From Phycisphaerae bacterium (GTDB taxonomy: Bacteria; Planctomycetota; Phycisphaerae; UBA1845; UTPLA1): 64,000 bases of DNA. The translations under genes were made by a program, and so were the position numbers. Each line of letters begins with the position of its first letter. Position 1 is the first letter of the stretch. The stretch spans positions 62,001 through 126,000 of the forward strand of contig JAHBXN010000008.1 in assembly GCA_019636475.1 (NCBI GenBank), in the 5' to 3' direction. Under the pieces are notes generated by a model. That model made no database searches and was not told the origin of the DNA. It was given only the letters and a program-made list of their open reading frames with translations. Shown here piece after piece: positions 1 through 64,000 of the stretch.

Positions 1-535
1 TTCCTTCGAATATTCCGACCGTCGACGACGAGGCCTTGATGAACAGCTCGGAGTTGCTGTCGAGCCAGTCGTTAATCTGCTCGTCCATGTGGGCCAGACC
101 GGCCGCCGTCAGCTTTCCGTGGAAGGTGCGACAGCGCGTGGCGGGCAGGTCGGCGGCGGCGAGGGGTCGCTTGAAATGCTCTTCGTGGTGCACGCCGGCG
201 AGCGTGCTGCCCTCGGCAAAGCTGCGAATCTTGTGCGTGACACGACCGACTTCCTCCTCCGAGACGAGAGTCAGTGACGCGTCTTCGGCACCTTCTCCCT
301 CGTGGACGGGTGGAAAATAGACGCGACCCTGGTTGGTGTCTTTTTCCGCTCCGTTGTCCTCCGCTGTCGTCGCTTGATGAACGGCTCGAGCGCGCATCAG
401 CTCTTCGCGTTTTTTTGCGATGCACTGCGGGCAAAGTAGTACGCCGTTCACCAGCCCCGCCTGTCGAGCGATGATCTGATTCGGTGTGATTTCGCCGTGA
501 CAGCCTTCACATACTCGATTCGAGCCTTCTGGCAT
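1..535 (-). CDS. zinc-ribbon protein of unknown function (C-terminus cut by window edge)
   Basis: An open minus-strand frame starts at ATG 533-535 and runs off the left edge, giving 178 residues. A GGAGG ribosome site lies about 9 bases before the start. The N-terminus carries two CxxC pairs (CEGC near residue 9 and CPQC near residue 36), which should hold one zinc ion. An acidic, low-complexity linker follows (about residues 52-90). The segment after that contains FAEGSTLAGVHHEEHFKRPL and a W-L-D-S-N stretch that looks like a folded domain I cannot name. The zinc ribbon suggests a regulatory or structural protein. No function is assigned. Confidence 0.75.
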   Translation of the reverse strand, partial: MPEGSNRVCEGCHGEITPNQIIARQAGLVNGVLLCPQCIAKKREELMRARAVHQATTAEDNGAEKDTNQGRVYFPPVHEGEGAEDASLTLVSEEEVGRVTHKIRSFAEGSTLAGVHHEEHFKRPLAAADLPATRCRTFHGKLTAAGLAHMDEQINDWLDSNSELFIKASSSTVGIFEG

Positions 536-867
536 GATACCGCCTCCGTCTGGGACCGAACGATCGGGCCTGAATTCGGCGCATCGAACTCGCTCGAACG
601 CCAAAGGCCGTGATCCGACATCGCGCCGGTCCGGGTCTGGATGTCAACGCCACCACGAGCGACGGTGAACAGCGAGATGGATCGAATGAAGTGAATGCCC
701 GCCGCGCCGTGACGGAAATGTACTGAATTCAGTATAACCATCGGCGGGCTGTCGTATCAATCGGATAACAGGGGTAATCGAGTCAATTCCGTTGCCGGTT
801 CCGGGTGACAAAGCGCCGGGACACCCGGATTCGCCGCGGCGCGAAATTCCGTTCCACGAATCACACG
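536..867. other. intergenic, 332 bases
   Basis: I see no convincing gene here. It holds the ribosome site of the upstream minus-strand gene and a 7-bp inverted repeat (CCGGGTG at 801-807, CACCCGG at 822-828) with no T-run, so it is not a standard terminator. Short open frames here lack ribosome sites and have no recognisable protein content. Confidence 0.5.
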
Positions 868-1824
868 TCAGAATAGCAACAACGCTGCCCGCAGCGCGAT
901 GATGGCCGAGTAGACGATCGCCAGTCCCGCGAGAATGGCGCCCGCGGTCGCTCGACCGGGTGACGGCGTCTGGACAGTCAGCAGTGGGAGCGATGCTGCA
1001 AAAACCAGCGCGCCGATCGCCGGCAACGGGTCCGCCCAGGCGGCTGCGTCGTTGATGACGATCGCGATCAGTACGCCGATCACAGCGAATTTGAAGTAAT
1101 GATGAACAAGGGCGACCTTCCGCCCCGCGGCATTCAATGCCGCCAGCATGAGCACGGACGGCATTAATGCTTCATACCATTGCCAGTTCCTCGGAGCGGC
1201 GCGAAGCGCGAACAAGTGATAGGCCGCGATCAGCCAGGAGAAGTGAACGATCATCTCGCGGGCTACGCCAAAGCGATTTGTGACGAGCCGCCCGATGATC
1301 GACTTCGATGACTCGACGGGGCGGAGCTCCGGCAGGATGTACGATTCATCGAGATTGAGAATCTGCCTGGAGACAATTTCGCCACCGATGGCTGCCTGAA
1401 AATCAAGGCGAAGGCGATACTCCCCGATCCTGAAGGATTCGGTCGGATGGAGCTTCCCGCGCGCGATTCGCAGTGATCCGATCCAGGTCCCCGCCACGCT
1501 GTCCATATCCTCGATTTGTACGGCTCCCCGGGGCGTCACTTTGATGCGGCAGTGTCGATCGGCGATCTCGTCACTTTCAAGGGACAGCCAGTTTCCCTCA
1601 CCTTTGCCGATGAACAGGTCCTGCCCGATCGGCATGACGAATTGCTCTCCCACCCAGAACGGCCCTTCCATGACGGTGAGGATCGCGCGATTTCGGCCTT
1701 TGTGGCCGTCATCCAGCTCGATCTGCAGGGCGCGCCCGCAGGCCGGACATGTGGCGTGGACGAGCAGATCAACTCGTTCGCATTCGAGCGGGGCGCCGCA
1801 GGGGCAGCAGACTGTCAAAGCCAT
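868..1824 (-). CDS. FHA-domain membrane protein with N-terminal zinc ribbon
   Basis: The protein has 318 residues from ATG 1824. A GTG at 1863 is an alternative start, but the ATG places the start directly before the zinc ribbon. Residues about 6-30 carry CxCG and CPACG, a zinc ribbon. Residues about 55-145 look like a forkhead-associated domain: FIGKGEGNWLSL, then S-D-x-x-I-A-D-R-H-C, then D-x-x-S-V-A-G-T-W-I-G, the usual order of the phosphothreonine-binding loops. The C-terminal third has three or four hydrophobic segments. FHA domains bind phosphothreonine, so a link to Ser/Thr kinase signalling is likely by family. No kinase is encoded nearby. The cellular role is unknown. Confidence 0.8.
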   Translation of the reverse strand: MALTVCCPCGAPLECERVDLLVHATCPACGRALQIELDDGHKGRNRAILTVMEGPFWVGEQFVMPIGQDLFIGKGEGNWLSLESDEIADRHCRIKVTPRGAVQIEDMDSVAGTWIGSLRIARGKLHPTESFRIGEYRLRLDFQAAIGGEIVSRQILNLDESYILPELRPVESSKSIIGRLVTNRFGVAREMIVHFSWLIAAYHLFALRAAPRNWQWYEALMPSVLMLAALNAAGRKVALVHHYFKFAVIGVLIAIVINDAAAWADPLPAIGALVFAASLPLLTVQTPSPGRATAGAILAGLAIVYSAIIALRAALLLF

Positions 1825-2224
1825 GAGCGTTCCAGGAGAACCTGCGGCGGATCCAATCAGCACGACACGGCTTGGTCCGCGGCCAATGATCTTCGGCCCG
1901 ATCTTACAGACTCATTCGCCGAGATTATACACGCCACGGTCGAAGGGGCATGAAATCGCGCCGTTCCGCACGCGGGAGAATCGGCGGGCTGGCGAAAATC
2001 GCGAGCGGCCGTGAGTTCGCCGATCATCATTTCGTTGCGGATGATCGCCGGATTCGTGCCGCGGGTGCGGTAACTGCTGCGGCCCGATCATCGACGATCC
2101 GCCGGTCTTGCCGGGTGGCCCCATTCGAAGTGGCCGGGCTTTAATTCGACGATTTCATCTGACCGATACTTGTTAGGGCGTTGCGCGCGTGGTGCGCGCG
2201 GCAATTTTTGCGCGAGTTCGTTGC
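1825..2224. other. divergent intergenic region, about 400 bases
   Basis: This region separates the minus-strand FHA gene from the plus-strand membrane-protein gene, so promoters for both should lie here. The minus strand reads TATAAT at 1924-1929, a perfect -10 for the FHA gene, but I find no good -35 at 16-18 bases. I see nothing else. Confidence 0.35.
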
Positions 2225-2986
2225 ATGATTTATGCGGCCGCCTGCATCTGGTTGCTCATCGCCGTATTCATGGCGTGGGGAATCGATCGCCTCTGGGCGA
2301 CCATGGTGACGCAGCGCACGCTTGATATCTTGCTTTTTCCCGGCACAGCCATCGCGTATATCGGACGTATTGTCGCGTTACTGGTTACCGGAGCCAGGCT
2401 CAATCCCAAGGCAGTCGCTCCTCCGGACAAGAAAGAACCACGGGCGTTTGATGGTTTTCCCTATGAGCCCAATGTACCGTTTTTCGGCCCGCTGATGGTC
2501 GCTTTCGTGCCACTGGCCTTCACGCTGCTGGCGATTTATGTCGTGCTGACGCGGTTCGGTCAGCCGGTGCTGGAGTCGGTGGCTGGCGTCGATACGAAAA
2601 CGGTCGCGTTCGAATTGCCAGTGTCGTTATCGGTCTTCTGGGATCAGCTTCGGGGAATGATCACGTTGGCCGAGCGGACGCTCGACGGACTTCGACATTC
2701 GAATGCGGTTGATTGGCAGGTTTTTCTACTGACCTATCTGCTCATCTCGCTATCTGTTCGGTTGTCACCCTTCAAAGGCAATGCAGCCGGGCACCTGGGC
2801 GCGATCGTCATCCTGTCCGCGGCTTCGGCGCTGATCGGCACGCTTACATCCCGTCCGGCCGAGATCATTGCGGGCGGATGGCCGCTCTTCTGCGTGACGA
2901 TTGGAACGCTCGTCTTACTCCTGCTTGGAACGCTTGCGGCGCGCGGCGTGTTCGAAACCATTCGCTTATTGTCTCACCGCGCCTGA
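2225..2986 (+). CDS. polytopic membrane protein of unknown function
   Basis: The protein has 253 residues if it starts at ATG 2225; an in-frame GTG at 2189 would add 12. It has a hydrophobic N-terminal segment (AACIWLLIAVFMAWGI), a second long segment near residues 85-110, and three more in the last 90 residues, so about five or six membrane spans. There is no catalytic motif. It lies 24 bases upstream of the HldE-like gene on the same strand, so co-transcription is likely. That fits a role in envelope or surface-glycan assembly, but this is inference from position only. Confidence 0.7.
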   Translation: MIYAAACIWLLIAVFMAWGIDRLWATMVTQRTLDILLFPGTAIAYIGRIVALLVTGARLNPKAVAPPDKKEPRAFDGFPYEPNVPFFGPLMVAFVPLAFTLLAIYVVLTRFGQPVLESVAGVDTKTVAFELPVSLSVFWDQLRGMITLAERTLDGLRHSNAVDWQVFLLTYLLISLSVRLSPFKGNAAGHLGAIVILSAASALIGTLTSRPAEIIAGGWPLFCVTIGTLVLLLLGTLAARGVFETIRLLSHRA

Positions 2987-3010
2987 CGCCCACTTTGAAA
3001 GGCGGCTCGC

Positions 3011-4747
3011 ATGTCGGCGATCGCTTCGACCTCGGTCCTCGGATTTCGCGACAAGATTATGACACCTGAATCCCTCGTGCAGGTGCTGGAGCAGAAAAGG
3101 TGTCATCCGCGATCGTCCGGCACACTGAGCGGGTCCGGCTCGTTGACACGCCCAATCGTCGTTCAGTGTCACGGATGCTTCGACATCGTTCATCCGGGCC
3201 ACATACGCTACCTGCAGGCCGCAAGAGCGCAGGGCGACCTGCTCGTCGTATCAATCACCGGCGATGCGCGAATCGAGAAGGGCACGCAACGGCCGTACAT
3301 TCCGGAAGAACTGCGTGCGGAGAATCTGGCGGCACTGACGTTCGTTGATTATGTGGTGATCGATCCGCATCCGACGGCGGCTGAAGTGCTGGACTTGATT
3401 CGGCCGGACGTCTACGTCAAGGGCCGTGAGTATGCCACGAGCGACGATCCTCGGTTCCTGGCGGAGCGGGCGATCGTCGAGGGATATGGCGGCCTGGTTG
3501 TCTTCTCGAGTGGAGATGTTGTTTTCAGCTCGAGTCGAATTGTTGACTTGATGGCGGAAGAGATCGAACTGTCGGACACGCGGCTTGCACTCGTCTGCCA
3601 GCGTCACGGCGTAAGTCGATCTGCGATCGGCTCGCTGCTGGACGCTGCGAGCGGAAAGTTGTTCGTCGTCTATGGTGACGCATTCATTGAGCGATATGTG
3701 CTCTGTGATGACGGCGCCATGTCGACGGAGTCGCCGATGATGTCGCTTCGCGAACTGGATCAGCGCGATTTTCCAGGAGGTGCGGCGTTTATCGCATTAC
3801 AACTGGCGGCGCTGGGCGCGCGGCCGGTGCTGGTGACGTCGCAGAGCGGCGGCCCGCTCTCAAACCGGATGTGTGAGACGCTTCGGCAGCACGGCGTTGA
3901 GGTGCGTCCGATCGTTCCATCCGGCCATGTGGCGCGCGACGGCCGGGAAGTCGACTGCGCGGTCAACACGCGCTACCTCGTTGAAGACAAGAAAGTCTTT
4001 CGCATTCATCGATCGGGGGCGGCCTCGATTGATTCGGCTTTGGAGCGCGCAGTTTGCGCGGAACTGACATCCGCGGCGGAGGGAGATGCCGCTTTGATTT
4101 TGTATGACGCAGGATTCGGCGCTTTCTCACCGGGTCTGCGACGTGCGATCCAGGACGACCTGCGGCTTCGATTCTCATTCGTGGCAGGCGCCTGTGGCGA
4201 TTCGCAATCCCGCACGGAAGTCTTCAACGAAGTGGATCTGGCGTGCTGTTCCGAGCGCCGCCTGCGGGCTGCGTTGAACGAGCGTGACGCGGGCTTGTCA
4301 ACGCTTGCATACCGGCTGATGCAGGACACCGGCGCGCGTCGGCTGATCGGCACACTCGGCAAATGCGGTCTGGTGACTTTCGACCGGCCCTCGCACGATC
4401 GTTCGAGTCCATCGTGGGGCGGTCGTTTGCTCAGCGAGTATCTTCCTGCCTTCGGGACACAAATGGTGGATCGACTTGGTGCGGGTGACACGCTCTTTGC
4501 ATCGGCCGCTCTGGCCGTTGCCTGCGGTGGGAACCTCATGCAGGCCGCCTATCTCGGTGCGATTTCGGCGGGGCTGGCGATAGATCGGTTGGGTCCGAGC
4601 ACGGTCACCGCGGACGAGATTCGTCGCGTCACCCGGCATCGCCGAGAACTGGCGGTCGCCTCGATGTCGGGGGCGGAACGTACCGCCGCCCAGCGTGAGA
4701 GGAGCAGTTCGAGTCATGAACCGACCGCCTTCGCCGGTTGCCTTTGA
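3011..4747 (+). CDS. bifunctional nucleotidyltransferase / PfkB sugar kinase, HldE-like with domains in reverse order
   Basis: The protein has 578 residues. Residues about 48-185 form a cytidylyltransferase-type domain with HGCFDIVHPGHIRYL (the HxGH nucleotide motif) and a later VKGREYA. Residues about 205-555 form a PfkB-family kinase, with GGAAFIALQLAALGA and the catalytic signature RLGAGDTLFASAA near residue 490. In E. coli HldE, which makes ADP-heptose for LPS, the kinase comes first and the transferase second; here the order is reversed. The likely role is activation of a heptose or related sugar for a surface glycan. The exact sugar cannot be read from sequence. The start has AAAGGCGG upstream. 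The next gene, a glycosyltransferase, overlaps its 3' end by 32 bases, implying coupled expression. Confidence 0.85.
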   Translation: MSAIASTSVLGFRDKIMTPESLVQVLEQKRCHPRSSGTLSGSGSLTRPIVVQCHGCFDIVHPGHIRYLQAARAQGDLLVVSITGDARIEKGTQRPYIPEELRAENLAALTFVDYVVIDPHPTAAEVLDLIRPDVYVKGREYATSDDPRFLAERAIVEGYGGLVVFSSGDVVFSSSRIVDLMAEEIELSDTRLALVCQRHGVSRSAIGSLLDAASGKLFVVYGDAFIERYVLCDDGAMSTESPMMSLRELDQRDFPGGAAFIALQLAALGARPVLVTSQSGGPLSNRMCETLRQHGVEVRPIVPSGHVARDGREVDCAVNTRYLVEDKKVFRIHRSGAASIDSALERAVCAELTSAAEGDAALILYDAGFGAFSPGLRRAIQDDLRLRFSFVAGACGDSQSRTEVFNEVDLACCSERRLRAALNERDAGLSTLAYRLMQDTGARRLIGTLGKCGLVTFDRPSHDRSSPSWGGRLLSEYLPAFGTQMVDRLGAGDTLFASAALAVACGGNLMQAAYLGAISAGLAIDRLGPSTVTADEIRRVTRHRRELAVASMSGAERTAAQRERSSSSHEPTAFAGCL

Positions 4748-5948
4748 TTGCAGCCTGATCATACCCACGCGCAATCGTCGAGAGGTGTTGAGACACACGC
4801 TGGAAAAGCTGCACGCGCTGCCGGACAGCCGGCGTTTCGAGATGATCGTCGTTGATAACGGTTCGACGGATGGTTCAGAATCGCTTCGTTGGCAGTTTCC
4901 GCGGGTTCGTTGGATTTCTCTCGAAGAAAATATGTCAGCGGCGGCGAGAAATGTCGGGGCCCGGGCCGCGCGCGGACGCATACTTTTCATGCTCGATGAC
5001 GACAGCTGGCCCGAACCGGGTGTGCTGGATCGCGTTGTTTCCCGAATGGATGAGCGTCGGGAGCTTGGTGCGGTGGCCTGCCGCGTACTGCTGGCGGATT
5101 CCCCACAGCGGCATGATGCCGGTGGTGTACCGGGAGTGATTTTCAACTGCGGCGGCGCCGTTCGGCGGGACTCATTTCTGGATACGGGAGGCTATCCGCC
5201 GGAGTTTGGTTATTACGTCGAAGAATACGCCCTCTGCTGCCGATTGTGGCAGCGGGGTCTTCGAATCGAGCCGCACGGAGAACTGGTGGTTCGGCACCGC
5301 CGTACGGCTGAAAATCGCGATCACAATCGCATGGTGCGATATCTCATTCGCAATAACGTTGCATTGTGGCGGCGATTCGCACCGGATTCGCTGCGAGAAG
5401 ATCTCATTGCATCGACCCTGGAGCGGTATCGGCGCGTTGCAGTCAAGGAAGGCGCACTCATCGGCTATGAAGCTGCAATCCGTGGGCTGGAGGGCACGGA
5501 TGCCGCTCAAGACGATTCGAGGGAATTCGCCATTGGATTGGGTGAGTGTGCCAGATCTGAGGCACGTCCATTGACGGTCGTGGAGTTCGAATCGCTGTAT
5601 GGGCTGGAGATCGCCCGGCGGGTTTTGCGCGAGTGGACCGATAAGTATGGAATTCGGCGCGCTGCAATCTGGACGCGCGGAAAAGGCGCGGAACAGGTTG
5701 TCGATGTGGCGAATTCGCTTGGAATTCGCGTCGTCGCTGTTTATGATCCGCGCGGGTTGCACCTGGGTGAGACGCTGTGGCGCGGCGTGCCGTTGAGGGC
5801 CGTCGAGGATCGCGAGATGAAGGGCGTCGATGGCCTGATCGTCGGAAGTCTTTCGCCCGGTGCGGCTGAGGATCTCCGGCTGGAGTTATCCGCCTCGTTC
5901 GTTGGATTGCCGATTGTCTCGCTCGCGCCCTGGGCCGACGCCGGTTGA
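4716..5948 (+). CDS. family 2 glycosyltransferase with extra C-terminal domain
   Basis: The protein has 410 residues from ATG 4716, chosen because GAGAGGAG lies about 10 bases upstream. The GT-A fold is clear: SLIIPTRNRREVL at the N-terminus, VVDNGSTDGS, then MLDDDSWPEP with the metal-binding acidic residues. Residues about 290-410 add a Rossmann-like domain (RRAAIWTRGKGAEQVVDV, then VVAVYDPRG, then VDGLIVGSLSPGAAEDL), resembling the nucleotide/sugar-binding tails on some glycan enzymes. It probably transfers a sugar, possibly one activated by the upstream HldE-like protein, to a surface glycan. Donor and acceptor are unknown. Confidence 0.85.
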   Translation: MNRPPSPVAFDCSLIIPTRNRREVLRHTLEKLHALPDSRRFEMIVVDNGSTDGSESLRWQFPRVRWISLEENMSAAARNVGARAARGRILFMLDDDSWPEPGVLDRVVSRMDERRELGAVACRVLLADSPQRHDAGGVPGVIFNCGGAVRRDSFLDTGGYPPEFGYYVEEYALCCRLWQRGLRIEPHGELVVRHRRTAENRDHNRMVRYLIRNNVALWRRFAPDSLREDLIASTLERYRRVAVKEGALIGYEAAIRGLEGTDAAQDDSREFAIGLGECARSEARPLTVVEFESLYGLEIARRVLREWTDKYGIRRAAIWTRGKGAEQVVDVANSLGIRVVAVYDPRGLHLGETLWRGVPLRAVEDREMKGVDGLIVGSLSPGAAEDLRLELSASFVGLPIVSLAPWADAG

Positions 5949-6105
5949 GCGGAAAGAACCGGCCGACCCGCGTCCGAATTTCGTGCCGGGCGTGATGTTG
6001 ATTCTGTGATGCCGCGTGATTCGTCGGGTTGCATTTCGGCGGCTTCGATCGCGGCACAGAATTTGAAGCAAGTACTTAGCCGGCGCTGCCCACGGTACGA
6101 ATAAA

Positions 6106-7008
6106 GTGGAGATGTCATTGAGCCGTGATCGCTTCCGAATTCGACCGCTTCTCGCCGGGCAACTTCGCCCGGTGCGAACGCCGCCGCGCGCGACTCGGTC
6201 GGATCAGCAATCGAACGATCCGGCGCCACATTCCCTGCGAATCAGTTTCGAATCGCGAGCGGATTCAACGGACCTTGCTTCCACAGTCGAACACGACTCT
6301 CCCGCGGCCTGCCGCTCCGAGGCCGTGGATGCCGCGCTTTCAATCGCGGACCAAACACTTCAGCAGGTTCAATCTCTCCTGATCGAACTGGACGATATCT
6401 GGGGGCGAATCGGATCGGCTCTGGAGGATTCGATCGATCATGGCGCGTGCGACGCGGCTTCGAGGCCGATCGCCACGGCAGCGGTTCGCATCGCTGATGC
6501 GGACGGGTTTCAGTCTGAGATTGAACGGCGGATTGATTTCATCGATTGTGTGGCCGCATCGACGATCTATGAAAGCGTCGCCCTGTTTGACGGCGCCTGG
6601 TCGGTGTCGGTGCAGTCCGAGCGAGAGCCGACGGGTGTTTGCCACCTTCAATTGCCGCAAATTTCGGCTGCGACACTGGGCAGCGAGCAGATCGCGGGCC
6701 GTGTTGTGAATCTGCGAGCCGGCCAGGATTGTGCCGTCGCGATGGGCAACGCGGCGTCCGCGCGAGCGATCCTTCGTTCCGCGTTGTTTCAAATCATCGG
6801 ACATCGCGAGAGCATCGCGGCGTTTCGTCGTGATGTGCTGGCTTCGGCGATGGTCGCGGAAGGCATTGCATCGGAGATGACGAATGCAGCCGATGCCGCG
6901 ATTTTTGATCCCGACTTCATCGGCCGTGCCGGTGCGGTAACACGGGTGGACGCCCTGATTGCCGGCAGGATGAACGCGTCGGGCAGCGACTTTTTTTCTT
7001 ATTTCTGA
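6106..7008 (+). CDS. degenerate flagellin-like protein
   Basis: The protein has 300 residues from GTG 6106 (ATG 6112 is possible). The first 75 residues are Arg/Pro-rich and unlike flagellin. From there it parallels the true flagellin encoded just downstream: LSIADQTLQQVQSLLIEL matches the flagellin TADAALGEVSKLLLDI segment, and IDFIDCVAASTIYESVALFDG matches IDRIANSTQFNGKKLLNG. Near the end, ALFQIIGHRESIAAFRRDV and TNAADAAIFDPDF match the C-terminal flagellin helix and its A-I-R-D-T-D-Y. The canonical N-terminal polymerisation segment (the INTN start) is absent and the extreme C-terminus is altered. It is therefore a flagellin relative that may not polymerise. It may be a minor filament or junction protein, or a diverging duplicate. 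Confidence 0.7.
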   Translation: MEMSLSRDRFRIRPLLAGQLRPVRTPPRATRSDQQSNDPAPHSLRISFESRADSTDLASTVEHDSPAACRSEAVDAALSIADQTLQQVQSLLIELDDIWGRIGSALEDSIDHGACDAASRPIATAAVRIADADGFQSEIERRIDFIDCVAASTIYESVALFDGAWSVSVQSEREPTGVCHLQLPQISAATLGSEQIAGRVVNLRAGQDCAVAMGNAASARAILRSALFQIIGHRESIAAFRRDVLASAMVAEGIASEMTNAADAAIFDPDFIGRAGAVTRVDALIAGRMNASGSDFFSYF

Positions 7009-7463
7009 AGCAGCCTCATCCGCCGTCTCCTCTCCAGCCGTAATCAACCTGTCTGATAATAAGTACGGGCCCAATCTGCAATCCGGGATGTGGTTTTCAT
7101 TCGGCGGCATTTTCGGACGCGTTGCGGAAACGCGTGTCCCGGGCGTCGATTTTTTTCAACAAAGTCATTCAGGGACTAATGAAAGTCCCATCAGCGGTAG
7201 CCCGATAGGAATTGCGGTCACCGCGAGTGAGTCTCGCGAGGGCCGCATGAGGTAATTGAGATTCACGGGGCTGCACGACGCACGCATTTGTGAATCACCG
7301 AGACGACGCGAGCCCGCGACAAGGAAGATCAAGGGCGGCGAAGTTTCGAGATAGGCTGCCCGGATTTTCCTGTCAAAGGAAGGCCGGGCGAACCAGACAC
7401 GCGATGTTCGCGTGACCTGCCGCGGGACGGATCATTCGACCGCGGGTGTTCAGGGAGGAACCG
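7009..7463. other. flagellin upstream region, 455 bases
   Basis: No gene is visible. The region holds a candidate sigma-28 promoter (7181-7208) and the flagellin ribosome site (GGGAGGAA just before 7464). If that promoter is used, the flagellin mRNA has a leader of about 250 bases, long enough for post-transcriptional control, for example by CsrA. I did not identify a specific structure. Confidence 0.5.
7181..7208 (+). promoter_or_regulatory. candidate sigma-28 flagellar promoter for flagellin
   Basis: GAAAGTCC (7181-7188) and CCCGATAG (7201-7208) lie 12 bases apart. The sigma-28 (FliA) consensus is TAAAGTTT, 11 bases, GCCGATAA. The match is partial: 5 of 8 at -35 and 6 of 8 at -10. The position upstream of flagellin supports it. 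Confidence 0.45.
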
Positions 7464-8915
7464 ATGAGTCGTATCAATACCAACGTTCCGGCACTGACGG
7501 CGATCCACAAGCTCACCGCCAATACCCAATCGCTGAACAAGAGTCTTGAGCGACTCAGCTCGGGCCTGCGAATCAACCGCGGGGCCGATGATCCGGCGGG
7601 ACTCATCGCATCCGAGTCGCTCCGATCCGAGATCCGCGGCATCAACGCAGCGATCTCAAACTCGGAACGAGCGATCAACGTAATCTCGACGGCTGACGCC
7701 GCCCTGGGCGAGGTGTCGAAGCTTCTGCTCGACATCAAGGGGCTTGTCGTGCAGACCGCGAATGACGGTGGCCTGTCACGCGACGAGATTGAAGCCAATC
7801 AGCAGCAGATTGACTCGCTGCTGACGAGCATCGACCGTATCGCCAATTCCACGCAGTTCAACGGCAAAAAGCTGTTGAACGGCGGGCTGTCCTACAACAT
7901 TGAAGGACAGGACAAGACCAACCTGGCCCGAATTCAGCTCTTCGGAGCGCGCGTGCCGGAAGGTCAGTCATTGCCGATTGACGTGGCGGTTACCCAGTCG
8001 GCGTTGACGGCGCAGCTCAACATCGGCGTCGGTGGAACGACCGGCGTGACGACAAGCGGCTCGCTTTCCGCCGGCAACAGCATCACGCTAGAGATTCAGG
8101 GTTCTCGCGGAACCGAGTTGTTCAATTTCGCGAGCGGAACGACTCTTGCTCAGATTGCAACGGCGATCGCCGCCACGTCCGACCTCACTGGCGTCTCGGC
8201 GGTAGCCAGCAACAACGGCCTTGCCTTCACGAGCACCGCATACGGCAGCCGGCAGTTTGTGTCGGTCAAAGTCATCAGCGGAACGTTCGCGGTTCAGGCG
8301 GGTGACCAGGGCGACAGCAAGGACATCGGCCGCGACGCGCAGGTCTTCATCAACGGCCAGCAAGCCTCCGTGGATGGCCTGACGGCGAATCTGCGAAGCG
8401 CGGGACTCGACGTCGTCATCGATCTTACGAGCAGCTTTGGAACGGCGATCGGTAATGACTCGTTCTCGGTCACGGGCGGCGGCGCCAATTTCCAGATCGG
8501 CCCCAACGTCAACAGCCAGGGTCGAATCAGCGTTGGCATCGAATCGATCACGGCAGCCAACCTGGGCACCACGGAAGCAGGCTTCCTGCATACGCTGGGC
8601 ACCGGCCGCGGCGCTCAGATTCTGGACGCGGAAAATCTGCCGCGTGCGGAACAGATCGTGAATGCCGCGATCAACCAGATCTCTCGGTTGTCAGGCCGGC
8701 TCGGTGGCTTCCAGGCCAACCAGGTGGAAACGAATCTGAACAGCCTTCGCGTCGCGTTGGAAAACGTCACCGCGTCGGAATCGGCGATTCGCGACACAGA
8801 CTACTCCGCCGAGGTTTCGAATCTGACGAGGGCGCAAATCCTGCTGCAATCAACGACGAACATCCTCGGCCTCGCGAACTCGGTGCCGCAGAACGTCTTG
8901 TCTCTACTCAGATAA
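7464..8915 (+). CDS. fliC: flagellin
   Basis: The protein has 483 residues from ATG 7464, preceded by GGGAGGAA. The N-terminus (SRINTNVPALTAIHKL, then LERLSSGLRINRGADDPAGL) and the C-terminus (ASESAIRDTDYSAEVSNLTR, then VPQNVLSLLR) are the two halves of the conserved flagellin D0/D1 core. A variable middle of about 200 residues forms the filament surface and contains a Flagellin_IN-like segment. Flagellin is exported through the flagellar type III system and polymerises into the filament under the FliD cap, encoded downstream. A strong hairpin at 8985-9027 probably ends its transcript. Confidence 0.97.
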   Translation: MSRINTNVPALTAIHKLTANTQSLNKSLERLSSGLRINRGADDPAGLIASESLRSEIRGINAAISNSERAINVISTADAALGEVSKLLLDIKGLVVQTANDGGLSRDEIEANQQQIDSLLTSIDRIANSTQFNGKKLLNGGLSYNIEGQDKTNLARIQLFGARVPEGQSLPIDVAVTQSALTAQLNIGVGGTTGVTTSGSLSAGNSITLEIQGSRGTELFNFASGTTLAQIATAIAATSDLTGVSAVASNNGLAFTSTAYGSRQFVSVKVISGTFAVQAGDQGDSKDIGRDAQVFINGQQASVDGLTANLRSAGLDVVIDLTSSFGTAIGNDSFSVTGGGANFQIGPNVNSQGRISVGIESITAANLGTTEAGFLHTLGTGRGAQILDAENLPRAEQIVNAAINQISRLSGRLGGFQANQVETNLNSLRVALENVTASESAIRDTDYSAEVSNLTRAQILLQSTTNILGLANSVPQNVLSLLR

Positions 8916-8984
8916 TGAAGTCGAGCCGACGGCTGCATAAGTTCAGGGCAGCACTTAGGTTTGAGACTGAATCGGGTATCTTCG

Positions 8985-9027
8985 AAGGCGCCGCGGTCGA
9001 TTGGAAGCGATTGGCCGACGGCGCCTT
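8985..9027 (+). terminator. hairpin downstream of flagellin, likely terminator
   Basis: AAGGCGCCG (8985-8993) pairs perfectly with CGGCGCCTT (9019-9027), and the stem extends inward through CGGTC/GGCCG past one bulged base. The T-run is short (TTT), so it may be a weak terminator or an mRNA-stabilising 3' hairpin. It sits 70 bases after the flagellin stop. Confidence 0.6.
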
Positions 9028-9130
9028 TCGCATTCACGGACCCGGACGGTTCATCCGATATTGATTAGGTCACTTGGCGGTTTTATGGCCGTCGATGATG
9101 CACGCCGTTCGCCGATCAGGGAGCTTTTCT

Positions 9131-9331
9131 ATGGCGGTTCGTCCGAACACTCAACCGCAGCCGCGAAAATGCGGCGTTGTCCTGACCTGTTTCGACAACG
9201 GCCGAAAGCGATTCCGAGTTGTCCCGATCGAAGGGAACGACCTCGTGGATCAGATTGAAATTGAGCAGGCCGCTCAGATGGCCGCAGCGCAGGCGAATGC
9301 GCCAATCCGAACTCAACGACCTTCATTCTGA
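9131..9331 (+). CDS. small protein of unknown function between flagellin and fliD
   Basis: The protein has 66 residues. ATG 9131 has a good ribosome site (AGGGAG about 8 bases upstream). The sequence begins MAVRPNTQPQPRKCGVV and ends in an Ala/Gln-rich helix (IEIEQAAQMAAAQAN). It has one cysteine pair at a distance, no signal peptide and no membrane segment. It lies between flagellin and fliD on the same strand, so a flagellar role such as a regulator or minor chaperone is possible. Nothing in the sequence proves this. CsrA and FliW were considered and do not match. Confidence 0.55.
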   Translation: MAVRPNTQPQPRKCGVVLTCFDNGRKRFRVVPIEGNDLVDQIEIEQAAQMAAAQANAPIRTQRPSF

Positions 9332-9439
9332 TGGCGGTTTCAAATCCGTGCGACCTCGGTCCGCAGAGCCCCGGCTCGTGTGTCGGATTCGGGTGTGGAC
9401 GAGGTCGATCAGGGCGGATTCGAACGGAGACGGAATTCC

Positions 9440-12400
9440 ATGTCCAGCATCACGAGCGGCGTTGGCCTCGTTTCGGGGCTGCCGATTAAGGATCTTGTCG
9501 ATAGCCTGATTGCCGTTCAGGCGCGACCGATCACGCAGCTTCAGAGCCGGCTCGGCGTCTTCAGCGGCCGGCGGACCGGACTGCTTCAGATTTCGGCCCA
9601 ACTGCTTTCAATCAAGACCGCGATCACGCGCTTCGGCCAAGCGTCATTTTTCAACACGTCCACGGCGAATTCGTCAAACTCGGACACGCTTGCCGTTTCG
9701 GCGGGCAGCAACGCGACCATTGGCGATTATTCATTGCTCGTGCGGAATCTCGCAACAAAACACCAACTCGTGTCGCGCGGCTTCGCGACTGCGGATCAGT
9801 CGGCGGTCGGCGCGGGAACGATCACCATCGAATCGGCCGCGGGACAGGTCAATCGCGCAACGCGGCTGAGTGAACTCAATGGCGGTTCCGGCGTTCAGGT
9901 GGGCAAGATTCGGATCACCGATCGAACCGGCGCGTCGGCGACCGTCGATCTGGTCGGCGCCTTGACCATCACGGACGTCGTGGATCGCATCAACGGGGCG
10001 AACGGTGTCGGTGTCACGGCACGAATCGATGGAGACCGGCTGATCGTCGAAGATCAAACGGGCGGGGCAGGGACCCTCAGCGTGGGAGAAGTCGGCGCCG
10101 GGCGCACAGCCGCCGATCTGGGCCTGCTTCAATCTTCGGCATCGAATTCGCTCATCGGCCAGAGGATTGTATATCTCGACGACAGCACCCGATTGGGAAC
10201 CTTGAACGATGGCAACGGCATTCGTCGGCGCAATCTGGCGAATGACCTTTCGTTCACATTGCGCGACGGTTCCTCGCTCGGTTTCAATTTGTCAGACGCG
10301 ATTCAGCAGAACACTCCGCTTTCGCTTTTGAATTCAGCCGCCGGCGTGCCATCCGGGAAAATCAAGATCACCAACCGTGCCGGGGCCTCGGCAGAGGTCG
10401 ACCTGAACGGTGCTGTGACGGTGCAGGACGTGATCGACCGCGTGAGCGCGGCCGGCATCCAAGTCGCGTTGACGGTAAGTGGTTCACGGCTGACGCTGCT
10501 GGATACGTCCATTACCGGCGGGCAGACCGCGCAGTCCAGTTTGAAGGTTGAGGATGTCGATTCGACGACCGCCCAGGCGCTGGGAATCGCGAGCACGGGG
10601 CTTTCGGATCGCATTCAGGGCAATCGCATTTATTTCGTGGAAACCGTCGGCGATGTGCTCCGCATCATCAATTCATCGCCGCAGAATCTTGACGCGGTGA
10701 CCGGCGCGCCTCGGATTTCCGCCGCGATCGCCGCGGACGGACGAGGCATCGTCATCAATGACCTGACGAACGGTTCGGGATCTTTCGTCGTCGGCGAGTC
10801 GAATGTGGCTCGCGATCTCGGACTCGGCTCGACACCTTCCGGAATGAACGGCCCGCCGGTTTCGTCGCTTTCTTCGGGCGCCCTGGTTGCCGGTCTGAAT
10901 ACGGTGCTGCTGCGCTCCCTGAATGGCGGAGCGGGTGTCAACCTGACCGATCTGCGGATCGGTGATCGTTCAGGCGGTCCGCTGGTCTCGGTCAATCTCA
11001 GTGGGGCGACGACGCTTTCGGATGTGATCGATGCGATCAACGCGGCCGGAACAGGCGTGCGTGCCGCCGTCGCGGCATCCGGGTTGGGAATTGAGCTGAC
11101 GGACACCTCCGGCGGATCTTCCAATCTGCGCATTCAGGGTGCAACTGCCGATTCCCTCGGTATTGCCACCGATGCCGCGGTTTCAGCTCGCAAGGGCGCA
11201 AACCTCCAGCGCCAGTACGTTTCCGAGGCGACTCGGCGATCGGACTTCAATCTCGGCGCAGGGATTCCGAGCGGGCGATTCAGGATTACCGACAGCAATG
11301 GCGCCAGCGCGGTGGTCGATCTGACCGGCGACGAACGGACCATCGGCGAAATCATCTCCGAAATTAACTCACGCGGCATCGGGGTCCTTGCGCGAATCAA
11401 CGATTCGGGGGACGGTCTGCTGCTGACCGATACGGCCGGCGGGGCGGGCCGGCTTCGCGTCGCGGAAGACGGCGGCACGGTGGCCAAATCACTTGGAATT
11501 CTTGGCCAGGCGGCCGAAGGAGAGGCCTTCATCGATGGCTCGCTCGAACGGCGCATCGTCGTTTCGGGCAGCGATTCGCTCAACAATGTGCTCGCGAAGA
11601 TTCAATCAAGCGGGGCGGCCGTCAATGCGTCCATTATCAACGATGGCTCCGGCGGCGCCGCGTATCGATTGAACCTCGTGGGCACGCGGACCGGATTCAA
11701 CGGCGCGCTGGCGATCGACACGGGCACGACGGGGCTGCTGTTCGACGAACTTTCGCGAGCGCGGGATGCCGTCGTCATACTGGGAGAGGCCGGAGCGGAT
11801 CGGCCGCTGGTACTTTCTTCGGGATCGAACACGCTGGAAGGCGTGATTGCCGGCGTGAAGATCGACCTTGTGGCGGCGTCTGAGACGCCGGTCCAAGTGA
11901 CGGTCCGTCGCGATCTTGATGCAATTGTCTCACAGGCCAAAACGCTCGTGAATGCGTTCAACACCGTAATCGGCACGCTCGATAATCTGACTCGATTCGA
12001 TCCGGAGACGTTTGCACGCGGCGTGCTGCAGGGCGATTCGACGGCGCGACGCGTTCGCCAGACGCTCACGGCGCTTGCCAACACGCCCGTGAATGGCGCG
12101 TCCGGCGGATTGAATCGCCTCAGCAGTGTGGGCATCAAGCTGGGGAGCAACTCGAAGCTCGAGCTTGACGAGGCCAGGCTGCGGGCGGCACTGGAGTCCG
12201 ATCCGGAGGGGGTAAAAAATCTATTCGCCGCCGAAGAGTCCTCGGCCGACGGCGTGAAGACCGTGATCGGGCTTGCAGGCGTCATTCAGCGCGAGATCAA
12301 TCGACTGACGGATGTTGATAACGGGCTGATTACATTGCAGGAGGAGTCGCTCCAGACTTCCGAATCCCAGTTGCAGAATCGAATCAGTTCGTTGACGAAA

Positions 12401-12523
12401 CTTCTGGCGTCTCGGCGCGAACGATTGATGGCCCAGTTCCAGAATATGGAAACGGTCATCGCCAATCTTCAGAGCCAGCAGAATTCGATTGCAGCACTGT
12501 CGTCCTTGATTCCGTCTTCGTAA
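9440..12523 (+). CDS. fliD: flagellar filament cap protein FliD, greatly enlarged by IN repeats
   Basis: The protein has 1027 residues from ATG 9440, with GGAGACGG upstream; FliD is usually 400-700. The N-terminus (SGVGLVSGLPIKDLVDSLI, then QLQSRLGVFSGRRTGLLQI) and the C-terminus (LVNAFNTVIGTLDNLTRFD, then INRLTDVDNGLITLQEES) are typical FliD_N and FliD_C. Between them, at about residues 140-230, 297-383, 490-577 and 599-690, are four full Flagellin_IN-type repeats with the pattern L..LN.G.GV..G.I.I.DR.G..A.VDL.GA.T..DVID.IN. Partial copies lie near 250-290, 405-465 and 715-760. FliD caps the growing filament and folds flagellin. FliS follows in the usual order. The repeats should form surface domains on the cap. 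Confidence 0.95.
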   Translation: MSSITSGVGLVSGLPIKDLVDSLIAVQARPITQLQSRLGVFSGRRTGLLQISAQLLSIKTAITRFGQASFFNTSTANSSNSDTLAVSAGSNATIGDYSLLVRNLATKHQLVSRGFATADQSAVGAGTITIESAAGQVNRATRLSELNGGSGVQVGKIRITDRTGASATVDLVGALTITDVVDRINGANGVGVTARIDGDRLIVEDQTGGAGTLSVGEVGAGRTAADLGLLQSSASNSLIGQRIVYLDDSTRLGTLNDGNGIRRRNLANDLSFTLRDGSSLGFNLSDAIQQNTPLSLLNSAAGVPSGKIKITNRAGASAEVDLNGAVTVQDVIDRVSAAGIQVALTVSGSRLTLLDTSITGGQTAQSSLKVEDVDSTTAQALGIASTGLSDRIQGNRIYFVETVGDVLRIINSSPQNLDAVTGAPRISAAIAADGRGIVINDLTNGSGSFVVGESNVARDLGLGSTPSGMNGPPVSSLSSGALVAGLNTVLLRSLNGGAGVNLTDLRIGDRSGGPLVSVNLSGATTLSDVIDAINAAGTGVRAAVAASGLGIELTDTSGGSSNLRIQGATADSLGIATDAAVSARKGANLQRQYVSEATRRSDFNLGAGIPSGRFRITDSNGASAVVDLTGDERTIGEIISEINSRGIGVLARINDSGDGLLLTDTAGGAGRLRVAEDGGTVAKSLGILGQAAEGEAFIDGSLERRIVVSGSDSLNNVLAKIQSSGAAVNASIINDGSGGAAYRLNLVGTRTGFNGALAIDTGTTGLLFDELSRARDAVVILGEAGADRPLVLSSGSNTLEGVIAGVKIDLVAASETPVQVTVRRDLDAIVSQAKTLVNAFNTVIGTLDNLTRFDPETFARGVLQGDSTARRVRQTLTALANTPVNGASGGLNRLSSVGIKLGSNSKLELDEARLRAALESDPEGVKNLFAAEESSADGVKTVIGLAGVIQREINRLTDVDNGLITLQEESLQTSESQLQNRISSLTKLLASRRERLMAQFQNMETVIANLQSQQNSIAALSSLIPSS

Positions 12524-12692
12524 TCGGGGATTCATCCTCGATTTCGGCGGATTTCGCGCACCGACTGGCCCAGGCCGCCGTTCGATAACTCATGTCACAA
12601 TCTCCGCCGACCGATGGAGTCGTTGAGTTTGACGATGGCCAGCGCGAGAGATGATCGCTGCTGGGCCAAATCCGTCACGGAGCAGGCTACGG

Positions 12693-13154
12693 ATGACGAC
12701 TGACGCCGGCGGCGAATACCTGAAGAACGCGGTGATGACCGCTACACCCGAACAGCTGCAACTCATGCTGTATGATGGCGCGATTCGGTTTGCTTCGCAG
12801 GCGCGGGACGCGCTGGCTCGTGCTGATTATGAGGAGAGCTGCGAGAAACTCATTCGCGCACAGAACATTGTCCTTGAAATGCGAAACGGGCTGCGGCACG
12901 AAGTGAACGCGACGCTTTGCTCGCAACTCGCGTCGCTCTACACTTTCATCTACAACCGTCTCGTTGAAGCGAATCTGAAGCGAAGCGCCGGAGCGATTGA
13001 TGAAGCGCTGAAAGTTCTGCATCATCAGCGTGAAACGTGGCAGTTGCTGATTGAAAAAGTGAAGTCTGAACGATCAAAGACCGTCCGGCGAACGCCGCCG
13101 GTCGCAGCCGCATCGGCTCCGGGCGTCGGATTGTCGCTCAGCATTGAGGGCTGA
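12693..13154 (+). CDS. fliS: flagellin export chaperone FliS
   Basis: The protein has 153 residues from ATG 12693. It matches the FliS family in length and motifs: YLKNAVMTATPEQLQLMLYDGAI at the N-terminus, then a helical bundle with CEKLIRAQNIVLEMRNGL and LYTFIYNRLVEANLKRS. FliS binds the C-terminus of flagellin in the cytoplasm to stop early polymerisation and delivers it for export. It follows fliD, the common order. The last 25 residues are Pro/Ala-rich and probably disordered. Confidence 0.95.
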   Translation: MTTDAGGEYLKNAVMTATPEQLQLMLYDGAIRFASQARDALARADYEESCEKLIRAQNIVLEMRNGLRHEVNATLCSQLASLYTFIYNRLVEANLKRSAGAIDEALKVLHHQRETWQLLIEKVKSERSKTVRRTPPVAAASAPGVGLSLSIEG

Positions 13155-13407
13155 CGGTCGATTGGCGACGCTCCGCCTTGGGCATCTGGTCAAGCCGCGT
13201 TTCCGCGGGACCCAGGTATTCTCCCGAATATGCCTGATTCGACATCCCGCACAAGTTCCGCCTATCGCAATTGTTAGCGATCGCCGATATCAAATTTTGG
13301 AATGACGACTCGTCGGCCGAATGAACTCCACGCAGAATATGCCGTACGAAAGAGGACGCTCGATCCGTATTGGCCGGCCGGGCGCTGGCAGGACCTCGGA
13401 GAGTTGC

Positions 13408-14457
13408 ATGTTGTTTAATCGTTCGATCCGCAATTTGCCGGGCGCGTCGGTCGCGCTTTTGATCACCGTTTTTCTCCTTTCGGGCAACGCGCTGGCGCAG
13501 ACATCGGACGCCCCGGCGCAAACGAGCGGATTGACGGTGGAGCAAAAGCTCGAACTGGCGATCCGCAAGATTGATTCTCAGGACTTCCGCGAGGTGGAGC
13601 GGCTGATCAATGAGGTCGCTGTCGAGAAGCCCAATACGGAAAAACTGAAGCTTGCACGCGGCCTCTACTTCGTGGCGACCAAGCGCTTCGTCGAAGCGGT
13701 GGCGGAACTTGAGAATTACAACATGAAGGCGAGCGGCGATTACCGCGGCTACGCGGCGGTCGGCGACCTTTACATCCGATCGCGAATGTATTCGTCGGCC
13801 CTGGTTCCCCTTGAACGCGCGAAAGACCTCGCACCGACGAAGGACAACGGCAAATCGGTCAAATCAGAGATTCTGATCAATCTCGCCACGACACAACTGG
13901 GACTTCAAAACAACAAGACGGCCGTGAAGATCGCGAAGGAGGCGCAGTCGTTCGCTCCGGACGACGGCCAAATCGTGCTCCGTGTCGCCGAAATTGCGGC
14001 GAATGCGGGCGATCAGGATGTATCGCTTGCAGCCGTCGAGCAGGCAATTCTGCTGTTCAAGAGCGACATTCGAGATGATCCATTCAATCGTTCCGCGCAT
14101 GAGCAGTTGATTCAGTGTTACCGCATTGCGTCGAGTATCAACGACTCTCAGCGAAATGCCGATCCGGAGAATCCTGAGCCGTACGTACGCGCCACGCGCG
14201 CCATGCTGGCCGCGTCTGAAATTGAGCGTCGCATCTCGATGCTTGATGCGCACCGGTTTCTCCAACAGGCGATTGAACGCGCGCCAAAAAACGCGGAGTA
14301 TCGGCTGATGCTGGCGGACCTGGAGTACGACATCGGAGGCATCAAGGACTCCGAGGTGGCGCTCGATGAGGTGCTGACCGGCGATCCGAAGAACGCCCGT
14401 GCGCTGGAGCTCAAGGAAAAATTTTCGAAGTCGCCGCCGCGGCCAACTCTTCCGTAA
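13408..14457 (+). CDS. exported TPR-repeat protein
   Basis: The protein has 349 residues from ATG 13408, which has GGAGAG upstream and puts a clear signal peptide at the N-terminus (ASVALLITVFLLSGNALAQ, cleavage near residue 31). The rest consists of helical TPR-like pairs, for example KLKLARGLYFVATKRFVEAVAELE, ALVPLERAKDLAPT and AEYRLMLADLEYDIGGIKDSE. TPR arrays mediate protein-protein binding. It lies downstream of the flagellar genes and upstream of two lipoproteins on the same strand. It probably acts in the periplasm as a scaffold. The partner is unknown. Confidence 0.8.
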   Translation: MLFNRSIRNLPGASVALLITVFLLSGNALAQTSDAPAQTSGLTVEQKLELAIRKIDSQDFREVERLINEVAVEKPNTEKLKLARGLYFVATKRFVEAVAELENYNMKASGDYRGYAAVGDLYIRSRMYSSALVPLERAKDLAPTKDNGKSVKSEILINLATTQLGLQNNKTAVKIAKEAQSFAPDDGQIVLRVAEIAANAGDQDVSLAAVEQAILLFKSDIRDDPFNRSAHEQLIQCYRIASSINDSQRNADPENPEPYVRATRAMLAASEIERRISMLDAHRFLQQAIERAPKNAEYRLMLADLEYDIGGIKDSEVALDEVLTGDPKNARALELKEKFSKSPPRPTLP

Positions 14458-14899
14458 TCATCGCCGCACTCGTTCCACTGCGGTCGCGTGAAGTGCTTCC
14501 ATATCAGAAAGACGTACGGACGACATCGCGACGGATGCGCGCGCGGATTCATTGCGTGTTTCTGAATTTCACGGCAGGAAATGCCGTCGGCAATTCCTGC
14601 CCAGATCGCCGCGAATCCTGCGGCAAACTTCGCGCGAAGTCTTGCGCGCCATGCCTAAAAACGTGATGGACTGCGCGTGAATCGGTACGTCCGCAAATCT
14701 CAAGGCACGCCGCATCGTGCGTCGATAGACTCACGACGGCTTATCGGACAGACGAAATGAACGAGCGGCGACGTGGTCATGTCATGTTGCCTGAATCGAG
14801 AGCCGATAAGCAGGCGTAAGAAGGCATCAGGTTCGGGCACGTGCATTTCATCGTACCTGCCGCCGATGCCGTCTCGCCGCGTTCGGAGCGTCAAAACGC
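14458..14899. other. intergenic with palindromes, 442 bases
   Basis: No gene is supported. Two notable structures are present: a hairpin at 14573-14601 (GGCAGGAA pairing with TTCCTGCC, with an inner TGCC/GGCA) and a perfect 14-base palindrome ACTTCGCGCGAAGT at 14627-14640. Neither has a T-run. They may be a 3' mRNA structure and a protein-binding site for the downstream lipoprotein operon. Confidence 0.4.
14627..14640. repeat. perfect 14-base palindrome
   Basis: ACTTCGCGCGAAGT reads identically on both strands. It lies 260 bases upstream of the beta-propeller lipoprotein gene. It could be an operator for a dimeric regulator. The chance of such a palindrome at this G+C is not negligible. Confidence 0.35.
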
Positions 14900-16084
14900 A
14901 TGAAATCATCCAATACTCGCCGTTATTTGCGACTTGCGGCCCAGATATGCTGTGCAGCGATTGTCGCGTCGTGTTCGAAACCTGATTCGGGGCGGACTTC
15001 CGTCGAATCGGCGCAGCCGATGCCGCAGGCTCGCGACGCAGGGTACGCGATCGGTTCTGATGCAGACGCGGGACTGCATCTGTTCGGACGCAATCCGGGA
15101 TTGTCAGACGTTGCGTTCGAGGGCAAGGCCGCGACTGGCCTCTTGCAGCACACGAGCCAGAGCGAAGGCGCGGATTTTGATCCCGATGTGGATCGCACGG
15201 GCCGGCTGCTCGTTTTTGCTTCGACGCGGAATTCGCACAACAGCCATCTGTACATCAAGAGCGTGGATGGTGCGACGATCACACAGATCACGGACGGCTC
15301 CGCGAATGACGCCCAACCGACATTTGATCCCAGCGGCCAGCGGATCGCGTTCGCGAGCGATCGGGCCGGACAGTGGGATATCTGGGTGATTGATGCCAGT
15401 GGGCGAAATCCGATTCAGATCACGAATTCGCCGGCTCCCGAAATGCATCCAAGCTGGTCACCGGACGGCAAGCGCCTTGTGTTCTGCCGAATTGACCCGA
15501 AAGAGAATCGAAATCTGCTCTGGGTTGTGGAACTCGACAATCCCGGAGTCAAGCGGCTGATAGGCGAAGGTCTTTTTCCCGCCTGGTCGCCCGATGGATC
15601 AAAGATCGCCTATCAGCGCGCTCGGGCGCGTAGCAGCCGGTATTTCAGCATCTGGACGCTGGACATTCACGGCGACGAAGTGCTTTACCCGACCGAGGTG
15701 GCGGCCAATGCGAGCGGAGCGATGATCGCACCGGCCTGGTCGCCAGACGGCCGGCAACTGACGTTCGCGATGATCGACCCGAACGGAGATTCCGGCGGGG
15801 CCGGAATGAGTCCGATGCGGGGCATGCCGGGGCGGTGCGACATTGCCATTGTGGACGTCGACGGTCGAGGGCTTCAGAAACTAACGGATGGGCCGGGGCA
15901 GTTCTTCGCGCCGGTGTGGGCGACCGATGGTCGCATCTACTTCAGTTCGCGCGAGGGCGGCACGGAATCCATCTGGAGCACGAAGCCGTTTCGTCCCATG
16001 ACCTATTCGGAAGACACGCCGTCGGCGGTCAAGACGAGTGACCGACAGGCGGCATATGCGAACGAAACGGCTGAAGGCGAGTAA
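14900..16084 (+). CDS. beta-propeller (PD40/TolB-like) lipoprotein
   Basis: The protein has 394 residues. The N-terminus is a lipoprotein signal (RLAAQICCAAIVASCS, lipidated Cys near residue 25). The rest has repeated PD40 blades: FDPDVDRTGRLLVFASTRN, FDPSGQRIAFASDRAGQWDI, SWSPDGKRLVFCR, AWSPDGSKIAYQRAR and AWSPDGRQLTFAMIDP, about six in all. Such propellers occur in TolB, which works with Pal at the outer membrane, and in many periplasmic binding proteins. It differs from TolB in being a lipoprotein and lacking the TolB N-domain, and no tol genes are nearby. It is likely a periplasm-facing membrane-anchored binding protein. Confidence 0.85.
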   Translation: MKSSNTRRYLRLAAQICCAAIVASCSKPDSGRTSVESAQPMPQARDAGYAIGSDADAGLHLFGRNPGLSDVAFEGKAATGLLQHTSQSEGADFDPDVDRTGRLLVFASTRNSHNSHLYIKSVDGATITQITDGSANDAQPTFDPSGQRIAFASDRAGQWDIWVIDASGRNPIQITNSPAPEMHPSWSPDGKRLVFCRIDPKENRNLLWVVELDNPGVKRLIGEGLFPAWSPDGSKIAYQRARARSSRYFSIWTLDIHGDEVLYPTEVAANASGAMIAPAWSPDGRQLTFAMIDPNGDSGGAGMSPMRGMPGRCDIAIVDVDGRGLQKLTDGPGQFFAPVWATDGRIYFSSREGGTESIWSTKPFRPMTYSEDTPSAVKTSDRQAAYANETAEGE

Positions 16085-16151
16085 ATGGGTTTCAACCGGC
16101 CGGCTCGTTGCGGCGCCGGATTACGAGGACGACGCGACACGCGTTGATTAT

Positions 16152-16886
16152 ATGCGTCGAATTAGTGTCAGAATACTGGCATTAGCATTGCTTTTGTCGA
16201 CCGGGTGCTCGCAGAGCCGACCGACGGATGAGACGGCCATTCCGCGGGCATTCGCGCGTCCCGCGGTGCTGGCGGTCGCGCCGGTGCTGAATTTCTCGGG
16301 CGAATTCAGCCTGGATCCGATCGCTGCCGCCGATCTGCTGGCTTCGGAATTGACTTATGTCCGGGGCGTGACGGTGCTTCCAGTCAACCGGGTGATCGCG
16401 GTTCTGGCGGGGCAGGGGCGGATGCAGGTGGAGTCGCCGGCGCACGCGCTGGCGGTGTGCGGAGCGGTTGGCGCCGATGCGATTCTGGTCGCCGGCATCA
16501 CGGAGTATGACGCTTACACGCCGACCGTCGGCATGGTGCTTCAGATTTACGCTCCGCGCCAAGAATCAGCGGAGTCGTTTGAGCCGCTGGTGGCGGCCCG
16601 AATGGCCGAGCCGTTCGAACTGACTCGGATGGTTGATCCCTTGTTGCCGACGAGTCAGGTTCAACTGGTATTGAATGCCTCGCACGATCAGGTCCAGAAA
16701 GCAGTGAAGAAATACGCCGATCCGCGCGATGAGATGAAAACACATCTCGGATGGCGACAGTATCTGAAAGTCCAGTCTCTGTTTCTCCGATTCTGCTGGA
16801 ACGAAGCGATCGACCGCCTGATGAAACAGGAGCGGTCCAGGCAAATGCTGATCGCGACGGGATCGGGCACGGAGGATCCGACATGA
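16152..16886 (+). CDS. lipoprotein, CsgG/LpoB-like fold suspected
   Basis: The protein has 244 residues from ATG 16152, chosen because it opens a lipoprotein signal (ISVRILALALLLSTGC, Cys near residue 19). The next 120 residues have the alternating pattern of CsgG/LpoB-type domains: RPAVLAVAPVLNFSGEFSLD, then LLASELTYVRGVTVLPVNRV, then AVCGAVGADAILVAGITEYD. These proteins are outer-membrane lipoproteins that bind or activate envelope machines. The fold call is from pattern only. The start lies 67 bases after the propeller lipoprotein stop. The last bases overlap the start of the next small gene (ATGA), so translation is probably coupled. Confidence 0.65.
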   Translation: MRRISVRILALALLLSTGCSQSRPTDETAIPRAFARPAVLAVAPVLNFSGEFSLDPIAAADLLASELTYVRGVTVLPVNRVIAVLAGQGRMQVESPAHALAVCGAVGADAILVAGITEYDAYTPTVGMVLQIYAPRQESAESFEPLVAARMAEPFELTRMVDPLLPTSQVQLVLNASHDQVQKAVKKYADPRDEMKTHLGWRQYLKVQSLFLRFCWNEAIDRLMKQERSRQMLIATGSGTEDPT

Positions 16887-17092
16887 AAACGGACGTACGT
16901 CAGCTATCATTGGTTAAGGGAGGACACCGCTATCTTTTCCGGTATCAGCCGGGCAACGAGGCGGATGTCATCGGCGCGTTTGCCGCTCTGGCCAGCGATG
17001 GTTCCACGGATTTTGACTGGTTTGATGCGGCCGTACTGAGTTATCAGATGGGTCGCCGGCTCGAGACGGAAATCGAGGAATTGCGCGTATAA
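16883..17092 (+). CDS. small cytoplasmic protein of unknown function
   Basis: The protein has 69 residues. Its ATG overlaps the stop of the lipoprotein gene in an ATGA, and GGAGGATCC lies just upstream, so it is very likely translated. The sequence starts MKTDVRQLSLVKGGHRYLFR and contains FDWFDAAVLSYQMGRRLETE. It has no signal peptide, membrane span or cysteine. The pattern resembles short conserved planctomycete proteins of unknown role. Coupling to the lipoprotein suggests a shared process. Confidence 0.7.
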   Translation: MKTDVRQLSLVKGGHRYLFRYQPGNEADVIGAFAALASDGSTDFDWFDAAVLSYQMGRRLETEIEELRV

Positions 17093-17107
17093 GTGTCAAG
17101 ATAATCG

Positions 17108-17135
17108 TGAAGGCATGAACCGAATAGCCCGATAG
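17108..17135 (+). promoter_or_regulatory. possible promoter sharing an 11-base element with the flagellin promoter
   Basis: TAGCCCGATAG at 17125-17135 is identical to 7198-7208 upstream of flagellin. A weak -35-like TGAAGGCA (17108-17115) lies 12 bases before CCCGATAG. It sits 160 bases upstream of the recombinase gene. The -35 match is poor (4 of 8), so this is tentative. Confidence 0.3.
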
Positions 17136-17293
17136 TGAAGTCAGCCTTCGGACGGAGTGTCCGACGCCGAGCGATACGTCTAGACCGCGTATCGATCGTG
17201 CCTGAGTTGAACGGGTGGGAGGCCGCGGAGAGCGGGCCACAGCCAGGCGGCAACAAACTGGGTTAGTCAATCGCCGAGAAGAGTGTCGCGACT

Positions 17294-18316
17294 ATGAGTC
17301 ATGAACATCCGCTGGTCACCGAATTTCTGAATTACCTTCGTTATGAGCGGCACTTTTCCCCGCACACGGGCAAGTGCTATGCCGCAGACCTCCATCAGTT
17401 CAGCCAGTTTCTGATTGGCGGGCCTGAAGCTGCGGTCAGTGCCGCGTCACCGACGCCTCGGAACGCCTCGATGATGCGATCCCAGGCGATGGGCGGATCG
17501 GGCGGGACAGTCGTCGCCACGATGACCTCGACAGATGTCGAGACGATTCGACAGCGACTTCTCTCGGCCGATGCCAACCAGGTGCGGGCCTTTCTTTCGT
17601 TCCTGACGGAACGGGAATACTCCAAGGCGACGGCCGCCAGGAAGCTTGCGACGCTTCGCAGCTTCTACAAGTTCTGCCTCCGGCGCGGTTTCATTCAGAC
17701 CAATCCGGTCGCAACGATTCGGACTCCCAAGCAGGAAAAGCGGCTTCCGAAGTTCCTGGATATTGAAGCGATCAAGAAGCTGCTCTGCACACCGGATGAC
17801 ACGACCCTCCTCGGCGCCCGGGACCGCGCCATGCTGGAGACGATGTACTCAACCGGCGTGCGTGTGAGCGAGTTGGTCGCGTTGAATGCGAACGATCTCG
17901 ATCGCGACAGCGGCCATCTCCGAGTCCGCGGAAAAGGTCGCAAGGAACGAATCACGCCGATCGGCCCCACGGCCATCGCCGCGATCGGTCGCTACCTCGC
18001 AATGCGCAATAGCGATCCGCGGAATCCGACGTTCAATCAGGAGGCGATGTTCGTCAACAAGCACGGCCAGCGGCTGAGCACCCGAAGCGTTCGCCGCAAG
18101 CTCGACAAATATCTCACGATGGCCGGCCTCGATCCGGCAATCAGCCCGCACACACTGCGACACACGTTCGCGACCCATATGCTCAACAACGGAGCGGACC
18201 TCCGGAGTGTGCAGGAACTGCTCGGACATCAGTCCATCAGCACGACTCAGATCTACACACATGTGACGACTGCCCAGTTGAAGAAGGACTACGACAACAG
18301 TCATCCCCGGGCCTGA
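17294..18316 (+). CDS. tyrosine recombinase XerC/XerD type
   Basis: The protein has 340 residues. It has the SAM-like N-domain (VTEFLNYLRYERHFSPHTGKCY) and the full catalytic set: Arg in TGVRVSELVALN, Lys in RVRGKGRKERI, HxxR in SPHTLRHTFATH, His in LGHQSISTTQ, and the nucleophile Tyr in IYTHV. Xer recombinases resolve chromosome dimers at dif sites with FtsK. A stretch of about 45 residues within the N-domain (roughly 42-85, rich in Ala, Ser, Gly, Met) is an insertion compared with the usual 295-310 residues. There are no phage or integron genes nearby, so a housekeeping role is more likely than a mobile one. XerC and XerD cannot be told apart here. Confidence 0.9.
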   Translation: MSHEHPLVTEFLNYLRYERHFSPHTGKCYAADLHQFSQFLIGGPEAAVSAASPTPRNASMMRSQAMGGSGGTVVATMTSTDVETIRQRLLSADANQVRAFLSFLTEREYSKATAARKLATLRSFYKFCLRRGFIQTNPVATIRTPKQEKRLPKFLDIEAIKKLLCTPDDTTLLGARDRAMLETMYSTGVRVSELVALNANDLDRDSGHLRVRGKGRKERITPIGPTAIAAIGRYLAMRNSDPRNPTFNQEAMFVNKHGQRLSTRSVRRKLDKYLTMAGLDPAISPHTLRHTFATHMLNNGADLRSVQELLGHQSISTTQIYTHVTTAQLKKDYDNSHPRA

Positions 18317-18352
18317 CGACCCACGACAGGCCTTGTTACAAGCGATACTCAG

Positions 18353-18391
18353 ACGGCGTGCGTTGCAATCATGTGGCGCACGCCGTTTTTT
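18353..18391 (+). terminator. intrinsic terminator after the recombinase gene
   Basis: ACGGCGTGCG (18353-18362) pairs perfectly with CGCACGCCGT (18377-18386), with a 14-base loop, followed by TTTTTT ending at 18391. It lies 37 bases after the recombinase stop and separates that transcript from the FemAB-like gene. Confidence 0.9.
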
Positions 18392-18420
18392 AGATGGGCT
18401 TGTCGGACTGGCGCATTGCA

Positions 18421-18450
18421 TTGACATTTCGGATCAGCGATTGGTACGAT
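18421..18450 (+). promoter_or_regulatory. sigma-70 type promoter ahead of the FemAB-like gene
   Basis: TTGACA (18421-18426, perfect -35) and TACGAT (18445-18450, 4 of 6) have an 18-base spacer. The promoter falls between the recombinase terminator and the next gene, where one is expected. Its -10 overlaps the ATG at 18449, so that ATG may not be in the mRNA. Confidence 0.6.
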
Positions 18451-19594
18451 GACACGTCAGTTCAGAAGCGGCGGGGATTCGGGCGAAACGCCGAACGGCC
18501 TTGAGCCATCAGATTGGGTCGATCGAATGAGGGAGGATGCTCGGCGCGGAAGGTACGGACCGCTGAGCGCCACTGACTTCGCGGCGTGGCGTCATTTCCT
18601 CAAACGATGTCCCCTGGCGTCCGAGGAGCATCTGGTCGACTGCGTCCGTGGGGATATTGCGCAGCATCGGACGGAGGCAATCGCCCGCTGGGATGGCGAT
18701 CGAATCGTCGCCGGCGCACACCTCTGGTTTCGACGAATGCGATTTGTTCCGGGATGCGCGCTTCGAATGTTGGGGGGGGGGCTTTACGAACGGACGCCGA
18801 GCACGGACGATCTAGATGAACTGCTTGATGCGGTTCGCGATCATACGAGGCCGGACAAACCGATTTTCATAGAATGGGGACTAAGGCTTCCTCGAATCGT
18901 CGGCGATCGTGAGTTGGAGGAGCATCGTCATGTCACGACGTGGTTGGCGCGGCGGGGGCTCGAACCCACCCCGATGCTGGATGCGACCTTTTGGGTGGAC
19001 CTGTCCGGCTCGGAAGACGAAATCCTCGGCCGGATGCACCACATGTTTCGGCGGAACATCCGCAAGGCCGATCGGGATGGCGTGACTTGTCGGCAGGTCG
19101 GTCCTGAAATGGCCGATACGTTCTATGACATGAACATGAAAATGGCGGGGTTGAAACGACTCGACACCGCCTTTTTTGGTGTGGGTTCTCGCACACATTT
19201 TGTCGAGTTTATCAGCGGCTTGCTGAAAGCGGAGGCCGCCGCGTTATTCTGTGCTGAATGGAACGGCCTGATCCGCAATATGGTGCTGATCACGCGCATC
19301 GGCACACCGCGATATGTGTATGGTGCCACAGGTGAGGAAGCCCGCGGCGACGAACGGCCGCCTCCGACCGGCCAGATTCTTCACTGGGAAGTGATGCGTT
19401 GGCTTCGAAGTCTGGGCTTTGGCACCTATGATCTGGGTGGAACACCCGCACGCGAAGTATCGTCCGACCATCCGAACTTCGGCGTGTGGCAGTTTAAGAC
19501 GCGACTGGGCGGGCAGTACGTGGAGTTCTTCCACAAACACCGGCTGACTTGCCGCCCGATCCTCTCGCGCGCGTATCGGATGTGGCGAGGCTAG
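18449..19594 (+). CDS. FemAB-like GNAT-fold acyl/aminoacyl transferase
   Basis: The protein has 381 residues from ATG 18449. If the promoter at 18421-18450 is real, translation more likely starts at ATG 18527, giving 355 residues. The sequence shows the FemAB/GNAT pattern: LDATFWVDLSGSEDEILGRM, then RRNIRKADRDGVT, then YGATGEEARGDERPPPTGQILHWEVMRW, then LGFGTYDLGG. Related proteins add amino acids to peptidoglycan bridges or act in exopolysaccharide clusters linked to PEP-CTERM systems. The polysaccharide deacetylase gene follows after 4 bases, implying one operon for cell-surface glycan modification. The substrate is unknown. Confidence 0.8.
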   Translation: MTRQFRSGGDSGETPNGLEPSDWVDRMREDARRGRYGPLSATDFAAWRHFLKRCPLASEEHLVDCVRGDIAQHRTEAIARWDGDRIVAGAHLWFRRMRFVPGCALRMLGGGLYERTPSTDDLDELLDAVRDHTRPDKPIFIEWGLRLPRIVGDRELEEHRHVTTWLARRGLEPTPMLDATFWVDLSGSEDEILGRMHHMFRRNIRKADRDGVTCRQVGPEMADTFYDMNMKMAGLKRLDTAFFGVGSRTHFVEFISGLLKAEAAALFCAEWNGLIRNMVLITRIGTPRYVYGATGEEARGDERPPPTGQILHWEVMRWLRSLGFGTYDLGGTPAREVSSDHPNFGVWQFKTRLGGQYVEFFHKHRLTCRPILSRAYRMWRG

Positions 19595-19598
19595 ATTC

Positions 19599-20693
19599 AT
19601 GGGGATTGAAACGCGGTACGACACGGCGGCCCGCCTGGCCAGTCGTATCGGTGCCACTGCATTTGCAGCGAGGCTCTTTGGCGGGCGACTGCTTACACTG
19701 TGCTACCATGGTGTCACGCCTCGGTATGTCACAGACGGTGAATGCGATCTGACCGGGCACGTTTCGGTCGAACTGTTTCGAAGCCAGCTGGACTGGCTTG
19801 CGGAGCACATGCAGTTTGTCGATCTGGATCAGGTGATCGGGTCGATGAATCGCCGGCTGCGGTTGCCCCGCCGCTCCGTGCTCATCACTTTCGACGATGG
19901 GTTCCTGAATAACTTTGAATATGCGCTACCCGTAATGAAGGAATTCGGCATTCGGCCGGTCTTCTTCGTGCCAAGCGAGCCGGTCTCACGGCCGGACCGT
20001 CCGCTCTGGTATTTGCGAATTGGGTTGGTCACCGGACGGGCAAGCGGTCCCGAACTTTCGGTACCCACGGGCGTGAGTGAACGCTTCTCGCTCAGAACTC
20101 CCGCAGACCGAGCGTCCGCTTATCGCCGACTTCATGAGATCGTATCGCGCTGGCCCGCGGCCGCGCGTCTTGAGTTCACGTCGGAGTTGGAGCGGTTGAA
20201 TCCGACTTCTCCCCTGTCATCCGAGACCCACCGGCTTTTCTTCGCACATGCCGATTGGGATACGATCCAACGTGCGTCGGACGACGCGGACATCGGCGGC
20301 CACACCGTGACACATCCCGCACTCAAGCATATGGATGAAGAGTCGGCGCGGCGGGAGATCGAGGAGAATCGACGAGTGATCGCCGATCGGATCGGCGTCG
20401 ATCCCCGTGCCTTCGCGTTTCCCTTCGGATCTCGTGACTACTGCGGCCCCCGTGAAGAGCGAATCGTAGCTGAAACCGGCTACGAGGCCGGGTTTACGCT
20501 GGTGCCTCAGTGGATGGAAGGCACGACGAACCGATTCGCTTTACCTCGTCACAACGTCTCGCCCGTGAAACTGGAGACGTTCACCATGGTGGTGTCGGGC
20601 ATGCTCGATTTCGCACTCTGGGTGAAGGACACATTGGGCGCACGGCGCGAATTGGAGCGTCGACCTCCGACGGTCGATCGAAAGGCGAACTAA
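19599..20693 (+). CDS. polysaccharide deacetylase (NodB-type)
   Basis: The protein has 364 residues. It has the family-4 carbohydrate esterase motifs: LLTLCYHGVTP at the N-terminus, RRSVLITFDDGFLNNFEYA (metal-binding Asp pair), then DIGGHTVTHPAL (His-x3-His metal ligands), then FAFPFGSRDYCG. The enzyme removes N-acetyl groups from a polymer such as an exopolysaccharide or peptidoglycan. There is no obvious signal peptide, so it may act in the cytoplasm or leave by another path. It follows the FemAB-like gene by 4 bases. The gene on the other side is convergent. Confidence 0.9.
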   Translation: MGIETRYDTAARLASRIGATAFAARLFGGRLLTLCYHGVTPRYVTDGECDLTGHVSVELFRSQLDWLAEHMQFVDLDQVIGSMNRRLRLPRRSVLITFDDGFLNNFEYALPVMKEFGIRPVFFVPSEPVSRPDRPLWYLRIGLVTGRASGPELSVPTGVSERFSLRTPADRASAYRRLHEIVSRWPAAARLEFTSELERLNPTSPLSSETHRLFFAHADWDTIQRASDDADIGGHTVTHPALKHMDEESARREIEENRRVIADRIGVDPRAFAFPFGSRDYCGPREERIVAETGYEAGFTLVPQWMEGTTNRFALPRHNVSPVKLETFTMVVSGMLDFALWVKDTLGARRELERRPPTVDRKAN

Positions 20694-20717
20694 CCGCGGG
20701 TTTCGCAGTCAGGCCGC

Positions 20718-22583
20718 TCAATCGCCGTCCCGGCCGGCTATCTGCATTCCCAGCTGGACGAGTTGGCCTGGTCGGGCGCCTGCGATTTGAGTACCGGGCA
20801 ATGCGTGGTCCGCGGCGTTGCCTTCGACATTTCTCATGGGGATCGGACTGGATGGAATCCCGGTTTTCCGGATGATCTTTCCGAATCGCAAACGAAGAGC
20901 CCATCCAAACGTGCGGCGGATGTTCTGAATGACGCCGCGCATTCCCACGAGCTGCATCAGCGCATCCGCCAGATAGAGCTTGCTCTTGGGGCTGACGAGA
21001 GCGTAGGCGAAACGAAGCGGATTGTAGAAGAACAGGTAGGCCAGCAGAATGTTGATCTGCTTTCGCCAGGGATTCTTGTGTTCGGAGGCGACGACATAGT
21101 TCGCGTCGAGCATGTAGGTCTCAACCTTCTTGCCTCCGACGGAGTCATAGACCATTCCGCTGGTGAAGGCGCTCTCATACAGCTTCGAACCGGTCGCGGG
21201 CGTCATCATCAGGACTTGCAGGCTGATCGCGCCGGCCTTGCGAAGCAGGCGTGCCTGATTCAGCAGGCCATAGTGGCCGTTTGTGCTGAAGAGCGGCTGT
21301 GAATCATGGTGCATCATCATCGGCATCGGGTTAATGCCGCGATCTCGAAGCAGGTGGAATGCTTCCGTGGTTTTGTCAACGCTCTGGCCTTTCTTGACGA
21401 AGGTGGCTGTCATGTCCTCGACACCGAGCCAGAGTGCGCGGACGCCGGCGCGGCGAACAATCGGAAGGTAATCGCGCAGCAGGAGCGTGTCGTGAACCGT
21501 GACTTCGGTTCCCCAACGGACGCAATGGCGGAATTCCTTGCCGTTGATGTCGGCTCGTGCCAGGGTTTCGACAATTTCGAGCGTCCGCTCTTTCGTATTG
21601 AAGAAATTATCGTCCGCGCCAAAGTAATATCGCAGACCGTATTCCTTGTTCAGGCGGACAAATTCATCCAGAATTCGCTGGCCGCTCTTTACGCGGTGCT
21701 GTCGCTGGTTGTAGGCCGGGATCGGGCAATATGGGCAGGCGAACTTGCAACCGAACGTCAAAACCAGCGACGAGACGGGCGTGTATTTTTTCACCTTGTC
21801 GTGCGGCAGCGCATGTTGCGAAAGCGAGGCCGATCGGCTGGGGGGTTCCAGCAGTCGGTAGCCAAGGACGGGATGGGGCAACTCATCCAGATCGCCAAGG
21901 AGGCGTTGAATGCCGGTGTCAACCAACTCTTCGGCAGCGCCACTGGGTCCGACCCGCGGATAAACGAGACCGGGAATCTGATCGAGCAAGCCGCTGTTGC
22001 GAGCACGAATAAACGCGTCCCGCAGGGAGCCGCCGTTTGTGCGCAATGACAGCAGGACTTCCAGCAGGCTGAACAGGACAAATTCCTCGCCCGTGACGGC
22101 GACGTCCGCGCCGGCGGGATCGTGTGGATCACCGCTGAAAACGTCCCAAGGTTCGTAAACAGTCTTGGCGCCGCCGGCAATAATCAGCGGTCGGTGTTTC
22201 TCGTCGATTCGGCAGGCGTCCCGGATCAGGTCCTTGCAGGCCGCCGAGTGAATCTGCATGGACGAAACCATGTACAGATCCGGAATGCGGCCATCGAGGC
22301 GCATCTGGGAGGGCCGGAAGTTTCGGTTCCATTGCTGAAGGACGATTCGGGTCTTGGGAAAGCCGGCGTCGGCGAGGGCGGAGCCGATGGCCCGGACGCC
22401 TGCTGGAGCCATCTTCATGTCGGCGAAGATGAAGGGCAGCATCCGTGTTCGATGGTCGAAGGCGCAGGAGATCACCGTGGCGATATCATGTTGCCGAGCC
22501 ATCGCTCGGAGCCGATCACGCATTCGTGAAAATTCACCGGGCTTCAGTAGCTCGTCACCGCGCGAACGCCGAGGTAATTCCAT
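20718..22583 (-). CDS. B12-binding-type radical SAM enzyme
   Basis: The protein has 621 residues from ATG 22583, chosen because GAGG lies 8 bases upstream; an ATG at 22622 would add 13. The N-terminal 200 residues look like a cobalamin-binding Rossmann domain (PDLYMVSSMQIHSAA, then PLIIAGGAKTVYEPWD). The radical SAM core has LTFGCKFACPYCPIPAYN, where CxxxCxxC holds the 4Fe-4S cluster, and YYFGADDNFF. A C-terminal extension follows (WRKQINILLAYLFFYNP). Such enzymes do methylations, ring formations or rearrangements in lipids and cofactors. Convergent with the deacetylase gene; the reaction cannot be named. Confidence 0.8.
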   Translation of the reverse strand: MELPRRSRGDELLKPGEFSRMRDRLRAMARQHDIATVISCAFDHRTRMLPFIFADMKMAPAGVRAIGSALADAGFPKTRIVLQQWNRNFRPSQMRLDGRIPDLYMVSSMQIHSAACKDLIRDACRIDEKHRPLIIAGGAKTVYEPWDVFSGDPHDPAGADVAVTGEEFVLFSLLEVLLSLRTNGGSLRDAFIRARNSGLLDQIPGLVYPRVGPSGAAEELVDTGIQRLLGDLDELPHPVLGYRLLEPPSRSASLSQHALPHDKVKKYTPVSSLVLTFGCKFACPYCPIPAYNQRQHRVKSGQRILDEFVRLNKEYGLRYYFGADDNFFNTKERTLEIVETLARADINGKEFRHCVRWGTEVTVHDTLLLRDYLPIVRRAGVRALWLGVEDMTATFVKKGQSVDKTTEAFHLLRDRGINPMPMMMHHDSQPLFSTNGHYGLLNQARLLRKAGAISLQVLMMTPATGSKLYESAFTSGMVYDSVGGKKVETYMLDANYVVASEHKNPWRKQINILLAYLFFYNPLRFAYALVSPKSKLYLADALMQLVGMRGVIQNIRRTFGWALRLRFGKIIRKTGIPSSPIPMRNVEGNAADHALPGTQIAGARPGQLVQLGMQIAGRDGD

Positions 22584-22712
22584 AGGGCGGACCTCAGGAC
22601 AGGGAAACCGGTCGTCGGACATGCTCCGGCGCCGGATTTTCGGGAATTCTAGCCCAAATCAAGTCAGGGTCCAGCAGGAAGTTGCAGAGTTTCGGTTTGC
22701 CTGCCGCGATCG

Positions 22713-23366
22713 TTACTCAAGCACCCTCAGCCGCACGAGATTCACTTCGCGGCCCAAAACAATCAGGGTGTCCCCGTCTCGGAAAACATCGTGGGGGCCC
22801 GGCATGAATCTGAACTCTCCGGAAGAGTTTTTGATCGCCAGGACGAGCAGATTGAATTCCTCGCGGAGCTTGGACGAGGCGAGGGACTTTCCAATGAGGG
22901 GCCTGGGTGTCTCAATTTCCATGATGCGGTGGTCTTCCGCAAAGGGGAAATAGTCAAGCAGTGTCGGAAAAGCGACCCTGCGCGCCGTCCGCTCGGCTGT
23001 TTCCCGCTCGGGAAAGATGACTTCGTTGGCCCCAACCGCCTTGAGGATGGTGGCGTGGTCCTCGTTGACCGCCTTGCACCGGATATTCTTCACGCCGATC
23101 TGACTGAGGTGTAGCGTGCAGATGATGCTCGGCTCCATGCTCTCGCCCAAACTCACGACGGCTTCATCAATACTGGATGTGACCAGCGCATTCATCGCAT
23201 CGAAATTGCGGGCGTCGCAGATAACGGCCTGCTGCACGTCGTTCTGGATTGCGGAAACGGCTTCTTCGCTCGAGTCGATCGCCAGCACTTCGCAATTCAG
23301 ATGCGATAGGCCGCGCGCGAGATGCGAGCCGAACTGTCCCAATCCGATCACGACAACCTGCTTCAT
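22713..23366 (-). CDS. ktrA: potassium-channel regulatory subunit KtrA/TrkA type
   Basis: The protein has 217 residues from ATG 23366, with GAGGTGC just upstream. The RCK N-domain has KQVVVIGLGQFGSHLARGL (the GxGxxG NAD/ATP-binding loop) and LAIDSSEEAV. The RCK C-domain follows (residues about 135-217). KtrA forms a cytoplasmic octameric ring that gates KtrB potassium channels in response to nucleotides. It is downstream of two KtrB genes on the same strand, likely in one operon. Confidence 0.92.
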   Translation of the reverse strand: MKQVVVIGLGQFGSHLARGLSHLNCEVLAIDSSEEAVSAIQNDVQQAVICDARNFDAMNALVTSSIDEAVVSLGESMEPSIICTLHLSQIGVKNIRCKAVNEDHATILKAVGANEVIFPERETAERTARRVAFPTLLDYFPFAEDHRIMEIETPRPLIGKSLASSKLREEFNLLVLAIKNSSGEFRFMPGPHDVFRDGDTLIVLGREVNLVRLRVLE

Positions 23367-23472
23367 GTTGCACCTCGTTTCGTCCGAGCCGAATAGCGAT
23401 TGCGGCACGAACGAGACTATCTAGCTGATGATGTGGATGCGGCGCGCGCCACGGCGCGGCCCGCTTCCCGGT

Positions 23473-24813
23473 TCAAATCGCGATGTCTTCTCGCGGATAA
23501 TAAAATTCCGGCAAACGCTGGCTCGGGCGAAGTAACGTCAACGCAAGGGCAAGTGGCCCCACGCGACCCGCGAACATCAACAGTATGATGATGCATTTAC
23601 CGACAAAAGTCAGATTCGGCGTGATGCCCCGGCTCAGTCCCACTGTCCCGATCGCTGACGCACATTCGAACATCTGATCCGGCAGCGGCGACGACTCCAC
23701 CAGCGATAAGGCGTAGATTCCCGCAGTCAGCACAACGAGATAGAACATGGCTGACGCCATCGCCAACCGAACGCGCTCAAGCGGCAATTCGCGATCTCCG
23801 AAATTAGTCCGATCCCGGCCCTTGAACACCGAAATCATGTTCGCCCAGAGCGCCGCCAGGGTCGTCGTCTTGATGCCGCCGCCAGTGCCCGCCGGCGATG
23901 CGCCGATTATCATGACGATTGTAATCAGAAACACCGATCCTGCCGACAGTCCGGCAATATCAACGGTATTGAAGCCGACCGTCGTTCCAGCCGACATGGA
24001 CTGAAAAAAAGCGGCGAGTATGCGCTCGCCGATCGGCAGGTCGCGCAGCGAAGGCTCGTCGGCCACCAACAGCGCTGTGGCCATGACTCCTGTCAAGAGG
24101 GTGCACCACAGGATGACCCGTGAGGACAGGCTGAGCCGAATCTTGTGGCGCATCGCCCGTTGTACGACATCATTCAGCAAAATGAAGCCCATGGCCCCCA
24201 GGTAGCTCAGCGATGCAATGGTCACATTCAGCCAGACATTGCCGCGAAATGCCATGAAGCTGTCGTTATAGAGGGCAAAGCCCGCGGTGCAGAACGCGGA
24301 GATGCTGTGAAACGTCGCCGACCACCACGCATCCTGCATTCCTCGCGCCGACAGGATCGAATACAATGCCACAGCGCCAACAGCCTCAATCAGGAGCGTG
24401 AATACGACGATCGAGCGCACGAAGTTCTGAATTGGTACGCCTTCCGGAGCCGACAAGGCAACCTGGGAAACACGATTCCGCACCATTGCGAGCCTTCGGC
24501 CGAAGGACAGCAGTAGAAATGAACCGATCGTCATGTAGCCCAGACCGCCAAACTGAATAAGCACGGCGATTGCAATCTGGCCACACCTTGAATACGTATC
24601 CGGCGTGCTGACAGTGATCAGGCCGGTCGTCGAAACTGCCGAGACCGCCGTGAATAGATGGTCGATGGCGCCAGCGGGCGCGCCGGTGACGGAAAACGGC
24701 ATACACAGGAACAACCAGCCGATGATCATATACGTTGCGTAGCCCCAAACGACCATCCGGACAGGGTCGCGGGGCTTGAGAAGCGTCGAGATTCCGGATT
24801 TCATGAACATCAT
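23473..24813 (-). CDS. ktrB: potassium-channel subunit KtrB/TrkH family (first copy)
   Basis: The protein has 446 residues from ATG 24813; ATGs at 24810 and 24804 are also possible (GAGG lies close by). The four pore-loop repeats with filter glycines are visible: SAVSTTGLITVSTPDTY, FHSISAFCTAGFALYND, MSAGTTVGFNTVDIAG and ASAIGTVGLSRGITPN. These lie between paired membrane helices, as in TrkH/KtrB channels. It imports K+ with KtrA, possibly coupled to Na+. It lies 73 bases after the second copy and 106 bases before ktrA. Confidence 0.92.
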   Translation of the reverse strand: MMFMKSGISTLLKPRDPVRMVVWGYATYMIIGWLFLCMPFSVTGAPAGAIDHLFTAVSAVSTTGLITVSTPDTYSRCGQIAIAVLIQFGGLGYMTIGSFLLLSFGRRLAMVRNRVSQVALSAPEGVPIQNFVRSIVVFTLLIEAVGAVALYSILSARGMQDAWWSATFHSISAFCTAGFALYNDSFMAFRGNVWLNVTIASLSYLGAMGFILLNDVVQRAMRHKIRLSLSSRVILWCTLLTGVMATALLVADEPSLRDLPIGERILAAFFQSMSAGTTVGFNTVDIAGLSAGSVFLITIVMIIGASPAGTGGGIKTTTLAALWANMISVFKGRDRTNFGDRELPLERVRLAMASAMFYLVVLTAGIYALSLVESSPLPDQMFECASAIGTVGLSRGITPNLTFVGKCIIILLMFAGRVGPLALALTLLRPSQRLPEFYYPREDIAI

Positions 24814-24886
24814 GTGCCTCGAATTCCGAGCGCTGATCAGCCTCTGCGAAAAGCGTTTCAATCTATTCGCGGGGCCAATGCAGTGT

Positions 24887-26344
24887 CTAGCCGACCAGAA
24901 TTTGCTCCTCGGGATAGCGTGCAGATGTAACGGCACGTTGTGAAATGACCATGGCGGCGGTGAGCGGCCCCAGTCGTCCGACGAACATCGAAATCGTAAT
25001 CCACAACTTGCCCGCCGAAGATAAATGTGGCGTCACGCCGGTCGAAAGCCCGACGGTTCCGAAGGCGGACACTTGTTCGAACATCAGATCGAGTGAATCC
25101 TTCTCTTGCTCGAATGACTCGGTTAGCGTGAGAATCATTGTTCCCGTCGCGCACCAGATTACGCCAAGCCCGATAATCATGGCCGCTCGCGCAACGACGC
25201 TGGGGGGCAGTCGCCGTCCAAGCAATGTGACATCGGTGTTGCCCCGTAGCCAAGCGCGGAGCTGTGAGTACCAGGTTGCAACGGAGGTCGTCTTGACGCC
25301 GCCGGCACAGGATGCCGGCGAGCCACCGATAAACATGAAAACCATCATGACCATCAGCGCGGTTCGAGGCAGGGCACCAATGTCAACGGTGTTGAAGCCG
25401 GCTGTTCGGCAGGTGATTGATTGGAACGCCGCGTTTGTGATGGCATCGAACCAGGAGACGCTCTGTTCGTAAATGCCCAGAGGCAGTAGCAGCACGGTGC
25501 CGACGAGTATGAGTCCCGCGGACATGTAGAGGACGATGCGGGTGTTCAGTGTCCACATGATGGGCTTCATCGGTTGACGTCTGATTTGATTCCAGACCCG
25601 CTTGGTGGTTTCGAGTACGACGGCATGGCCCAAACCTCCCAGCACGATCAAGAGCATGATCATGTAGATGAAGGCCGGCGAAGCGACTCTTTGCTGCACA
25701 AGGCTGTCGGGGTAGATAGAGAATCCCGCGTTGCAGTAGGCCGAGATCGAATGAAAGATCGCGGAAAATGCGGGAGCCGCTTCACCGGGTTCGGACAGCA
25801 GGTCTAGATAGATCACGGCTGCGCCAATCGCCTCGATGATCAGCGTAGCCACGACGATTCGTTTCAGATCGCGGCGGAGTGTTGTCGCGGCGTTGCGCTG
25901 GAAGAAGGAATCCGCCACCATTGATTGGGATCGGAATGACATCTTGCCGCCGAGCAACTGCGCGCCCAATGCGGCGAATGTCATGATTCCGAGCCCACCG
26001 AGCTGAATCAGCGAAAGAATGACAACCTGTCCAAAGCGGCTGAAGTCTGAATCAGTATTGACGACGGTCAGCCCCGTCACGCAAACCGCGGATGTCGCCG
26101 TGAATAGTGCGTCGATCAGCGACAGCCCCGGACGGCTCTGAGAGACCGGTTTGCCATGCGAGATCGGCATCCAGAGAAGCAGCGTGCCGCCCAGGATGAG
26201 CACCGCGAATGTAAAGGCCAGCATGCGCTCCGAGCGTTGAAACAGGAGGTCGTAGAACCGCATGGAGAAGCGAGTGACTCTCTTCAGGTCGGTTGCCGAC
26301 TGCGCGAGAAAGTGAGGATCAGCCGCCATATCGTGTCGGTTCAC
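24887..26344 (-). CDS. ktrB: potassium-channel subunit KtrB/TrkH family (second copy)
   Basis: The protein has 485 residues from GTG 26344; ATG 26329 is an alternative and I cannot choose between them. The pore loops read SAVCVTGLTVVNTDSD, FHSISAYCNAGFSIY, SITCRTAGFNTVDIGA and VSAFGTVGLSTGVTPH, each with the conserved filter glycine. It is clearly a paralogue of the downstream ktrB, not a recent copy. It is first in a probable three-gene potassium uptake operon ending in ktrA. Confidence 0.9.
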   Translation of the reverse strand: MNRHDMAADPHFLAQSATDLKRVTRFSMRFYDLLFQRSERMLAFTFAVLILGGTLLLWMPISHGKPVSQSRPGLSLIDALFTATSAVCVTGLTVVNTDSDFSRFGQVVILSLIQLGGLGIMTFAALGAQLLGGKMSFRSQSMVADSFFQRNAATTLRRDLKRIVVATLIIEAIGAAVIYLDLLSEPGEAAPAFSAIFHSISAYCNAGFSIYPDSLVQQRVASPAFIYMIMLLIVLGGLGHAVVLETTKRVWNQIRRQPMKPIMWTLNTRIVLYMSAGLILVGTVLLLPLGIYEQSVSWFDAITNAAFQSITCRTAGFNTVDIGALPRTALMVMMVFMFIGGSPASCAGGVKTTSVATWYSQLRAWLRGNTDVTLLGRRLPPSVVARAAMIIGLGVIWCATGTMILTLTESFEQEKDSLDLMFEQVSAFGTVGLSTGVTPHLSSAGKLWITISMFVGRLGPLTAAMVISQRAVTSARYPEEQILVG

Positions 26345-26405
26345 TTAATGCCGCGTTCAGAGCAGTGGCTGAATCCAAACGCCCAGACTCAACGAAACCG
26401 CACCC

Positions 26406-27470
26406 TCACACGTTGAATCGGAAGTTGATGATATCGCCATCCTGCACAATATAGTGTTTGGGCTCCAGCCGCACTTTGTTGGCGGATTTCGCGCCTTTCA
26501 TGTCGGTGTGGGCCTTCAAATCGTCGAACGCCACAACTTCGGCGCGAATGAAACCGCGCTGAATATCGCTGTGAATCTTGCCGGCGGCGTTGACGGCGTC
26601 AGTGCCATTGGTGATCGTCCACGCGCGCACTTCATCCGGGCCGCAGGTGAGAAACGAAATCAGCCCAACCGCGTCGTAGCAGGTGCGCAGCAAACGCGCG
26701 CCGGCCGGCACCGTGAGCCCCAGATCCTCCAGAAACGCCTTGCGGTCATCCGGGTTAAGCTGCGCGATTTCCGATTCGATTTCCGCACAGAGCGCGATGG
26801 TCGACTTCGCGTGGCTGTGCTCAAACGGCGGCGGAGCGGCGATCCGGTCTTCTCCGACGTTGATGACAACGATGATCGGTTTCAACGTAAGGAATCCGAA
26901 ACTGGCGGCGATGCGGTGCTCATCCTCGTTCTGAATCGCGCTGAGCACCGGGGCCTCGCTTTCCAGGGCCTGTCTCACACGCTGCATCATCGCCAGCTCA
27001 CGCAGCTCCTGTTCGCGGGTCTTTGAGGGCTTCTGCGTCGATTTTTCCAGCTTCTCAATGCGATTCACAACCTGCTCGAGGTCGGCGAAGATCAATTCAG
27101 TCAGCAGTTCATCGAGATCGGCCTTCGCGTCGATACGGTTGCGGTACATCACCACCGAGTCGTTACTGAATGCGCGGACCACCATCACGATTCCATCGCA
27201 CTTGCGGGCCTCCTGCATGCGCCTGCGAAATTCGGCTTGACCGGAGGCGTCGGCCAGGGACGCCCCGGGAATGTCGATAAACTCGATATTTGCCGTCGTG
27301 TACTTCTTCGGACTGTACAGCCCCGCGAGGTAATCGAGGCGGACGTCGGGGACGTGGACCGTGGTCAGCTGTTCCGACATCGAGTGGCTGGGGTCCAGCG
27401 GTTTGCCCGTCAGCGATGAAAACAGCGTGGATTTGCCGGACTGCGGCGGGCCGATGATGGCGAATCTCAT
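26406..27470 (-). CDS. ychF: ribosome-binding ATPase YchF/OLA1 family
   Basis: The protein has 354 residues, close to the usual 363. The P-loop is GPPQSGKST instead of the common GxPNVGKST. G3 is DIPGAS, and the G4 position is NVGE (the NxxE of YchF, which favours ATP over GTP). A coiled-coil insert follows the G-domain. The C-terminal TGS domain is clear: HSDIQRGFIRAEVVAFDDL and YIVQDGDIINFRF. YchF binds ribosomes and affects stress responses. The gene stands alone on the minus strand between the potassium genes and a divergent envelope gene. Confidence 0.9.
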   Translation of the reverse strand: MRFAIIGPPQSGKSTLFSSLTGKPLDPSHSMSEQLTTVHVPDVRLDYLAGLYSPKKYTTANIEFIDIPGASLADASGQAEFRRRMQEARKCDGIVMVVRAFSNDSVVMYRNRIDAKADLDELLTELIFADLEQVVNRIEKLEKSTQKPSKTREQELRELAMMQRVRQALESEAPVLSAIQNEDEHRIAASFGFLTLKPIIVVINVGEDRIAAPPPFEHSHAKSTIALCAEIESEIAQLNPDDRKAFLEDLGLTVPAGARLLRTCYDAVGLISFLTCGPDEVRAWTITNGTDAVNAAGKIHSDIQRGFIRAEVVAFDDLKAHTDMKGAKSANKVRLEPKHYIVQDGDIINFRFNV

Positions 27471-27542
27471 GGGTTTGGCATTCCTTTCGAGGCGTGATTG
27501 TATCGAATCGGGGCACGTCGTCGACGACTCACCGGCCGCGCA

Positions 27543-27570
27543 TTGCCCGCAAGGCCACCGCCGATATAAT
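27543..27570 (+). promoter_or_regulatory. sigma-70 type promoter for the LptE-like gene
   Basis: TTGCCC (27543-27548) and a perfect TATAAT (27565-27570) with a 16-base spacer. It lies about 80 bases ahead of the start codon in the divergent region with ychF. Confidence 0.55.
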
Positions 27571-27650
27571 CCGGCCCAGTCTGCGGCCGTTGGGTTGCCT
27601 GTCGGTTGGGCCCTGGATCAGGGTTCGTCTTCGTAAATTGAGGTTCTCGA

Positions 27651-28250
27651 TTGCGGGCTAAGCTTTGTCTTGGAGATTTCCGGGGGGGCGATCATCGGTC
27701 CACGCCCAAACCGCGGCGATCAGTCTGCGCTGCAGGACTCGTCGCGATGGTCGGACTTCTCGTCGCGGCGCCCGGCGGCGGATGTGGTTACACCGCCGAT
27801 CGGGAGGCACAATTCCGAACGCGGAATGCGAACAATGACCGCATTCGCACAGTTGCCCTGGACATCCTGGATTCGCGAGAGTTTCGTCGCGATCTGGAGC
27901 TGCAACTGACGGAGGCCCTCGCAAAGCGAATCGAGGCCGAATCGCCTTTCAAGCTGGCGAAGAAGGAGTTTGCTGACACCATCCTCACTGGCGAGGTGAA
28001 GGAAGTCAGACAGGGCACGCTGGGGCGGGACTTTCGAGAAGTGCGCCCGCGCGAGACGGCCGCGACGTTGGTCGTGGGATTTCAATGGAAAGACCTTCGC
28101 ACGGGCGAAGTGCTGGTGGATCATCCAAGATTTGTGCAGACCGTGGATTACATTCGTCCTTTGGGGGAGGACTTTTATCACGCCATGCAGCGGGCTTGCG
28201 ATCGGATGGCTGAGCGAATCGTCGAAGAGATGGAATCCGACAATTGGTAA
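27651..28250 (+). CDS. lptE: LPS-assembly lipoprotein LptE-like
   Basis: The protein has 199 residues if it begins at TTG 27651. ATG 27747 would leave only a short lipoprotein signal (MVGLLVAAPGGGCGY) and is a serious alternative. The lipid-attachment Cys is in GGGCGYT. The rest fits the LptE (formerly RlpB) pattern: IRTVALDILDSREFRRDLELQLTEALAKRIE, then DTILTGEVKEVRQGTLG. LptE plugs the LptD barrel and helps insert LPS in the outer membrane. The family is divergent, so confidence is moderate. ftsH follows on the same strand from its own promoter. Confidence 0.7.
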   Translation: MRAKLCLGDFRGGDHRSTPKPRRSVCAAGLVAMVGLLVAAPGGGCGYTADREAQFRTRNANNDRIRTVALDILDSREFRRDLELQLTEALAKRIEAESPFKLAKKEFADTILTGEVKEVRQGTLGRDFREVRPRETAATLVVGFQWKDLRTGEVLVDHPRFVQTVDYIRPLGEDFYHAMQRACDRMAERIVEEMESDNW

Positions 28251-28272
28251 TGTCGCTGCCTGCGCTATAATC
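28245..28272 (+). promoter_or_regulatory. sigma-70 type promoter for ftsH
   Basis: TTGGTA (28245-28250) and a perfect TATAAT (28267-28272) with a 16-base spacer. The -35 overlaps the stop codon of the LptE-like gene. It would give a leader of about 65 bases. Confidence 0.6.
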
Positions 28273-28344
28273 CGATAGTGTATGAACGGCCGTGTGAAGG
28301 CTGTTTGGGAATCCGCGCGTTGCGCGTTTATGGGACATTGGTAG

Positions 28345-30378
<2,034 letters not shown>

Positions 30379-30590
30379 TTCAACTTCGGCGAGAATTCAG
30401 TCTTTCCCCCCATATCCGGCACGAGTCACGATTCGGACGATCCCCCGACCGCGCCATCTCTCGCCTGCGAACAACCGCTTGAATGACAAATTGCAGCGCT
30501 ATGGCGCGAGTACGTGGATCGATCGGCCGACAGGCTTGCTCCGCGTCAAGACATGCGGCAAACTGGCGAGCGGTACGAGGAGCCTGCAAG

Positions 30591-31061
30591 ATGTCCAGCG
30601 CCGAAGTTGTCATCGTCGGACCGGCCGAGCTGCCGCTGATCGTTGATCTATACAACGAGATATTCCGGCCGCCGCGAAACGTGGAGTTTTTTCGGCGTCG
30701 GTTGCTGGGTCGTTATAACCCGCTGCTGCTCATCGCGAACCTGGACGGCCGCCCCGTCGGATTCTCAACGGGATTTGAGCTGAAGCCGACCGTTTACTTT
30801 GGCTGGCTGCTGGGAGTCCGGGCGGAAGTGCGTCGAAGTGGGATTGCAGCGCAGATTCACGAGGCTCAGTGCGCATGGGCCACGGAGCACGGATACCGGC
30901 ATTTGCGAATGGAGTGTCACAACGCGCATCGGGCGATTCTGCACATGGCGATTGAGATGAACTTCAACATTGTCGGCGTGCGCTGGGATCCGGATCGCCA
31001 TGACAATCTGATCATTTTCGAGAAACTGCTTGTCGAGAATGCTGAAGGCGAGGCGGACTGA
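30591..31061 (+). CDS. GNAT-family N-acetyltransferase
   Basis: The protein has 156 residues from ATG 30591, with GAGGAGCC about 8 bases upstream. The GNAT core is visible: LIANLDGRPVGFSTGFEL, then YFGWLLGVRAEVRRSGIAAQIHE (the acetyl-CoA-binding loop, R-x-x-G-x-A), then MAIEMNFNIVGV. The substrate is unknown. It ends 30 bases from the convergent dnaB end. Confidence 0.85.
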   Translation: MSSAEVVIVGPAELPLIVDLYNEIFRPPRNVEFFRRRLLGRYNPLLLIANLDGRPVGFSTGFELKPTVYFGWLLGVRAEVRRSGIAAQIHEAQCAWATEHGYRHLRMECHNAHRAILHMAIEMNFNIVGVRWDPDRHDNLIIFEKLLVENAEGEAD

Positions 31062-31091
31062 TCCGCGGGGGCGATCCGTCCAAGACCGGAG

Positions 31092-32726
31092 TCAGAACGG
31101 CGTTTCGCCGGCATGATCGTCGTCGAGACGATCATCGGCAGCCAGGTGCGGGCCCGAGTTGGACGGCGGTCTTTCGCGCCGGGGCGGAATTTCGGGCGGC
31201 TCGCCCGGATCGAATTCGACATGCCCGCCCATCATGGCCGGGTCATCGCCCATGAATTTAGGTGCGGCGTTGTCGAAGCGTGCGTACTGGGGCGTGAAAT
31301 GCAGCTCCACAATGCCTGTCGGCCCGTTGCGTTGCTTATCAATAATAAGTTCCGCCTTTCCCATGCTCGCGCTGAGCCGATCGTTGAGGCTGGAACGGTT
31401 GGCTGAATCGTCATCGTCGTTCGGCTGTTCCTTCATTTTTGAAAGGTAGTATTCCTCGCGGTGGAGGAGGATGACCGCATCCGCATCCTGTTCAATCGCG
31501 CCGCTTTCGCGAAGATCGCTCATGCGCGGACGATTCTGGCTGCGGCCTTCAACCTGTCGATTCAACTGGGCAAGGGCGACGATGGGTATTTCCAGTTCAC
31601 GGCCAAGCGCCTTGAGGCCGCGGCTGATGGCGGCGATCTCCTGTTGGCGGTTTTCTCGATTGGACGGATCGTGCATCAACTGGAGATAGTCGACGAACAC
31701 AATCTGGATGTCGTGGACGTGCTTGAGTCGGCGGGCCTTGGCTCGCAGTTCCATGATGCTCATTCCGGCGGTGTCGTCGACATAAACCGGTGCGTGCTCG
31801 ATGTTCTGTCGCCCCATATCGAGTTTGCGCATGTCACGGTCGTCGAGCGTTCCGCGGCGGAGCTTCTGCATGTCGACGTAGCAAAGGGAGCAGATCATGC
31901 GTTGGGCCACCTGCAATCGGCTCATTTCCATCGAGAAGAAGGCGGCTGGCACCTTTTCAATCACGCCCACGTATTCGAGCATGGATAAGGCAAGGGCGGT
32001 CTTTCCCATGCTGGGTCGCGCGGCGACCACAATGAGATCGCCCTTTTGAAATCCGCCGCCGAGCATTTCGTCAAGAACGAGAAACCCGGTGGGCACGCCG
32101 GTCGCTTCGCCACGGCGGACCTTCTCGATCTCTTCGAGCATTTTGGCGGTGCATAAATGAATCGACTCGGGTTGATTGCTGACACGCTGCTCAGTGATAT
32201 CGAAGAGCTTCTTTTCGGCGACGTCGAGAATTTCGGCGGCGGGCCCGGCCTCTTCGTAGGCCTCGTTCATGATTTCGTGGCTGCATTGGATGAGATCGCG
32301 AAGCAGCGCCTTGTCACGAACAATGCGGGCGTAGTGCTCGATGTGTGCGAGCGAGGGCACACTTCGAACAAGTTCGATCAGGTAGTCGCGTCCGCCGACA
32401 TCTTCAAGCTGGCGCCGGCGACTCAGTTCGTCTTCCATGACGACGATGTCCATCGGCTTGCGGGCATCGTAGAGATCGACCACCGCCTCAAAAACGAGAC
32501 GGTGATCGACCCTGTAGAATCGATGGGATTCATCGCGCGGGATGATCTGGAGCACCAGCGCGGTGTATTCGTGGTCTCTGTCGATGAGCATGCAGCCGAG
32601 CAAGCTCATCTCGGCGTCGAGATCCTGCGGGAGGGTACGACCTGCCGCAACGGGATCAAGCTTGCGCGTCGGCTCCGGCTTGCGGTTCTGAATCGGACCC
32701 TGCGGTTGAACCGGCGCGCTCGACAT
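31092..32726 (-). CDS. dnaB: replicative DNA helicase DnaB
   Basis: The protein has 544 residues from ATG 32726, with GGAGG 6 bases upstream. The N-terminal helical domain (LPQDLDAEMSLLGCMLID) binds DnaG primase. The RecA-like domain has Walker A ARPSMGKTALAL and the helicase motif VFVDYLQLMHDPS. There is no intein. A C-terminal acidic, Pro-rich tail (about 70 residues) extends past the usual 470. It unwinds DNA at the replication fork. Its start lies inside the rplI gene, so expression is coupled to the ribosomal cluster. Confidence 0.98.
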   Translation of the reverse strand: MSSAPVQPQGPIQNRKPEPTRKLDPVAAGRTLPQDLDAEMSLLGCMLIDRDHEYTALVLQIIPRDESHRFYRVDHRLVFEAVVDLYDARKPMDIVVMEDELSRRRQLEDVGGRDYLIELVRSVPSLAHIEHYARIVRDKALLRDLIQCSHEIMNEAYEEAGPAAEILDVAEKKLFDITEQRVSNQPESIHLCTAKMLEEIEKVRRGEATGVPTGFLVLDEMLGGGFQKGDLIVVAARPSMGKTALALSMLEYVGVIEKVPAAFFSMEMSRLQVAQRMICSLCYVDMQKLRRGTLDDRDMRKLDMGRQNIEHAPVYVDDTAGMSIMELRAKARRLKHVHDIQIVFVDYLQLMHDPSNRENRQQEIAAISRGLKALGRELEIPIVALAQLNRQVEGRSQNRPRMSDLRESGAIEQDADAVILLHREEYYLSKMKEQPNDDDDSANRSSLNDRLSASMGKAELIIDKQRNGPTGIVELHFTPQYARFDNAAPKFMGDDPAMMGGHVEFDPGEPPEIPPRRERPPSNSGPHLAADDRLDDDHAGETPF

Positions 32727-33225
32727 CGGTGACCTCCGTTCCACGCGATGCTGCTTCCTCTTCGTCGTCCCGCAGCAAGGACTTTTCGGCGACGATCCAG
32801 ACCTTCACTTCGGCGTCGATGCCTTCTGCCAGGACAATGGGCGCCTGGTAGGTGCCGACTTCCTTGAAGTTGTGGGTCAGCTTGATCTGGTCGGCATGCA
32901 CCGAGTGCCCTTCGTCCATCAGGGCGCGAGCGATCTCGCGAGGTCCGACCGAACCATAAAGGTGACCGTCGGGTGTACAGGCCGCGCTGATTGTAACCTC
33001 GACACCCGTCAAACGTGTCTGGGTTTCGAGAAGAATTTGTCGCCGCTTTTCCCGCTCCATCGCAGCGATCTTCTTATCTTCCTCGATGGCCTTGAGATTG
33101 GCCTTGGTCGGTTCGAGGGCGAGATGGTGGGGAATGAGGTAGTTCCGGGCATAGCCGGAGGAGACCTCGACGACGTCGCCGCAGAGGCCGAGATTGTCAA
33201 TGTCTTTTCGCAGTAGCAACTTCAT
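32656..33225 (-). CDS. rplI: 50S ribosomal protein L9 with acidic C-terminal extension
   Basis: The protein has 189 residues against the usual 148-150. The N-domain is standard (MKLLLRKDIDNLGLCGDVVEVSSGYARNYLIPHHLA). The C-domain has TPDGHLYGSVGPREIA. A 40-residue tail rich in Glu, Ala, Ser and Gly follows. The last 71 bases encode this tail and also contain the dnaB ribosome site and start in another frame. L9 sits on the large subunit and affects frame maintenance. Confidence 0.96.
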   Translation of the reverse strand: MKLLLRKDIDNLGLCGDVVEVSSGYARNYLIPHHLALEPTKANLKAIEEDKKIAAMEREKRRQILLETQTRLTGVEVTISAACTPDGHLYGSVGPREIARALMDEGHSVHADQIKLTHNFKEVGTYQAPIVLAEGIDAEVKVWIVAEKSLLRDDEEEAASRGTEVTDVERAGSTAGSDSEPQAGADAQA

Positions 33226-33242
33226 GGTGTCGTGGTCTCCTG

Positions 33243-33512
33243 TTAGCCGCAGAAGGGCATAAGGCCGATGAATCGTGCCTGCTTCAGGGCCCGTCGGCTG
33301 ATGCGTTGATGCTTGGCACAGTTTCCGGTCCGCTTGCGGGCGAAATGCTTGCCCTGCGAGGAGACCATCTTTTGCAGCAGATGAAGGTCCTTGTAATCGA
33401 TGTCGTCAACCTTTTCGCGGCAGAAGCGACACTTCAGAGCCTCGCGAACCTTGGTTCGCTTGTTCTTCTTGTCCGCTCCGCCACGAGACTTCGGATTTGT
33501 CATTGTGCGCAT
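33243..33512 (-). CDS. rpsR: 30S ribosomal protein S18, zinc-binding form
   Basis: The protein has 89 residues from ATG 33512 (ATG 33503 is possible). It has LKCRFCREKVDDIDYKDLHLL, then a later TGNCAKHQ: the C-x2-C with C-x2-H set of the zinc-carrying S18 type. The basic C-terminus (RISRRALKQARFIGLMPF) binds 16S rRNA. It lies between ssb and rplI in the conserved order. Confidence 0.96.
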   Translation of the reverse strand: MRTMTNPKSRGGADKKNKRTKVREALKCRFCREKVDDIDYKDLHLLQKMVSSQGKHFARKRTGNCAKHQRISRRALKQARFIGLMPFCG

Positions 33513-33608
33513 TTTTGAGATTCCCAAACTTCGTGAAACGCCAATCGTTTCCACGCGACCAATTTGCCTGACTCTATATTCTCGATTCCGTCATCGACCT
33601 GGCGGGCG

Positions 33609-34094
33609 TCAGAACGGAATGTTATCTCCATCGGGCGCGCCGCCATCGTCCATCGACGGGGCATCACCGTAATCCTCCATCGAAGCCGAAGCGGGGGCCG
33701 CCGCTCGCTGCGCGGGGCGGCTGTTGTACGATCGATTCCCGCCTTCGCCGCCGCCTTGCCCGCCACCGGAGCCGAGGAACTGAAAGTTATCGACGACGAC
33801 GCGCAATCGGCTGCGCTTGCCGCCCTCCTTGGACTCCCACTGGTCGTACTTGAGCCGGCCTTCGACGAGCAGCGGCTTGCCTTTCGACATGTACTGGCCG
33901 ATGATCTCGGCGGAGCGGCCGTAGGCAATCAGATCGACAAAGCAGACTTCTTCGCGCGTTTCGTTGTTGTCAGTTCGCCATTTCCGGTTGATCGCCATGC
34001 CGAATTCGCAGACCGGCTTGTTGTTCGGCATCATGGAAATCTGCGGGTCTCGCGTGAGGTTTCCAGCGAGGATGACCTTGTTGAAATTCGCCAT
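33609..34094 (-). CDS. ssb: single-stranded DNA-binding protein
   Basis: The protein has 161 residues from ATG 34094, with GGAAGGAG upstream. The OB fold is clear (FNKVILAGNLTRDPQISM, then GKPLLVEGRLKYDQW). A Gly-rich linker leads to the acidic tip ending DNIPF, which recruits replication and repair partners. It lies between rpsF and rpsR, the standard bacterial context. Confidence 0.97.
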   Translation of the reverse strand: MANFNKVILAGNLTRDPQISMMPNNKPVCEFGMAINRKWRTDNNETREEVCFVDLIAYGRSAEIIGQYMSKGKPLLVEGRLKYDQWESKEGGKRSRLRVVVDNFQFLGSGGGQGGGEGGNRSYNSRPAQRAAAPASASMEDYGDAPSMDDGGAPDGDNIPF

Positions 34095-34208
34095 CGCAAA
34101 CTCCTTCCGAGTATTCTGCATCCAATTGGCGTGCCCGCGAACGATCGACCTTCAGGCCGGTCGGATGCGGTGACGAGCGCGGCGCTCCGTCGCCAGGACG
34201 GACGTTAC

Positions 34209-34664
34209 TCAAGCGTCCTCGATTGCGTCGATGGACGGCACATCCATTTCTTCCACGGACGGTTCGCCCCGATCATCGCCGCGCGGACCGCGATCCGGCC
34301 GACCGCCAGGCCGCTCGTCGTAGCGGCTGACCAGCTTCGGCGCTTCAGCGGCGAGCGCCTTGGCAATGTCCTCCGCTGTCATGTTCTCCCGATTGAGAAA
34401 CATGGCGCGGAGGCATTTCTCGCTGAGCTGGACGTCTCGTTCGAGGGCAGTGATCTTTTCCGGTGAGGCATCGAAAAACGTCAGCGCATAAAGGCCGCGC
34501 TTCTGCTTCATGATCGGATAGGCCAACCGTCGCTCGTCCCAATTCCTGATGCCGTGGACCTTTGCCTCGGCGCGACTCAGAAAGCGATTAATTTCCGCCT
34601 CGGCAGAGGCCCAGTCCGACGCGAGCGCCGGGTCCATCAAAAACATGCCTTCGTAGGTCTTCAC
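34209..34664 (-). CDS. rpsF: 30S ribosomal protein S6
   Basis: The protein has 151 residues, longer than the usual 95-135. The N-terminus (MKTYEGMFLMDPALA) and the core (VHGIRNWDERRLAYPIMKQK, then YALTFFDA) are standard. A charged, Gly/Pro/Arg-rich tail is added at the C-terminus. S6 pairs with S18, encoded two genes downstream, on the 30S platform. Confidence 0.96.
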   Translation of the reverse strand: MKTYEGMFLMDPALASDWASAEAEINRFLSRAEAKVHGIRNWDERRLAYPIMKQKRGLYALTFFDASPEKITALERDVQLSEKCLRAMFLNRENMTAEDIAKALAAEAPKLVSRYDERPGGRPDRGPRGDDRGEPSVEEMDVPSIDAIEDA

Positions 34665-34782
34665 AAATCTACTCCTTCAATGCCGGTCCTACCTATTCGA
34701 CCGTGCGACGGTTTCCAGCGCGCTTCACGAGGTGCAGATGCTTGCTGTACATGCACCGCGTGTCCAGCGTCGCTGGCTATCT

Positions 34783-35358
34783 TCATTCCTCGTCCGCCTC
34801 ATGGCGGTTGGTCTCGTTCATTGCGGCGTTAATGCCGCTTCGCAGCCACAACTCGACAGCTTGTGCCGCCTTGACGATGCTCTTCTCGCTCGTGTCGCGC
34901 TCATCCGCATGGAACGGACTGAGCACAAAATCCGCAACTGTGCCCCGTGCCGGCCTTCCAATGCCGATGCGGACACGGGTGATGTCCTGCGAACCGAGCA
35001 GCCGAATCACATCGGCAAGCCCCTTCTGGCCTCCCGCTGACCCGGCTGATCGCATCCGAAGCCGGCCCAGTGGCAGGTCAACGTCATCGGAGATCACCAG
35101 CAGGTCTTCAAGGGCCACATGGTGAAACCGAACAGCCTCAGCGACGCTCTTGCCGCTCAGGTTCATAAAAGTCATGGGCATGAGCAGCATCACCCGATGA
35201 CCACATGCCTCGCCGGTGTCCATCAGCCCGGCAAATTTCGTTCGCCATGCTCCCAGGCCCCAGCGCTCCGCCAGCAGTCGGATTGTGCGAAATCCGACGT
35301 TATGCCGCGTCTCGGCGTATTCGGGACCCGGGTTGCCAAGGCCGACAATTAGCTTCAT
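34783..35358 (-). CDS. pth: peptidyl-tRNA hydrolase
   Basis: The protein has 191 residues, the family length. It has [21 protein letters not shown] (with the catalytic His in TRHNVG), then [14 protein letters not shown] and [21 protein letters not shown]. The enzyme frees tRNA from prematurely dropped peptidyl-tRNA. The rplY-pth order is widely conserved. Confidence 0.97.
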
Positions 35359-35454
35359 GCCTTCGCTTCTGTAGCCGGCAGCAGTCGATCAGACACCGGT
35401 TCAACGGATGCCAGGCGACAACGGCCAGACCGGCTGCGCCACAAGCCCGGCCGG

Positions 35455-36102
35455 TTATTTCTCTTCGCCGGCGCCTTCCTCTTCCTTCTTGCCCTTAGCG
35501 ATGACTTCCGGCTCGGCGGGGCCGCCCTCGGCGGGCGCGGCAACCGTCTCGACCGCGGTCGAAGGCAGTCGGACTGCGGCGACGACCTTTTCAGCATCCA
35601 GCACATGGCTTACACCATCCGGCAGGGCGATTTCCTTCACATGAAGCACCTGATTGAGTCCCAGTCCGCTCACATCGACGCGGATGGTCTCCGGGATCGC
35701 AGTGACAAGGCACTCGACTTCAATTTCGGAAAGATCGTGCCGGAAGATTCCACCCTCGCCGACGCCGGTCGGCGTGCCTCGGAAATCGATCGGCACCGTG
35801 ACGCGGACGCGCTCCGACAGATCCACGCGCACGAGATCGACATGGACCAGGTCGATTCCAAGGTGATCGTACTGAGCGTCCTTGAACTGGCAGGGCTGCG
35901 TCTTCGAACCCATGTTCAGGTTGACGACGTGCAGGCCGTGCTTCAAGTGCTGCTCGACGTCGTGATAATCGAGGGTGATCGGCATGGGGGCTTCACCGTG
36001 GCCGTATACGATCGCGGGCAGCTTCCCTTGTTTTCGCAGGCGGGCGGCGGCGCGGGAGCCGGAAGCCTTTCGCGTTTCAACCGTGATTGTCGGAATTTCC
36101 AT
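35455..36102 (-). CDS. rplY: 50S ribosomal protein L25, long Ctc form
   Basis: The protein has 215 residues: an L25 N-domain (ETRKASGSRAAARLRKQGKLPAIVYGHG) that binds 5S rRNA, plus the TL5/Ctc C-domain (RVRVTVPIDFRGTPTGVGEGG, then IPETIRVDVSGLGLNQVLHV). A Glu/Lys-rich tail ends the protein. Ctc is a general-stress 5S rRNA-binding protein in some bacteria. It lies 18 bases after prs. Confidence 0.95.
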   Translation of the reverse strand: MEIPTITVETRKASGSRAAARLRKQGKLPAIVYGHGEAPMPITLDYHDVEQHLKHGLHVVNLNMGSKTQPCQFKDAQYDHLGIDLVHVDLVRVDLSERVRVTVPIDFRGTPTGVGEGGIFRHDLSEIEVECLVTAIPETIRVDVSGLGLNQVLHVKEIALPDGVSHVLDAEKVVAAVRLPSTAVETVAAPAEGGPAEPEVIAKGKKEEEGAGEEK

Positions 36103-36120
36103 AAGGCACTGTACCTCTCA

Positions 36121-37080
36121 TCATGACTTCATGAACAGACTGCTGACCGATTGATGTTTGTGAATGCGTGCGATGGCTTCGCCGAGAATCTCGGCAACGC
36201 TGAGCACCGTCAGGTTCGGCAGGCGCTGTCGCGCTTCGTTTGTGACCGGGATGGTGTTTGCCACGCTGATGCTGTTGAACGGGGCTTTTTCAAGCCGGTC
36301 AAACGCCGGACCGGCGAAGACCGCATGCGTTGCGGCTCCACGGACGCTGCGAGCGCCATGTTCGCGGACAATCCGAGCAGCCTCGCAGAGCGTGCCGGCG
36401 GTTGCGATCATGTCGTCGATCATCAGCACGTCCTTGCCTTCGACGTGCCCAATGATGTTGTTCACCATCGCGGTGCTGCCGCTCGTGCGGCGTTTGTCGA
36501 TAATGGCAAGTTCACAGCCCATGCGCTCGGCATAGCCGCGGGCTCGCTTGACATTGCCCACGTCAGGGCTGACGAGGACCGTTGATTTCGGATCGAGCGC
36601 CTTGAAGTGCTTTGTCAGCACCGGCGCGGCTTCGAGGTGGTCCACCGGGATATCGAAAAATCCCTGAATCTGCGCCGCATGAAGATCCATTGTGAGCACG
36701 CGATCCGCGCCGGCCTGCGTCAGCAGATTGCTGACGAGCTTCGCGGTGATCGGTACACGGCCTTCGTCCTTTCGATCCTGGCGGGCGTATCCGAAATAGG
36801 GCAGTACGGCGGTGATGCGCTTGGCCGAGGAGCGACGCAGACAATCCATGAACACGAGCAGTTCCATGAGATTGTCATTCACCGGCCGGCAGGTGGATTG
36901 CACGATGAACACATCGCGGCCGCGCACGTCCTCATGGAGCTTGACGAAAAGTTCGCCATCAGGAAACGTCTCGAGGTGCGCGCGGCCCGGATGCGTCTCA
37001 AGGTAATTGCAGATCTCGTCAGTCAGCGCAGGATTGGAGCGACCGCTGAAGATTCTGAGTTGTTCTGTCGGGTTGACCAT
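36121..37080 (-). CDS. prs: ribose-phosphate pyrophosphokinase
   Basis: The protein has 319 residues, the standard length. Motifs: LRIFSGRSNPALTDEI, the ATP loop VQSTCRPVNDNLMELLVF, then PYFGYARQDRKDEGR, and the PRPP-binding loop DVLMIDDMIATAGTLCEAA. It makes PRPP for nucleotide, His and Trp synthesis. It follows the glmU-like gene by 12 bases, as in many bacteria. Confidence 0.98.
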   Translation of the reverse strand: MVNPTEQLRIFSGRSNPALTDEICNYLETHPGRAHLETFPDGELFVKLHEDVRGRDVFIVQSTCRPVNDNLMELLVFMDCLRRSSAKRITAVLPYFGYARQDRKDEGRVPITAKLVSNLLTQAGADRVLTMDLHAAQIQGFFDIPVDHLEAAPVLTKHFKALDPKSTVLVSPDVGNVKRARGYAERMGCELAIIDKRRTSGSTAMVNNIIGHVEGKDVLMIDDMIATAGTLCEAARIVREHGARSVRGAATHAVFAGPAFDRLEKAPFNSISVANTIPVTNEARQRLPNLTVLSVAEILGEAIARIHKHQSVSSLFMKS

Positions 37081-37092
37081 ACTGCAATCCGG

Positions 37093-38187
37093 TCACGTGC
37101 CGGCTCGTTCACTCGCAATTGGCGGCTGACGGAGTACCGACGTCGGCCTGCGGCTGATGGTGCTGGTCGACTTGCGGCCGGTCGCCGCCGTGTCGATCGC
37201 ACTGAGAATCCCGGGACCCACGATCGAATCGTCTTCAACGATGGCTCCATCGCCGACATATGCGTAAGGTCCGACGATGCAGCGTGCGCCGATCCGGGCG
37301 TTCCCCTCGATATAACTGAACGGTTTGATCTCGCAGTCGTGACCGACTTGCGCTCGGCTGTCGATCCATGTGGAATCCGGATCGACAATGGTTACGCCCT
37401 GTTCCATCCAGCCGTTTTGAATCCGCCGCTGCATCAGTTTCGCGACCTCAGCCAGATCGACGCGGGAGTTGATCCCGACCGCATCGACGGCCGGCACCTG
37501 GGTCGAAGCGAGGACCGTGCCGCCGTCGGCTCGGATGATTTCGAGCAGATCAGTGATGTAATACTCGCCCTTGGCGTTGTTCGGCTGCACTTTCGGCAGA
37601 GCCGAAAGCAGGGTGGCCGCGTCAAAGCAGTAGTAGCTTGGATTCACTTCCTTGATTTCGAGCTGCTGCGGCGTGCAATCTCGATGCTCAACGATTTTCT
37701 CGAACTCGCCCGAACTGCCGCGGACGATTCGGCCGTAGCCGGTGGGATCGTCGAGGAATGTTGTCGCGATCGACGCCTTTGCGGCCGCGGCTCGATGACA
37801 CTGAAGCAAGGCGCTGAGTGTTTCAGCTCGGATCATCGGCATGTCGCCGGCAATAACGATGACATCCCCAACGAAGCCCTTCAGCTTGTCCGCACACATC
37901 GAGACAGCGTGCGCCGTGCCTTTCTGTTCAACCTGTTCGACGAATGTCACGCCCGGCTCGTTCGAGAAATGCCGGATGATCGCGTCTTTCGCAAAGCCGA
38001 CCACGACGTGAAAGCGGTCGAGACCGGCCGACCGACAGGCGCCGAAGACATACGACAGCATCGGTCTGCCGCATAGCTCGTGCATGACCTTCGGCAACTC
38101 GGTCTTCATCCGCGTGCTCTTGCCGGCTGCGAGAATGATGACAGCGGCCTGACGCTGGGGAATCTTGCTTTTCTGCGGGTTGTTCAT
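37093..38187 (-). CDS. glmU: GlmU-like N-acetylglucosamine-1-phosphate uridyltransferase, C-terminally short
   Basis: The protein has 364 residues from ATG 38187; ATG 38211 is possible. GlmU is usually about 456. The pyrophosphorylase domain is intact: VIILAAGKSTRMKTELPKVMHEL, VEQKGTAHAVSMC, VIAGDMPMIR and GEYYITDLLEI. Only three or four hexapeptide turns of the left-handed helix follow (IDSRAQVGHDCEIKPFSYIE, then GARCIVGPYAYVG). The rest of the acetyltransferase domain is replaced by a Ser/Arg/Thr-rich tail. It should make UDP-GlcNAc from GlcNAc-1-P. The acetyl-transfer step would need another protein. Confidence 0.85.
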   Translation of the reverse strand: MNNPQKSKIPQRQAAVIILAAGKSTRMKTELPKVMHELCGRPMLSYVFGACRSAGLDRFHVVVGFAKDAIIRHFSNEPGVTFVEQVEQKGTAHAVSMCADKLKGFVGDVIVIAGDMPMIRAETLSALLQCHRAAAAKASIATTFLDDPTGYGRIVRGSSGEFEKIVEHRDCTPQQLEIKEVNPSYYCFDAATLLSALPKVQPNNAKGEYYITDLLEIIRADGGTVLASTQVPAVDAVGINSRVDLAEVAKLMQRRIQNGWMEQGVTIVDPDSTWIDSRAQVGHDCEIKPFSYIEGNARIGARCIVGPYAYVGDGAIVEDDSIVGPGILSAIDTAATGRKSTSTISRRPTSVLRQPPIASERAGT

Positions 38188-38297
38188 GTGAATCAGTACA
38201 TTCGGACACATGAATGTCGCCGGGGTTTCGCTTCGACGAAAATCCGGAGCGACCTCAGGTGTCCAATTGCGCCGGCCTTCCCGGCGCCGGACAACGA

Positions 38298-38368
38298 CTA
38301 CCCGGCGAGGACTCGAACCTCGACAAGCAGGACCAAAACCTGCTGTGCTACCATTACACTACCGGGTA
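38298..38368 (-). tRNA. tRNA-Gln (anticodon UUG)
   Basis: Read on the minus strand, the 7-bp acceptor stem is TACCCGG with CCGGGTA. The D-arm has GTGT/GCAC, and the anticodon stem GCAGG/CCTGC has the loop TTTTGGT, giving anticodon TTG. The variable loop is 4 bases. The T-arm CGAGG/CCTCG has loop TTCGAGT, and the discriminator is G. The U-A first pair is typical of tRNA-Gln. CCA is not encoded. It lies 110 bases upstream of the glmU-like gene on the same strand. Confidence 0.96.
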
Positions 38369-38586
38369 ATGGGCGTTATTCGGTTTTCCCTGCATGCAGC
38401 GACGACATGGCCGCGATTTCGAGGCTCGGGACAACTGGCCCGGGGCCCAAGGTTCGCTACCATTGATGAGACGCGGCTGCGAAGGTGCTCTCCAAGGCTA
38501 GTACGTCCGGCCGCGTTGCTGGACGCCCTTTGACCGCCATCACACTTCGGCTACTTCGGTCTGCCCTCAGGTCGAGCGAGCAGGGC

Positions 38587-38614
38587 AATATACCCTGTGC
38601 GCTGCTGGTGTCAA
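38587..38614 (-). promoter_or_regulatory. strong sigma-70 promoter upstream of tRNA-Gln
   Basis: On the minus strand TTGACA (38609-38614, perfect) and TATATT (38587-38592, 5 of 6) are 16 bases apart. Expected start is near 38580. No gene start follows closely; the next mapped product is tRNA-Gln. Confidence 0.65.
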
Positions 38615-38715
38615 TGGGTCGATATGCAACGGAAGGCTCCGTGCAGTGTGACGTCCGTAACTTTCCTCCCATGCAATGGATACGCTGGTCTAAGCTTCGG
38701 TCCGTTGATCTGTGC

Positions 38716-38744
38716 TTGAAAACAGACCGACTGGTCGGTATAGT
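38716..38744 (+). promoter_or_regulatory. sigma-70 promoter for tetR-dinB
   Basis: TTGAAA (38716-38721, 5 of 6) and TATAGT (38739-38744, 5 of 6) have a 17-base spacer. The predicted transcript start falls at about 38751, which is the A of the tetR ATG, so the mRNA may have no leader. Confidence 0.7.
38726..38739 (+). promoter_or_regulatory. inverted-repeat operator, likely TetR-family binding site
   Basis: ACCGAC-TG-GTCGGT is a perfect 6-bp inverted repeat placed between the -35 and -10 of the tetR promoter. This is the classic geometry for autorepression by a TetR-family dimer. Its sequence resembles known TetR/AcrR-type sites. Confidence 0.7.
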
Positions 38745-38750
38745 AAGGCT

Positions 38751-39407
38751 ATGGACCAGATTCCCAAGGAAACTGCGAAGGAAAGGATCATCCGCCAGGC
38801 GATCGAGCTGTTTCGTCGGACCGGATTTCTCGCGACGACGGTGGATCAGGTCTGCGCGGCTGCCGGGGTGAGCAAGGGAGCGTTTTTTCACCACTTCGGC
38901 AGCAAGGAGGAGTTGGCGGAAGCCTGCCTGTCGCGTTGGTGTTCGATGCTCCAGGAAATGGAGCAGGAAGCGCCCTTCTGCAGACACCCGGATCCGCTGG
39001 AAAAGCTGAAAGGCGCGATGGAATTCCATATCGGGGTCTTTGAGTCGCCCGACGTCATCAAGTCGTGCCTCGCCGGAACGACCGTTCAAGAAGTCTCCGA
39101 GACTCACCCACGACTGCGCGAAGCGTCCAATGCGTGCTTTACAGCCGGCAGGATCCGTTTTGCCGCGTTGATCGACGGGGCTGCTGCGGCCTGTGGAAAG
39201 CCGGTCGATTCGTCATCGATGGCGGCGCTGTGGCTCGCGACGATGCAGGGGGCGCTTCTGCTTTACAAGGCCTCGAACGATTCTATGGTGATTCGGAGCA
39301 CGCTGTCGCAGGTTCGCGATTACATCATTTGTCAATTGTCAGCGTCGGATGCGAGTAAGCATGTCGGCGAAGTCTCTTCATCCCCAGATAGCGAGGATTC
39401 AAAATGA
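38751..39407 (+). CDS. TetR/AcrR-family transcriptional regulator
   Basis: The protein has 218 residues from ATG 38751. The N-terminal helix-turn-helix is canonical: KERIIRQAIELFRRTGFLATTVDQVCAAAGVSKGAFFHHFGSKEEL (residues about 9-55, written here for its motif positions). The C-terminal domain, which senses a ligand, includes CLAGTTVQEVSETHP. It probably represses its own promoter through the inverted repeat at 38726-38739. The stop overlaps the dinB-like start (ATGA), so the two form an operon. The inducer is unknown. Confidence 0.93.
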   Translation: MDQIPKETAKERIIRQAIELFRRTGFLATTVDQVCAAAGVSKGAFFHHFGSKEELAEACLSRWCSMLQEMEQEAPFCRHPDPLEKLKGAMEFHIGVFESPDVIKSCLAGTTVQEVSETHPRLREASNACFTAGRIRFAALIDGAAAACGKPVDSSSMAALWLATMQGALLLYKASNDSMVIRSTLSQVRDYIICQLSASDASKHVGEVSSSPDSEDSK

Positions 39408-39907
39408 CCGTGGCCAGTCTGTTTTTGCAGGAGTTTGAGCAGGAGAGCCGTACGACTCACAGATTCCTGGAGCGCACCCCTGAAGACAAGCTGAATTGGC
39501 GGCCGCATGAAAAGTCCATGACCGTCGGTCAGTTGGCGCTGCACATCGCGGCTGCGCCGGGCGCCATCATCGAGATGGCCATTCAGAATGACGTGGCCGC
39601 ACCTGATTTCAGCCGGCCCGCGCCTCAGCCTGCAAGCAAGGCGGAGATCATGGCGGCTTTCGCGATGAGCGTTTCGGCGGTGAAGACGAGCCTCCCGACG
39701 ATTTCCGATGCGGCCATGCAGGAAACATGGAGGGCGCTTCGCGGCGACAAGGTGCTGTTTGAAATGCCCCGCGCGGCGTTTGTTCGCAGCATTCTGCTCA
39801 ATCACATCTACCATCATCGAGGTCAGTTCGGAGTCTATCTTCGATTGCTCGGCGCGCAGGTACCGTCGAGCTACGGCCCGAGCGCGGACGAGACGCCGGG
39901 CGGTTGA
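39404..39907 (+). CDS. DinB-family (metal-dependent, four-helix) protein
   Basis: The protein has 167 residues. Its ATG overlaps the tetR stop. The DinB fold pattern is clear: LERTPEDKLNWRPHEKSMTVGQLALHIA near the start and LLNHIYHHRGQFGVYLRLLG near the end, which supply the three His metal ligands. Members include thiol-S-transferases such as bacillithiol or mycothiol transferases and enzymes of unknown substrate. Control by a linked TetR regulator suggests detoxification or stress. The thiol partner is not known here. Confidence 0.85.
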   Translation: MTVASLFLQEFEQESRTTHRFLERTPEDKLNWRPHEKSMTVGQLALHIAAAPGAIIEMAIQNDVAAPDFSRPAPQPASKAEIMAAFAMSVSAVKTSLPTISDAAMQETWRALRGDKVLFEMPRAAFVRSILLNHIYHHRGQFGVYLRLLGAQVPSSYGPSADETPGG

Positions 39908-40018
39908 CAAACCGAGTCGCGGATTTCCCTTGGGCGGTCAGTTGATTTCAACCGTCAGACCAGTCTTGCCCCCGCAAGCCGTCGGCAGTTCTTTTGCGAT
40001 TCCCGATGCTCCGGTGGA

Positions 40019-40588
40019 TCATGAGCGGGGCCGGATATAGCGGACAGCCGCGGGAAAATCCGCCTCCACCGGACCAGTTCGGACCCAGTCCGACGGGTTC
40101 CACTCCGGAAAGAAGGTGTCACCGGGGAAATCCCCTTCGATGGTGGTGATGAACAGTTCGTCGGCCCGATCGATCGTTGAGGCGTAGAGTTGGCCGCCAC
40201 CGATGATGAAGGCAGTCTCCTCGCTTCGTCGGCGGCACAGTTCGACAGCGTCGTCGACAGTTCGGACCACATCGAGGCACGTTTGATCGGGAGACCTCCG
40301 CGCGGCCTCATCGTCGGGGCTGAACAGCACGGCGATGGCCGGATCGCCGCTCTGTGTGAGTGACTTCGCGACCTTTGGCCGATAGCCAGCGTGTCGTGTG
40401 ATGATGATGTTTCGGCGGCGGGGCAGAGGGCGCCCCATTGATTCGTAAGTCTTGCGTCCCATGATCACTGCGTGGCCTTGGGTGGTGCGTTTGAAGAACT
40501 TCAGATCCTCCGGAACATGCCAGGGCAGTCGGCCGTCCTTGCCGATCACTCGGTCGGCAGTCATGGCGACGATAATGATGATCTTCAT
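40019..40588 (-). CDS. folA: dihydrofolate reductase
   Basis: The protein has 189 residues. It has the motif set of the enzyme: VAMTADRVIGKDGRLPWHVPEDLKFFKRTT, then VIMGRKTYESMGRPLPRRRNIIIT, and TAFIIGGGQLYAST. The length exceeds E. coli FolA (159) because of an insert of about 25 residues near the middle (SLTQSGDPAIAVLFSPDDEA). It makes tetrahydrofolate. Divergent from the OmpA-like gene. Confidence 0.93.
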   Translation of the reverse strand: MKIIIIVAMTADRVIGKDGRLPWHVPEDLKFFKRTTQGHAVIMGRKTYESMGRPLPRRRNIIITRHAGYRPKVAKSLTQSGDPAIAVLFSPDDEAARRSPDQTCLDVVRTVDDAVELCRRRSEETAFIIGGGQLYASTIDRADELFITTIEGDFPGDTFFPEWNPSDWVRTGPVEADFPAAVRYIRPRS

Positions 40589-40948
40589 GCCGTATTTGTA
40601 ACGCGGGGGGCGGCGGGAGCAAACGGGCCGAATTCGTGTTGTTGATCGGAACGCCGGGCGTGGGGACTTTGCCTCTCGAATTGAATCGGGCCGGAAAGCC
40701 GGGGCGACTGTGAATTCATTGTCGCGGGGAAGAACTCACAGCGGGTCTTGATCGTCCTGATTCATGGGCAGTGCGAAGTCGTGTGTTCAGGCGGCGTCGC
40801 GTTGCCTGTTGATTTGCAAGTTTGAACGGATCAACCGTTGATACGATGTGGATGGTTCAGCATAATGCTTGCTTGTTATCGCGCGGGGCGCGTGGTGGAA
40901 CGGACACGGAATAAAGTCATTTTCTTTTATGGATGCTGGAGGCTTAGG
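40589..40948. other. divergent intergenic region, 360 bases
   Basis: This lies between folA (minus) and the OmpA-like gene (plus). An open frame reaches back to 40838 but the lipoprotein signal and GGAGG favour the 40949 start, leaving the rest noncoding. I see no RNA gene. Confidence 0.4.
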
Positions 40949-41821
40949 ATGAGCAGAGTCAGGATGATGACACTGATTGCGGGGCTGGGGGCGACGTGGC
41001 TGATGTCGACGGGCTGCGTCTCTCAGGATGAATACCTTCGCGAGAAGTTCGCACGACGAAAGGCCGTCGAACGATGCGAAACGCTCGAGCGCGACCTGCA
41101 GGACGAGCGCAACCGCGTGATGGCACTGGAGACGGAGCGAGAGAGCCTTCGAAACCAGTTGAACGCCAAGAACGAACTGGCGGATAACTACAAGGCCGAG
41201 CGCGATCGACTGGAAGAGTATGTTGCGAGGCTGCAGGCGGATCTGGATCGCCTCGGTGGACAGGGACTGGGCGAAATCAAGGTCGTCGAAGTGAAACTTC
41301 CGCCTGAACTGGATCGGGCGTTGCAGGAATTTGCTTCAAAGTATCCGGACGCGGTTGAATACGATCCACGCCGAGGCGCGGTTCGATGGAAGAGCGATCT
41401 GACCTTTGACAAGGGCAGTGATCATGTTCGGCAGAATGTGATCGATTCGCTGAGATCGTTCGCCCAGATTGTGAACTCGCCGGCTGCCAGCAGTTTCGAG
41501 GTGGTCGTGGTGGGGCATACCGACAATCTGCGAATCGTGAACCCTGCTACGCTCCGCGACCATCCGACGAATTGGCATCTCTCCGTACATCGAGCCATCT
41601 CGGTGATGGGTGTGCTCGGCTCGAATGGCGTGGCTTCGACACGGCTCGGCGTGATGGGTTACGGCGAGTTCCGGCCGCGAGTCCCGAATCCTGCCACGGG
41701 CGGCAGCGAGGCCAATCGCCGGGTCGAAATTTTCCTTGTAAGCACGAACGAGGCCATACCGACCGACACGACGGGAGCGGTTGCACCGTACGAACCGGTG
41801 CACGTCGCGTCCGGCAATTGA
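40949..41821 (+). CDS. OmpA/Pal-like peptidoglycan-binding lipoprotein
   Basis: The protein has 290 residues from ATG 40949, with GGAGG 12 bases upstream. The signal ends in a lipobox (ATWLMSTGC). Residues about 30-105 form an acidic/basic coiled coil with YKAERDRLEEYVARLQADL. The OmpA domain follows: LTFDKGSDHVRQNVIDSLR, VVVVGHTDNLRI, LSVHRAISVMGVLGSNGV and GYGEFRPRVPNPATGGSEANRRVEI, with the Asp and Arg that bind diaminopimelate. It tethers the outer membrane to peptidoglycan. A strong terminator follows. Confidence 0.92.
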   Translation: MSRVRMMTLIAGLGATWLMSTGCVSQDEYLREKFARRKAVERCETLERDLQDERNRVMALETERESLRNQLNAKNELADNYKAERDRLEEYVARLQADLDRLGGQGLGEIKVVEVKLPPELDRALQEFASKYPDAVEYDPRRGAVRWKSDLTFDKGSDHVRQNVIDSLRSFAQIVNSPAASSFEVVVVGHTDNLRIVNPATLRDHPTNWHLSVHRAISVMGVLGSNGVASTRLGVMGYGEFRPRVPNPATGGSEANRRVEIFLVSTNEAIPTDTTGAVAPYEPVHVASGN

Positions 41822-41861
41822 CGCGCGCCTCGATCTTCTGATTTGAGTAGAAATTCCGAGA

Positions 41862-41891
41862 ACCGGCGGATTCGCATCCGCCGGTTTTTTT
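41862..41891 (+). terminator. intrinsic terminator after the OmpA-like gene
   Basis: ACCGGCGGAT (41862-41871) pairs perfectly with ATCCGCCGGT (41876-41885), with a TCGC tetraloop, followed by six T. It also lies downstream of convergent lysC but has T-run polarity for the plus strand. Confidence 0.95.
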
Positions 41892-41947
41892 GCGCCAGGC
41901 CGATTGTCTCCCGGTTGCGGCTCGCCTGCTTCCAGGGCGGCCGTCCG

Positions 41948-43189
41948 CTAGGCCCTGGGTTCGGCAGGCTCCTGGCTCAGTTCGAATGCCGAATGTATGG
42001 CACGGAGCGCTGTAGGGCCGTCGTCAGCCTTGACGATCACGCTGATGACGATTTCGCTCGTGCTGATGTTCTCGATATTGACGTTCGTTTTGTGCAGTGC
42101 GTCGAACATTCTCGATGCAACGCCGGTATGCGTGCGCATTCCGACGCCGACGACCGAGACCTTCGCCAGTCCTTCGCGAATCTTGATGACCACACCGGGA
42201 ATCTCGTTGGCAAAGCTGCCGCAGATGCTCTCGGCGTCTTTCTTTTCGGCCGCTTCGATGGTGAAGCTGATGTCGGCGGTCCGGCCTCCCTCGTGGATGA
42301 CCTGAATAATATCGTCAACGATCACGCCCTGTTCGGCGACCCGGGTGAACAATTCGGCGGCCAGACCCGGGCGATTGGGCACGCCCGTGATCTCAACCCG
42401 GGCGAGGTCTTTCTTCAGTGCGGCGCCGCGCACAATCACCTGCTGCAAATCGGATGATTCCTTCACGATGTCAGTTCCTCTTGCGTCGGTATAGCTGCTG
42501 CGGACGTGAATGGTGACGCCGTAGTTCTTGCCCAACTCGATGCTGCGGGAGTGCATGACCTGCGCGCCGAGCGAAGCCAGCTCCAGCATCTCGTCATAGA
42601 AAATGTACGGCAGTTTTCTTGCTTCCGGCACCACACGCGGATCGGCCGTGTAGATTCCGTCCACGTCGGTATAAATCTCGCACACGTCCGCGCCCAGTGC
42701 CGCGGCCAGCGCGACAGCGGTCGTATCGGATCCGCCGCGCCCGAGCGTCGTCACGTTGGCCGATTCGTCCACCCCCTGGAAGCCCGCGACAATGACGATG
42801 CTGCCTTCCTTCAACAGCTGGATAATTCGGTTCTTCTGGGTGATTTCGCGGATTCGCGCCCGGCCGAAGGCGCCATAGGTCCTCAGACCGACCTGCCCGC
42901 CGGTCAGACTGATTGCATCATGACCCGCGTGGTGGATCGCCATTGCCATCAGGGCGATGGAGACTTGCTCGCCGGTGGATAGGAGCTGGTCCATCTCTCG
43001 GCGGCTGGGGCGGTCCGTCACCTGATAAGCCAGATCGATCAGCTTGTCCGTGTAGTCGCCCATCGCCGAGACGACGACAACGACCTGATGACCTTCTATT
43101 TTGGCACGAATCGCTCGGCGGGCGGCACGGTGGATCATTTCGGCGTCTTTGACGCTCGTGCCGCCGAATTTCTGAACGACGAGACCCAT
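41948..43189 (-). CDS. lysC: aspartate kinase
   Basis: The protein has 413 residues. It has VQKFGGTSVKDAEMI at the N-terminus, FQGVDESANVTTLGRGGSDTTAVALAAALGADVCEIYTDVDG in the kinase core (residues about 155-195), and two ACT repeats at the C-terminus (ISFTIEAAEKKDAE; LAKVSVVGVGMRTHTGVASR). It makes aspartyl phosphate, first step to Lys, Met, Thr and diaminopimelate; asd at 53.8 kb gives the next step. ACT domains imply feedback by Lys and/or Thr. Confidence 0.96.
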   Translation of the reverse strand: MGLVVQKFGGTSVKDAEMIHRAARRAIRAKIEGHQVVVVVSAMGDYTDKLIDLAYQVTDRPSRREMDQLLSTGEQVSIALMAMAIHHAGHDAISLTGGQVGLRTYGAFGRARIREITQKNRIIQLLKEGSIVIVAGFQGVDESANVTTLGRGGSDTTAVALAAALGADVCEIYTDVDGIYTADPRVVPEARKLPYIFYDEMLELASLGAQVMHSRSIELGKNYGVTIHVRSSYTDARGTDIVKESSDLQQVIVRGAALKKDLARVEITGVPNRPGLAAELFTRVAEQGVIVDDIIQVIHEGGRTADISFTIEAAEKKDAESICGSFANEIPGVVIKIREGLAKVSVVGVGMRTHTGVASRMFDALHKTNVNIENISTSEIVISVIVKADDGPTALRAIHSAFELSQEPAEPRA

Positions 43190-43330
43190 GGAGATTCAAT
43201 CACCGACAAGGGTTGCATTGAACACGATCACACCGTGAACAGTGATCGAGGCATAGTGTTGATTCGTCGAGACGCGATTGCAAGGGGTGTTGCCGCGAAG
43301 CATGATTCGCCGGGTCCTTTGGCAAATCGA

Positions 43331-44410
43331 CTACTTCCAGATCAGTTCGCCTTTTCCTCGCCGGATCACGCCGATGACGGATGCCGTTTCGCCGGATTTC
43401 CGAAGGTGGCCAAGCACGCTGTTTACAAACGGAGGACTCACCACGAGAACGAAGCCAATACCCATGTTAAAGACGCGGTACATCTCCTCCTCGTCCACAC
43501 CAAGTGATTCGATCAATCTGAACACCGGCGGTATCGGCCACGATCCTCGATTCAGTACGACATTGCAGTTCTCGGGTACCACGCGCGGCACATTGCCCTC
43601 AAGGCCGCTGCCTGTGATATGTGACATCGCCAGCACCACGCGTTTGCGCTTGTATTTCTGCAGGAGCGACAGCACCGATTTCACGTAGATTCGTGTCGGA
43701 CGCATGACGGCGTCTTCCAGGGATTCACCCAGGTCGATTGGCGGCGAGCTCTTGCGCTTGTCCAGACGTTGCAGTGCCGCACGCACGAGCGAGTAGCCAT
43801 TCGAATGTATGCCGCTGGAGGCAATGCCGATGACCACGTCACCCGGCTGGGTGCGGCGGCCGTCGATGATGCGATTGTGTTCGACCACACCGACGCAAAA
43901 TCCGGCCAGATCGAAATGCGTGGGCGCATAAAGTGCCGGCATTTCGGCCGTCTCGCCACCGAGCAGCGCGCAGCCCGCGAGAGCGCACCCTCGCGAGATA
44001 CCGTCGACGAGGAGGGCCACTTCATCGGGATCCAGCTTGTGACAGGCGACATAGTCGAGAAAGAAGAGCGGCTCGGCGCCGCAGGTAAGGACATCGTTCA
44101 CATTCATCGCAACCAGGTCGATCCCGAGATCGGCGATGCGGTTCCATTCGATGCCGAGAAGCAACTTGGATCCGACGCCGTCCGCGCCGGCGGCCAGGAC
44201 CGGATCCTTGTAGCCACGCCGGAGCAGTCTTTCACGAAAATCGAGTCGCATGAGGCCGGCAAAGCCGCCATGTCGCGAAATGACCCTGGGGTCATAGGTG
44301 CGCTTCATGGCGTGTTTGATCCTCTCAACCATGACGTCGTTGGCGTCGATGTCGACGCCGGATGACTTATAAGTCAGTGGAGGGGAGCTTGGCGGTCGGT
44401 GTTTGGCCAT
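43331..44410 (-). CDS. purM: phosphoribosylformylglycinamidine cyclo-ligase
   Basis: The protein has 359 residues from ATG 44410. The frame stays open upstream, but no earlier codon has a better ribosome site. Motifs: KSSGVDIDANDVMVERIK, then AAGADGVGSKLLLGIEWN, VNDVLTCGAEPLFFLDYVA, LLGGETAEMPALY and SHITGSGLEGNVPRV. It closes the imidazole ring in purine synthesis. purB lies 3 kb away on the other strand, so they are not an operon. Confidence 0.95.
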   Translation of the reverse strand: MAKHRPPSSPPLTYKSSGVDIDANDVMVERIKHAMKRTYDPRVISRHGGFAGLMRLDFRERLLRRGYKDPVLAAGADGVGSKLLLGIEWNRIADLGIDLVAMNVNDVLTCGAEPLFFLDYVACHKLDPDEVALLVDGISRGCALAGCALLGGETAEMPALYAPTHFDLAGFCVGVVEHNRIIDGRRTQPGDVVIGIASSGIHSNGYSLVRAALQRLDKRKSSPPIDLGESLEDAVMRPTRIYVKSVLSLLQKYKRKRVVLAMSHITGSGLEGNVPRVVPENCNVVLNRGSWPIPPVFRLIESLGVDEEEMYRVFNMGIGFVLVVSPPFVNSVLGHLRKSGETASVIGVIRRGKGELIWK

Positions 44411-44724
44411 GTTGGGATGTGCCCGGGAGAATCGCTCGAAAGCGCTCCTTTTAGCATGCGGACCGAAGCGTCGCAACCAGAGTTGCGGCCTCCCGGTCTA
44501 TTTACGGGCGATTGGCTCTAACTGCTTAATCGCAATAGTGTTATGTAAATGGCGCGGAAAGGGGGGTGCGGCGAACCCAGCCCGGATTCCGGTCGTATGA
44601 ACGATACCTACTCCTTCTTCTCTGATGCGGCAGGGTTGGCTCGATCAACGGATTTGGTCGGGCCAACCCTTCACTGTTTTTACGCAGTCCGGGTTAGAAT
44701 CGCGCCGGGGGCGTGGAGGTCGAG
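44411..44724. other. divergent intergenic region with inverted repeat, 314 bases
   Basis: This region holds the promoters of purM (minus) and yjbQ (plus). An inverted repeat AGGGTTGGC (44632-44640) with GCCAACCCT (44662-44670) could form a 9-bp stem. A TAGAAT -10-like element is at 44694-44699, with TTCACT 19 bases upstream, a marginal promoter for yjbQ. No purine riboswitch is recognised ahead of purM. Confidence 0.4.
44632..44670. repeat. 9-bp inverted repeat between purM and yjbQ
   Basis: AGGGTTGGC and GCCAACCCT pair perfectly across a 21-base loop. No T-run at the right distance for a clear terminator. It may be a regulatory stem or a protein site. Confidence 0.4.
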
Positions 44725-45144
44725 ATGAAGGCGTTTCGTAAGGAGCTTTGGTTCGAGATTCCCACCCGCAGGGCCTACCTCAATATCACGCCACAGGTTG
44801 AGGCGGCGCTCACGGAAAGCGGCGTTCGCGAGGGTATGTGCCTCGTGAATGCGATGCACATCAGCGCAAGTGTTTTCATCAACGATGACGAGCAAGGCCT
44901 GCACTCCGACTTCGATCGCTGGCTGGAACAACTGGCGCCGCACGAGCCGATTCGGCAGTATCGGCACAATGACACCGGTGAGGACAACGCCGACGCGCAC
45001 CTGAAACGAACGATCATGGGCCGCGAAGTGGTCATCGCGATCACGTCCGGAAAGCTGGATTTCGGACCGTGGGAGCAGATCTTTTACGGCGAGTTTGACG
45101 GGCGGCGCAAAAAACGCGTGCTTGTGAAAATCATCGGCGAGTGA
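44725..45144 (+). CDS. yjbQ: YjbQ family (UPF0047) protein
   Basis: The protein has 139 residues from ATG 44725, with GGAGG 5 bases upstream. The family signature is complete: [46 protein letters not shown], and [17 protein letters not shown]. coli YjbQ has thiamine-phosphate synthase activity in vitro and the true role is debated. The His-rich surface suggests metal binding. Confidence 0.93.
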
Positions 45145-45186
45145 CTCGAAGCGCCACGAGGCAACCGTCAGGCCGCAAACCGGCGT

Positions 45187-46212
45187 CTATTCGCCGTGCT
45201 CGGCGAGCCATCGTTCGGCATCGATCGCGGCTTTGCAGCCCATGCCGGCTGCGGTGATCGCCTGTCGATACACGCTATCGACGACATCGCCCGCTGCGAA
45301 GACCCCCTCAATACTCGTCGTCGTTCGGTACGAGTCCTTCAGCTTGATATAGCCTTTGGCATCCAATTCAAGTTGACCATTGAGAAAGCGAGTCGACGGT
45401 GTGTGGCCGATCGCAACGAAGAGGCCGCCGACTGGTAGCTCGGATTCATCGCCACTGATGGTGTCTTTGAGTTTGACCGCACGGATGCTGCTTTCACCGA
45501 GGACATCGACGACGACCTTGTTCCAGAGCGGTTTGATCTTCGGATTGCTCAGCGCTCTCTCAGCCATGATTTTGCTGGCGCGGAGCTGGTCTCGACGGTG
45601 GATCAGATAAACCTTTCCCGCATACTTCGTGAGATAGGTCGCCTCTTCAATGGCGGAGTCTCCTCCGCCGACGACGGCAAGTTCCTTGTTACGGAAGATA
45701 GGCAATGCGCCGTCACAGACTGCGCAGGCGCTGACACCGCCGCCGCTGCGGGCCAATCGCATTTCGTTTTCGAGCCCGATCCAGTTGGCGGTTGCGCCTG
45801 TGGAAATAATGATCGACCTGGCGCGATAAACCTTGTCGTCCTCGTCCACGACGGTGAAAGGTCGTTTGGAGAGATCGACGGATTTGCAGTCATGCCAGTC
45901 GAAAGCGGGCGTGTCTTCCGGTGGCGCCTCGCTGATGATGCCACGGTCCGACACGATTCGCGTGCCGAATCGGACAGCCTGAGACGCAAAGTGAGACATG
46001 AGGACCGGACCAGTGACGCCGTGGGGGAATCCGGGATAGTTCTCGACTTCGGTGGTCAGCATGAGCTGTCCGCCGGGCAATTCGGTGGTGGGGGTCTGCT
46101 TCGCGCGGCCTGCGAAGACGAGGGGATTCAGGTTGGCTCGTGCCGCGTAAATGGCGGCGGTCCAGCCGGCCGGTCCGGAGCCGATGATGATGACGTTCTC
46201 AATGTCGGGCAT
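45187..46212 (-). CDS. trxB: thioredoxin reductase
   Basis: The protein has 341 residues, with GAGG before the ATG. FAD loop [20 protein letters not shown], then redox pair CAVC ([11 protein letters not shown], near residue 160), then NADPH loop [15 protein letters not shown], and [22 protein letters not shown] at the end. It transfers electrons from NADPH to thioredoxin. Insert of about 20 residues in the first FAD domain. Confidence 0.96.
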
Positions 46213-46449
46213 TGTGAATCCTCGTAATTCAGGTCATTTCAGCGTTTGAGTCGCCCGTGCGTTGCGTCGAAAACGCTTCCGCGATATTCGCACGCGAACC
46301 GGGCAGGCTCGCATGATAGGGAAATGGGCGCTATGAGTCGAACGAGCCGTGGCTCTCGCCTGGACCGAGTCAGGCCGGAGCGAGTCGCACGGCGCTTGTC
46401 GCGGCAACTCCCTTTTGCGCTGGCCGGTTTCCAATTAGCATTCCGAATC

Positions 46450-47460
46450 ATGTTCAAACAAACTCACAATCGGTCATTATCGGGGCCGGGCAATTCGCTT
46501 CCCTCGCCCGCGATCATCCTGTGTTTCGTCATTTGGACGTTCGCCGGGTGTCAATCGTTACAGCCGGCTCCGGAACCGGTGACATATTCAACCGAGGATT
46601 GGACGTACAAAGGCGTTTCCGGACAGAAGCTCACGTCCGCTCACTACGAGCTCTACACCACCTGCATCAAGCGAAAGCCGTTCCTCGAAGCATTGCCGGT
46701 GTTCATGGAGGCGTGCTTCAGCGCATATCGCGAGCTACTGCCGACCGAGGTTGAACTGTCGGAGCCGATGAAGTCCTACTTGTTTCTGCGACGCCCTGAA
46801 TGGGAGCGGTTCACGGTTGAGTTTACCGGTCCTCGCGCCGCAACCTACAAGCAGATTCGACGTGGCGGCTATTCGGAACGGGGAGTGACGGTCTCGTTTT
46901 TCACGACTCAGGCCGCCACATTGTCGATTCTGGCACATGAAGGCCTGCATCAGTACCTCGAAGTGACGGGCCGCAGCCAGATTCCGGCGTGGATCAACGA
47001 AGGACTCGCCTGCTACTTCGAGGCATTTGAACTCGATCAATACAACCGGCCGAGCTTCAATCCGCGGAACAACACGCTGCGCAGCCCGGCGATGCGCGAG
47101 GCGCTTGTCAACGATTCACTCATTCCGCTGAAGGAAATTCTCGGCACCCATGCGGGGATTGCAGTCCAGCAGCACGCAAGTCACGTCCGCAGCTATTATG
47201 CGCAGGAGTGGTCGCTCGTCATGTATCTTCTGGATTCGCCCCGGACCAACAGATACTCCCCCGGTTTCCGTCTTCTGTTGACGGAGTTGGGCACGGAGGC
47301 GATGAACCGCAAGGCCAACGCATTCATGGCGGCAGATTCCGAAGGCGAGATGAGCCGGGGTGAAGCGATCTTCCGAGCCTACATCACGGAGGATCTCGAG
47401 GGTTTTGAGACGGACTATCGAGCCTTTCTGCGAAAACTGCTGGACCTGCGCGAGTTCTGA
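46450..47460 (+). CDS. HExxH-type metallopeptidase-like lipoprotein (DUF1570-like)
   Basis: The protein has 336 residues from ATG 46450, chosen because it gives a lipoprotein signal (AIILCFVIWTFAGCQ). The gluzincin site is HEGLHQYLEV followed by AWINEGLACYFEAFEL, where the second Glu is the third zinc ligand. DUF1570 proteins are common in planctomycetes, typically surface or periplasmic. Substrate unknown. An RRGGYSERGVTV stretch is typical of this group. No propeptide seen. Confidence 0.8.
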   Translation: MFKQTHNRSLSGPGNSLPSPAIILCFVIWTFAGCQSLQPAPEPVTYSTEDWTYKGVSGQKLTSAHYELYTTCIKRKPFLEALPVFMEACFSAYRELLPTEVELSEPMKSYLFLRRPEWERFTVEFTGPRAATYKQIRRGGYSERGVTVSFFTTQAATLSILAHEGLHQYLEVTGRSQIPAWINEGLACYFEAFELDQYNRPSFNPRNNTLRSPAMREALVNDSLIPLKEILGTHAGIAVQQHASHVRSYYAQEWSLVMYLLDSPRTNRYSPGFRLLLTELGTEAMNRKANAFMAADSEGEMSRGEAIFRAYITEDLEGFETDYRAFLRKLLDLREF

Positions 47461-47516
47461 AAGCCGGCGTGCGTCATGTCGGGATGGCACGATCGGGCTG
47501 CACGGCGCCGAACCAA

Positions 47517-48986
47517 ATGAAAACGACCCGTACTCGAAAAACAGTATCATTCGACGCGGCATCAGCGGATGTCTATCAAAGTCCGCTAGTGGGTCGCAAT
47601 GCGTCGCGAGAAATGGCGGAGCTTTTTTCGATGCGTCGGCGAGCGCTGACTTGGCGTCGAATCTGGCTCGCATTGGCCGAATCACAGCACGAACTGGGCC
47701 TGCCGATCACTTCCAGCCAGCTGCGGTCCCTGCGCGGAGCGCTGGATGACATCAATCTGGCATCCGCGCGTGAACATGAAGTGAGGTTGCGGCATGATGT
47801 GATGGCGCATCTGCATGCCTACGGTGATGTCGCTCCGGATGCACGCGGCATATTGCATCTGGGCGCGACGAGCATGGACATCGTCGATAATGCCGACCTC
47901 ATTCTGATGCGCGAGGCGATGGGCGTCATCCGCGAGTGGCTGGTCAGCGCGGTCGAGGCACTTGCCCGCCGCGCGAAGGAATTCCGCGATCTGCCGTGTC
48001 TCGGATTCACCCATTATCAGCCGGCGCAACTGACAACCGTTGGAAAGCGCGTCAGTCTCTGGTGCGTGGATTTTGCACGTGATCTGGAGGAAATCGACGG
48101 CCGTATTCGCACGCTTCGATTTCGCGGCATTCGCGGCGCGACGGGAACGCAGGCGAGTTTCCTCGCGCTGATGAAAGGCAATGCAGCCAAGGTGCGGAAG
48201 CTTGAAAGGCTGGTCGCAGCGAAGCTCGGCTTCGATGAATGCGAGCCGGTTGTCGGGCAGACTTATTCGCGCAAGATCGATGCACACGTGGTATCGGCAT
48301 TGGCTAACATCGCCGCCGGCGCGCACAAATTCGCCAATGATCTTCGATTGCTTGCAAACCTGAAGGAAATGGAGGAGCCGTTCGGCAAGTCACAGATCGG
48401 CAGTTCGGCAATGGCCTACAAGCGCAATCCCATGCTCTGTGAGCGGGCAACCGGCCTGGCGCGATTTGTCATTTCCCTGGCGCAGTCCGGTTTTCAGAAT
48501 GCGGCTGAACAGTGGCTCGAACGAACGCTGGACGATTCGAGCAACAAGCGACTGTTGATCCCGGAGGCGTTCCTGGCCACGGACGGGATTTTGCAGATTG
48601 TCGTGCAAGTGGCACGCGGCTTTGTTGTTTATCCGCAGGTCATAGCCGCGCATGTCGAAGCAGAGCTTCCATTCATGGCGACCGAGGACATCCTCATGGC
48701 GGCGGCGGCGGCCGGCGGCGATAGACAGGCGCTGCATGAGCGCATCCGCGTTCATTCGCAGGCGGCGGCAGCGGAGGTGAAACTGAAAGGGCGGGCGAAC
48801 GACCTGTTGGCGCGCCTCCGGCGCGACGAAGCGTTCGCGGGTGTAAAGATTAGTGAACTGATGCGACCGGATGCATTCGTCGGACTGGCGGCGAAGCAGG
48901 TGGACGAGTTTCTCTCTAGAACGATCACTCCGCTGCTGAAGAGGCACCACGGCGTGCGGCGGCGCGATCCGGAGATCAGCGTATGA
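47517..48986 (+). CDS. purB: adenylosuccinate lyase, eukaryote-like long form
   Basis: The protein has 489 residues from ATG 47517, against about 430-456 in most bacteria. The fumarase-superfamily signature is QIGSSAMAYKRNPMLCE, with the catalytic Ser. Also HLGATSMDIVDNADLILM and FTHYQPAQLTTVGKRV. Length and motifs are like the human ADSL group. It acts twice in purine synthesis. The stop overlaps the pyrE start (ATGA), giving an operon of one purine and one pyrimidine gene. Confidence 0.93.
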   Translation: MKTTRTRKTVSFDAASADVYQSPLVGRNASREMAELFSMRRRALTWRRIWLALAESQHELGLPITSSQLRSLRGALDDINLASAREHEVRLRHDVMAHLHAYGDVAPDARGILHLGATSMDIVDNADLILMREAMGVIREWLVSAVEALARRAKEFRDLPCLGFTHYQPAQLTTVGKRVSLWCVDFARDLEEIDGRIRTLRFRGIRGATGTQASFLALMKGNAAKVRKLERLVAAKLGFDECEPVVGQTYSRKIDAHVVSALANIAAGAHKFANDLRLLANLKEMEEPFGKSQIGSSAMAYKRNPMLCERATGLARFVISLAQSGFQNAAEQWLERTLDDSSNKRLLIPEAFLATDGILQIVVQVARGFVVYPQVIAAHVEAELPFMATEDILMAAAAAGGDRQALHERIRVHSQAAAAEVKLKGRANDLLARLRRDEAFAGVKISELMRPDAFVGLAAKQVDEFLSRTITPLLKRHHGVRRRDPEISV

Positions 48987-49516
48987 CGAAGGTGGAATTG
49001 GCTGAGCGAATTCGTGCGGCGAGTTATCGCGAGGGGGATTTTGTGCTGCGATCCGGCCGTCGCTCCACCTTTTATGTCGACAAGTACCTTTTTGAAACGC
49101 AGCCGGACATCCTGGCGGAGGTCGGCCGTTTGCTGGCTGCCCATGCGGGCGCGGGGACAACTCGAATTGCCGGCGCCGAACTGGGTGGGGTAGCGCTGGC
49201 CGCCGCCGCGTCGATGGCTTCGGGTCTACCTTTCCTGATCGTGCGAAATTCCAGGAAAGACTACGGCATGGGTAAATTGTTCGAAGGTCACGTCGAGAAC
49301 GGCGACCGCGTGCTGCTGGTTGAGGACATTGCGACGACAGGTGGCCAGGTGCTTGAAGCCGCCAGGATGCTCTCGGAATTTGGTGCAACCGTGGAGAAAA
49401 TCGTGGCGGTGGTCGACCGGGCCGAAGGAGCCGCGGAGAATATCCGCGGGGCGGGGTACGAATTTGCGGCGCTGCTGACCGGCAAAGACCTTCGGCTGCC
49501 GGGTGCGGCGTATTAG
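48983..49516 (+). CDS. pyrE: orotate phosphoribosyltransferase
   Basis: The protein has 177 residues. It has LRSGRRSTFYVDKYLFETQP and the PRPP loop RVLLVEDIATTGGQVLEAA, with a RNSRKDYGMGKLFEG catalytic loop. It makes OMP for UMP synthesis. It overlaps purB by 4 bases, so translation is coupled. Confidence 0.94.
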   Translation: MTKVELAERIRAASYREGDFVLRSGRRSTFYVDKYLFETQPDILAEVGRLLAAHAGAGTTRIAGAELGGVALAAAASMASGLPFLIVRNSRKDYGMGKLFEGHVENGDRVLLVEDIATTGGQVLEAARMLSEFGATVEKIVAVVDRAEGAAENIRGAGYEFAALLTGKDLRLPGAAY

Positions 49517-49555
49517 CCTGGCGATCCGATGCCGCAGCGGAAATGAGAACGTACG

Positions 49556-50422
49556 ATGACTCCGCAGAACGATCCATCCCATGCAGGCCATGACGAAATC
49601 GCCGCGCTGGAGAAACTGCCCCATGACGAGTTGCTTCGTCACGGGCGCGATCTCGGGTTGGAGCTTTCGGACGACCTGTCGTCGGTTGAGGTCGTCAGGC
49701 GCGTGGCGGCGCGCAGACAATTGATTGCCGCACTCGACCGCGATGGACTCATGGAAGTCCTTCGATGGGCACGTCGAAGCGTGGCGGACGACGCAACGAA
49801 GGAACGGATCATTCTCGAAATCCGGTCCATCGACAAAACCAATTACGACGCCCTCTCGCGACGCGGGCTGGAGACGCTGGCACGCCTGCGAAACGTTGAG
49901 GTGCGCGAGTCGGACTCGGCGGAGTCGGTGATTCAGCGTTTGCAGCAGAGCGACGGTTTCTGGGCGAGATTTCATCGCAAACGCCGGCGCGTGGTCGGAT
50001 CCTGGCTCGCGCGAATAATCGACGGCGAACACACCGATTCGGATGCGGGGGCCGGCGTCAGCCCAACCGTCCCTCCGATTGAAACCGCGTCCAGACAGTC
50101 ACTGAAGCGGCAGATTGAGGATCTCGGCGTGGTCGGCGGAATTGCCCAGCGTCTGCGTGGCGCGGCCGATGATTACATCAAGGTAAAACTGGATGAAATC
50201 GAGGCGCGAATCGACCTGAAATTGAATGAAATCGATCAGCGGTTGGCGGAGTGGCGAGATCGCGAGGTCGCAAATCGATTGAAGATCCTGCGAATCACGT
50301 TGGGTTTCACGGTGCTTGTGGCGATTTTGAGTCTGGCTTATAACTTTGCTAAGAGCCGAGTGGATCAATCGGGCGAAAAGGGCGCCGCGACGCGTGAAGT
50401 TAAGGCGGACACGCCGGACTAA
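49556..50422 (+). CDS. membrane-anchored protein with three SAP/Rho-N-like modules
   Basis: The protein has 288 residues. The first 125 contain three similar helix-loop-helix units: LEKLPHDELLRHGRDLGLEL, LDRDGLMEVLRWARRSVADD, and LSRRGLETLARLRNVEVRES, each followed by a second helix (VEVVRRVAARRQ, TKERIILEIRSI, AESVIQRLQQSD). These follow the SAP/Rho-N/LEM-type pattern, often nucleic-acid or protein binding. A Ser/Pro linker, a coiled coil (residues about 200-245) and one membrane span (LGFTVLVAILSLAYNFA) follow, with the N-terminal part probably cytoplasmic. Function unknown; the fold call is from pattern only. Confidence 0.65.
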   Translation: MTPQNDPSHAGHDEIAALEKLPHDELLRHGRDLGLELSDDLSSVEVVRRVAARRQLIAALDRDGLMEVLRWARRSVADDATKERIILEIRSIDKTNYDALSRRGLETLARLRNVEVRESDSAESVIQRLQQSDGFWARFHRKRRRVVGSWLARIIDGEHTDSDAGAGVSPTVPPIETASRQSLKRQIEDLGVVGGIAQRLRGAADDYIKVKLDEIEARIDLKLNEIDQRLAEWRDREVANRLKILRITLGFTVLVAILSLAYNFAKSRVDQSGEKGAATREVKADTPD

Positions 50423-50478
50423 CTCGCACCACGGCGGTTCGCGTCGCACCGAAAAAAAGCGACGAATGGGTGGCGGCA

Positions 50479-50958
50479 ATGTTCGAAAAGCTCACGCCAA
50501 GTCTGGAGCGGATCATCAAGCTCTCGCAGGAGATCGCCCGCGATTATGAGCAGGACTATGTCGGGACTGAACACCTGCTGCTTGCGCTCGTGCAGGAGGG
50601 CACCACGCTGGCGGCAATCATTCTCCGCGAGCACGGCGTCGATCTCGCAAAGGCGCGAGGTGTGGTCGATCGGCTGATCAAGGGGACGCTCGAGGACACC
50701 TGGGTCTTCGGCCGCCTGCCGGGAACGCCGCATTTCCGAAACGTGATGTCCTCAGCAATCGAAGAAGCGCGTCAACTGGAAAGCAAAGTTGTCAACGGCG
50801 AGCACCTGTTGATCGCGTTGGCCCGGGAGGATGGCAGTGTCGCCAGCGCCGCCTTGGCGGAGATGGGTATCAAGGCGCCGATGATACGCGCGGAAATCAA
50901 CAAGCACCTCGAAGCCGGTCATTACGATCGTCAACCCGACGATCTGCCCAATGTCTGA
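50479..50958 (+). CDS. free-standing Clp N-domain protein
   Basis: The protein has 159 residues from ATG 50479. It contains both Clp N-repeats: FEKLTPSLERIIKLSQEIARDY with VGTEHLLLALVQEG, and HFRNVMSSAIEEARQLESKVVNGEHLLIALARED. No AAA domain follows. In ClpC the N-domain binds adaptors and substrates such as McsB and phosphoarginine-tagged proteins. A lone N-domain could be an adaptor, ClpS-like competitor or regulator. The upstream membrane-anchored gene is 56 bases away. Confidence 0.85.
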   Translation: MFEKLTPSLERIIKLSQEIARDYEQDYVGTEHLLLALVQEGTTLAAIILREHGVDLAKARGVVDRLIKGTLEDTWVFGRLPGTPHFRNVMSSAIEEARQLESKVVNGEHLLIALAREDGSVASAALAEMGIKAPMIRAEINKHLEAGHYDRQPDDLPNV

Positions 50959-51240
50959 TCGGCCGCATACATTTCGTCCCGATCGCAACCTTTTTCAATG
51001 CAATCCCATCCGGGTCGGCAAATACTGCCGGTCCTCACGGCTCTGTCGTTTGAGTTGTCCCCCCGGCAGGATGTGAGCGGCCGTTGGCATCTCGCGAAGC
51101 AGGATCGGAGACCCGTCTCCGCCGATATCAGGAGGAGCGGAAAGGCGTCGCGAGACGGCTGCGCCTGCAACGCGCGATTCGCTTTCCGATTGAGGCGTCC
51201 CTTGCATTGGAACTCGGTGCCAATCGATGCGAGACGGCGT

Positions 51241-52356
51241 ATGACCGTGGTCGCGATCGCGATCACGACCCTGCTTCTGGCAGACGTTCTTGTGCGTTTC
51301 GGGCGGGACACTCTGGATAGTTACTACGTTGACCATTACGCGCGCAAGTCGCGGGCGGTTCACGCGCGGAATCCGGCGCCGAGAGTGATATTGCTCGGAT
51401 CGTCGCGTGCTGCGTACGGATTAGCGCCGTCTGAGTTCGAACGGGCAACCGGGCTCAAGGCGTTCAACTTTGGCATTCCCGGGTCAAAAATTCCTGAATG
51501 GCAAATTCTGGCAGAGCGAACGATTGCCTCGATCCGGCCCAGCCTCGTCGTACTCGGCGTCAATGCGAGCGAGATTCGGGCGGATGCGGAGCCGATCTCA
51601 GCCGCGCGCGACTTGTTTGAATTTCGCGACCTTACGGACTACCTGTTTCACGATGGCTGGTCGTCGACGGTTCTGGCCAACTTCGTTGAGCGGCGGCTGG
51701 CCTCGCCTTGGGCACTGTTTCATCGCCGTTTCGAAATTGCATCGTGGCTTCAGGAGCGCTCGGGCGCATTGTTTCCCAAGCATGCCCAACTGGCAGTCGA
51801 ATTGAGGCATCATGCATCGCGGGACTGTCCGGAGGACGGATACGAACATCCGTGGCTGAGCGGCCGGCGGCTGGCGGACCTGGAGATGAAGCTTTCAGCC
51901 GATTTGCGGTCGATCGCGGCCGCCACCGTACCTGTCTGCGACGTTCACGCGCCAGTGGTGTCGCGGTTTCGTGCGTTGCTTCAGTGGTTTGTTGATCACG
52001 ACATTCCGGTGGTGGTTGCGTACTTGCCGAACAGCCCGTGGACCGAAGAGCGTTGGCACGAAGCGGAACCCGTTCTGGAGCAACTGATTCTCGACTGCTG
52101 CTTGCAGGCGGGCGTGGCCTACGTCGGCGCATCGACGCATGATTTACCGCGTACAAACGCGGACTATTTGGACGAATCGCACATGGGTCTCCCGCTCGCG
52201 CGCCGGGCCAGTCGTCGCATCGCGGAGCGCGCGATCCGGCTCGGCCTGATTCGACCGGACGAACGGCTCGCCTTCGCGGACGAGAGGCCCGCGTCCGACG
52301 TCGGAATCGGGCCGCTGGCCGATCACGGCGAGAAGAGCGAGGCCGGCACGCCGTGA
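51241..52356 (+). CDS. SGNH/DltD-AlgX-like O-acetyl transfer protein
   Basis: The protein has 371 residues from ATG 51241, which puts a signal anchor first (TVVAIAITTLLLADVLVRF). The SGNH blocks are visible: VILLGSSRAAYGL (nucleophile Ser), FNFGIPGSKIPEWQI, LVVLGVNASEIRA, and YLDESHMGLPLARR (Asp-x-x-His). The stop overlaps the MBOAT gene start in GTGA. Together they resemble AlgI with AlgJ/AlgX or PatA/PatB, which O-acetylate a periplasmic polymer. The acceptor is unknown. An open frame upstream to 50998 lacks a signal and was not used. Confidence 0.8.
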   Translation: MTVVAIAITTLLLADVLVRFGRDTLDSYYVDHYARKSRAVHARNPAPRVILLGSSRAAYGLAPSEFERATGLKAFNFGIPGSKIPEWQILAERTIASIRPSLVVLGVNASEIRADAEPISAARDLFEFRDLTDYLFHDGWSSTVLANFVERRLASPWALFHRRFEIASWLQERSGALFPKHAQLAVELRHHASRDCPEDGYEHPWLSGRRLADLEMKLSADLRSIAAATVPVCDVHAPVVSRFRALLQWFVDHDIPVVVAYLPNSPWTEERWHEAEPVLEQLILDCCLQAGVAYVGASTHDLPRTNADYLDESHMGLPLARRASRRIAERAIRLGLIRPDERLAFADERPASDVGIGPLADHGEKSEAGTP

Positions 52357-53807
52357 TTTTTTCGAGTTGGCAATTCGCTTTTTTCTTTTGGCCCGTCTTC
52401 GGGCTGTATTGGGCCCTGCCGACCCTCCGAGCGCGCCATCTGCTCCTGCTGGTGGCGAGCTACGTGTTTTACATGGCGTGGAATCCGTGGCTTGTGTCGC
52501 TGCTCATCGCGTCAACGGTGATTGACTATGCCGCGGGTATCGGCATGGATGCAGCGACTGACCGGGGGCGCCGAAAGCTGCTTCTGGTGCTTTCACTCGT
52601 TTCGAATCTGGGGATGCTTGCGGTTTTCAAGTATGCCGATTTCTTCGTGTCCTCCTTGGAGAGTTTGTTGGCGTCGATGGGCCTGCCGGCAAATCGATCG
52701 ACCTTGTCAATCATTCTGCCGGTGGGAATCAGTTTCTACACATTTCAGACGCTGAGCTACACGATCGATATTTACCGACGCGAGATTCGTGCGACGCGCT
52801 CCTTCGTCGAATTTGCCTTGTTTGTCGCGTTCTTTCCGCAACTCGTGGCGGGGCCGATCGTCAAGGCGAGGGAGTTCCTTCCGCAGTTGCAGTCGATGAA
52901 ACGATTCGAATGGCCGCGAATCGAATCGGGAATCGTGTTGTTCCTGTTTGGTCTCACCAAAAAACTGCTGATTGCGGATCATCTCGCGACGTTCGTCGAT
53001 CCTGTGTTCTCCGATCCCATGCGATTCCGCACCGGCGATCTCTGGCTGGCCATGTTCTGTTACGGCGGCCAGATATACTGCGATTTCTCCGGCTACACCG
53101 ACATGGCGATCGCAATCGCCCGCATGATGGGTTATGACTTCGCTCCGAACTTTGCCAGTCCTTACCTCTCCGTGAACCTATCCGAATTCTGGAGACGATG
53201 GCACATTTCGCTCTCGTCGTGGCTGCGGGATTATCTTTACATTCCGCTTGGTGGTTCTCGCCTCGGCCGCTGGATCACGGCGCGCAATCTGCTCATCACG
53301 ATGCTGCTCGGCGGTTTGTGGCATGGCGCGAGTTGGACGTTCGTGATCTGGGGCGGCATTCATGGTGTGGCGCTGATTCTGATGCGCGTGTTCACTTCAC
53401 GAACGCAGTCCGCCCCGGGGCCCGGACGTCGCCTGTTCAACTGGGCCGCGACGCTCATGATCGTGCATATCGCCTGGGTGTACTTCAGGTGTCAGCCGAT
53501 GACCCTGGCGGACGGACTCGGACGCGAATCGACCGCGGCAGCCCTGAATCGCGCTTGGTACTTTATGCGGCATTTGTTCATTCCGGCTGAGGTGCCCGAT
53601 CCGATCTGGTTGATGAACAAGCTGCCCTCGGTCATGCTGTTGGGGCTGCTTGCGATTTTGCACTGTTATGAGGAATGGGTTCGGCGCGACCGTCCGCGGC
53701 TTAGGCTGCCCGCGCCGGTGGCGGGATTTGGATATGCGACATGGATCATTCTGCTTGTGATCTTCAGCCCGGCAAATTCGCACCCTTTCATCTATTTTCA
53801 GTTTTGA
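52353..53807 (+). CDS. MBOAT O-acyltransferase, AlgI-like
   Basis: The protein has 484 residues from GTG 52353, overlapping the SGNH gene. It has about ten membrane spans. The conserved signature is FWRRWHISLSSWLRDYLYIPLGG and LLGGLWHGASWTFVIWGGIHG with the catalytic His. AlgI-type proteins move acetyl groups across the membrane for polysaccharide O-acetylation. The SGNH partner upstream probably completes transfer. Confidence 0.93.
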   Translation: MIFSSWQFAFFFWPVFGLYWALPTLRARHLLLLVASYVFYMAWNPWLVSLLIASTVIDYAAGIGMDAATDRGRRKLLLVLSLVSNLGMLAVFKYADFFVSSLESLLASMGLPANRSTLSIILPVGISFYTFQTLSYTIDIYRREIRATRSFVEFALFVAFFPQLVAGPIVKAREFLPQLQSMKRFEWPRIESGIVLFLFGLTKKLLIADHLATFVDPVFSDPMRFRTGDLWLAMFCYGGQIYCDFSGYTDMAIAIARMMGYDFAPNFASPYLSVNLSEFWRRWHISLSSWLRDYLYIPLGGSRLGRWITARNLLITMLLGGLWHGASWTFVIWGGIHGVALILMRVFTSRTQSAPGPGRRLFNWAATLMIVHIAWVYFRCQPMTLADGLGRESTAAALNRAWYFMRHLFIPAEVPDPIWLMNKLPSVMLLGLLAILHCYEEWVRRDRPRLRLPAPVAGFGYATWIILLVIFSPANSHPFIYFQF

Positions 53808-53820
53808 TCCGGAGTCTGAC

Positions 53821-54828
53821 ATGAACGCCATGTTTGCAATACTCGGCGCGACCGGCGCGGTCGGGCAGGAGTTTATCGAGATTCTCGCGAGCCGCGGCGT
53901 CCCGGCCGACCGTGTTCGCCTTCTTGCGTCGGAACGGTCGGCGGGGAAGCGAGTTCGATACGGCGACAGCGAACTGGCTGTCGAGGCGGTCACGCCGGAG
54001 AGTTTCCGCGGCGTGGACATCGGGCTTTTCAGCGCGGGGGCTTCAGCCAGCCGCGAGTGGGCCCCCATCGCAGTGGACAACGGCGTGCGTGTCGTGGACA
54101 ACAGCTCGGCCTTTCGCATGGATCCGAACGTGCCGCTCGTCGTGCCGGAGATCAATCCCCATGCCATCAGCAATGCCAGAATCATCGCCAATCCGAATTG
54201 TTCGACAATCATCATGAACATGGCGGTCTGGCCGCTGCATCGTGTCAATCGTGTGCGACGGGTGGTCGTCAGCACCTATCAGGCGGTGAGTGGCGCCGGC
54301 TTGCAGGCGATGATCGAATTGCAGGAGCAATCGCGCGCCGTGCTCGACGGGCGAACGCCCGTGCCGAGCGTGTTCCCGGTTCAATGCGCGTTCAATCTGT
54401 TCAGTCATAACACGGCGATCGGAGCGGACGGATACAACGTCGAAGAGACGAAAATGATTCAGGAGACGCGAAAGATCTTCGGCGATCCGGACATCGCCAT
54501 CACGGCGACTTGCATACGCGTTCCGGTGATGAGGGCCCACAGCGAGTCGATCAACCTGACATTCGACAAGCCGATGTCGGTCGAATCCGTCCGCCAGATT
54601 CTCGCTGCCGCCCCCGGGGTGCGGCTCATCGATGATCGAGCCAGCAATCGATTCCCGATGCCGATCGATGCGAGCGGTCAAGACGATTGCCTTGTCGGCC
54701 GAGTTCGGGAGGATGTGAGCCAGCCGGACGGACGCGGAATTGATCTGTTCGTCTGCGGCGATCAACTTCGAAAGGGGGCCGCGCTCAACGCAGTGCAGAT
54801 TGCCGAGCTGATTGCGAATGAGGATTGA
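53821..54828 (+). CDS. asd: aspartate-semialdehyde dehydrogenase
   Basis: The protein has 335 residues. It has FAILGATGAVGQEFIEILA, NPNCSTIIMNMAVWPLH (catalytic Cys), and RVPVMRAHSESINLTF. It reduces aspartyl phosphate, the step after LysC (42 kb), to feed Lys, Met, Thr and diaminopimelate. It follows the MBOAT gene by 13 bases but is functionally unrelated. Confidence 0.96.
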   Translation: MNAMFAILGATGAVGQEFIEILASRGVPADRVRLLASERSAGKRVRYGDSELAVEAVTPESFRGVDIGLFSAGASASREWAPIAVDNGVRVVDNSSAFRMDPNVPLVVPEINPHAISNARIIANPNCSTIIMNMAVWPLHRVNRVRRVVVSTYQAVSGAGLQAMIELQEQSRAVLDGRTPVPSVFPVQCAFNLFSHNTAIGADGYNVEETKMIQETRKIFGDPDIAITATCIRVPVMRAHSESINLTFDKPMSVESVRQILAAAPGVRLIDDRASNRFPMPIDASGQDDCLVGRVREDVSQPDGRGIDLFVCGDQLRKGAALNAVQIAELIANED

Positions 54829-54876
54829 TCGGCTGTCATCCGGACGTCCCATACATTCCGTTGGGCGTGGGCAAAT

Positions 54877-56442
54877 CTACCGGTTGGTTGACGGCTGGGT
54901 CGCTGCCGGGCCAGGAATGTCCGGCCATTTCACGAGCAGCCGAAGTGCGTCGTCCATTTTGCTCTTGGGTGAGGGCATGGAACTGTCGGCGTTATAGAAA
55001 ATCGCGAAGGCGAGCCACTTCTCATCCTCGGTTTTCAGGAAGCCGGCGAGCGTCCATACATTGTTGATGTAGCCGGTCTTTGCGAAAACGCGGTTGCGGG
55101 TGGAAGGATCGCGCAAACGTTTCTTCAGGGTGCCCTCTTCGCCGGGGATCGCCAGCGAATCTCTAAGCAGATCAAACGCGGGCCGACCGCTCTTGTAGAT
55201 GTACTTCAGGATCAGTGTCGCAGCATTTGCACTCAGGCGATTGTATCGGGAGAGTCCGCTGCCGTCGTCGATCGTGATCTGATTCGCCGGCGCCCCGACC
55301 TTTCTGAGAAACGTATGAACCATTGACCGGCCGGAGTCCCACGTCCCGACTTCTCCATCAATCGCCCCGAGCGTCTTGAGCAACGCTTCGGCGAACATCC
55401 CGCGACTGTCCTTGCCGCAGCGCCGCAAGGCGTTGGCCAGAGGCGATCGATGGATGTGAACGATATGACACTCCTTCGGCAGGCGGCCGCCCTCAAGCCG
55501 GATCTTCTCGCGGACAACATCGCCGCCGACTTTGATCCCGTTGGTGGCAAGAATGGTCCGCACGACGGATCCGAAGTAAAGACCGGGATCGCGCACGGTC
55601 ACCTTCTCGAGGATGCCGGGTTTCGATACGCCGCCGCGAACGATCAGCGTGTCTGAATCCGCCGGCCGCGATGCAACGAGGCCGTTCTTGCCGCCCGTCA
55701 CCGTGTCGTTTTTCACTTTCACATAAGTGTTGCCGGGGACGAGCAGTACTTTGGCCTTCTTGCCCGGTTCGGTCGGTGTGACGGACGCTTTGACGCAATT
55801 CTCCGCGAAATTGAGGCCGCCGACGGGCGCTTCATACCATGCCTGGTACTGGTTGGCGGGCCACTGCGGGTGGGTGAACTGTTGATCGAACACGGAGTCA
55901 TCGATCACGATATTACCGGGGATCTGCTTGATGCCTGCCTTCTTGAGCGACGCGGCCCATTCGTGAAGGACGCTCGTGATGCTCGTGCCGCTCTCCACTG
56001 CCAGGCGATCGTCACCCAGCGTCGGATCGCCGCTCCCCAGAATGACGAGATCCACGTCGCGAATCGCCAGCACGGTCTGATACTTGTAGTCAACTCCCAG
56101 CATATCGACGGCTGCCGACATCATGAGCAATTTCATATTGCTGGCCGGGATGAGCGGATCAGTGGCCTGATTGGCGTAAATGATTTCGCCCGAATCCAGC
56201 TCGATCACCTGCGCGCTGAGCCGTCCCTTCGCTCCCGGCTGCACAGCCAGAATGGCATCGAGGCGCGCCTTCAACAGCGCCGCCGGATCGATTCTGGAGG
56301 TGGATTTCGGCGCCTGCGGCTGCGCCCGAACCGCCGTGGACACAATCAGTCCGGCGAGAGCGAGGGCTGCGAACCACGTGATGCGGCGTGGGCTGTGAAT
56401 TCTAACGCGAAACGGCGCGAAATATCGGGCTTGGCGATTCAT
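54877..56442 (-). CDS. dacB: PBP4/DacB-type D-Ala-D-Ala carboxypeptidase with altered second motif
   Basis: The protein has 521 residues from ATG 56442. A signal peptide is present (ITWFAALALAGLIVSTAVRA). The nucleophile motif is PASNMKLLMM (SxxK). The third motif is FAKTGYINNV (KTG). DDGSGLSRYN is also conserved. At the second motif position the sequence is KDSRGMFAEALLKTL, i.e. S-R-G where the family has S-x-N. The Asn normally helps bind substrate. The protein trims D-Ala from peptidoglycan or cuts cross-links. Activity may be altered. Confidence 0.9.
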   Translation of the reverse strand: MNRQARYFAPFRVRIHSPRRITWFAALALAGLIVSTAVRAQPQAPKSTSRIDPAALLKARLDAILAVQPGAKGRLSAQVIELDSGEIIYANQATDPLIPASNMKLLMMSAAVDMLGVDYKYQTVLAIRDVDLVILGSGDPTLGDDRLAVESGTSITSVLHEWAASLKKAGIKQIPGNIVIDDSVFDQQFTHPQWPANQYQAWYEAPVGGLNFAENCVKASVTPTEPGKKAKVLLVPGNTYVKVKNDTVTGGKNGLVASRPADSDTLIVRGGVSKPGILEKVTVRDPGLYFGSVVRTILATNGIKVGGDVVREKIRLEGGRLPKECHIVHIHRSPLANALRRCGKDSRGMFAEALLKTLGAIDGEVGTWDSGRSMVHTFLRKVGAPANQITIDDGSGLSRYNRLSANAATLILKYIYKSGRPAFDLLRDSLAIPGEEGTLKKRLRDPSTRNRVFAKTGYINNVWTLAGFLKTEDEKWLAFAIFYNADSSMPSPKSKMDDALRLLVKWPDIPGPAATQPSTNR

Positions 56443-56758
56443 GCGGAGAAGTTTCACTGAATGCGGGCCGAGTCGCAAGTCTTTGACTTGTCGCTTCGGA
56501 ATCCCTAGAGTCGATTGGGGCGGTTGGAATTCGAACCCATCCCGGTTCTCTTGCGTTGAATATCGGCGACTGGTGACGATCGGGTGAAGCCCGCCCTCGC
56601 TGCGGCTTGGGCTGCTTTGCCGACACCGTCCGCACTCCCGCCGGCCGATTCGTGTCGGCCTCGCAGTGGTGAAATCCGCTGCGTTCGGATATCCTCGGGC
56701 GCAGTTTCAAGCAGGGAGCCTGGGGAGGCGCTTCTCATTTCCGTCGGTAGAGGGTGTG
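56443..56758. other. divergent intergenic region, 316 bases
   Basis: This lies between dacB (minus) and the receiver-like gene (plus). An open frame extends up to 56666 ahead of the receiver-like start but lacks a good ribosome site. I see no clear promoter pair or RNA gene. Confidence 0.35.
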
Positions 56759-57700
56759 ATGTCCGAACCTACGGTGCAAGTCCGACAGTCGTACCTGATC
56801 ATCTTTGACGGCAAGGACGACGCAATCTGCTCCGCCGGCGAGTTGATGATGAGCCATGGCGCGCCCATCGAATGGGTGCCCGACGTCTATTCAGCGATGG
56901 CTCAGCTCTGCACCGGAAACAGGCCGAATCATCTGCTTGTCGACGTTCGTATTCTGGATGACGGCGAATTGTCGTTCCTGAATCTCGCGCCGCGATACTT
57001 TCCGGATCTGAAGGTGACTGTTCCCGTTTTTGCGGGGACGCTCGATCGACTGAACGGCGTGAAGGGGCGCTATCAGACGGCTTCTTTGCAGGACATCACC
57101 GACGAAGCGATGGGCATTCGAGCGGCCGTTGAGGCGGACGTGGAAGACGAAGGCGAAGTCGTCGAATGGAGTGGCGAGGAATTGCTGGATACGGATGTCG
57201 AGGTCGCCGACGCGTTTGATGTCGCGGCTGATCGTTCGCGAACTTTGGATGTCGATCCGGAATCGGAGGAATCGATTCACGGTGGTGCATCGGCAGAATG
57301 GCCGCCGCAGGACGCATTTCATCCGGCGGACGCGCGCATCGCGGATTCCGGGTCGGACACCGACACCGGGGAGCAGCCGGAGGATGCCCGGTCGACGCAA
57401 GACGCGGACTCGGGACCACTCGATCGTTCAAGGCTGTCCACCGACGGCGGGGCCGAATCCGCTGATGCCGGCATGCCGTTGCACGAGGCCGTTCGCCGGA
57501 GGATGGGCGGCGAACCGAACCCGATCGGTCGCCGACTGCCGCCCGGGTCGATGGCATTTTCCGGTGGTGCCTCCAGTTCGGCACCCGAGCACCGGACAGA
57601 TGTCGATCGGGACGTGGCGATCACGCCCGAAGAAATCGAGGCCCTGCTGCGCACGGACGCCGATCTGACCGAGGAGGATGGCGGGGAGGTCGAACGATGA
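56759..57700 (+). CDS. receiver-like protein with disordered acidic middle and C-terminal EIEALL motif
   Basis: The protein has 313 residues from ATG 56759, with GAGGG 5 bases upstream. Residues about 10-110 look like a degenerate response-regulator receiver: QSYLIIFDGKDDAICSAGELM and NHLLVDVRILDDGELSFL. The middle 130 residues are Asp/Glu/Ser-rich and probably unfolded. The end has DVAITPEEIEALLRTDADL, close to the EIDALL motif by which FliM binds phospho-CheY. The stop overlaps the GGDEF gene start (ATGA), so the two form an operon for signalling. Confidence 0.65.
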   Translation: MSEPTVQVRQSYLIIFDGKDDAICSAGELMMSHGAPIEWVPDVYSAMAQLCTGNRPNHLLVDVRILDDGELSFLNLAPRYFPDLKVTVPVFAGTLDRLNGVKGRYQTASLQDITDEAMGIRAAVEADVEDEGEVVEWSGEELLDTDVEVADAFDVAADRSRTLDVDPESEESIHGGASAEWPPQDAFHPADARIADSGSDTDTGEQPEDARSTQDADSGPLDRSRLSTDGGAESADAGMPLHEAVRRRMGGEPNPIGRRLPPGSMAFSGGASSSAPEHRTDVDRDVAITPEEIEALLRTDADLTEEDGGEVER

Positions 57701-59034
57701 CGGACGGCCCACCGCTGCGGGATTCGCGACTCCTGATCATCGGCGATCTGGATCGACTCGGACCGATCATGCGTGACTGTTTCGCGCCGCGGCCGATTCA
57801 CGGCACACGCAATTACATCGCCGGCATCGCCGAAATTCCGCGCGCCAAGACGCAGGCCATTCTTGTCGGCCACGATCGGACCTGCCGGAATATTGAATCA
57901 GCCGTCACTGCCATCAAGAACGTGGCCGGGCCGAAGATTCCCGTAATCTTCTGCTGTGAGCCCGTATACGAATTCGTCGGCCGCCGCCTGCTGGATTTTG
58001 GCGTGGACGATTACATCATTTTTCCGCCCGAGCCGCTGGAGCTGGAACGTGCCCTGCGAGTCGCTTCCCGCGCGATGCACCAGCGGGCCGAGGCCGATGC
58101 CGCGGTGGCCGTGCCGATGCCGACGCCGGAGGAGCTGGCCAGGTTGGCGGATTTGCTGCCGCGCATTTCAAAGCACGATCCAAAGCGATTGTCGGCGATG
58201 GCGGCGCTGGTGGCCGTCGCAGTCAATGCGGATTGGGCGACGATTTCCTCCGACGGGAAGATGGGGCGTGCGGGACGCGGAAGTTCGCGGTCCGATTCGG
58301 CCGTGCTGGTTGAGCCGATCGTTGAAGGGGAGCAGCGCGGCGGACAGATTCGCGTCGGGCCGAAGGCGGACGATTCGGAGTACTCGGATGCGGATCGACA
58401 GAAGCTGCGGCATTACGGTTTGTTGCTCGGTCGGTTGCTCGAGGGGGCGCGCCGGGCGGAAGTCTGGCGCAAACTGGCATTGACCGACGATCTGACCGGT
58501 CTGCCCAATCGTCGTCAGTTGCTCGCATTCGTGAAGGAAAAGCTCGCGCTCGCTCGCCGTGACCGAATGACAGTGACCCTGCTCGTCTTCGACATCGACG
58601 ATTTCAAGAAATACAACGATCAGTACGGACACGATGCGGGCGACGAAATTCTGATCGAGGTCGGCAAGCTGTTCGCATCATGCAGCCGAAAGTCAGACCT
58701 CGTCGCTCGGCACGGTGGTGACGAATTCGTGGTCGTATTCTGGGATCCAGAAGGGCCGAGAGCCGTCGGCTCTGCGCCGCCCGAAGGCGTGATTGACGTG
58801 CTGAATCGCTTCCGCAGCGCGTTGCAGCGACACGCCTTTTCGAGGCTGGGGCCGGACGCCGTCGGATGTCTGACCATCAGCGGGGGAATCGCACATTTCC
58901 CCTGGCAGGCGACCACGACCCGGGGGCTGATTGAGGCGGCGGATCGTGCACTCCTTCAGGCGAAAGCCGCCGGGAAAAATCGATTCTGGGTGGTTGGCCG
59001 CGGGGATGTCGGCATCGAGGTTGAGAAGGCCTGA
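57697..59034 (+). CDS. receiver-like/GGDEF diguanylate cyclase
   Basis: The protein has 445 residues. The first 110 look like a receiver (DSRLLIIGDLDRLGPIMRDC, PVIFCCEPVYEFVGRRLLDFG) without a clear phosphorylation Asp. A linker of about 120 residues follows. The GGDEF domain (about 265-435) has LTDDLTGLPNRRQLLAFV, FDIDDFKKYNDQYGHDAGDEIL and RHGGDEFVVVFW with the GGDEF catalytic site near residue 340. RKSD 5 residues earlier is an RxxD inhibitory site. It should make c-di-GMP, with feedback control. Confidence 0.92.
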   Translation: MTDGPPLRDSRLLIIGDLDRLGPIMRDCFAPRPIHGTRNYIAGIAEIPRAKTQAILVGHDRTCRNIESAVTAIKNVAGPKIPVIFCCEPVYEFVGRRLLDFGVDDYIIFPPEPLELERALRVASRAMHQRAEADAAVAVPMPTPEELARLADLLPRISKHDPKRLSAMAALVAVAVNADWATISSDGKMGRAGRGSSRSDSAVLVEPIVEGEQRGGQIRVGPKADDSEYSDADRQKLRHYGLLLGRLLEGARRAEVWRKLALTDDLTGLPNRRQLLAFVKEKLALARRDRMTVTLLVFDIDDFKKYNDQYGHDAGDEILIEVGKLFASCSRKSDLVARHGGDEFVVVFWDPEGPRAVGSAPPEGVIDVLNRFRSALQRHAFSRLGPDAVGCLTISGGIAHFPWQATTTRGLIEAADRALLQAKAAGKNRFWVVGRGDVGIEVEKA

Positions 59035-59070
59035 ACAGGCCGTACGTCTCCGGGCGGCGGACAGCCCCGT

Positions 59071-59604
59071 TCAGATGCCGGCGCCGTGGCAGAATTCGAA
59101 GACCGGATCCGCAAATTCACCGACCGACTGATCGAGCAGCGAGTACGTTCCCATCACCATGAGCGGAGGCGAATAGACGTGGAGTGTCACCAGTTCGGCA
59201 CTTCCCGGTTGAAGATTCGATATCTGGTGAATGTCCGCATCCTGGGAACCGCACACCTGGCCCTCGTGCAGTTCTCGCGACGAGGCGGCGTAAATAAGGC
59301 CGTTGGCGCTCTTATTGAAGTATGTTTCCGTCGCGACGCCTTTGAGAATGCGCACCCCGCAGCTTGAGCCTCGGTGGTCATGGATCGGACTGCGTTGGCC
59401 GTTCTTCCAGCAGAGGATCAATGCATGGTATCCCGGACCGGCATGCATCAGGTTGCGACGATAGGTCTCGCCGCCGAACTTGACGAAGTCCTTCACGTCA
59501 TTGAGCGTGATCGACAGTTCCGCCAGCATCGACGTCAGTTCATCGAGCGGCACGCGCTGCGGATGGCAGTCCATTCGGGCGAGAAAATCGGATAACTTCA
59601 GCAT
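59071..59604 (-). CDS. cysteine dioxygenase-like cupin
   Basis: The protein has 177 residues from ATG 59604. The iron site is SPIHDHRGSSCGVRILKG: two His ligands and a Cys at the position of the cross-linked Cys-Tyr of cysteine dioxygenase. The third His is in ADIHQISNL. A YSPPLMVMGTY stretch is typical. It turns Cys into cysteine sulfinate. It lies 80 bases after sat on the same strand, both in sulfur metabolism. Confidence 0.87.
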   Translation of the reverse strand: MLKLSDFLARMDCHPQRVPLDELTSMLAELSITLNDVKDFVKFGGETYRRNLMHAGPGYHALILCWKNGQRSPIHDHRGSSCGVRILKGVATETYFNKSANGLIYAASSRELHEGQVCGSQDADIHQISNLQPGSAELVTLHVYSPPLMVMGTYSLLDQSVGEFADPVFEFCHGAGI

Positions 59605-59684
59605 CTTGGCGACTCCACGTCCGCACCGCATTCAACCACAGAAGATTCTACCACGTGCCAGCCGCCGGCGCCGCCGGAGCGGCG

Positions 59685-60935
59685 TCACTTCTTCATTTTT
59701 TCGATCAGAATTCTGGCGGTCTCGGGTCGCATGATCCGCGGGTCCGGCAGCTTTCCAGCCTGCAATTCCTCGCGAATCTGCCTGCCGGAAATCGAAACCG
59801 GCTTTTCATTGGGATGCTGCTCAACCAGGGCGACACGACCGACGCTTTCGTAAAAAGCGGCAAATCCGACCTTGACCGGCTGAATCTCCAGCTTGCCGGG
59901 CAGTTGATCGTAGATGCGCTGGGCATCGAGCCCGTCCCAGATGTCGCTCCCGTCATCATAAGGGGCATCGGCATGCTTTCGACCGATGATGATGTGGGTG
60001 AAACCGTAGTTCTGTCGGTAGATGCCGTGCATGACGGCCTCGCTCGGGCCGGCGTAGAACATCTTGATATCAAGGCCGAGGAGTATGACGCGGTCGTGCA
60101 GTGTGTAGGACTTGCCGGCCCAGAGTGCCTCATCCTTGTCACCTTGTCCAAGGGCGTTCTGCTCGATCAGTGCCTCATACGTGGCCATGCGCGTCGCGGC
60201 GTCCACGTCGTCCGATTTGGTCTCGCCGATCAGCGGGTTCAGCACGGCGCCGGCGGTATCGCAATCCCGTATCAGCGTTTCGAGACCGTAAATCAGCGCA
60301 TACTCGTGGGCGCGGTGCAGCGGGTTGCGCGTCTGAAAAGCAACGACCTTGGTCCAGCCCTTCGCGGCGAAGAGCTTCCGGGTTTCTTCCGGTCGCAGGA
60401 CGTATTTCCCGTATTTCGGATTCTTCGGTTGGGGCAATACCTCGATTTCGCCGCCGACGAGCGCGTCGCGAGGGTCCGTCATGACCATGCGCCCGCCGGG
60501 GTGGTCGGTCCGGTCGGTTCGATAGACGGATTTGATGTACTTGGCTTTCTCGTAGTCGAAGAGGTCGCCGATCGTCAGCATCCCGACGAGTTGCCCTTGT
60601 CCGTTCTTCAACTGAACCTTCTGCCCGACGGAAAGCGAGGCGGCCTGGTCGGCGTAAATCGGGAGGGAGATCGGGATGGTCCACGCGTAGGATTCGCCGT
60701 TATGCTCAAGCGTGCCGGTGTCCAGGCTGTGATGCCATTGGTCTTTGCTCATTGGTCCGGTCAGCGGGCTCAATGCGCCGTCGCCGAATCGGTAGACGCT
60801 GGATAGGTCCGCGTCGTCCACCGCGATGGTTTCGAGGCTCGAAGCCTCCTTCTCGAATTCGGCCATTCGTTCAAGGGCGACGGTTCGATTGACCGGGGCC
60901 GAAAGTCCGCCGTGTACGGGGATCAGGTCACTCAT
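59685..60935 (-). CDS. sat: sulfate adenylyltransferase (ATP sulfurylase)
   Basis: The protein has 416 residues from ATG 60935. The active-site motifs are [21 protein letters not shown] (QxRN, HxxH) and [15 protein letters not shown] in place of the common GRDHAG. It also has [16 protein letters not shown] and [10 protein letters not shown]. This is the homo-oligomeric Sat type. It activates sulfate to APS; no APS kinase or reductase is in the window, so assimilatory or dissimilatory use cannot be told. An in-frame ATG at 61022 is less likely. Confidence 0.94.
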
Positions 60936-60954
60936 CTGGCGTCTCACAGTGTAT

Positions 60955-60985
60955 TTGATGTGGCGCGAACAAGCCTCGTTATAAT
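60955..60985 (+). promoter_or_regulatory. candidate promoter for aroB
   Basis: TTGATG (60955-60960) and a perfect TATAAT (60980-60985) lie 19 bases apart, slightly long. The leader would be about 85 bases. TTATAA here is symmetric, so sat on the minus strand could also use it. Confidence 0.35.
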
Positions 60986-61075
60986 TGGGACGCATCTTAG
61001 ATGCCGGGGGTGGATCATTCAACCTCGCGGGAAATCGGTCGGGCAGTCAGACGCCGTTGTGAGTGACGTGCATCA

Positions 61076-62170
61076 TTGATCACTGTAAACGTGAATCTGG
61101 CGAGTTGTGGATATCCGATTCGGATCGGCTCCGGCCTGCTCGATCGGGCCGGTGATGAATTCACCGCGCTGACGCGGGGCACTCGCGCGTCCATTGTGAC
61201 GGACGCCAACGTGGGGCCGCTCTACGCGGCTCGATTGGCGGATTCGCTCTCACGATGCGGTGTCGACTCGGCGATTTTCACGATCCGGGCAGGCGAGGCG
61301 GCCAAGTCCATGGACTCGGTGCGAGACCTGTACGACCGGCTCGCGGAACGCCGACACGCACGTGGGGAGCCCGTGATCGCGCTGGGCGGAGGGGTCGTCG
61401 GAGATGTGACGGGTTTTGTCGCCGCAACGTGGATGCGCGGTGTGCCGCTGATTCAGATTCCCACGACACTTGAGGCGGATCTCGACGCGGCAGTCGGCGG
61501 CAAGACCGCGGTGAATCATGCGGCGGGAAAAAACCTGATCGGAGCATTTCATCAGCCGGAACTTGTCCTTATCGATGTCGATTGTCTGTCAACGCTGGCT
61601 AATCGCGACTTCACGGCTGCTCTGGCGGAATCAGTGAAACACGCCGTCATCGAGGGCGATGAGTTTGTGCAGTGGCACGAGCGCCATGTTGATCAGATTC
61701 GGAATCGTGATTCGGCAACCACGATCGAATTGATTCGCCGCAATTGCGAGACCAAGGCGGCAATCGTGGCGTCGGATGAGCGCGAGCGATCTGTCGAGAG
61801 TGTCGGACGCGCGGCACTGAATCTGGGCCATACAATGGGGCACGCGCTTGAGGTGGCGAGCGGTTACGAACTGCGACATGGCGAGGCGGTGTCACTTGGC
61901 CTGATTGTGGCGATGGATCTCGCGGTGCGATGGGTTGGATTCGATGAAGCAATTCGTCAGCGAATCGAGCGTTTGATAGGCGCGCTCGGGCTGACCCTCC
62001 GTGTGAAAACCGCGCTCAACCGAGGCGTGATTGCCGGGTTCCTTGAAGTCGACAAAAAGCGTGGTCAGTCGGGCATCCGATTCGTCCTTCCTCGGCGACT
62101 GGGGGAACTCTGCTGGCATAACTGTCCCGGCAGCAATGAATTAAGCAAAAGCCTGGACCGAATCGACTGA
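61076..62170 (+). CDS. aroB: 3-dehydroquinate synthase
   Basis: The protein has 364 residues from TTG 61076. The N-terminus VNVNLASCGYPIRIGSGLLDRAG begins as in the family, supporting this start. Motifs: ALGGGVVGDVTGFVAATWMRGV, IPTTLEADLDAAVGGKTAVNH, and LNLGHTMGHALEVASGYELRHGEAVSLG. It needs NAD+ and a metal and makes the first carbocycle in the shikimate route. Confidence 0.95.
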   Translation: MITVNVNLASCGYPIRIGSGLLDRAGDEFTALTRGTRASIVTDANVGPLYAARLADSLSRCGVDSAIFTIRAGEAAKSMDSVRDLYDRLAERRHARGEPVIALGGGVVGDVTGFVAATWMRGVPLIQIPTTLEADLDAAVGGKTAVNHAAGKNLIGAFHQPELVLIDVDCLSTLANRDFTAALAESVKHAVIEGDEFVQWHERHVDQIRNRDSATTIELIRRNCETKAAIVASDERERSVESVGRAALNLGHTMGHALEVASGYELRHGEAVSLGLIVAMDLAVRWVGFDEAIRQRIERLIGALGLTLRVKTALNRGVIAGFLEVDKKRGQSGIRFVLPRRLGELCWHNCPGSNELSKSLDRID

Positions 62171-62237
62171 CGCCACGCCGGTATTTCGCAGAGGAATTTC
62201 GCACACCGGGGGAGGTGGGATTGTAACGAATATGATG

Positions 62238-62265
62238 GATGTTGGGGCGAAGATGTTGGGGCGAA
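62238..62265. repeat. exact tandem repeat, 14 bases twice
   Basis: GATGTTGGGGCGAA at 62238-62251 is repeated at 62252-62265. It may be a polymerase-slippage tract. Confidence 0.7.
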
Positions 62266-62371
62266 GTTGAGAATTGGGGTGCTCCACCATCTTCGTTTAG
62301 AAGTCCATATTAATGCGGTGGTTAGGTCGAAATTGGTCCCGATAATTTGGAACAAGAATGTGGCTTGCGCG

Positions 62372-62401
62372 TTGATTTCGGTCCCAGATTCGGTATATGA
62401 T
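62372..62401 (+). promoter_or_regulatory. sigma-70 promoter for PEP-CTERM gene
   Basis: TTGATT (62372-62377, 4 of 6) and TATGAT (62396-62401, 5 of 6), spacer 18. The leader would be about 95 bases to the start at 62503. Confidence 0.45.
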
Positions 62402-62502
62402 ACGCAGCGTAAGAGCCATGTTCGGAGTGATTGCGCACACTGGTTTTTTGGGGAAAGTCGCGCTTGGGGAAACTCTGAAGGTTGGCTGGGGAAAAGAAAC
62501 AG

Positions 62503-63228
62503 ATGCTTAAGGGTTTAAAACGCGCATCTATTCTGTGCGTGGCGGTGTTGATGGCCGCCTCGACGGCAAAAGCTGCGCCCTATTTGTATGGCGACTTCAT
62601 CGGAATGAATCCGGGTGAAGTTGACTTTCTCCAGGTCAAGGAGAACAGCGTAACGGATCCCGGCCTGATTCCGCTTTTCGACGGAAATGGAATGCCGATT
62701 CGGATCGGTAATACGCTGAAGTTCACTCCGACGACTTTTGTTTCATTTGCTCAGGGCGGCTCGGCTGACACGACGAGCGGCACGCTCACGATGCGCATCC
62801 GGGCGGACGTCGGACAGTTTCTCGGAGAAATTCGAATTCGTGAGATCGGCGATGCGTCTCTACTGGGTTCCGGCAATGCGGCCACCGCCGCGACCATAAA
62901 CGGTCTGCTGGTGCTCAGCGACATTGACCCCGGCCTGCTCAGCACGCAGACCAGTATTCTGACTGTCAACCCCGCAGCACCGTACACGCTGCCCGGCACC
63001 GGCTTCGTGGCGTTTGTCGCCGAGACTGTCATCAATCTTACCGGCCTGGGCGTTCGCGAGGTTGCCTTCAACTTCAACAATACGCTGCAAACCACCAGCC
63101 AGAACGGCACGACTTCGTTCATTCAGAAGAAGGAAATCCAGATCATCGTTCCGGAACCGGGCACCGTCAGCCTCCTGATCGTTGGCGCGGCCTTGATTCT
63201 CCGACGGGGGCGGCGCCGGCCCATCTGA
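62503..63228 (+). CDS. PEP-CTERM sorting-domain secreted protein
   Basis: The protein has 241 residues from ATG 62503, with GGGGAAAAG upstream. Signal peptide KRASILCVAVLMAASTAKAA. The C-terminus is a PEP-CTERM signal: VPEPG, a hydrophobic span (TVSLLIVGAALIL) and RRGRRRP. Exosortase cuts at such signals and moves the protein to the surface, often into an exopolysaccharide matrix; no exosortase gene is in the window. The body begins YLYGDFIGMNPGEVDFLQV and has many beta strands. The next gene encodes a paralogue. Confidence 0.9.
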   Translation: MLKGLKRASILCVAVLMAASTAKAAPYLYGDFIGMNPGEVDFLQVKENSVTDPGLIPLFDGNGMPIRIGNTLKFTPTTFVSFAQGGSADTTSGTLTMRIRADVGQFLGEIRIREIGDASLLGSGNAATAATINGLLVLSDIDPGLLSTQTSILTVNPAAPYTLPGTGFVAFVAETVINLTGLGVREVAFNFNNTLQTTSQNGTTSFIQKKEIQIIVPEPGTVSLLIVGAALILRRGRRRPI

Positions 63229-63557
63229 GACGCCCGGCCCGAAACCAGTTCGCACATCAGCGATTCACCAAGTCACCAATTCGAAGGCTCGCGCGAGGAA
63301 TCGCCGGGCCTTTTTTCATGCGATGTTCGGGAAGCTCCCGTTAGAGACCTGATGTTACGCGAAGGCTTCGGCGTCTGATAATCCGGCGTGCGTCATTTTC
63401 GGGCGTGGTGGTGGCACTTCCGCGCGCGACCGGCTTGAATTTGCCCGTGGGCCGTTCCTAACATCGATTGATCATTCGATCATGACGCCCGACATCCGTG
63501 CAGCGTCACTGATCGTGCTGTCTGAACAAATCCACTCACGAGTGGGGGGAACTTCCT
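63229..63557. other. intergenic between tandem PEP-CTERM-type genes, 329 bases
   Basis: It holds the terminator 63284-63316 and the ribosome site of the next gene (GGGGGA before 63558). I see no other gene. Confidence 0.5.
63284..63316 (+). terminator. likely intrinsic terminator after PEP-CTERM gene
   Basis: AAGGCTCG (63284-63291) pairs with CGGGCCTT (63305-63312) with one G-U pair and a 13-base loop. T-run to 63316. Confidence 0.75.
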
Positions 63558-64000
63558 ATGAGAATCAGGATCGCGGTTGCGCTGACACTTTGCGCGTGGG
63601 CGACTCATGGCGTTTCGCCGGCCGTTGCGTCTCCGTTCAATCATGGTGACTTTCCGTCGCCCGCTCCGGGCGGCGTCGACTTTCTGCAGGTGACGGAGGA
63701 CTCGACAACGGGCACGCCGCCAATCTTTGAGGAACCGATTCGTGCCGGGGATAAGCTCATTTTTCAGCCTTCGGCATTTGCGGCATTTGGATTCGGTGGG
63801 ACATCGGATGTGATGAGTGGCGTTCTGACCATGAATATCCGAGCGGCAGCCGGTGAGTTTCTCGACTATCTCGTTCTTCGGGAACAGGCGGACTATTCGC
63901 TTCTGGGTGGAGGAACGGCCGCGACCTTTGCGAGTATTTTCAGCCAGGTCACGGTTGAAGATGTGACGCCCGGGGGGCATGGACTGTTCGGTGGCCCGAT
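63558..64000 (+). CDS. second secreted PEP-CTERM-type paralogue (3' end beyond window)
   Basis: An open frame from ATG 63558 (GGGGGA 7 bases upstream) runs off the right edge, 147 residues seen. Signal peptide RIAVALTLCAWATHGVSPAVA. It matches the previous protein in order: NHGDFPSPAPGGVDFLQVTED against YGDFIGMNPGEVDFLQVKEN, FGFGGTSDVMSGVLTMNIRAAAGEF against AQGGSADTTSGTLTMRIRAD, then YSLLGGGTAATFASI. The PEP-CTERM tail, if present, lies outside. Confidence 0.85.
   Translation, partial: MRIRIAVALTLCAWATHGVSPAVASPFNHGDFPSPAPGGVDFLQVTEDSTTGTPPIFEEPIRAGDKLIFQPSAFAAFGFGGTSDVMSGVLTMNIRAAAGEFLDYLVLREQADYSLLGGGTAATFASIFSQVTVEDVTPGGHGLFGGP

Follow-up and report, generated by a model that had tools for sequence, protein, structure and literature searches.

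The locus and the start of the gene

On the forward strand of the window, by which we mean the whole stretch of 64,000 nucleotides that was analysed, positions 6106 to 7008 form an open reading frame of 300 codons. It lies between a glycosyltransferase gene and a flagellin gene, which is followed by fliD and fliS. An earlier note on this DNA had described the frame as a degenerate flagellin beside a true one. The open frame and its full-length neighbour at 7464–8915 are both confirmed; the neighbour encodes a flagellin of 483 amino acids, referred to here as type B (Flagellin_N 122 bits and Flagellin_C 61.8 bits in Pfam). Pfam also identifies FliD (9440–12523) and FliS (12651–13154) downstream and, on the other side, a family 2 glycosyltransferase (4695–5948) and a fusion of a cytidylyltransferase-like domain with PfkB (3011–4747), all on the forward strand. 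Frames resembling the fusion were seen by eye farther upstream in several related loci. The two genes at 3011–5948 adjoin flagellin at many loci of the bacterial family and possibly serve to provide sugars for flagellin.

The note had the frame begin at the GTG 6106. It is indeed open over this extent, but translation probably starts at the TTG 6118, because a GGAG ribosome-binding site (6108–6111) stands 6 nt ahead of this codon and because the protein read from there opens with MSRDRFRIRPLL, flush with its orthologues in the alignment. The likely product is a D0-less, flagellin-A-like protein of 296 amino acids (6118–7008). Five of its 12 known family members start with TTG, three with GTG, one with CTG and three with ATG, where the TTG of the window and the CTG of G008 were assigned in this analysis.

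Match to flagellin and replacement of D0

Against Pfam Flagellin_N the protein scores 15 bits with a cut-off of 26.6, no match to Flagellin_C was reported for it, and the cut-offs of these two models are reached by none of the six orthologues given (out of 11). The flagellin models of NCBIfam match it at E = 1.1e-6, far under their cut-offs, and a profile built from the 12 members hits flagellin in the PDB at E = 3.8e-19. Two members were modelled with AlphaFold, and both models display the flagellin D1 core with disordered ends. For the window protein the mean pLDDT is 64, with block means of up to 94 in D1 and values below 50 at residues 6–62 and 273–296; for the second member the mean is 72, with block means of 81–96 along most D1 helices and values below 50 at residues 11–46 and 240–271. 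The modelled D1 is composed of N-terminal helices (residues 63–148, positions 6304–6561), a beta hairpin (residues 162–178, 6601–6651) with an LFDG turn just upstream, and a long C-terminal helix (residues 212–262, 6751–6903); the helices at both ends were also recovered with VIA-align.

With Foldseek both models place two Bacillus flagellin–FliS entries on top, and the second model retrieves chains of the hook–filament junction and of FlgL from rank 5 down. VIA-align superimposes the window model on two FliC chains with Z = 16.4 and an rmsd of 2.2–2.7 Å over 143–154 residues, a score which exceeds, not by far, the value of about 13 up to which Z can be meaningless for helical folds. FlgL is no closer relative than flagellin, as NCBIfam matches flagellin models alone and flagellins head both the Foldseek and the PDB profile lists. 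The D1-type segments pointed out in the earlier note thus find their counterpart in flagellin by sequence profiles, by predicted fold and in 12 intact orthologues, and we regard the match to D1 as real. Neither of the two outcomes named in the note as fatal to its idea, a product unlike D1 in structure or broken frames in most close relatives, was observed. A D1 without D0 is also seen in the F41 fragment of Salmonella flagellin (PDB 1io1), which aligns with the window model at Z = 14.9. F41 is an artificial proteolytic fragment, whereas here the D0-less form is a gene.

Compared with the flagellins FliC and Hag (PF00669, PF00700), the protein family shares the D1 fold, a relic of the N-terminus, the LRINR motif, in most members the EN...D motif, and the gene order beside fliD and fliS. 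It differs in that both D0 helices are overwritten, in its length (296 versus 483 amino acids in flagellin B) and in scoring below the Flagellin_N cut-off. Eleven of the 12 members retain the Asn of flagellin's 'EN' pair in D1-C; the window protein has Met instead.

The earlier note had the INTN-type N-terminus replaced by an Arg/Pro-rich region. This applies from about residue 18 onwards, whereas residues 1–17 (6118–6168) still derive from flagellin and open the stretch in which the family is best conserved. They are collinear with the N-terminus of flagellin A, of which they form a basic variant (xRPLLAGx), and the basic relic retained across the family can be written xxLLAARxxxxRRPP. When residues 2–17 of the 12 members were aligned without gaps to 22 A-type flagellins, none of 20,000 column shuffles scored as well, and for residues 4–17 all but three of 20,000 scored worse; for residues 2–17 against B-type flagellins the count was 248 of 20,000 and against C-type 16 of 20,000. 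Residues 18–33 match none of the types A, B or C, and against A 12,476 of 20,000 shuffles were equally good. These shuffles handle the 12 members as one set, with their kinship uncorrected.

The Pro/Arg-rich segment that takes the place of the ND0 helix spans residues 18–45 (6169–6252). Within residues 18–40 each member has two to five prolines (five in the window protein), whereas the 45 flagellins compared (types A, B and C) have none or one. The segment ends near LRISF, a relic of flagellin LRINR; the LRxx motif near residue 40 appears to be flagellin's own LRINR, on which 'LRLS' falls in the profile alignment. A short LRL or LRI motif follows the Pro/Arg segment (6235–6246 in the window) and recurs C-terminally in several members (L036, L038, L039, L074); the window protein has no second, C-terminal copy. 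At the other end residues 273–296 (6934–7005) replace the CD0 helix, and the hydrophobic tail of flagellin including its final SLLR is gone, which bears out the altered C-terminus described in the note. To judge from the sequences and the models, D0 has been overwritten rather than merely deleted, both helices having given way to Pro/Arg-rich or polar sequence that is predicted to be disordered.

Orthologues, selection and descent

The first orthologues came from a search of 61 genomes, where they lay amid many ordinary flagellins. A profile search then recovered orthologues in 12 of 17 genomes of the bacterial family, from eight genera (G000, G001, G004, G005, G006, G007, G008, G010, G012, G014, G015 and G016). 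All 12 orthologous frames are free of internal stops; in G000 and G008, where one stop each was scored, the match had run past the gene's terminal codon. In ten carriers the gene lies immediately upstream of flagellin B, in G005 (L087) the end of the contig truncates the flagellin B behind it, and in G016 the flagellin is not adjacent.

Outside the bacterial family the gene was looked for in several samples. In a sample of the order (114 genomes) the 97 genomes beyond the family gave no orthologue at E = 1e-27; three matches there cover D1-C alone within frames of 497–525 amino acids and are therefore ordinary flagellins. In a sample of the class (347 genomes, E = 1e-27) the single further match among those listed came from another family (G130). 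It is a frame of 200 amino acids, close to where its contig of 3,428 bases breaks off, and we take it for a putative truncated flagellin. In this class sample seven candidates per genome were scored among the matches listed, and the carrier G004 was not among these matches; absence from the class is therefore not proven. The window protein alone, used as query against named genomes, found no relative, and an alignment of the first seven orthologues offered no stretch conserved enough to serve as query. We therefore used the neighbouring glycosyltransferase, which led to 42 named loci, seven with a D0-less orthologue, all planctomycetes; four of these seven records are titled Phycisphaerae or Phycisphaerales. 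The other 35 loci gave no match to the D0-less profile (frames of at least 150 amino acids, E = 1e-3). No relative was found in phage records. A literature search that covered open-access papers and few subscription journals listed no publication about a planctomycete protein of this type.

The conserved neighbourhood might be taken to mean that the protein is an accessory factor for flagellin glycosylation with the neighbouring glycosyltransferase as its partner, since a related glycosyltransferase lies immediately upstream at nine of the 12 loci; at a tenth, L040 of G004, the contig stops too early to judge. However, the upstream stretch examined in G007 and G008 lacks any such frame although the D0-less gene still stands beside flagellin there, and in G009 and G011 the glycosyltransferase adjoins a full-length flagellin A. 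We consider such a role improbable.

The earlier note had also raised the possibility of a decaying copy. A decaying flagellin duplicate would account for the high divergence, the lost D0 helices and the Pfam score under the cut-off. Against this stand the 12 unbroken frames, the conservation of the N-terminal motif across eight genera, and the substitution pattern in the one close pair on which the estimate for this gene is based: between G014 and G005 dS is 0.315 and dN 0.030 over 271 codons, hence dN/dS 0.095, and the first 30 codons hold four synonymous and no nonsynonymous differences. For the same pair dN/dS of four neighbouring genes ranges from 0.017 to 0.147, and flagellin B has no amino-acid change in 136 comparable codons. 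Decay is thus very improbable in our opinion, and the frame looks like a real, functional-looking conserved gene.

Between genera the protein family is nevertheless fast-evolving at the level of sequence. In the same ten genomes mean identity in D1-N is 21% versus 77% for flagellin B, in D1 as a whole 21–27% versus 77–81%, and in the N-terminal 17 residues 47% versus 75%. Within the family the N-terminal 25 residues reach a mean pairwise identity of 47% compared with 17–31% elsewhere; this best conserved part therefore points to a partner-binding peptide. The low identity of D1 also bears on the idea of a minor component of the filament or the hook junction, attaching through D1 without D0. 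The position of the gene within the filament gene cluster and the junction and FlgL chains retrieved with the second model would agree with this, but contact surfaces of D1 would then be expected to be conserved, and there is no D0 for the core. We find this idea hard to sustain, and a cap or terminator of filament growth, as suggested in the earlier note, received no support in this analysis.

Where did the gene come from? In three genomes without it (G003, G009, G011) a second full-length flagellin, type A, occupies its place, and in two more (G002, G013) the locus has neither, so that the tally over the 17 genomes is three with flagellin A, 12 with the D0-less form and two with neither. Elsewhere in the 12 carriers no typed flagellin match is of type A, all being B, C or D; the typing leaves aside one short-frame match in G016 (C512), and the flagellins of non-carriers were typed in part. 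Type D is present in each of the 12 carriers (L003 on contig C6 of G000, L138, L140–L145, L147, L148, L150 and L151) and starts with MGLTVxNxNT in 11 of them; the stretch of L142 examined does not show it.

In a tree without the near-duplicate G005 the D0-less family is monophyletic (UFBoot 100) and stands next to flagellin A with a weak support of 40. In the first FastTree tree the midpoint root fell inside the family; unrooted, its split between family and flagellins agrees with the later tree. A profile of 22 A sequences gave a strong preference of the family for A, yet D-type flagellins preferred A as well. With balanced profiles of three sequences each, A scored above B in 12 of 12 members and above C in 11 of 12, and D-type flagellins also favoured A over B and C (11 of 11). 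A was the best of the four type profiles in nine of the 12 members. Because of these nine, the like preference of the D types and the tree support of 40, gene position is the stronger argument for descent from A. The D0-less family seems to have arisen once, from flagellin A; descent from the A copy in an ancestral tandem pair of flagellins is supported less strongly.

The possible role of a flagellin without D0

Lacking D0, the protein presumably cannot enter the filament core. We suggest, as the tentative reading we lean to and by analogy with known systems, that it is a flagellin mimic which competes for flagellin-handling factors, FliS or FliW. The decoy for FliS or FliW of the earlier note is in this respect plausible. 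A mimic that stays in the cytoplasm might, with less certainty, occupy the flagellin-docking surfaces on FliS and/or FliW with its D1 and its N-terminal peptide. This could bias flagellin export or the FliW–CsrA control of flagellin B translation.

A precedent is HP1076 of Helicobacter pylori (PDB 3K1H, 3K1I, 6LEA), likewise a small, lineage-specific, D1-shaped protein without D0 in a flagellated organism. According to PMC7248283, HP1076 does not polymerise and competes with flagellins for FliS, and an hp1076-null strain has no detrimental flagellation or motility phenotype; unlike the D0-less protein, HP1076 is described there as structurally related to flagellin and as associated with the membrane. 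HP1076 is not among the best 60 of 78 profile matches nor among the structure matches listed, which is uninformative either way.

What is known of the partners cuts both ways. In Bacillus subtilis, as described in PMC6070490, FliW protects flagellin residues 11–34, 50–72 and 240–260, while the binding site of FliS comprises D0-C and a portion of D1-C. By these contact sites the regions touched by FliW therefore seem partly kept in the D0-less protein, which has lost the D0-C site used by FliS. Counting against a FliS mimic, C. jejuni FliS needs the last 10 residues of flagellin (PMC5466977), and these have no counterpart here. Counting against a FliW mimic, the same paper reports that FliW does not bind the non-structural FlaC of C. 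jejuni. A conserved docking face on D1 is not favoured either, given that the members are 21–27% identical there.

FliS was found in all 17 genomes of the bacterial family and FliW in 15; the source genome has one of each, with CsrA close to FliW. The two genomes in which no FliW was found are both carriers, G004 (75% complete) and G015 (97% complete), and all five non-carriers have FliW; the presence of the D0-less gene therefore does not track FliW. In G015 a type C flagellin was not found either, which could be a real loss or an assembly gap. On contig C14 of G000 (about 37288–41811; L002, L004, L123, L124) FliW, CsrA and a third flagellin, of type C, are clustered, adjoined by a weaker flagellin-type match that is a candidate FlgL.

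A close rival, which we rate as possible and below the mimic, is that the protein is an exported, non-polymerising flagellin whose N-terminal peptide is an export signal, so that it would use the flagellar type III system to leave the cell and would act outside or at the surface. Its best conserved part is precisely the retained N-terminus, predicted to be disordered and descended from that of flagellin, and the fast divergence of D1 fits a surface-exposed protein. There are precedents in the flagellin-homologous proteins of Vibrio (PMC6692518) and in Campylobacter FlaC (PMC5466977), which are likewise additional flagellin paralogues that do not serve as filament subunits, with the difference that those are secreted. 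But FlaC, according to PMC5466977, depends on FliS for secretion and keeps a C-terminal LLQ end within the FliS-binding region, an end that the D0-less family has lost together with the flagellin C-terminus needed by C. jejuni FliS. The mostly weak start codons also speak against export.

Returning to the flagellin mimic, we also propose a more specific version, which we consider rather unlikely as a whole. A flagellin gene would have been converted once, early in the bacterial family, to a dedicated non-polymerising regulator that titrates FliW and/or FliS and thereby sets the FliW–CsrA switch on flagellin B, whose leader has a conserved CAGGGAGGA as a putative ribosome-binding site that CsrA could bind. 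This element lies at the ribosome-binding site of flagellin B in 12 of 13 leaders (the window, at 7451–7459, and L035, L036, L038, L040 and L071–L078, all but L078) and in none of three flagellin A leaders; as judged from sequence it is a possible CsrA site. Hairpins in the flagellin B leaders were also considered as CsrA sites and were rejected, as the folding energies of six leaders do not stand out from those of shuffled sequences (z between −1.18 and 0.04).

In summary, the D0-less gene offers a traceable case in which a filament subunit has lost polymerisation yet stays under selection, and sister genera still have the full-length flagellin in that gene position. Should its product bind FliS or FliW, its plain descent in sequence would illustrate how mimics of flagellin like HP1076 can arise, and flagellin homeostasis in planctomycetes would gain a component that has gone unrecognised.
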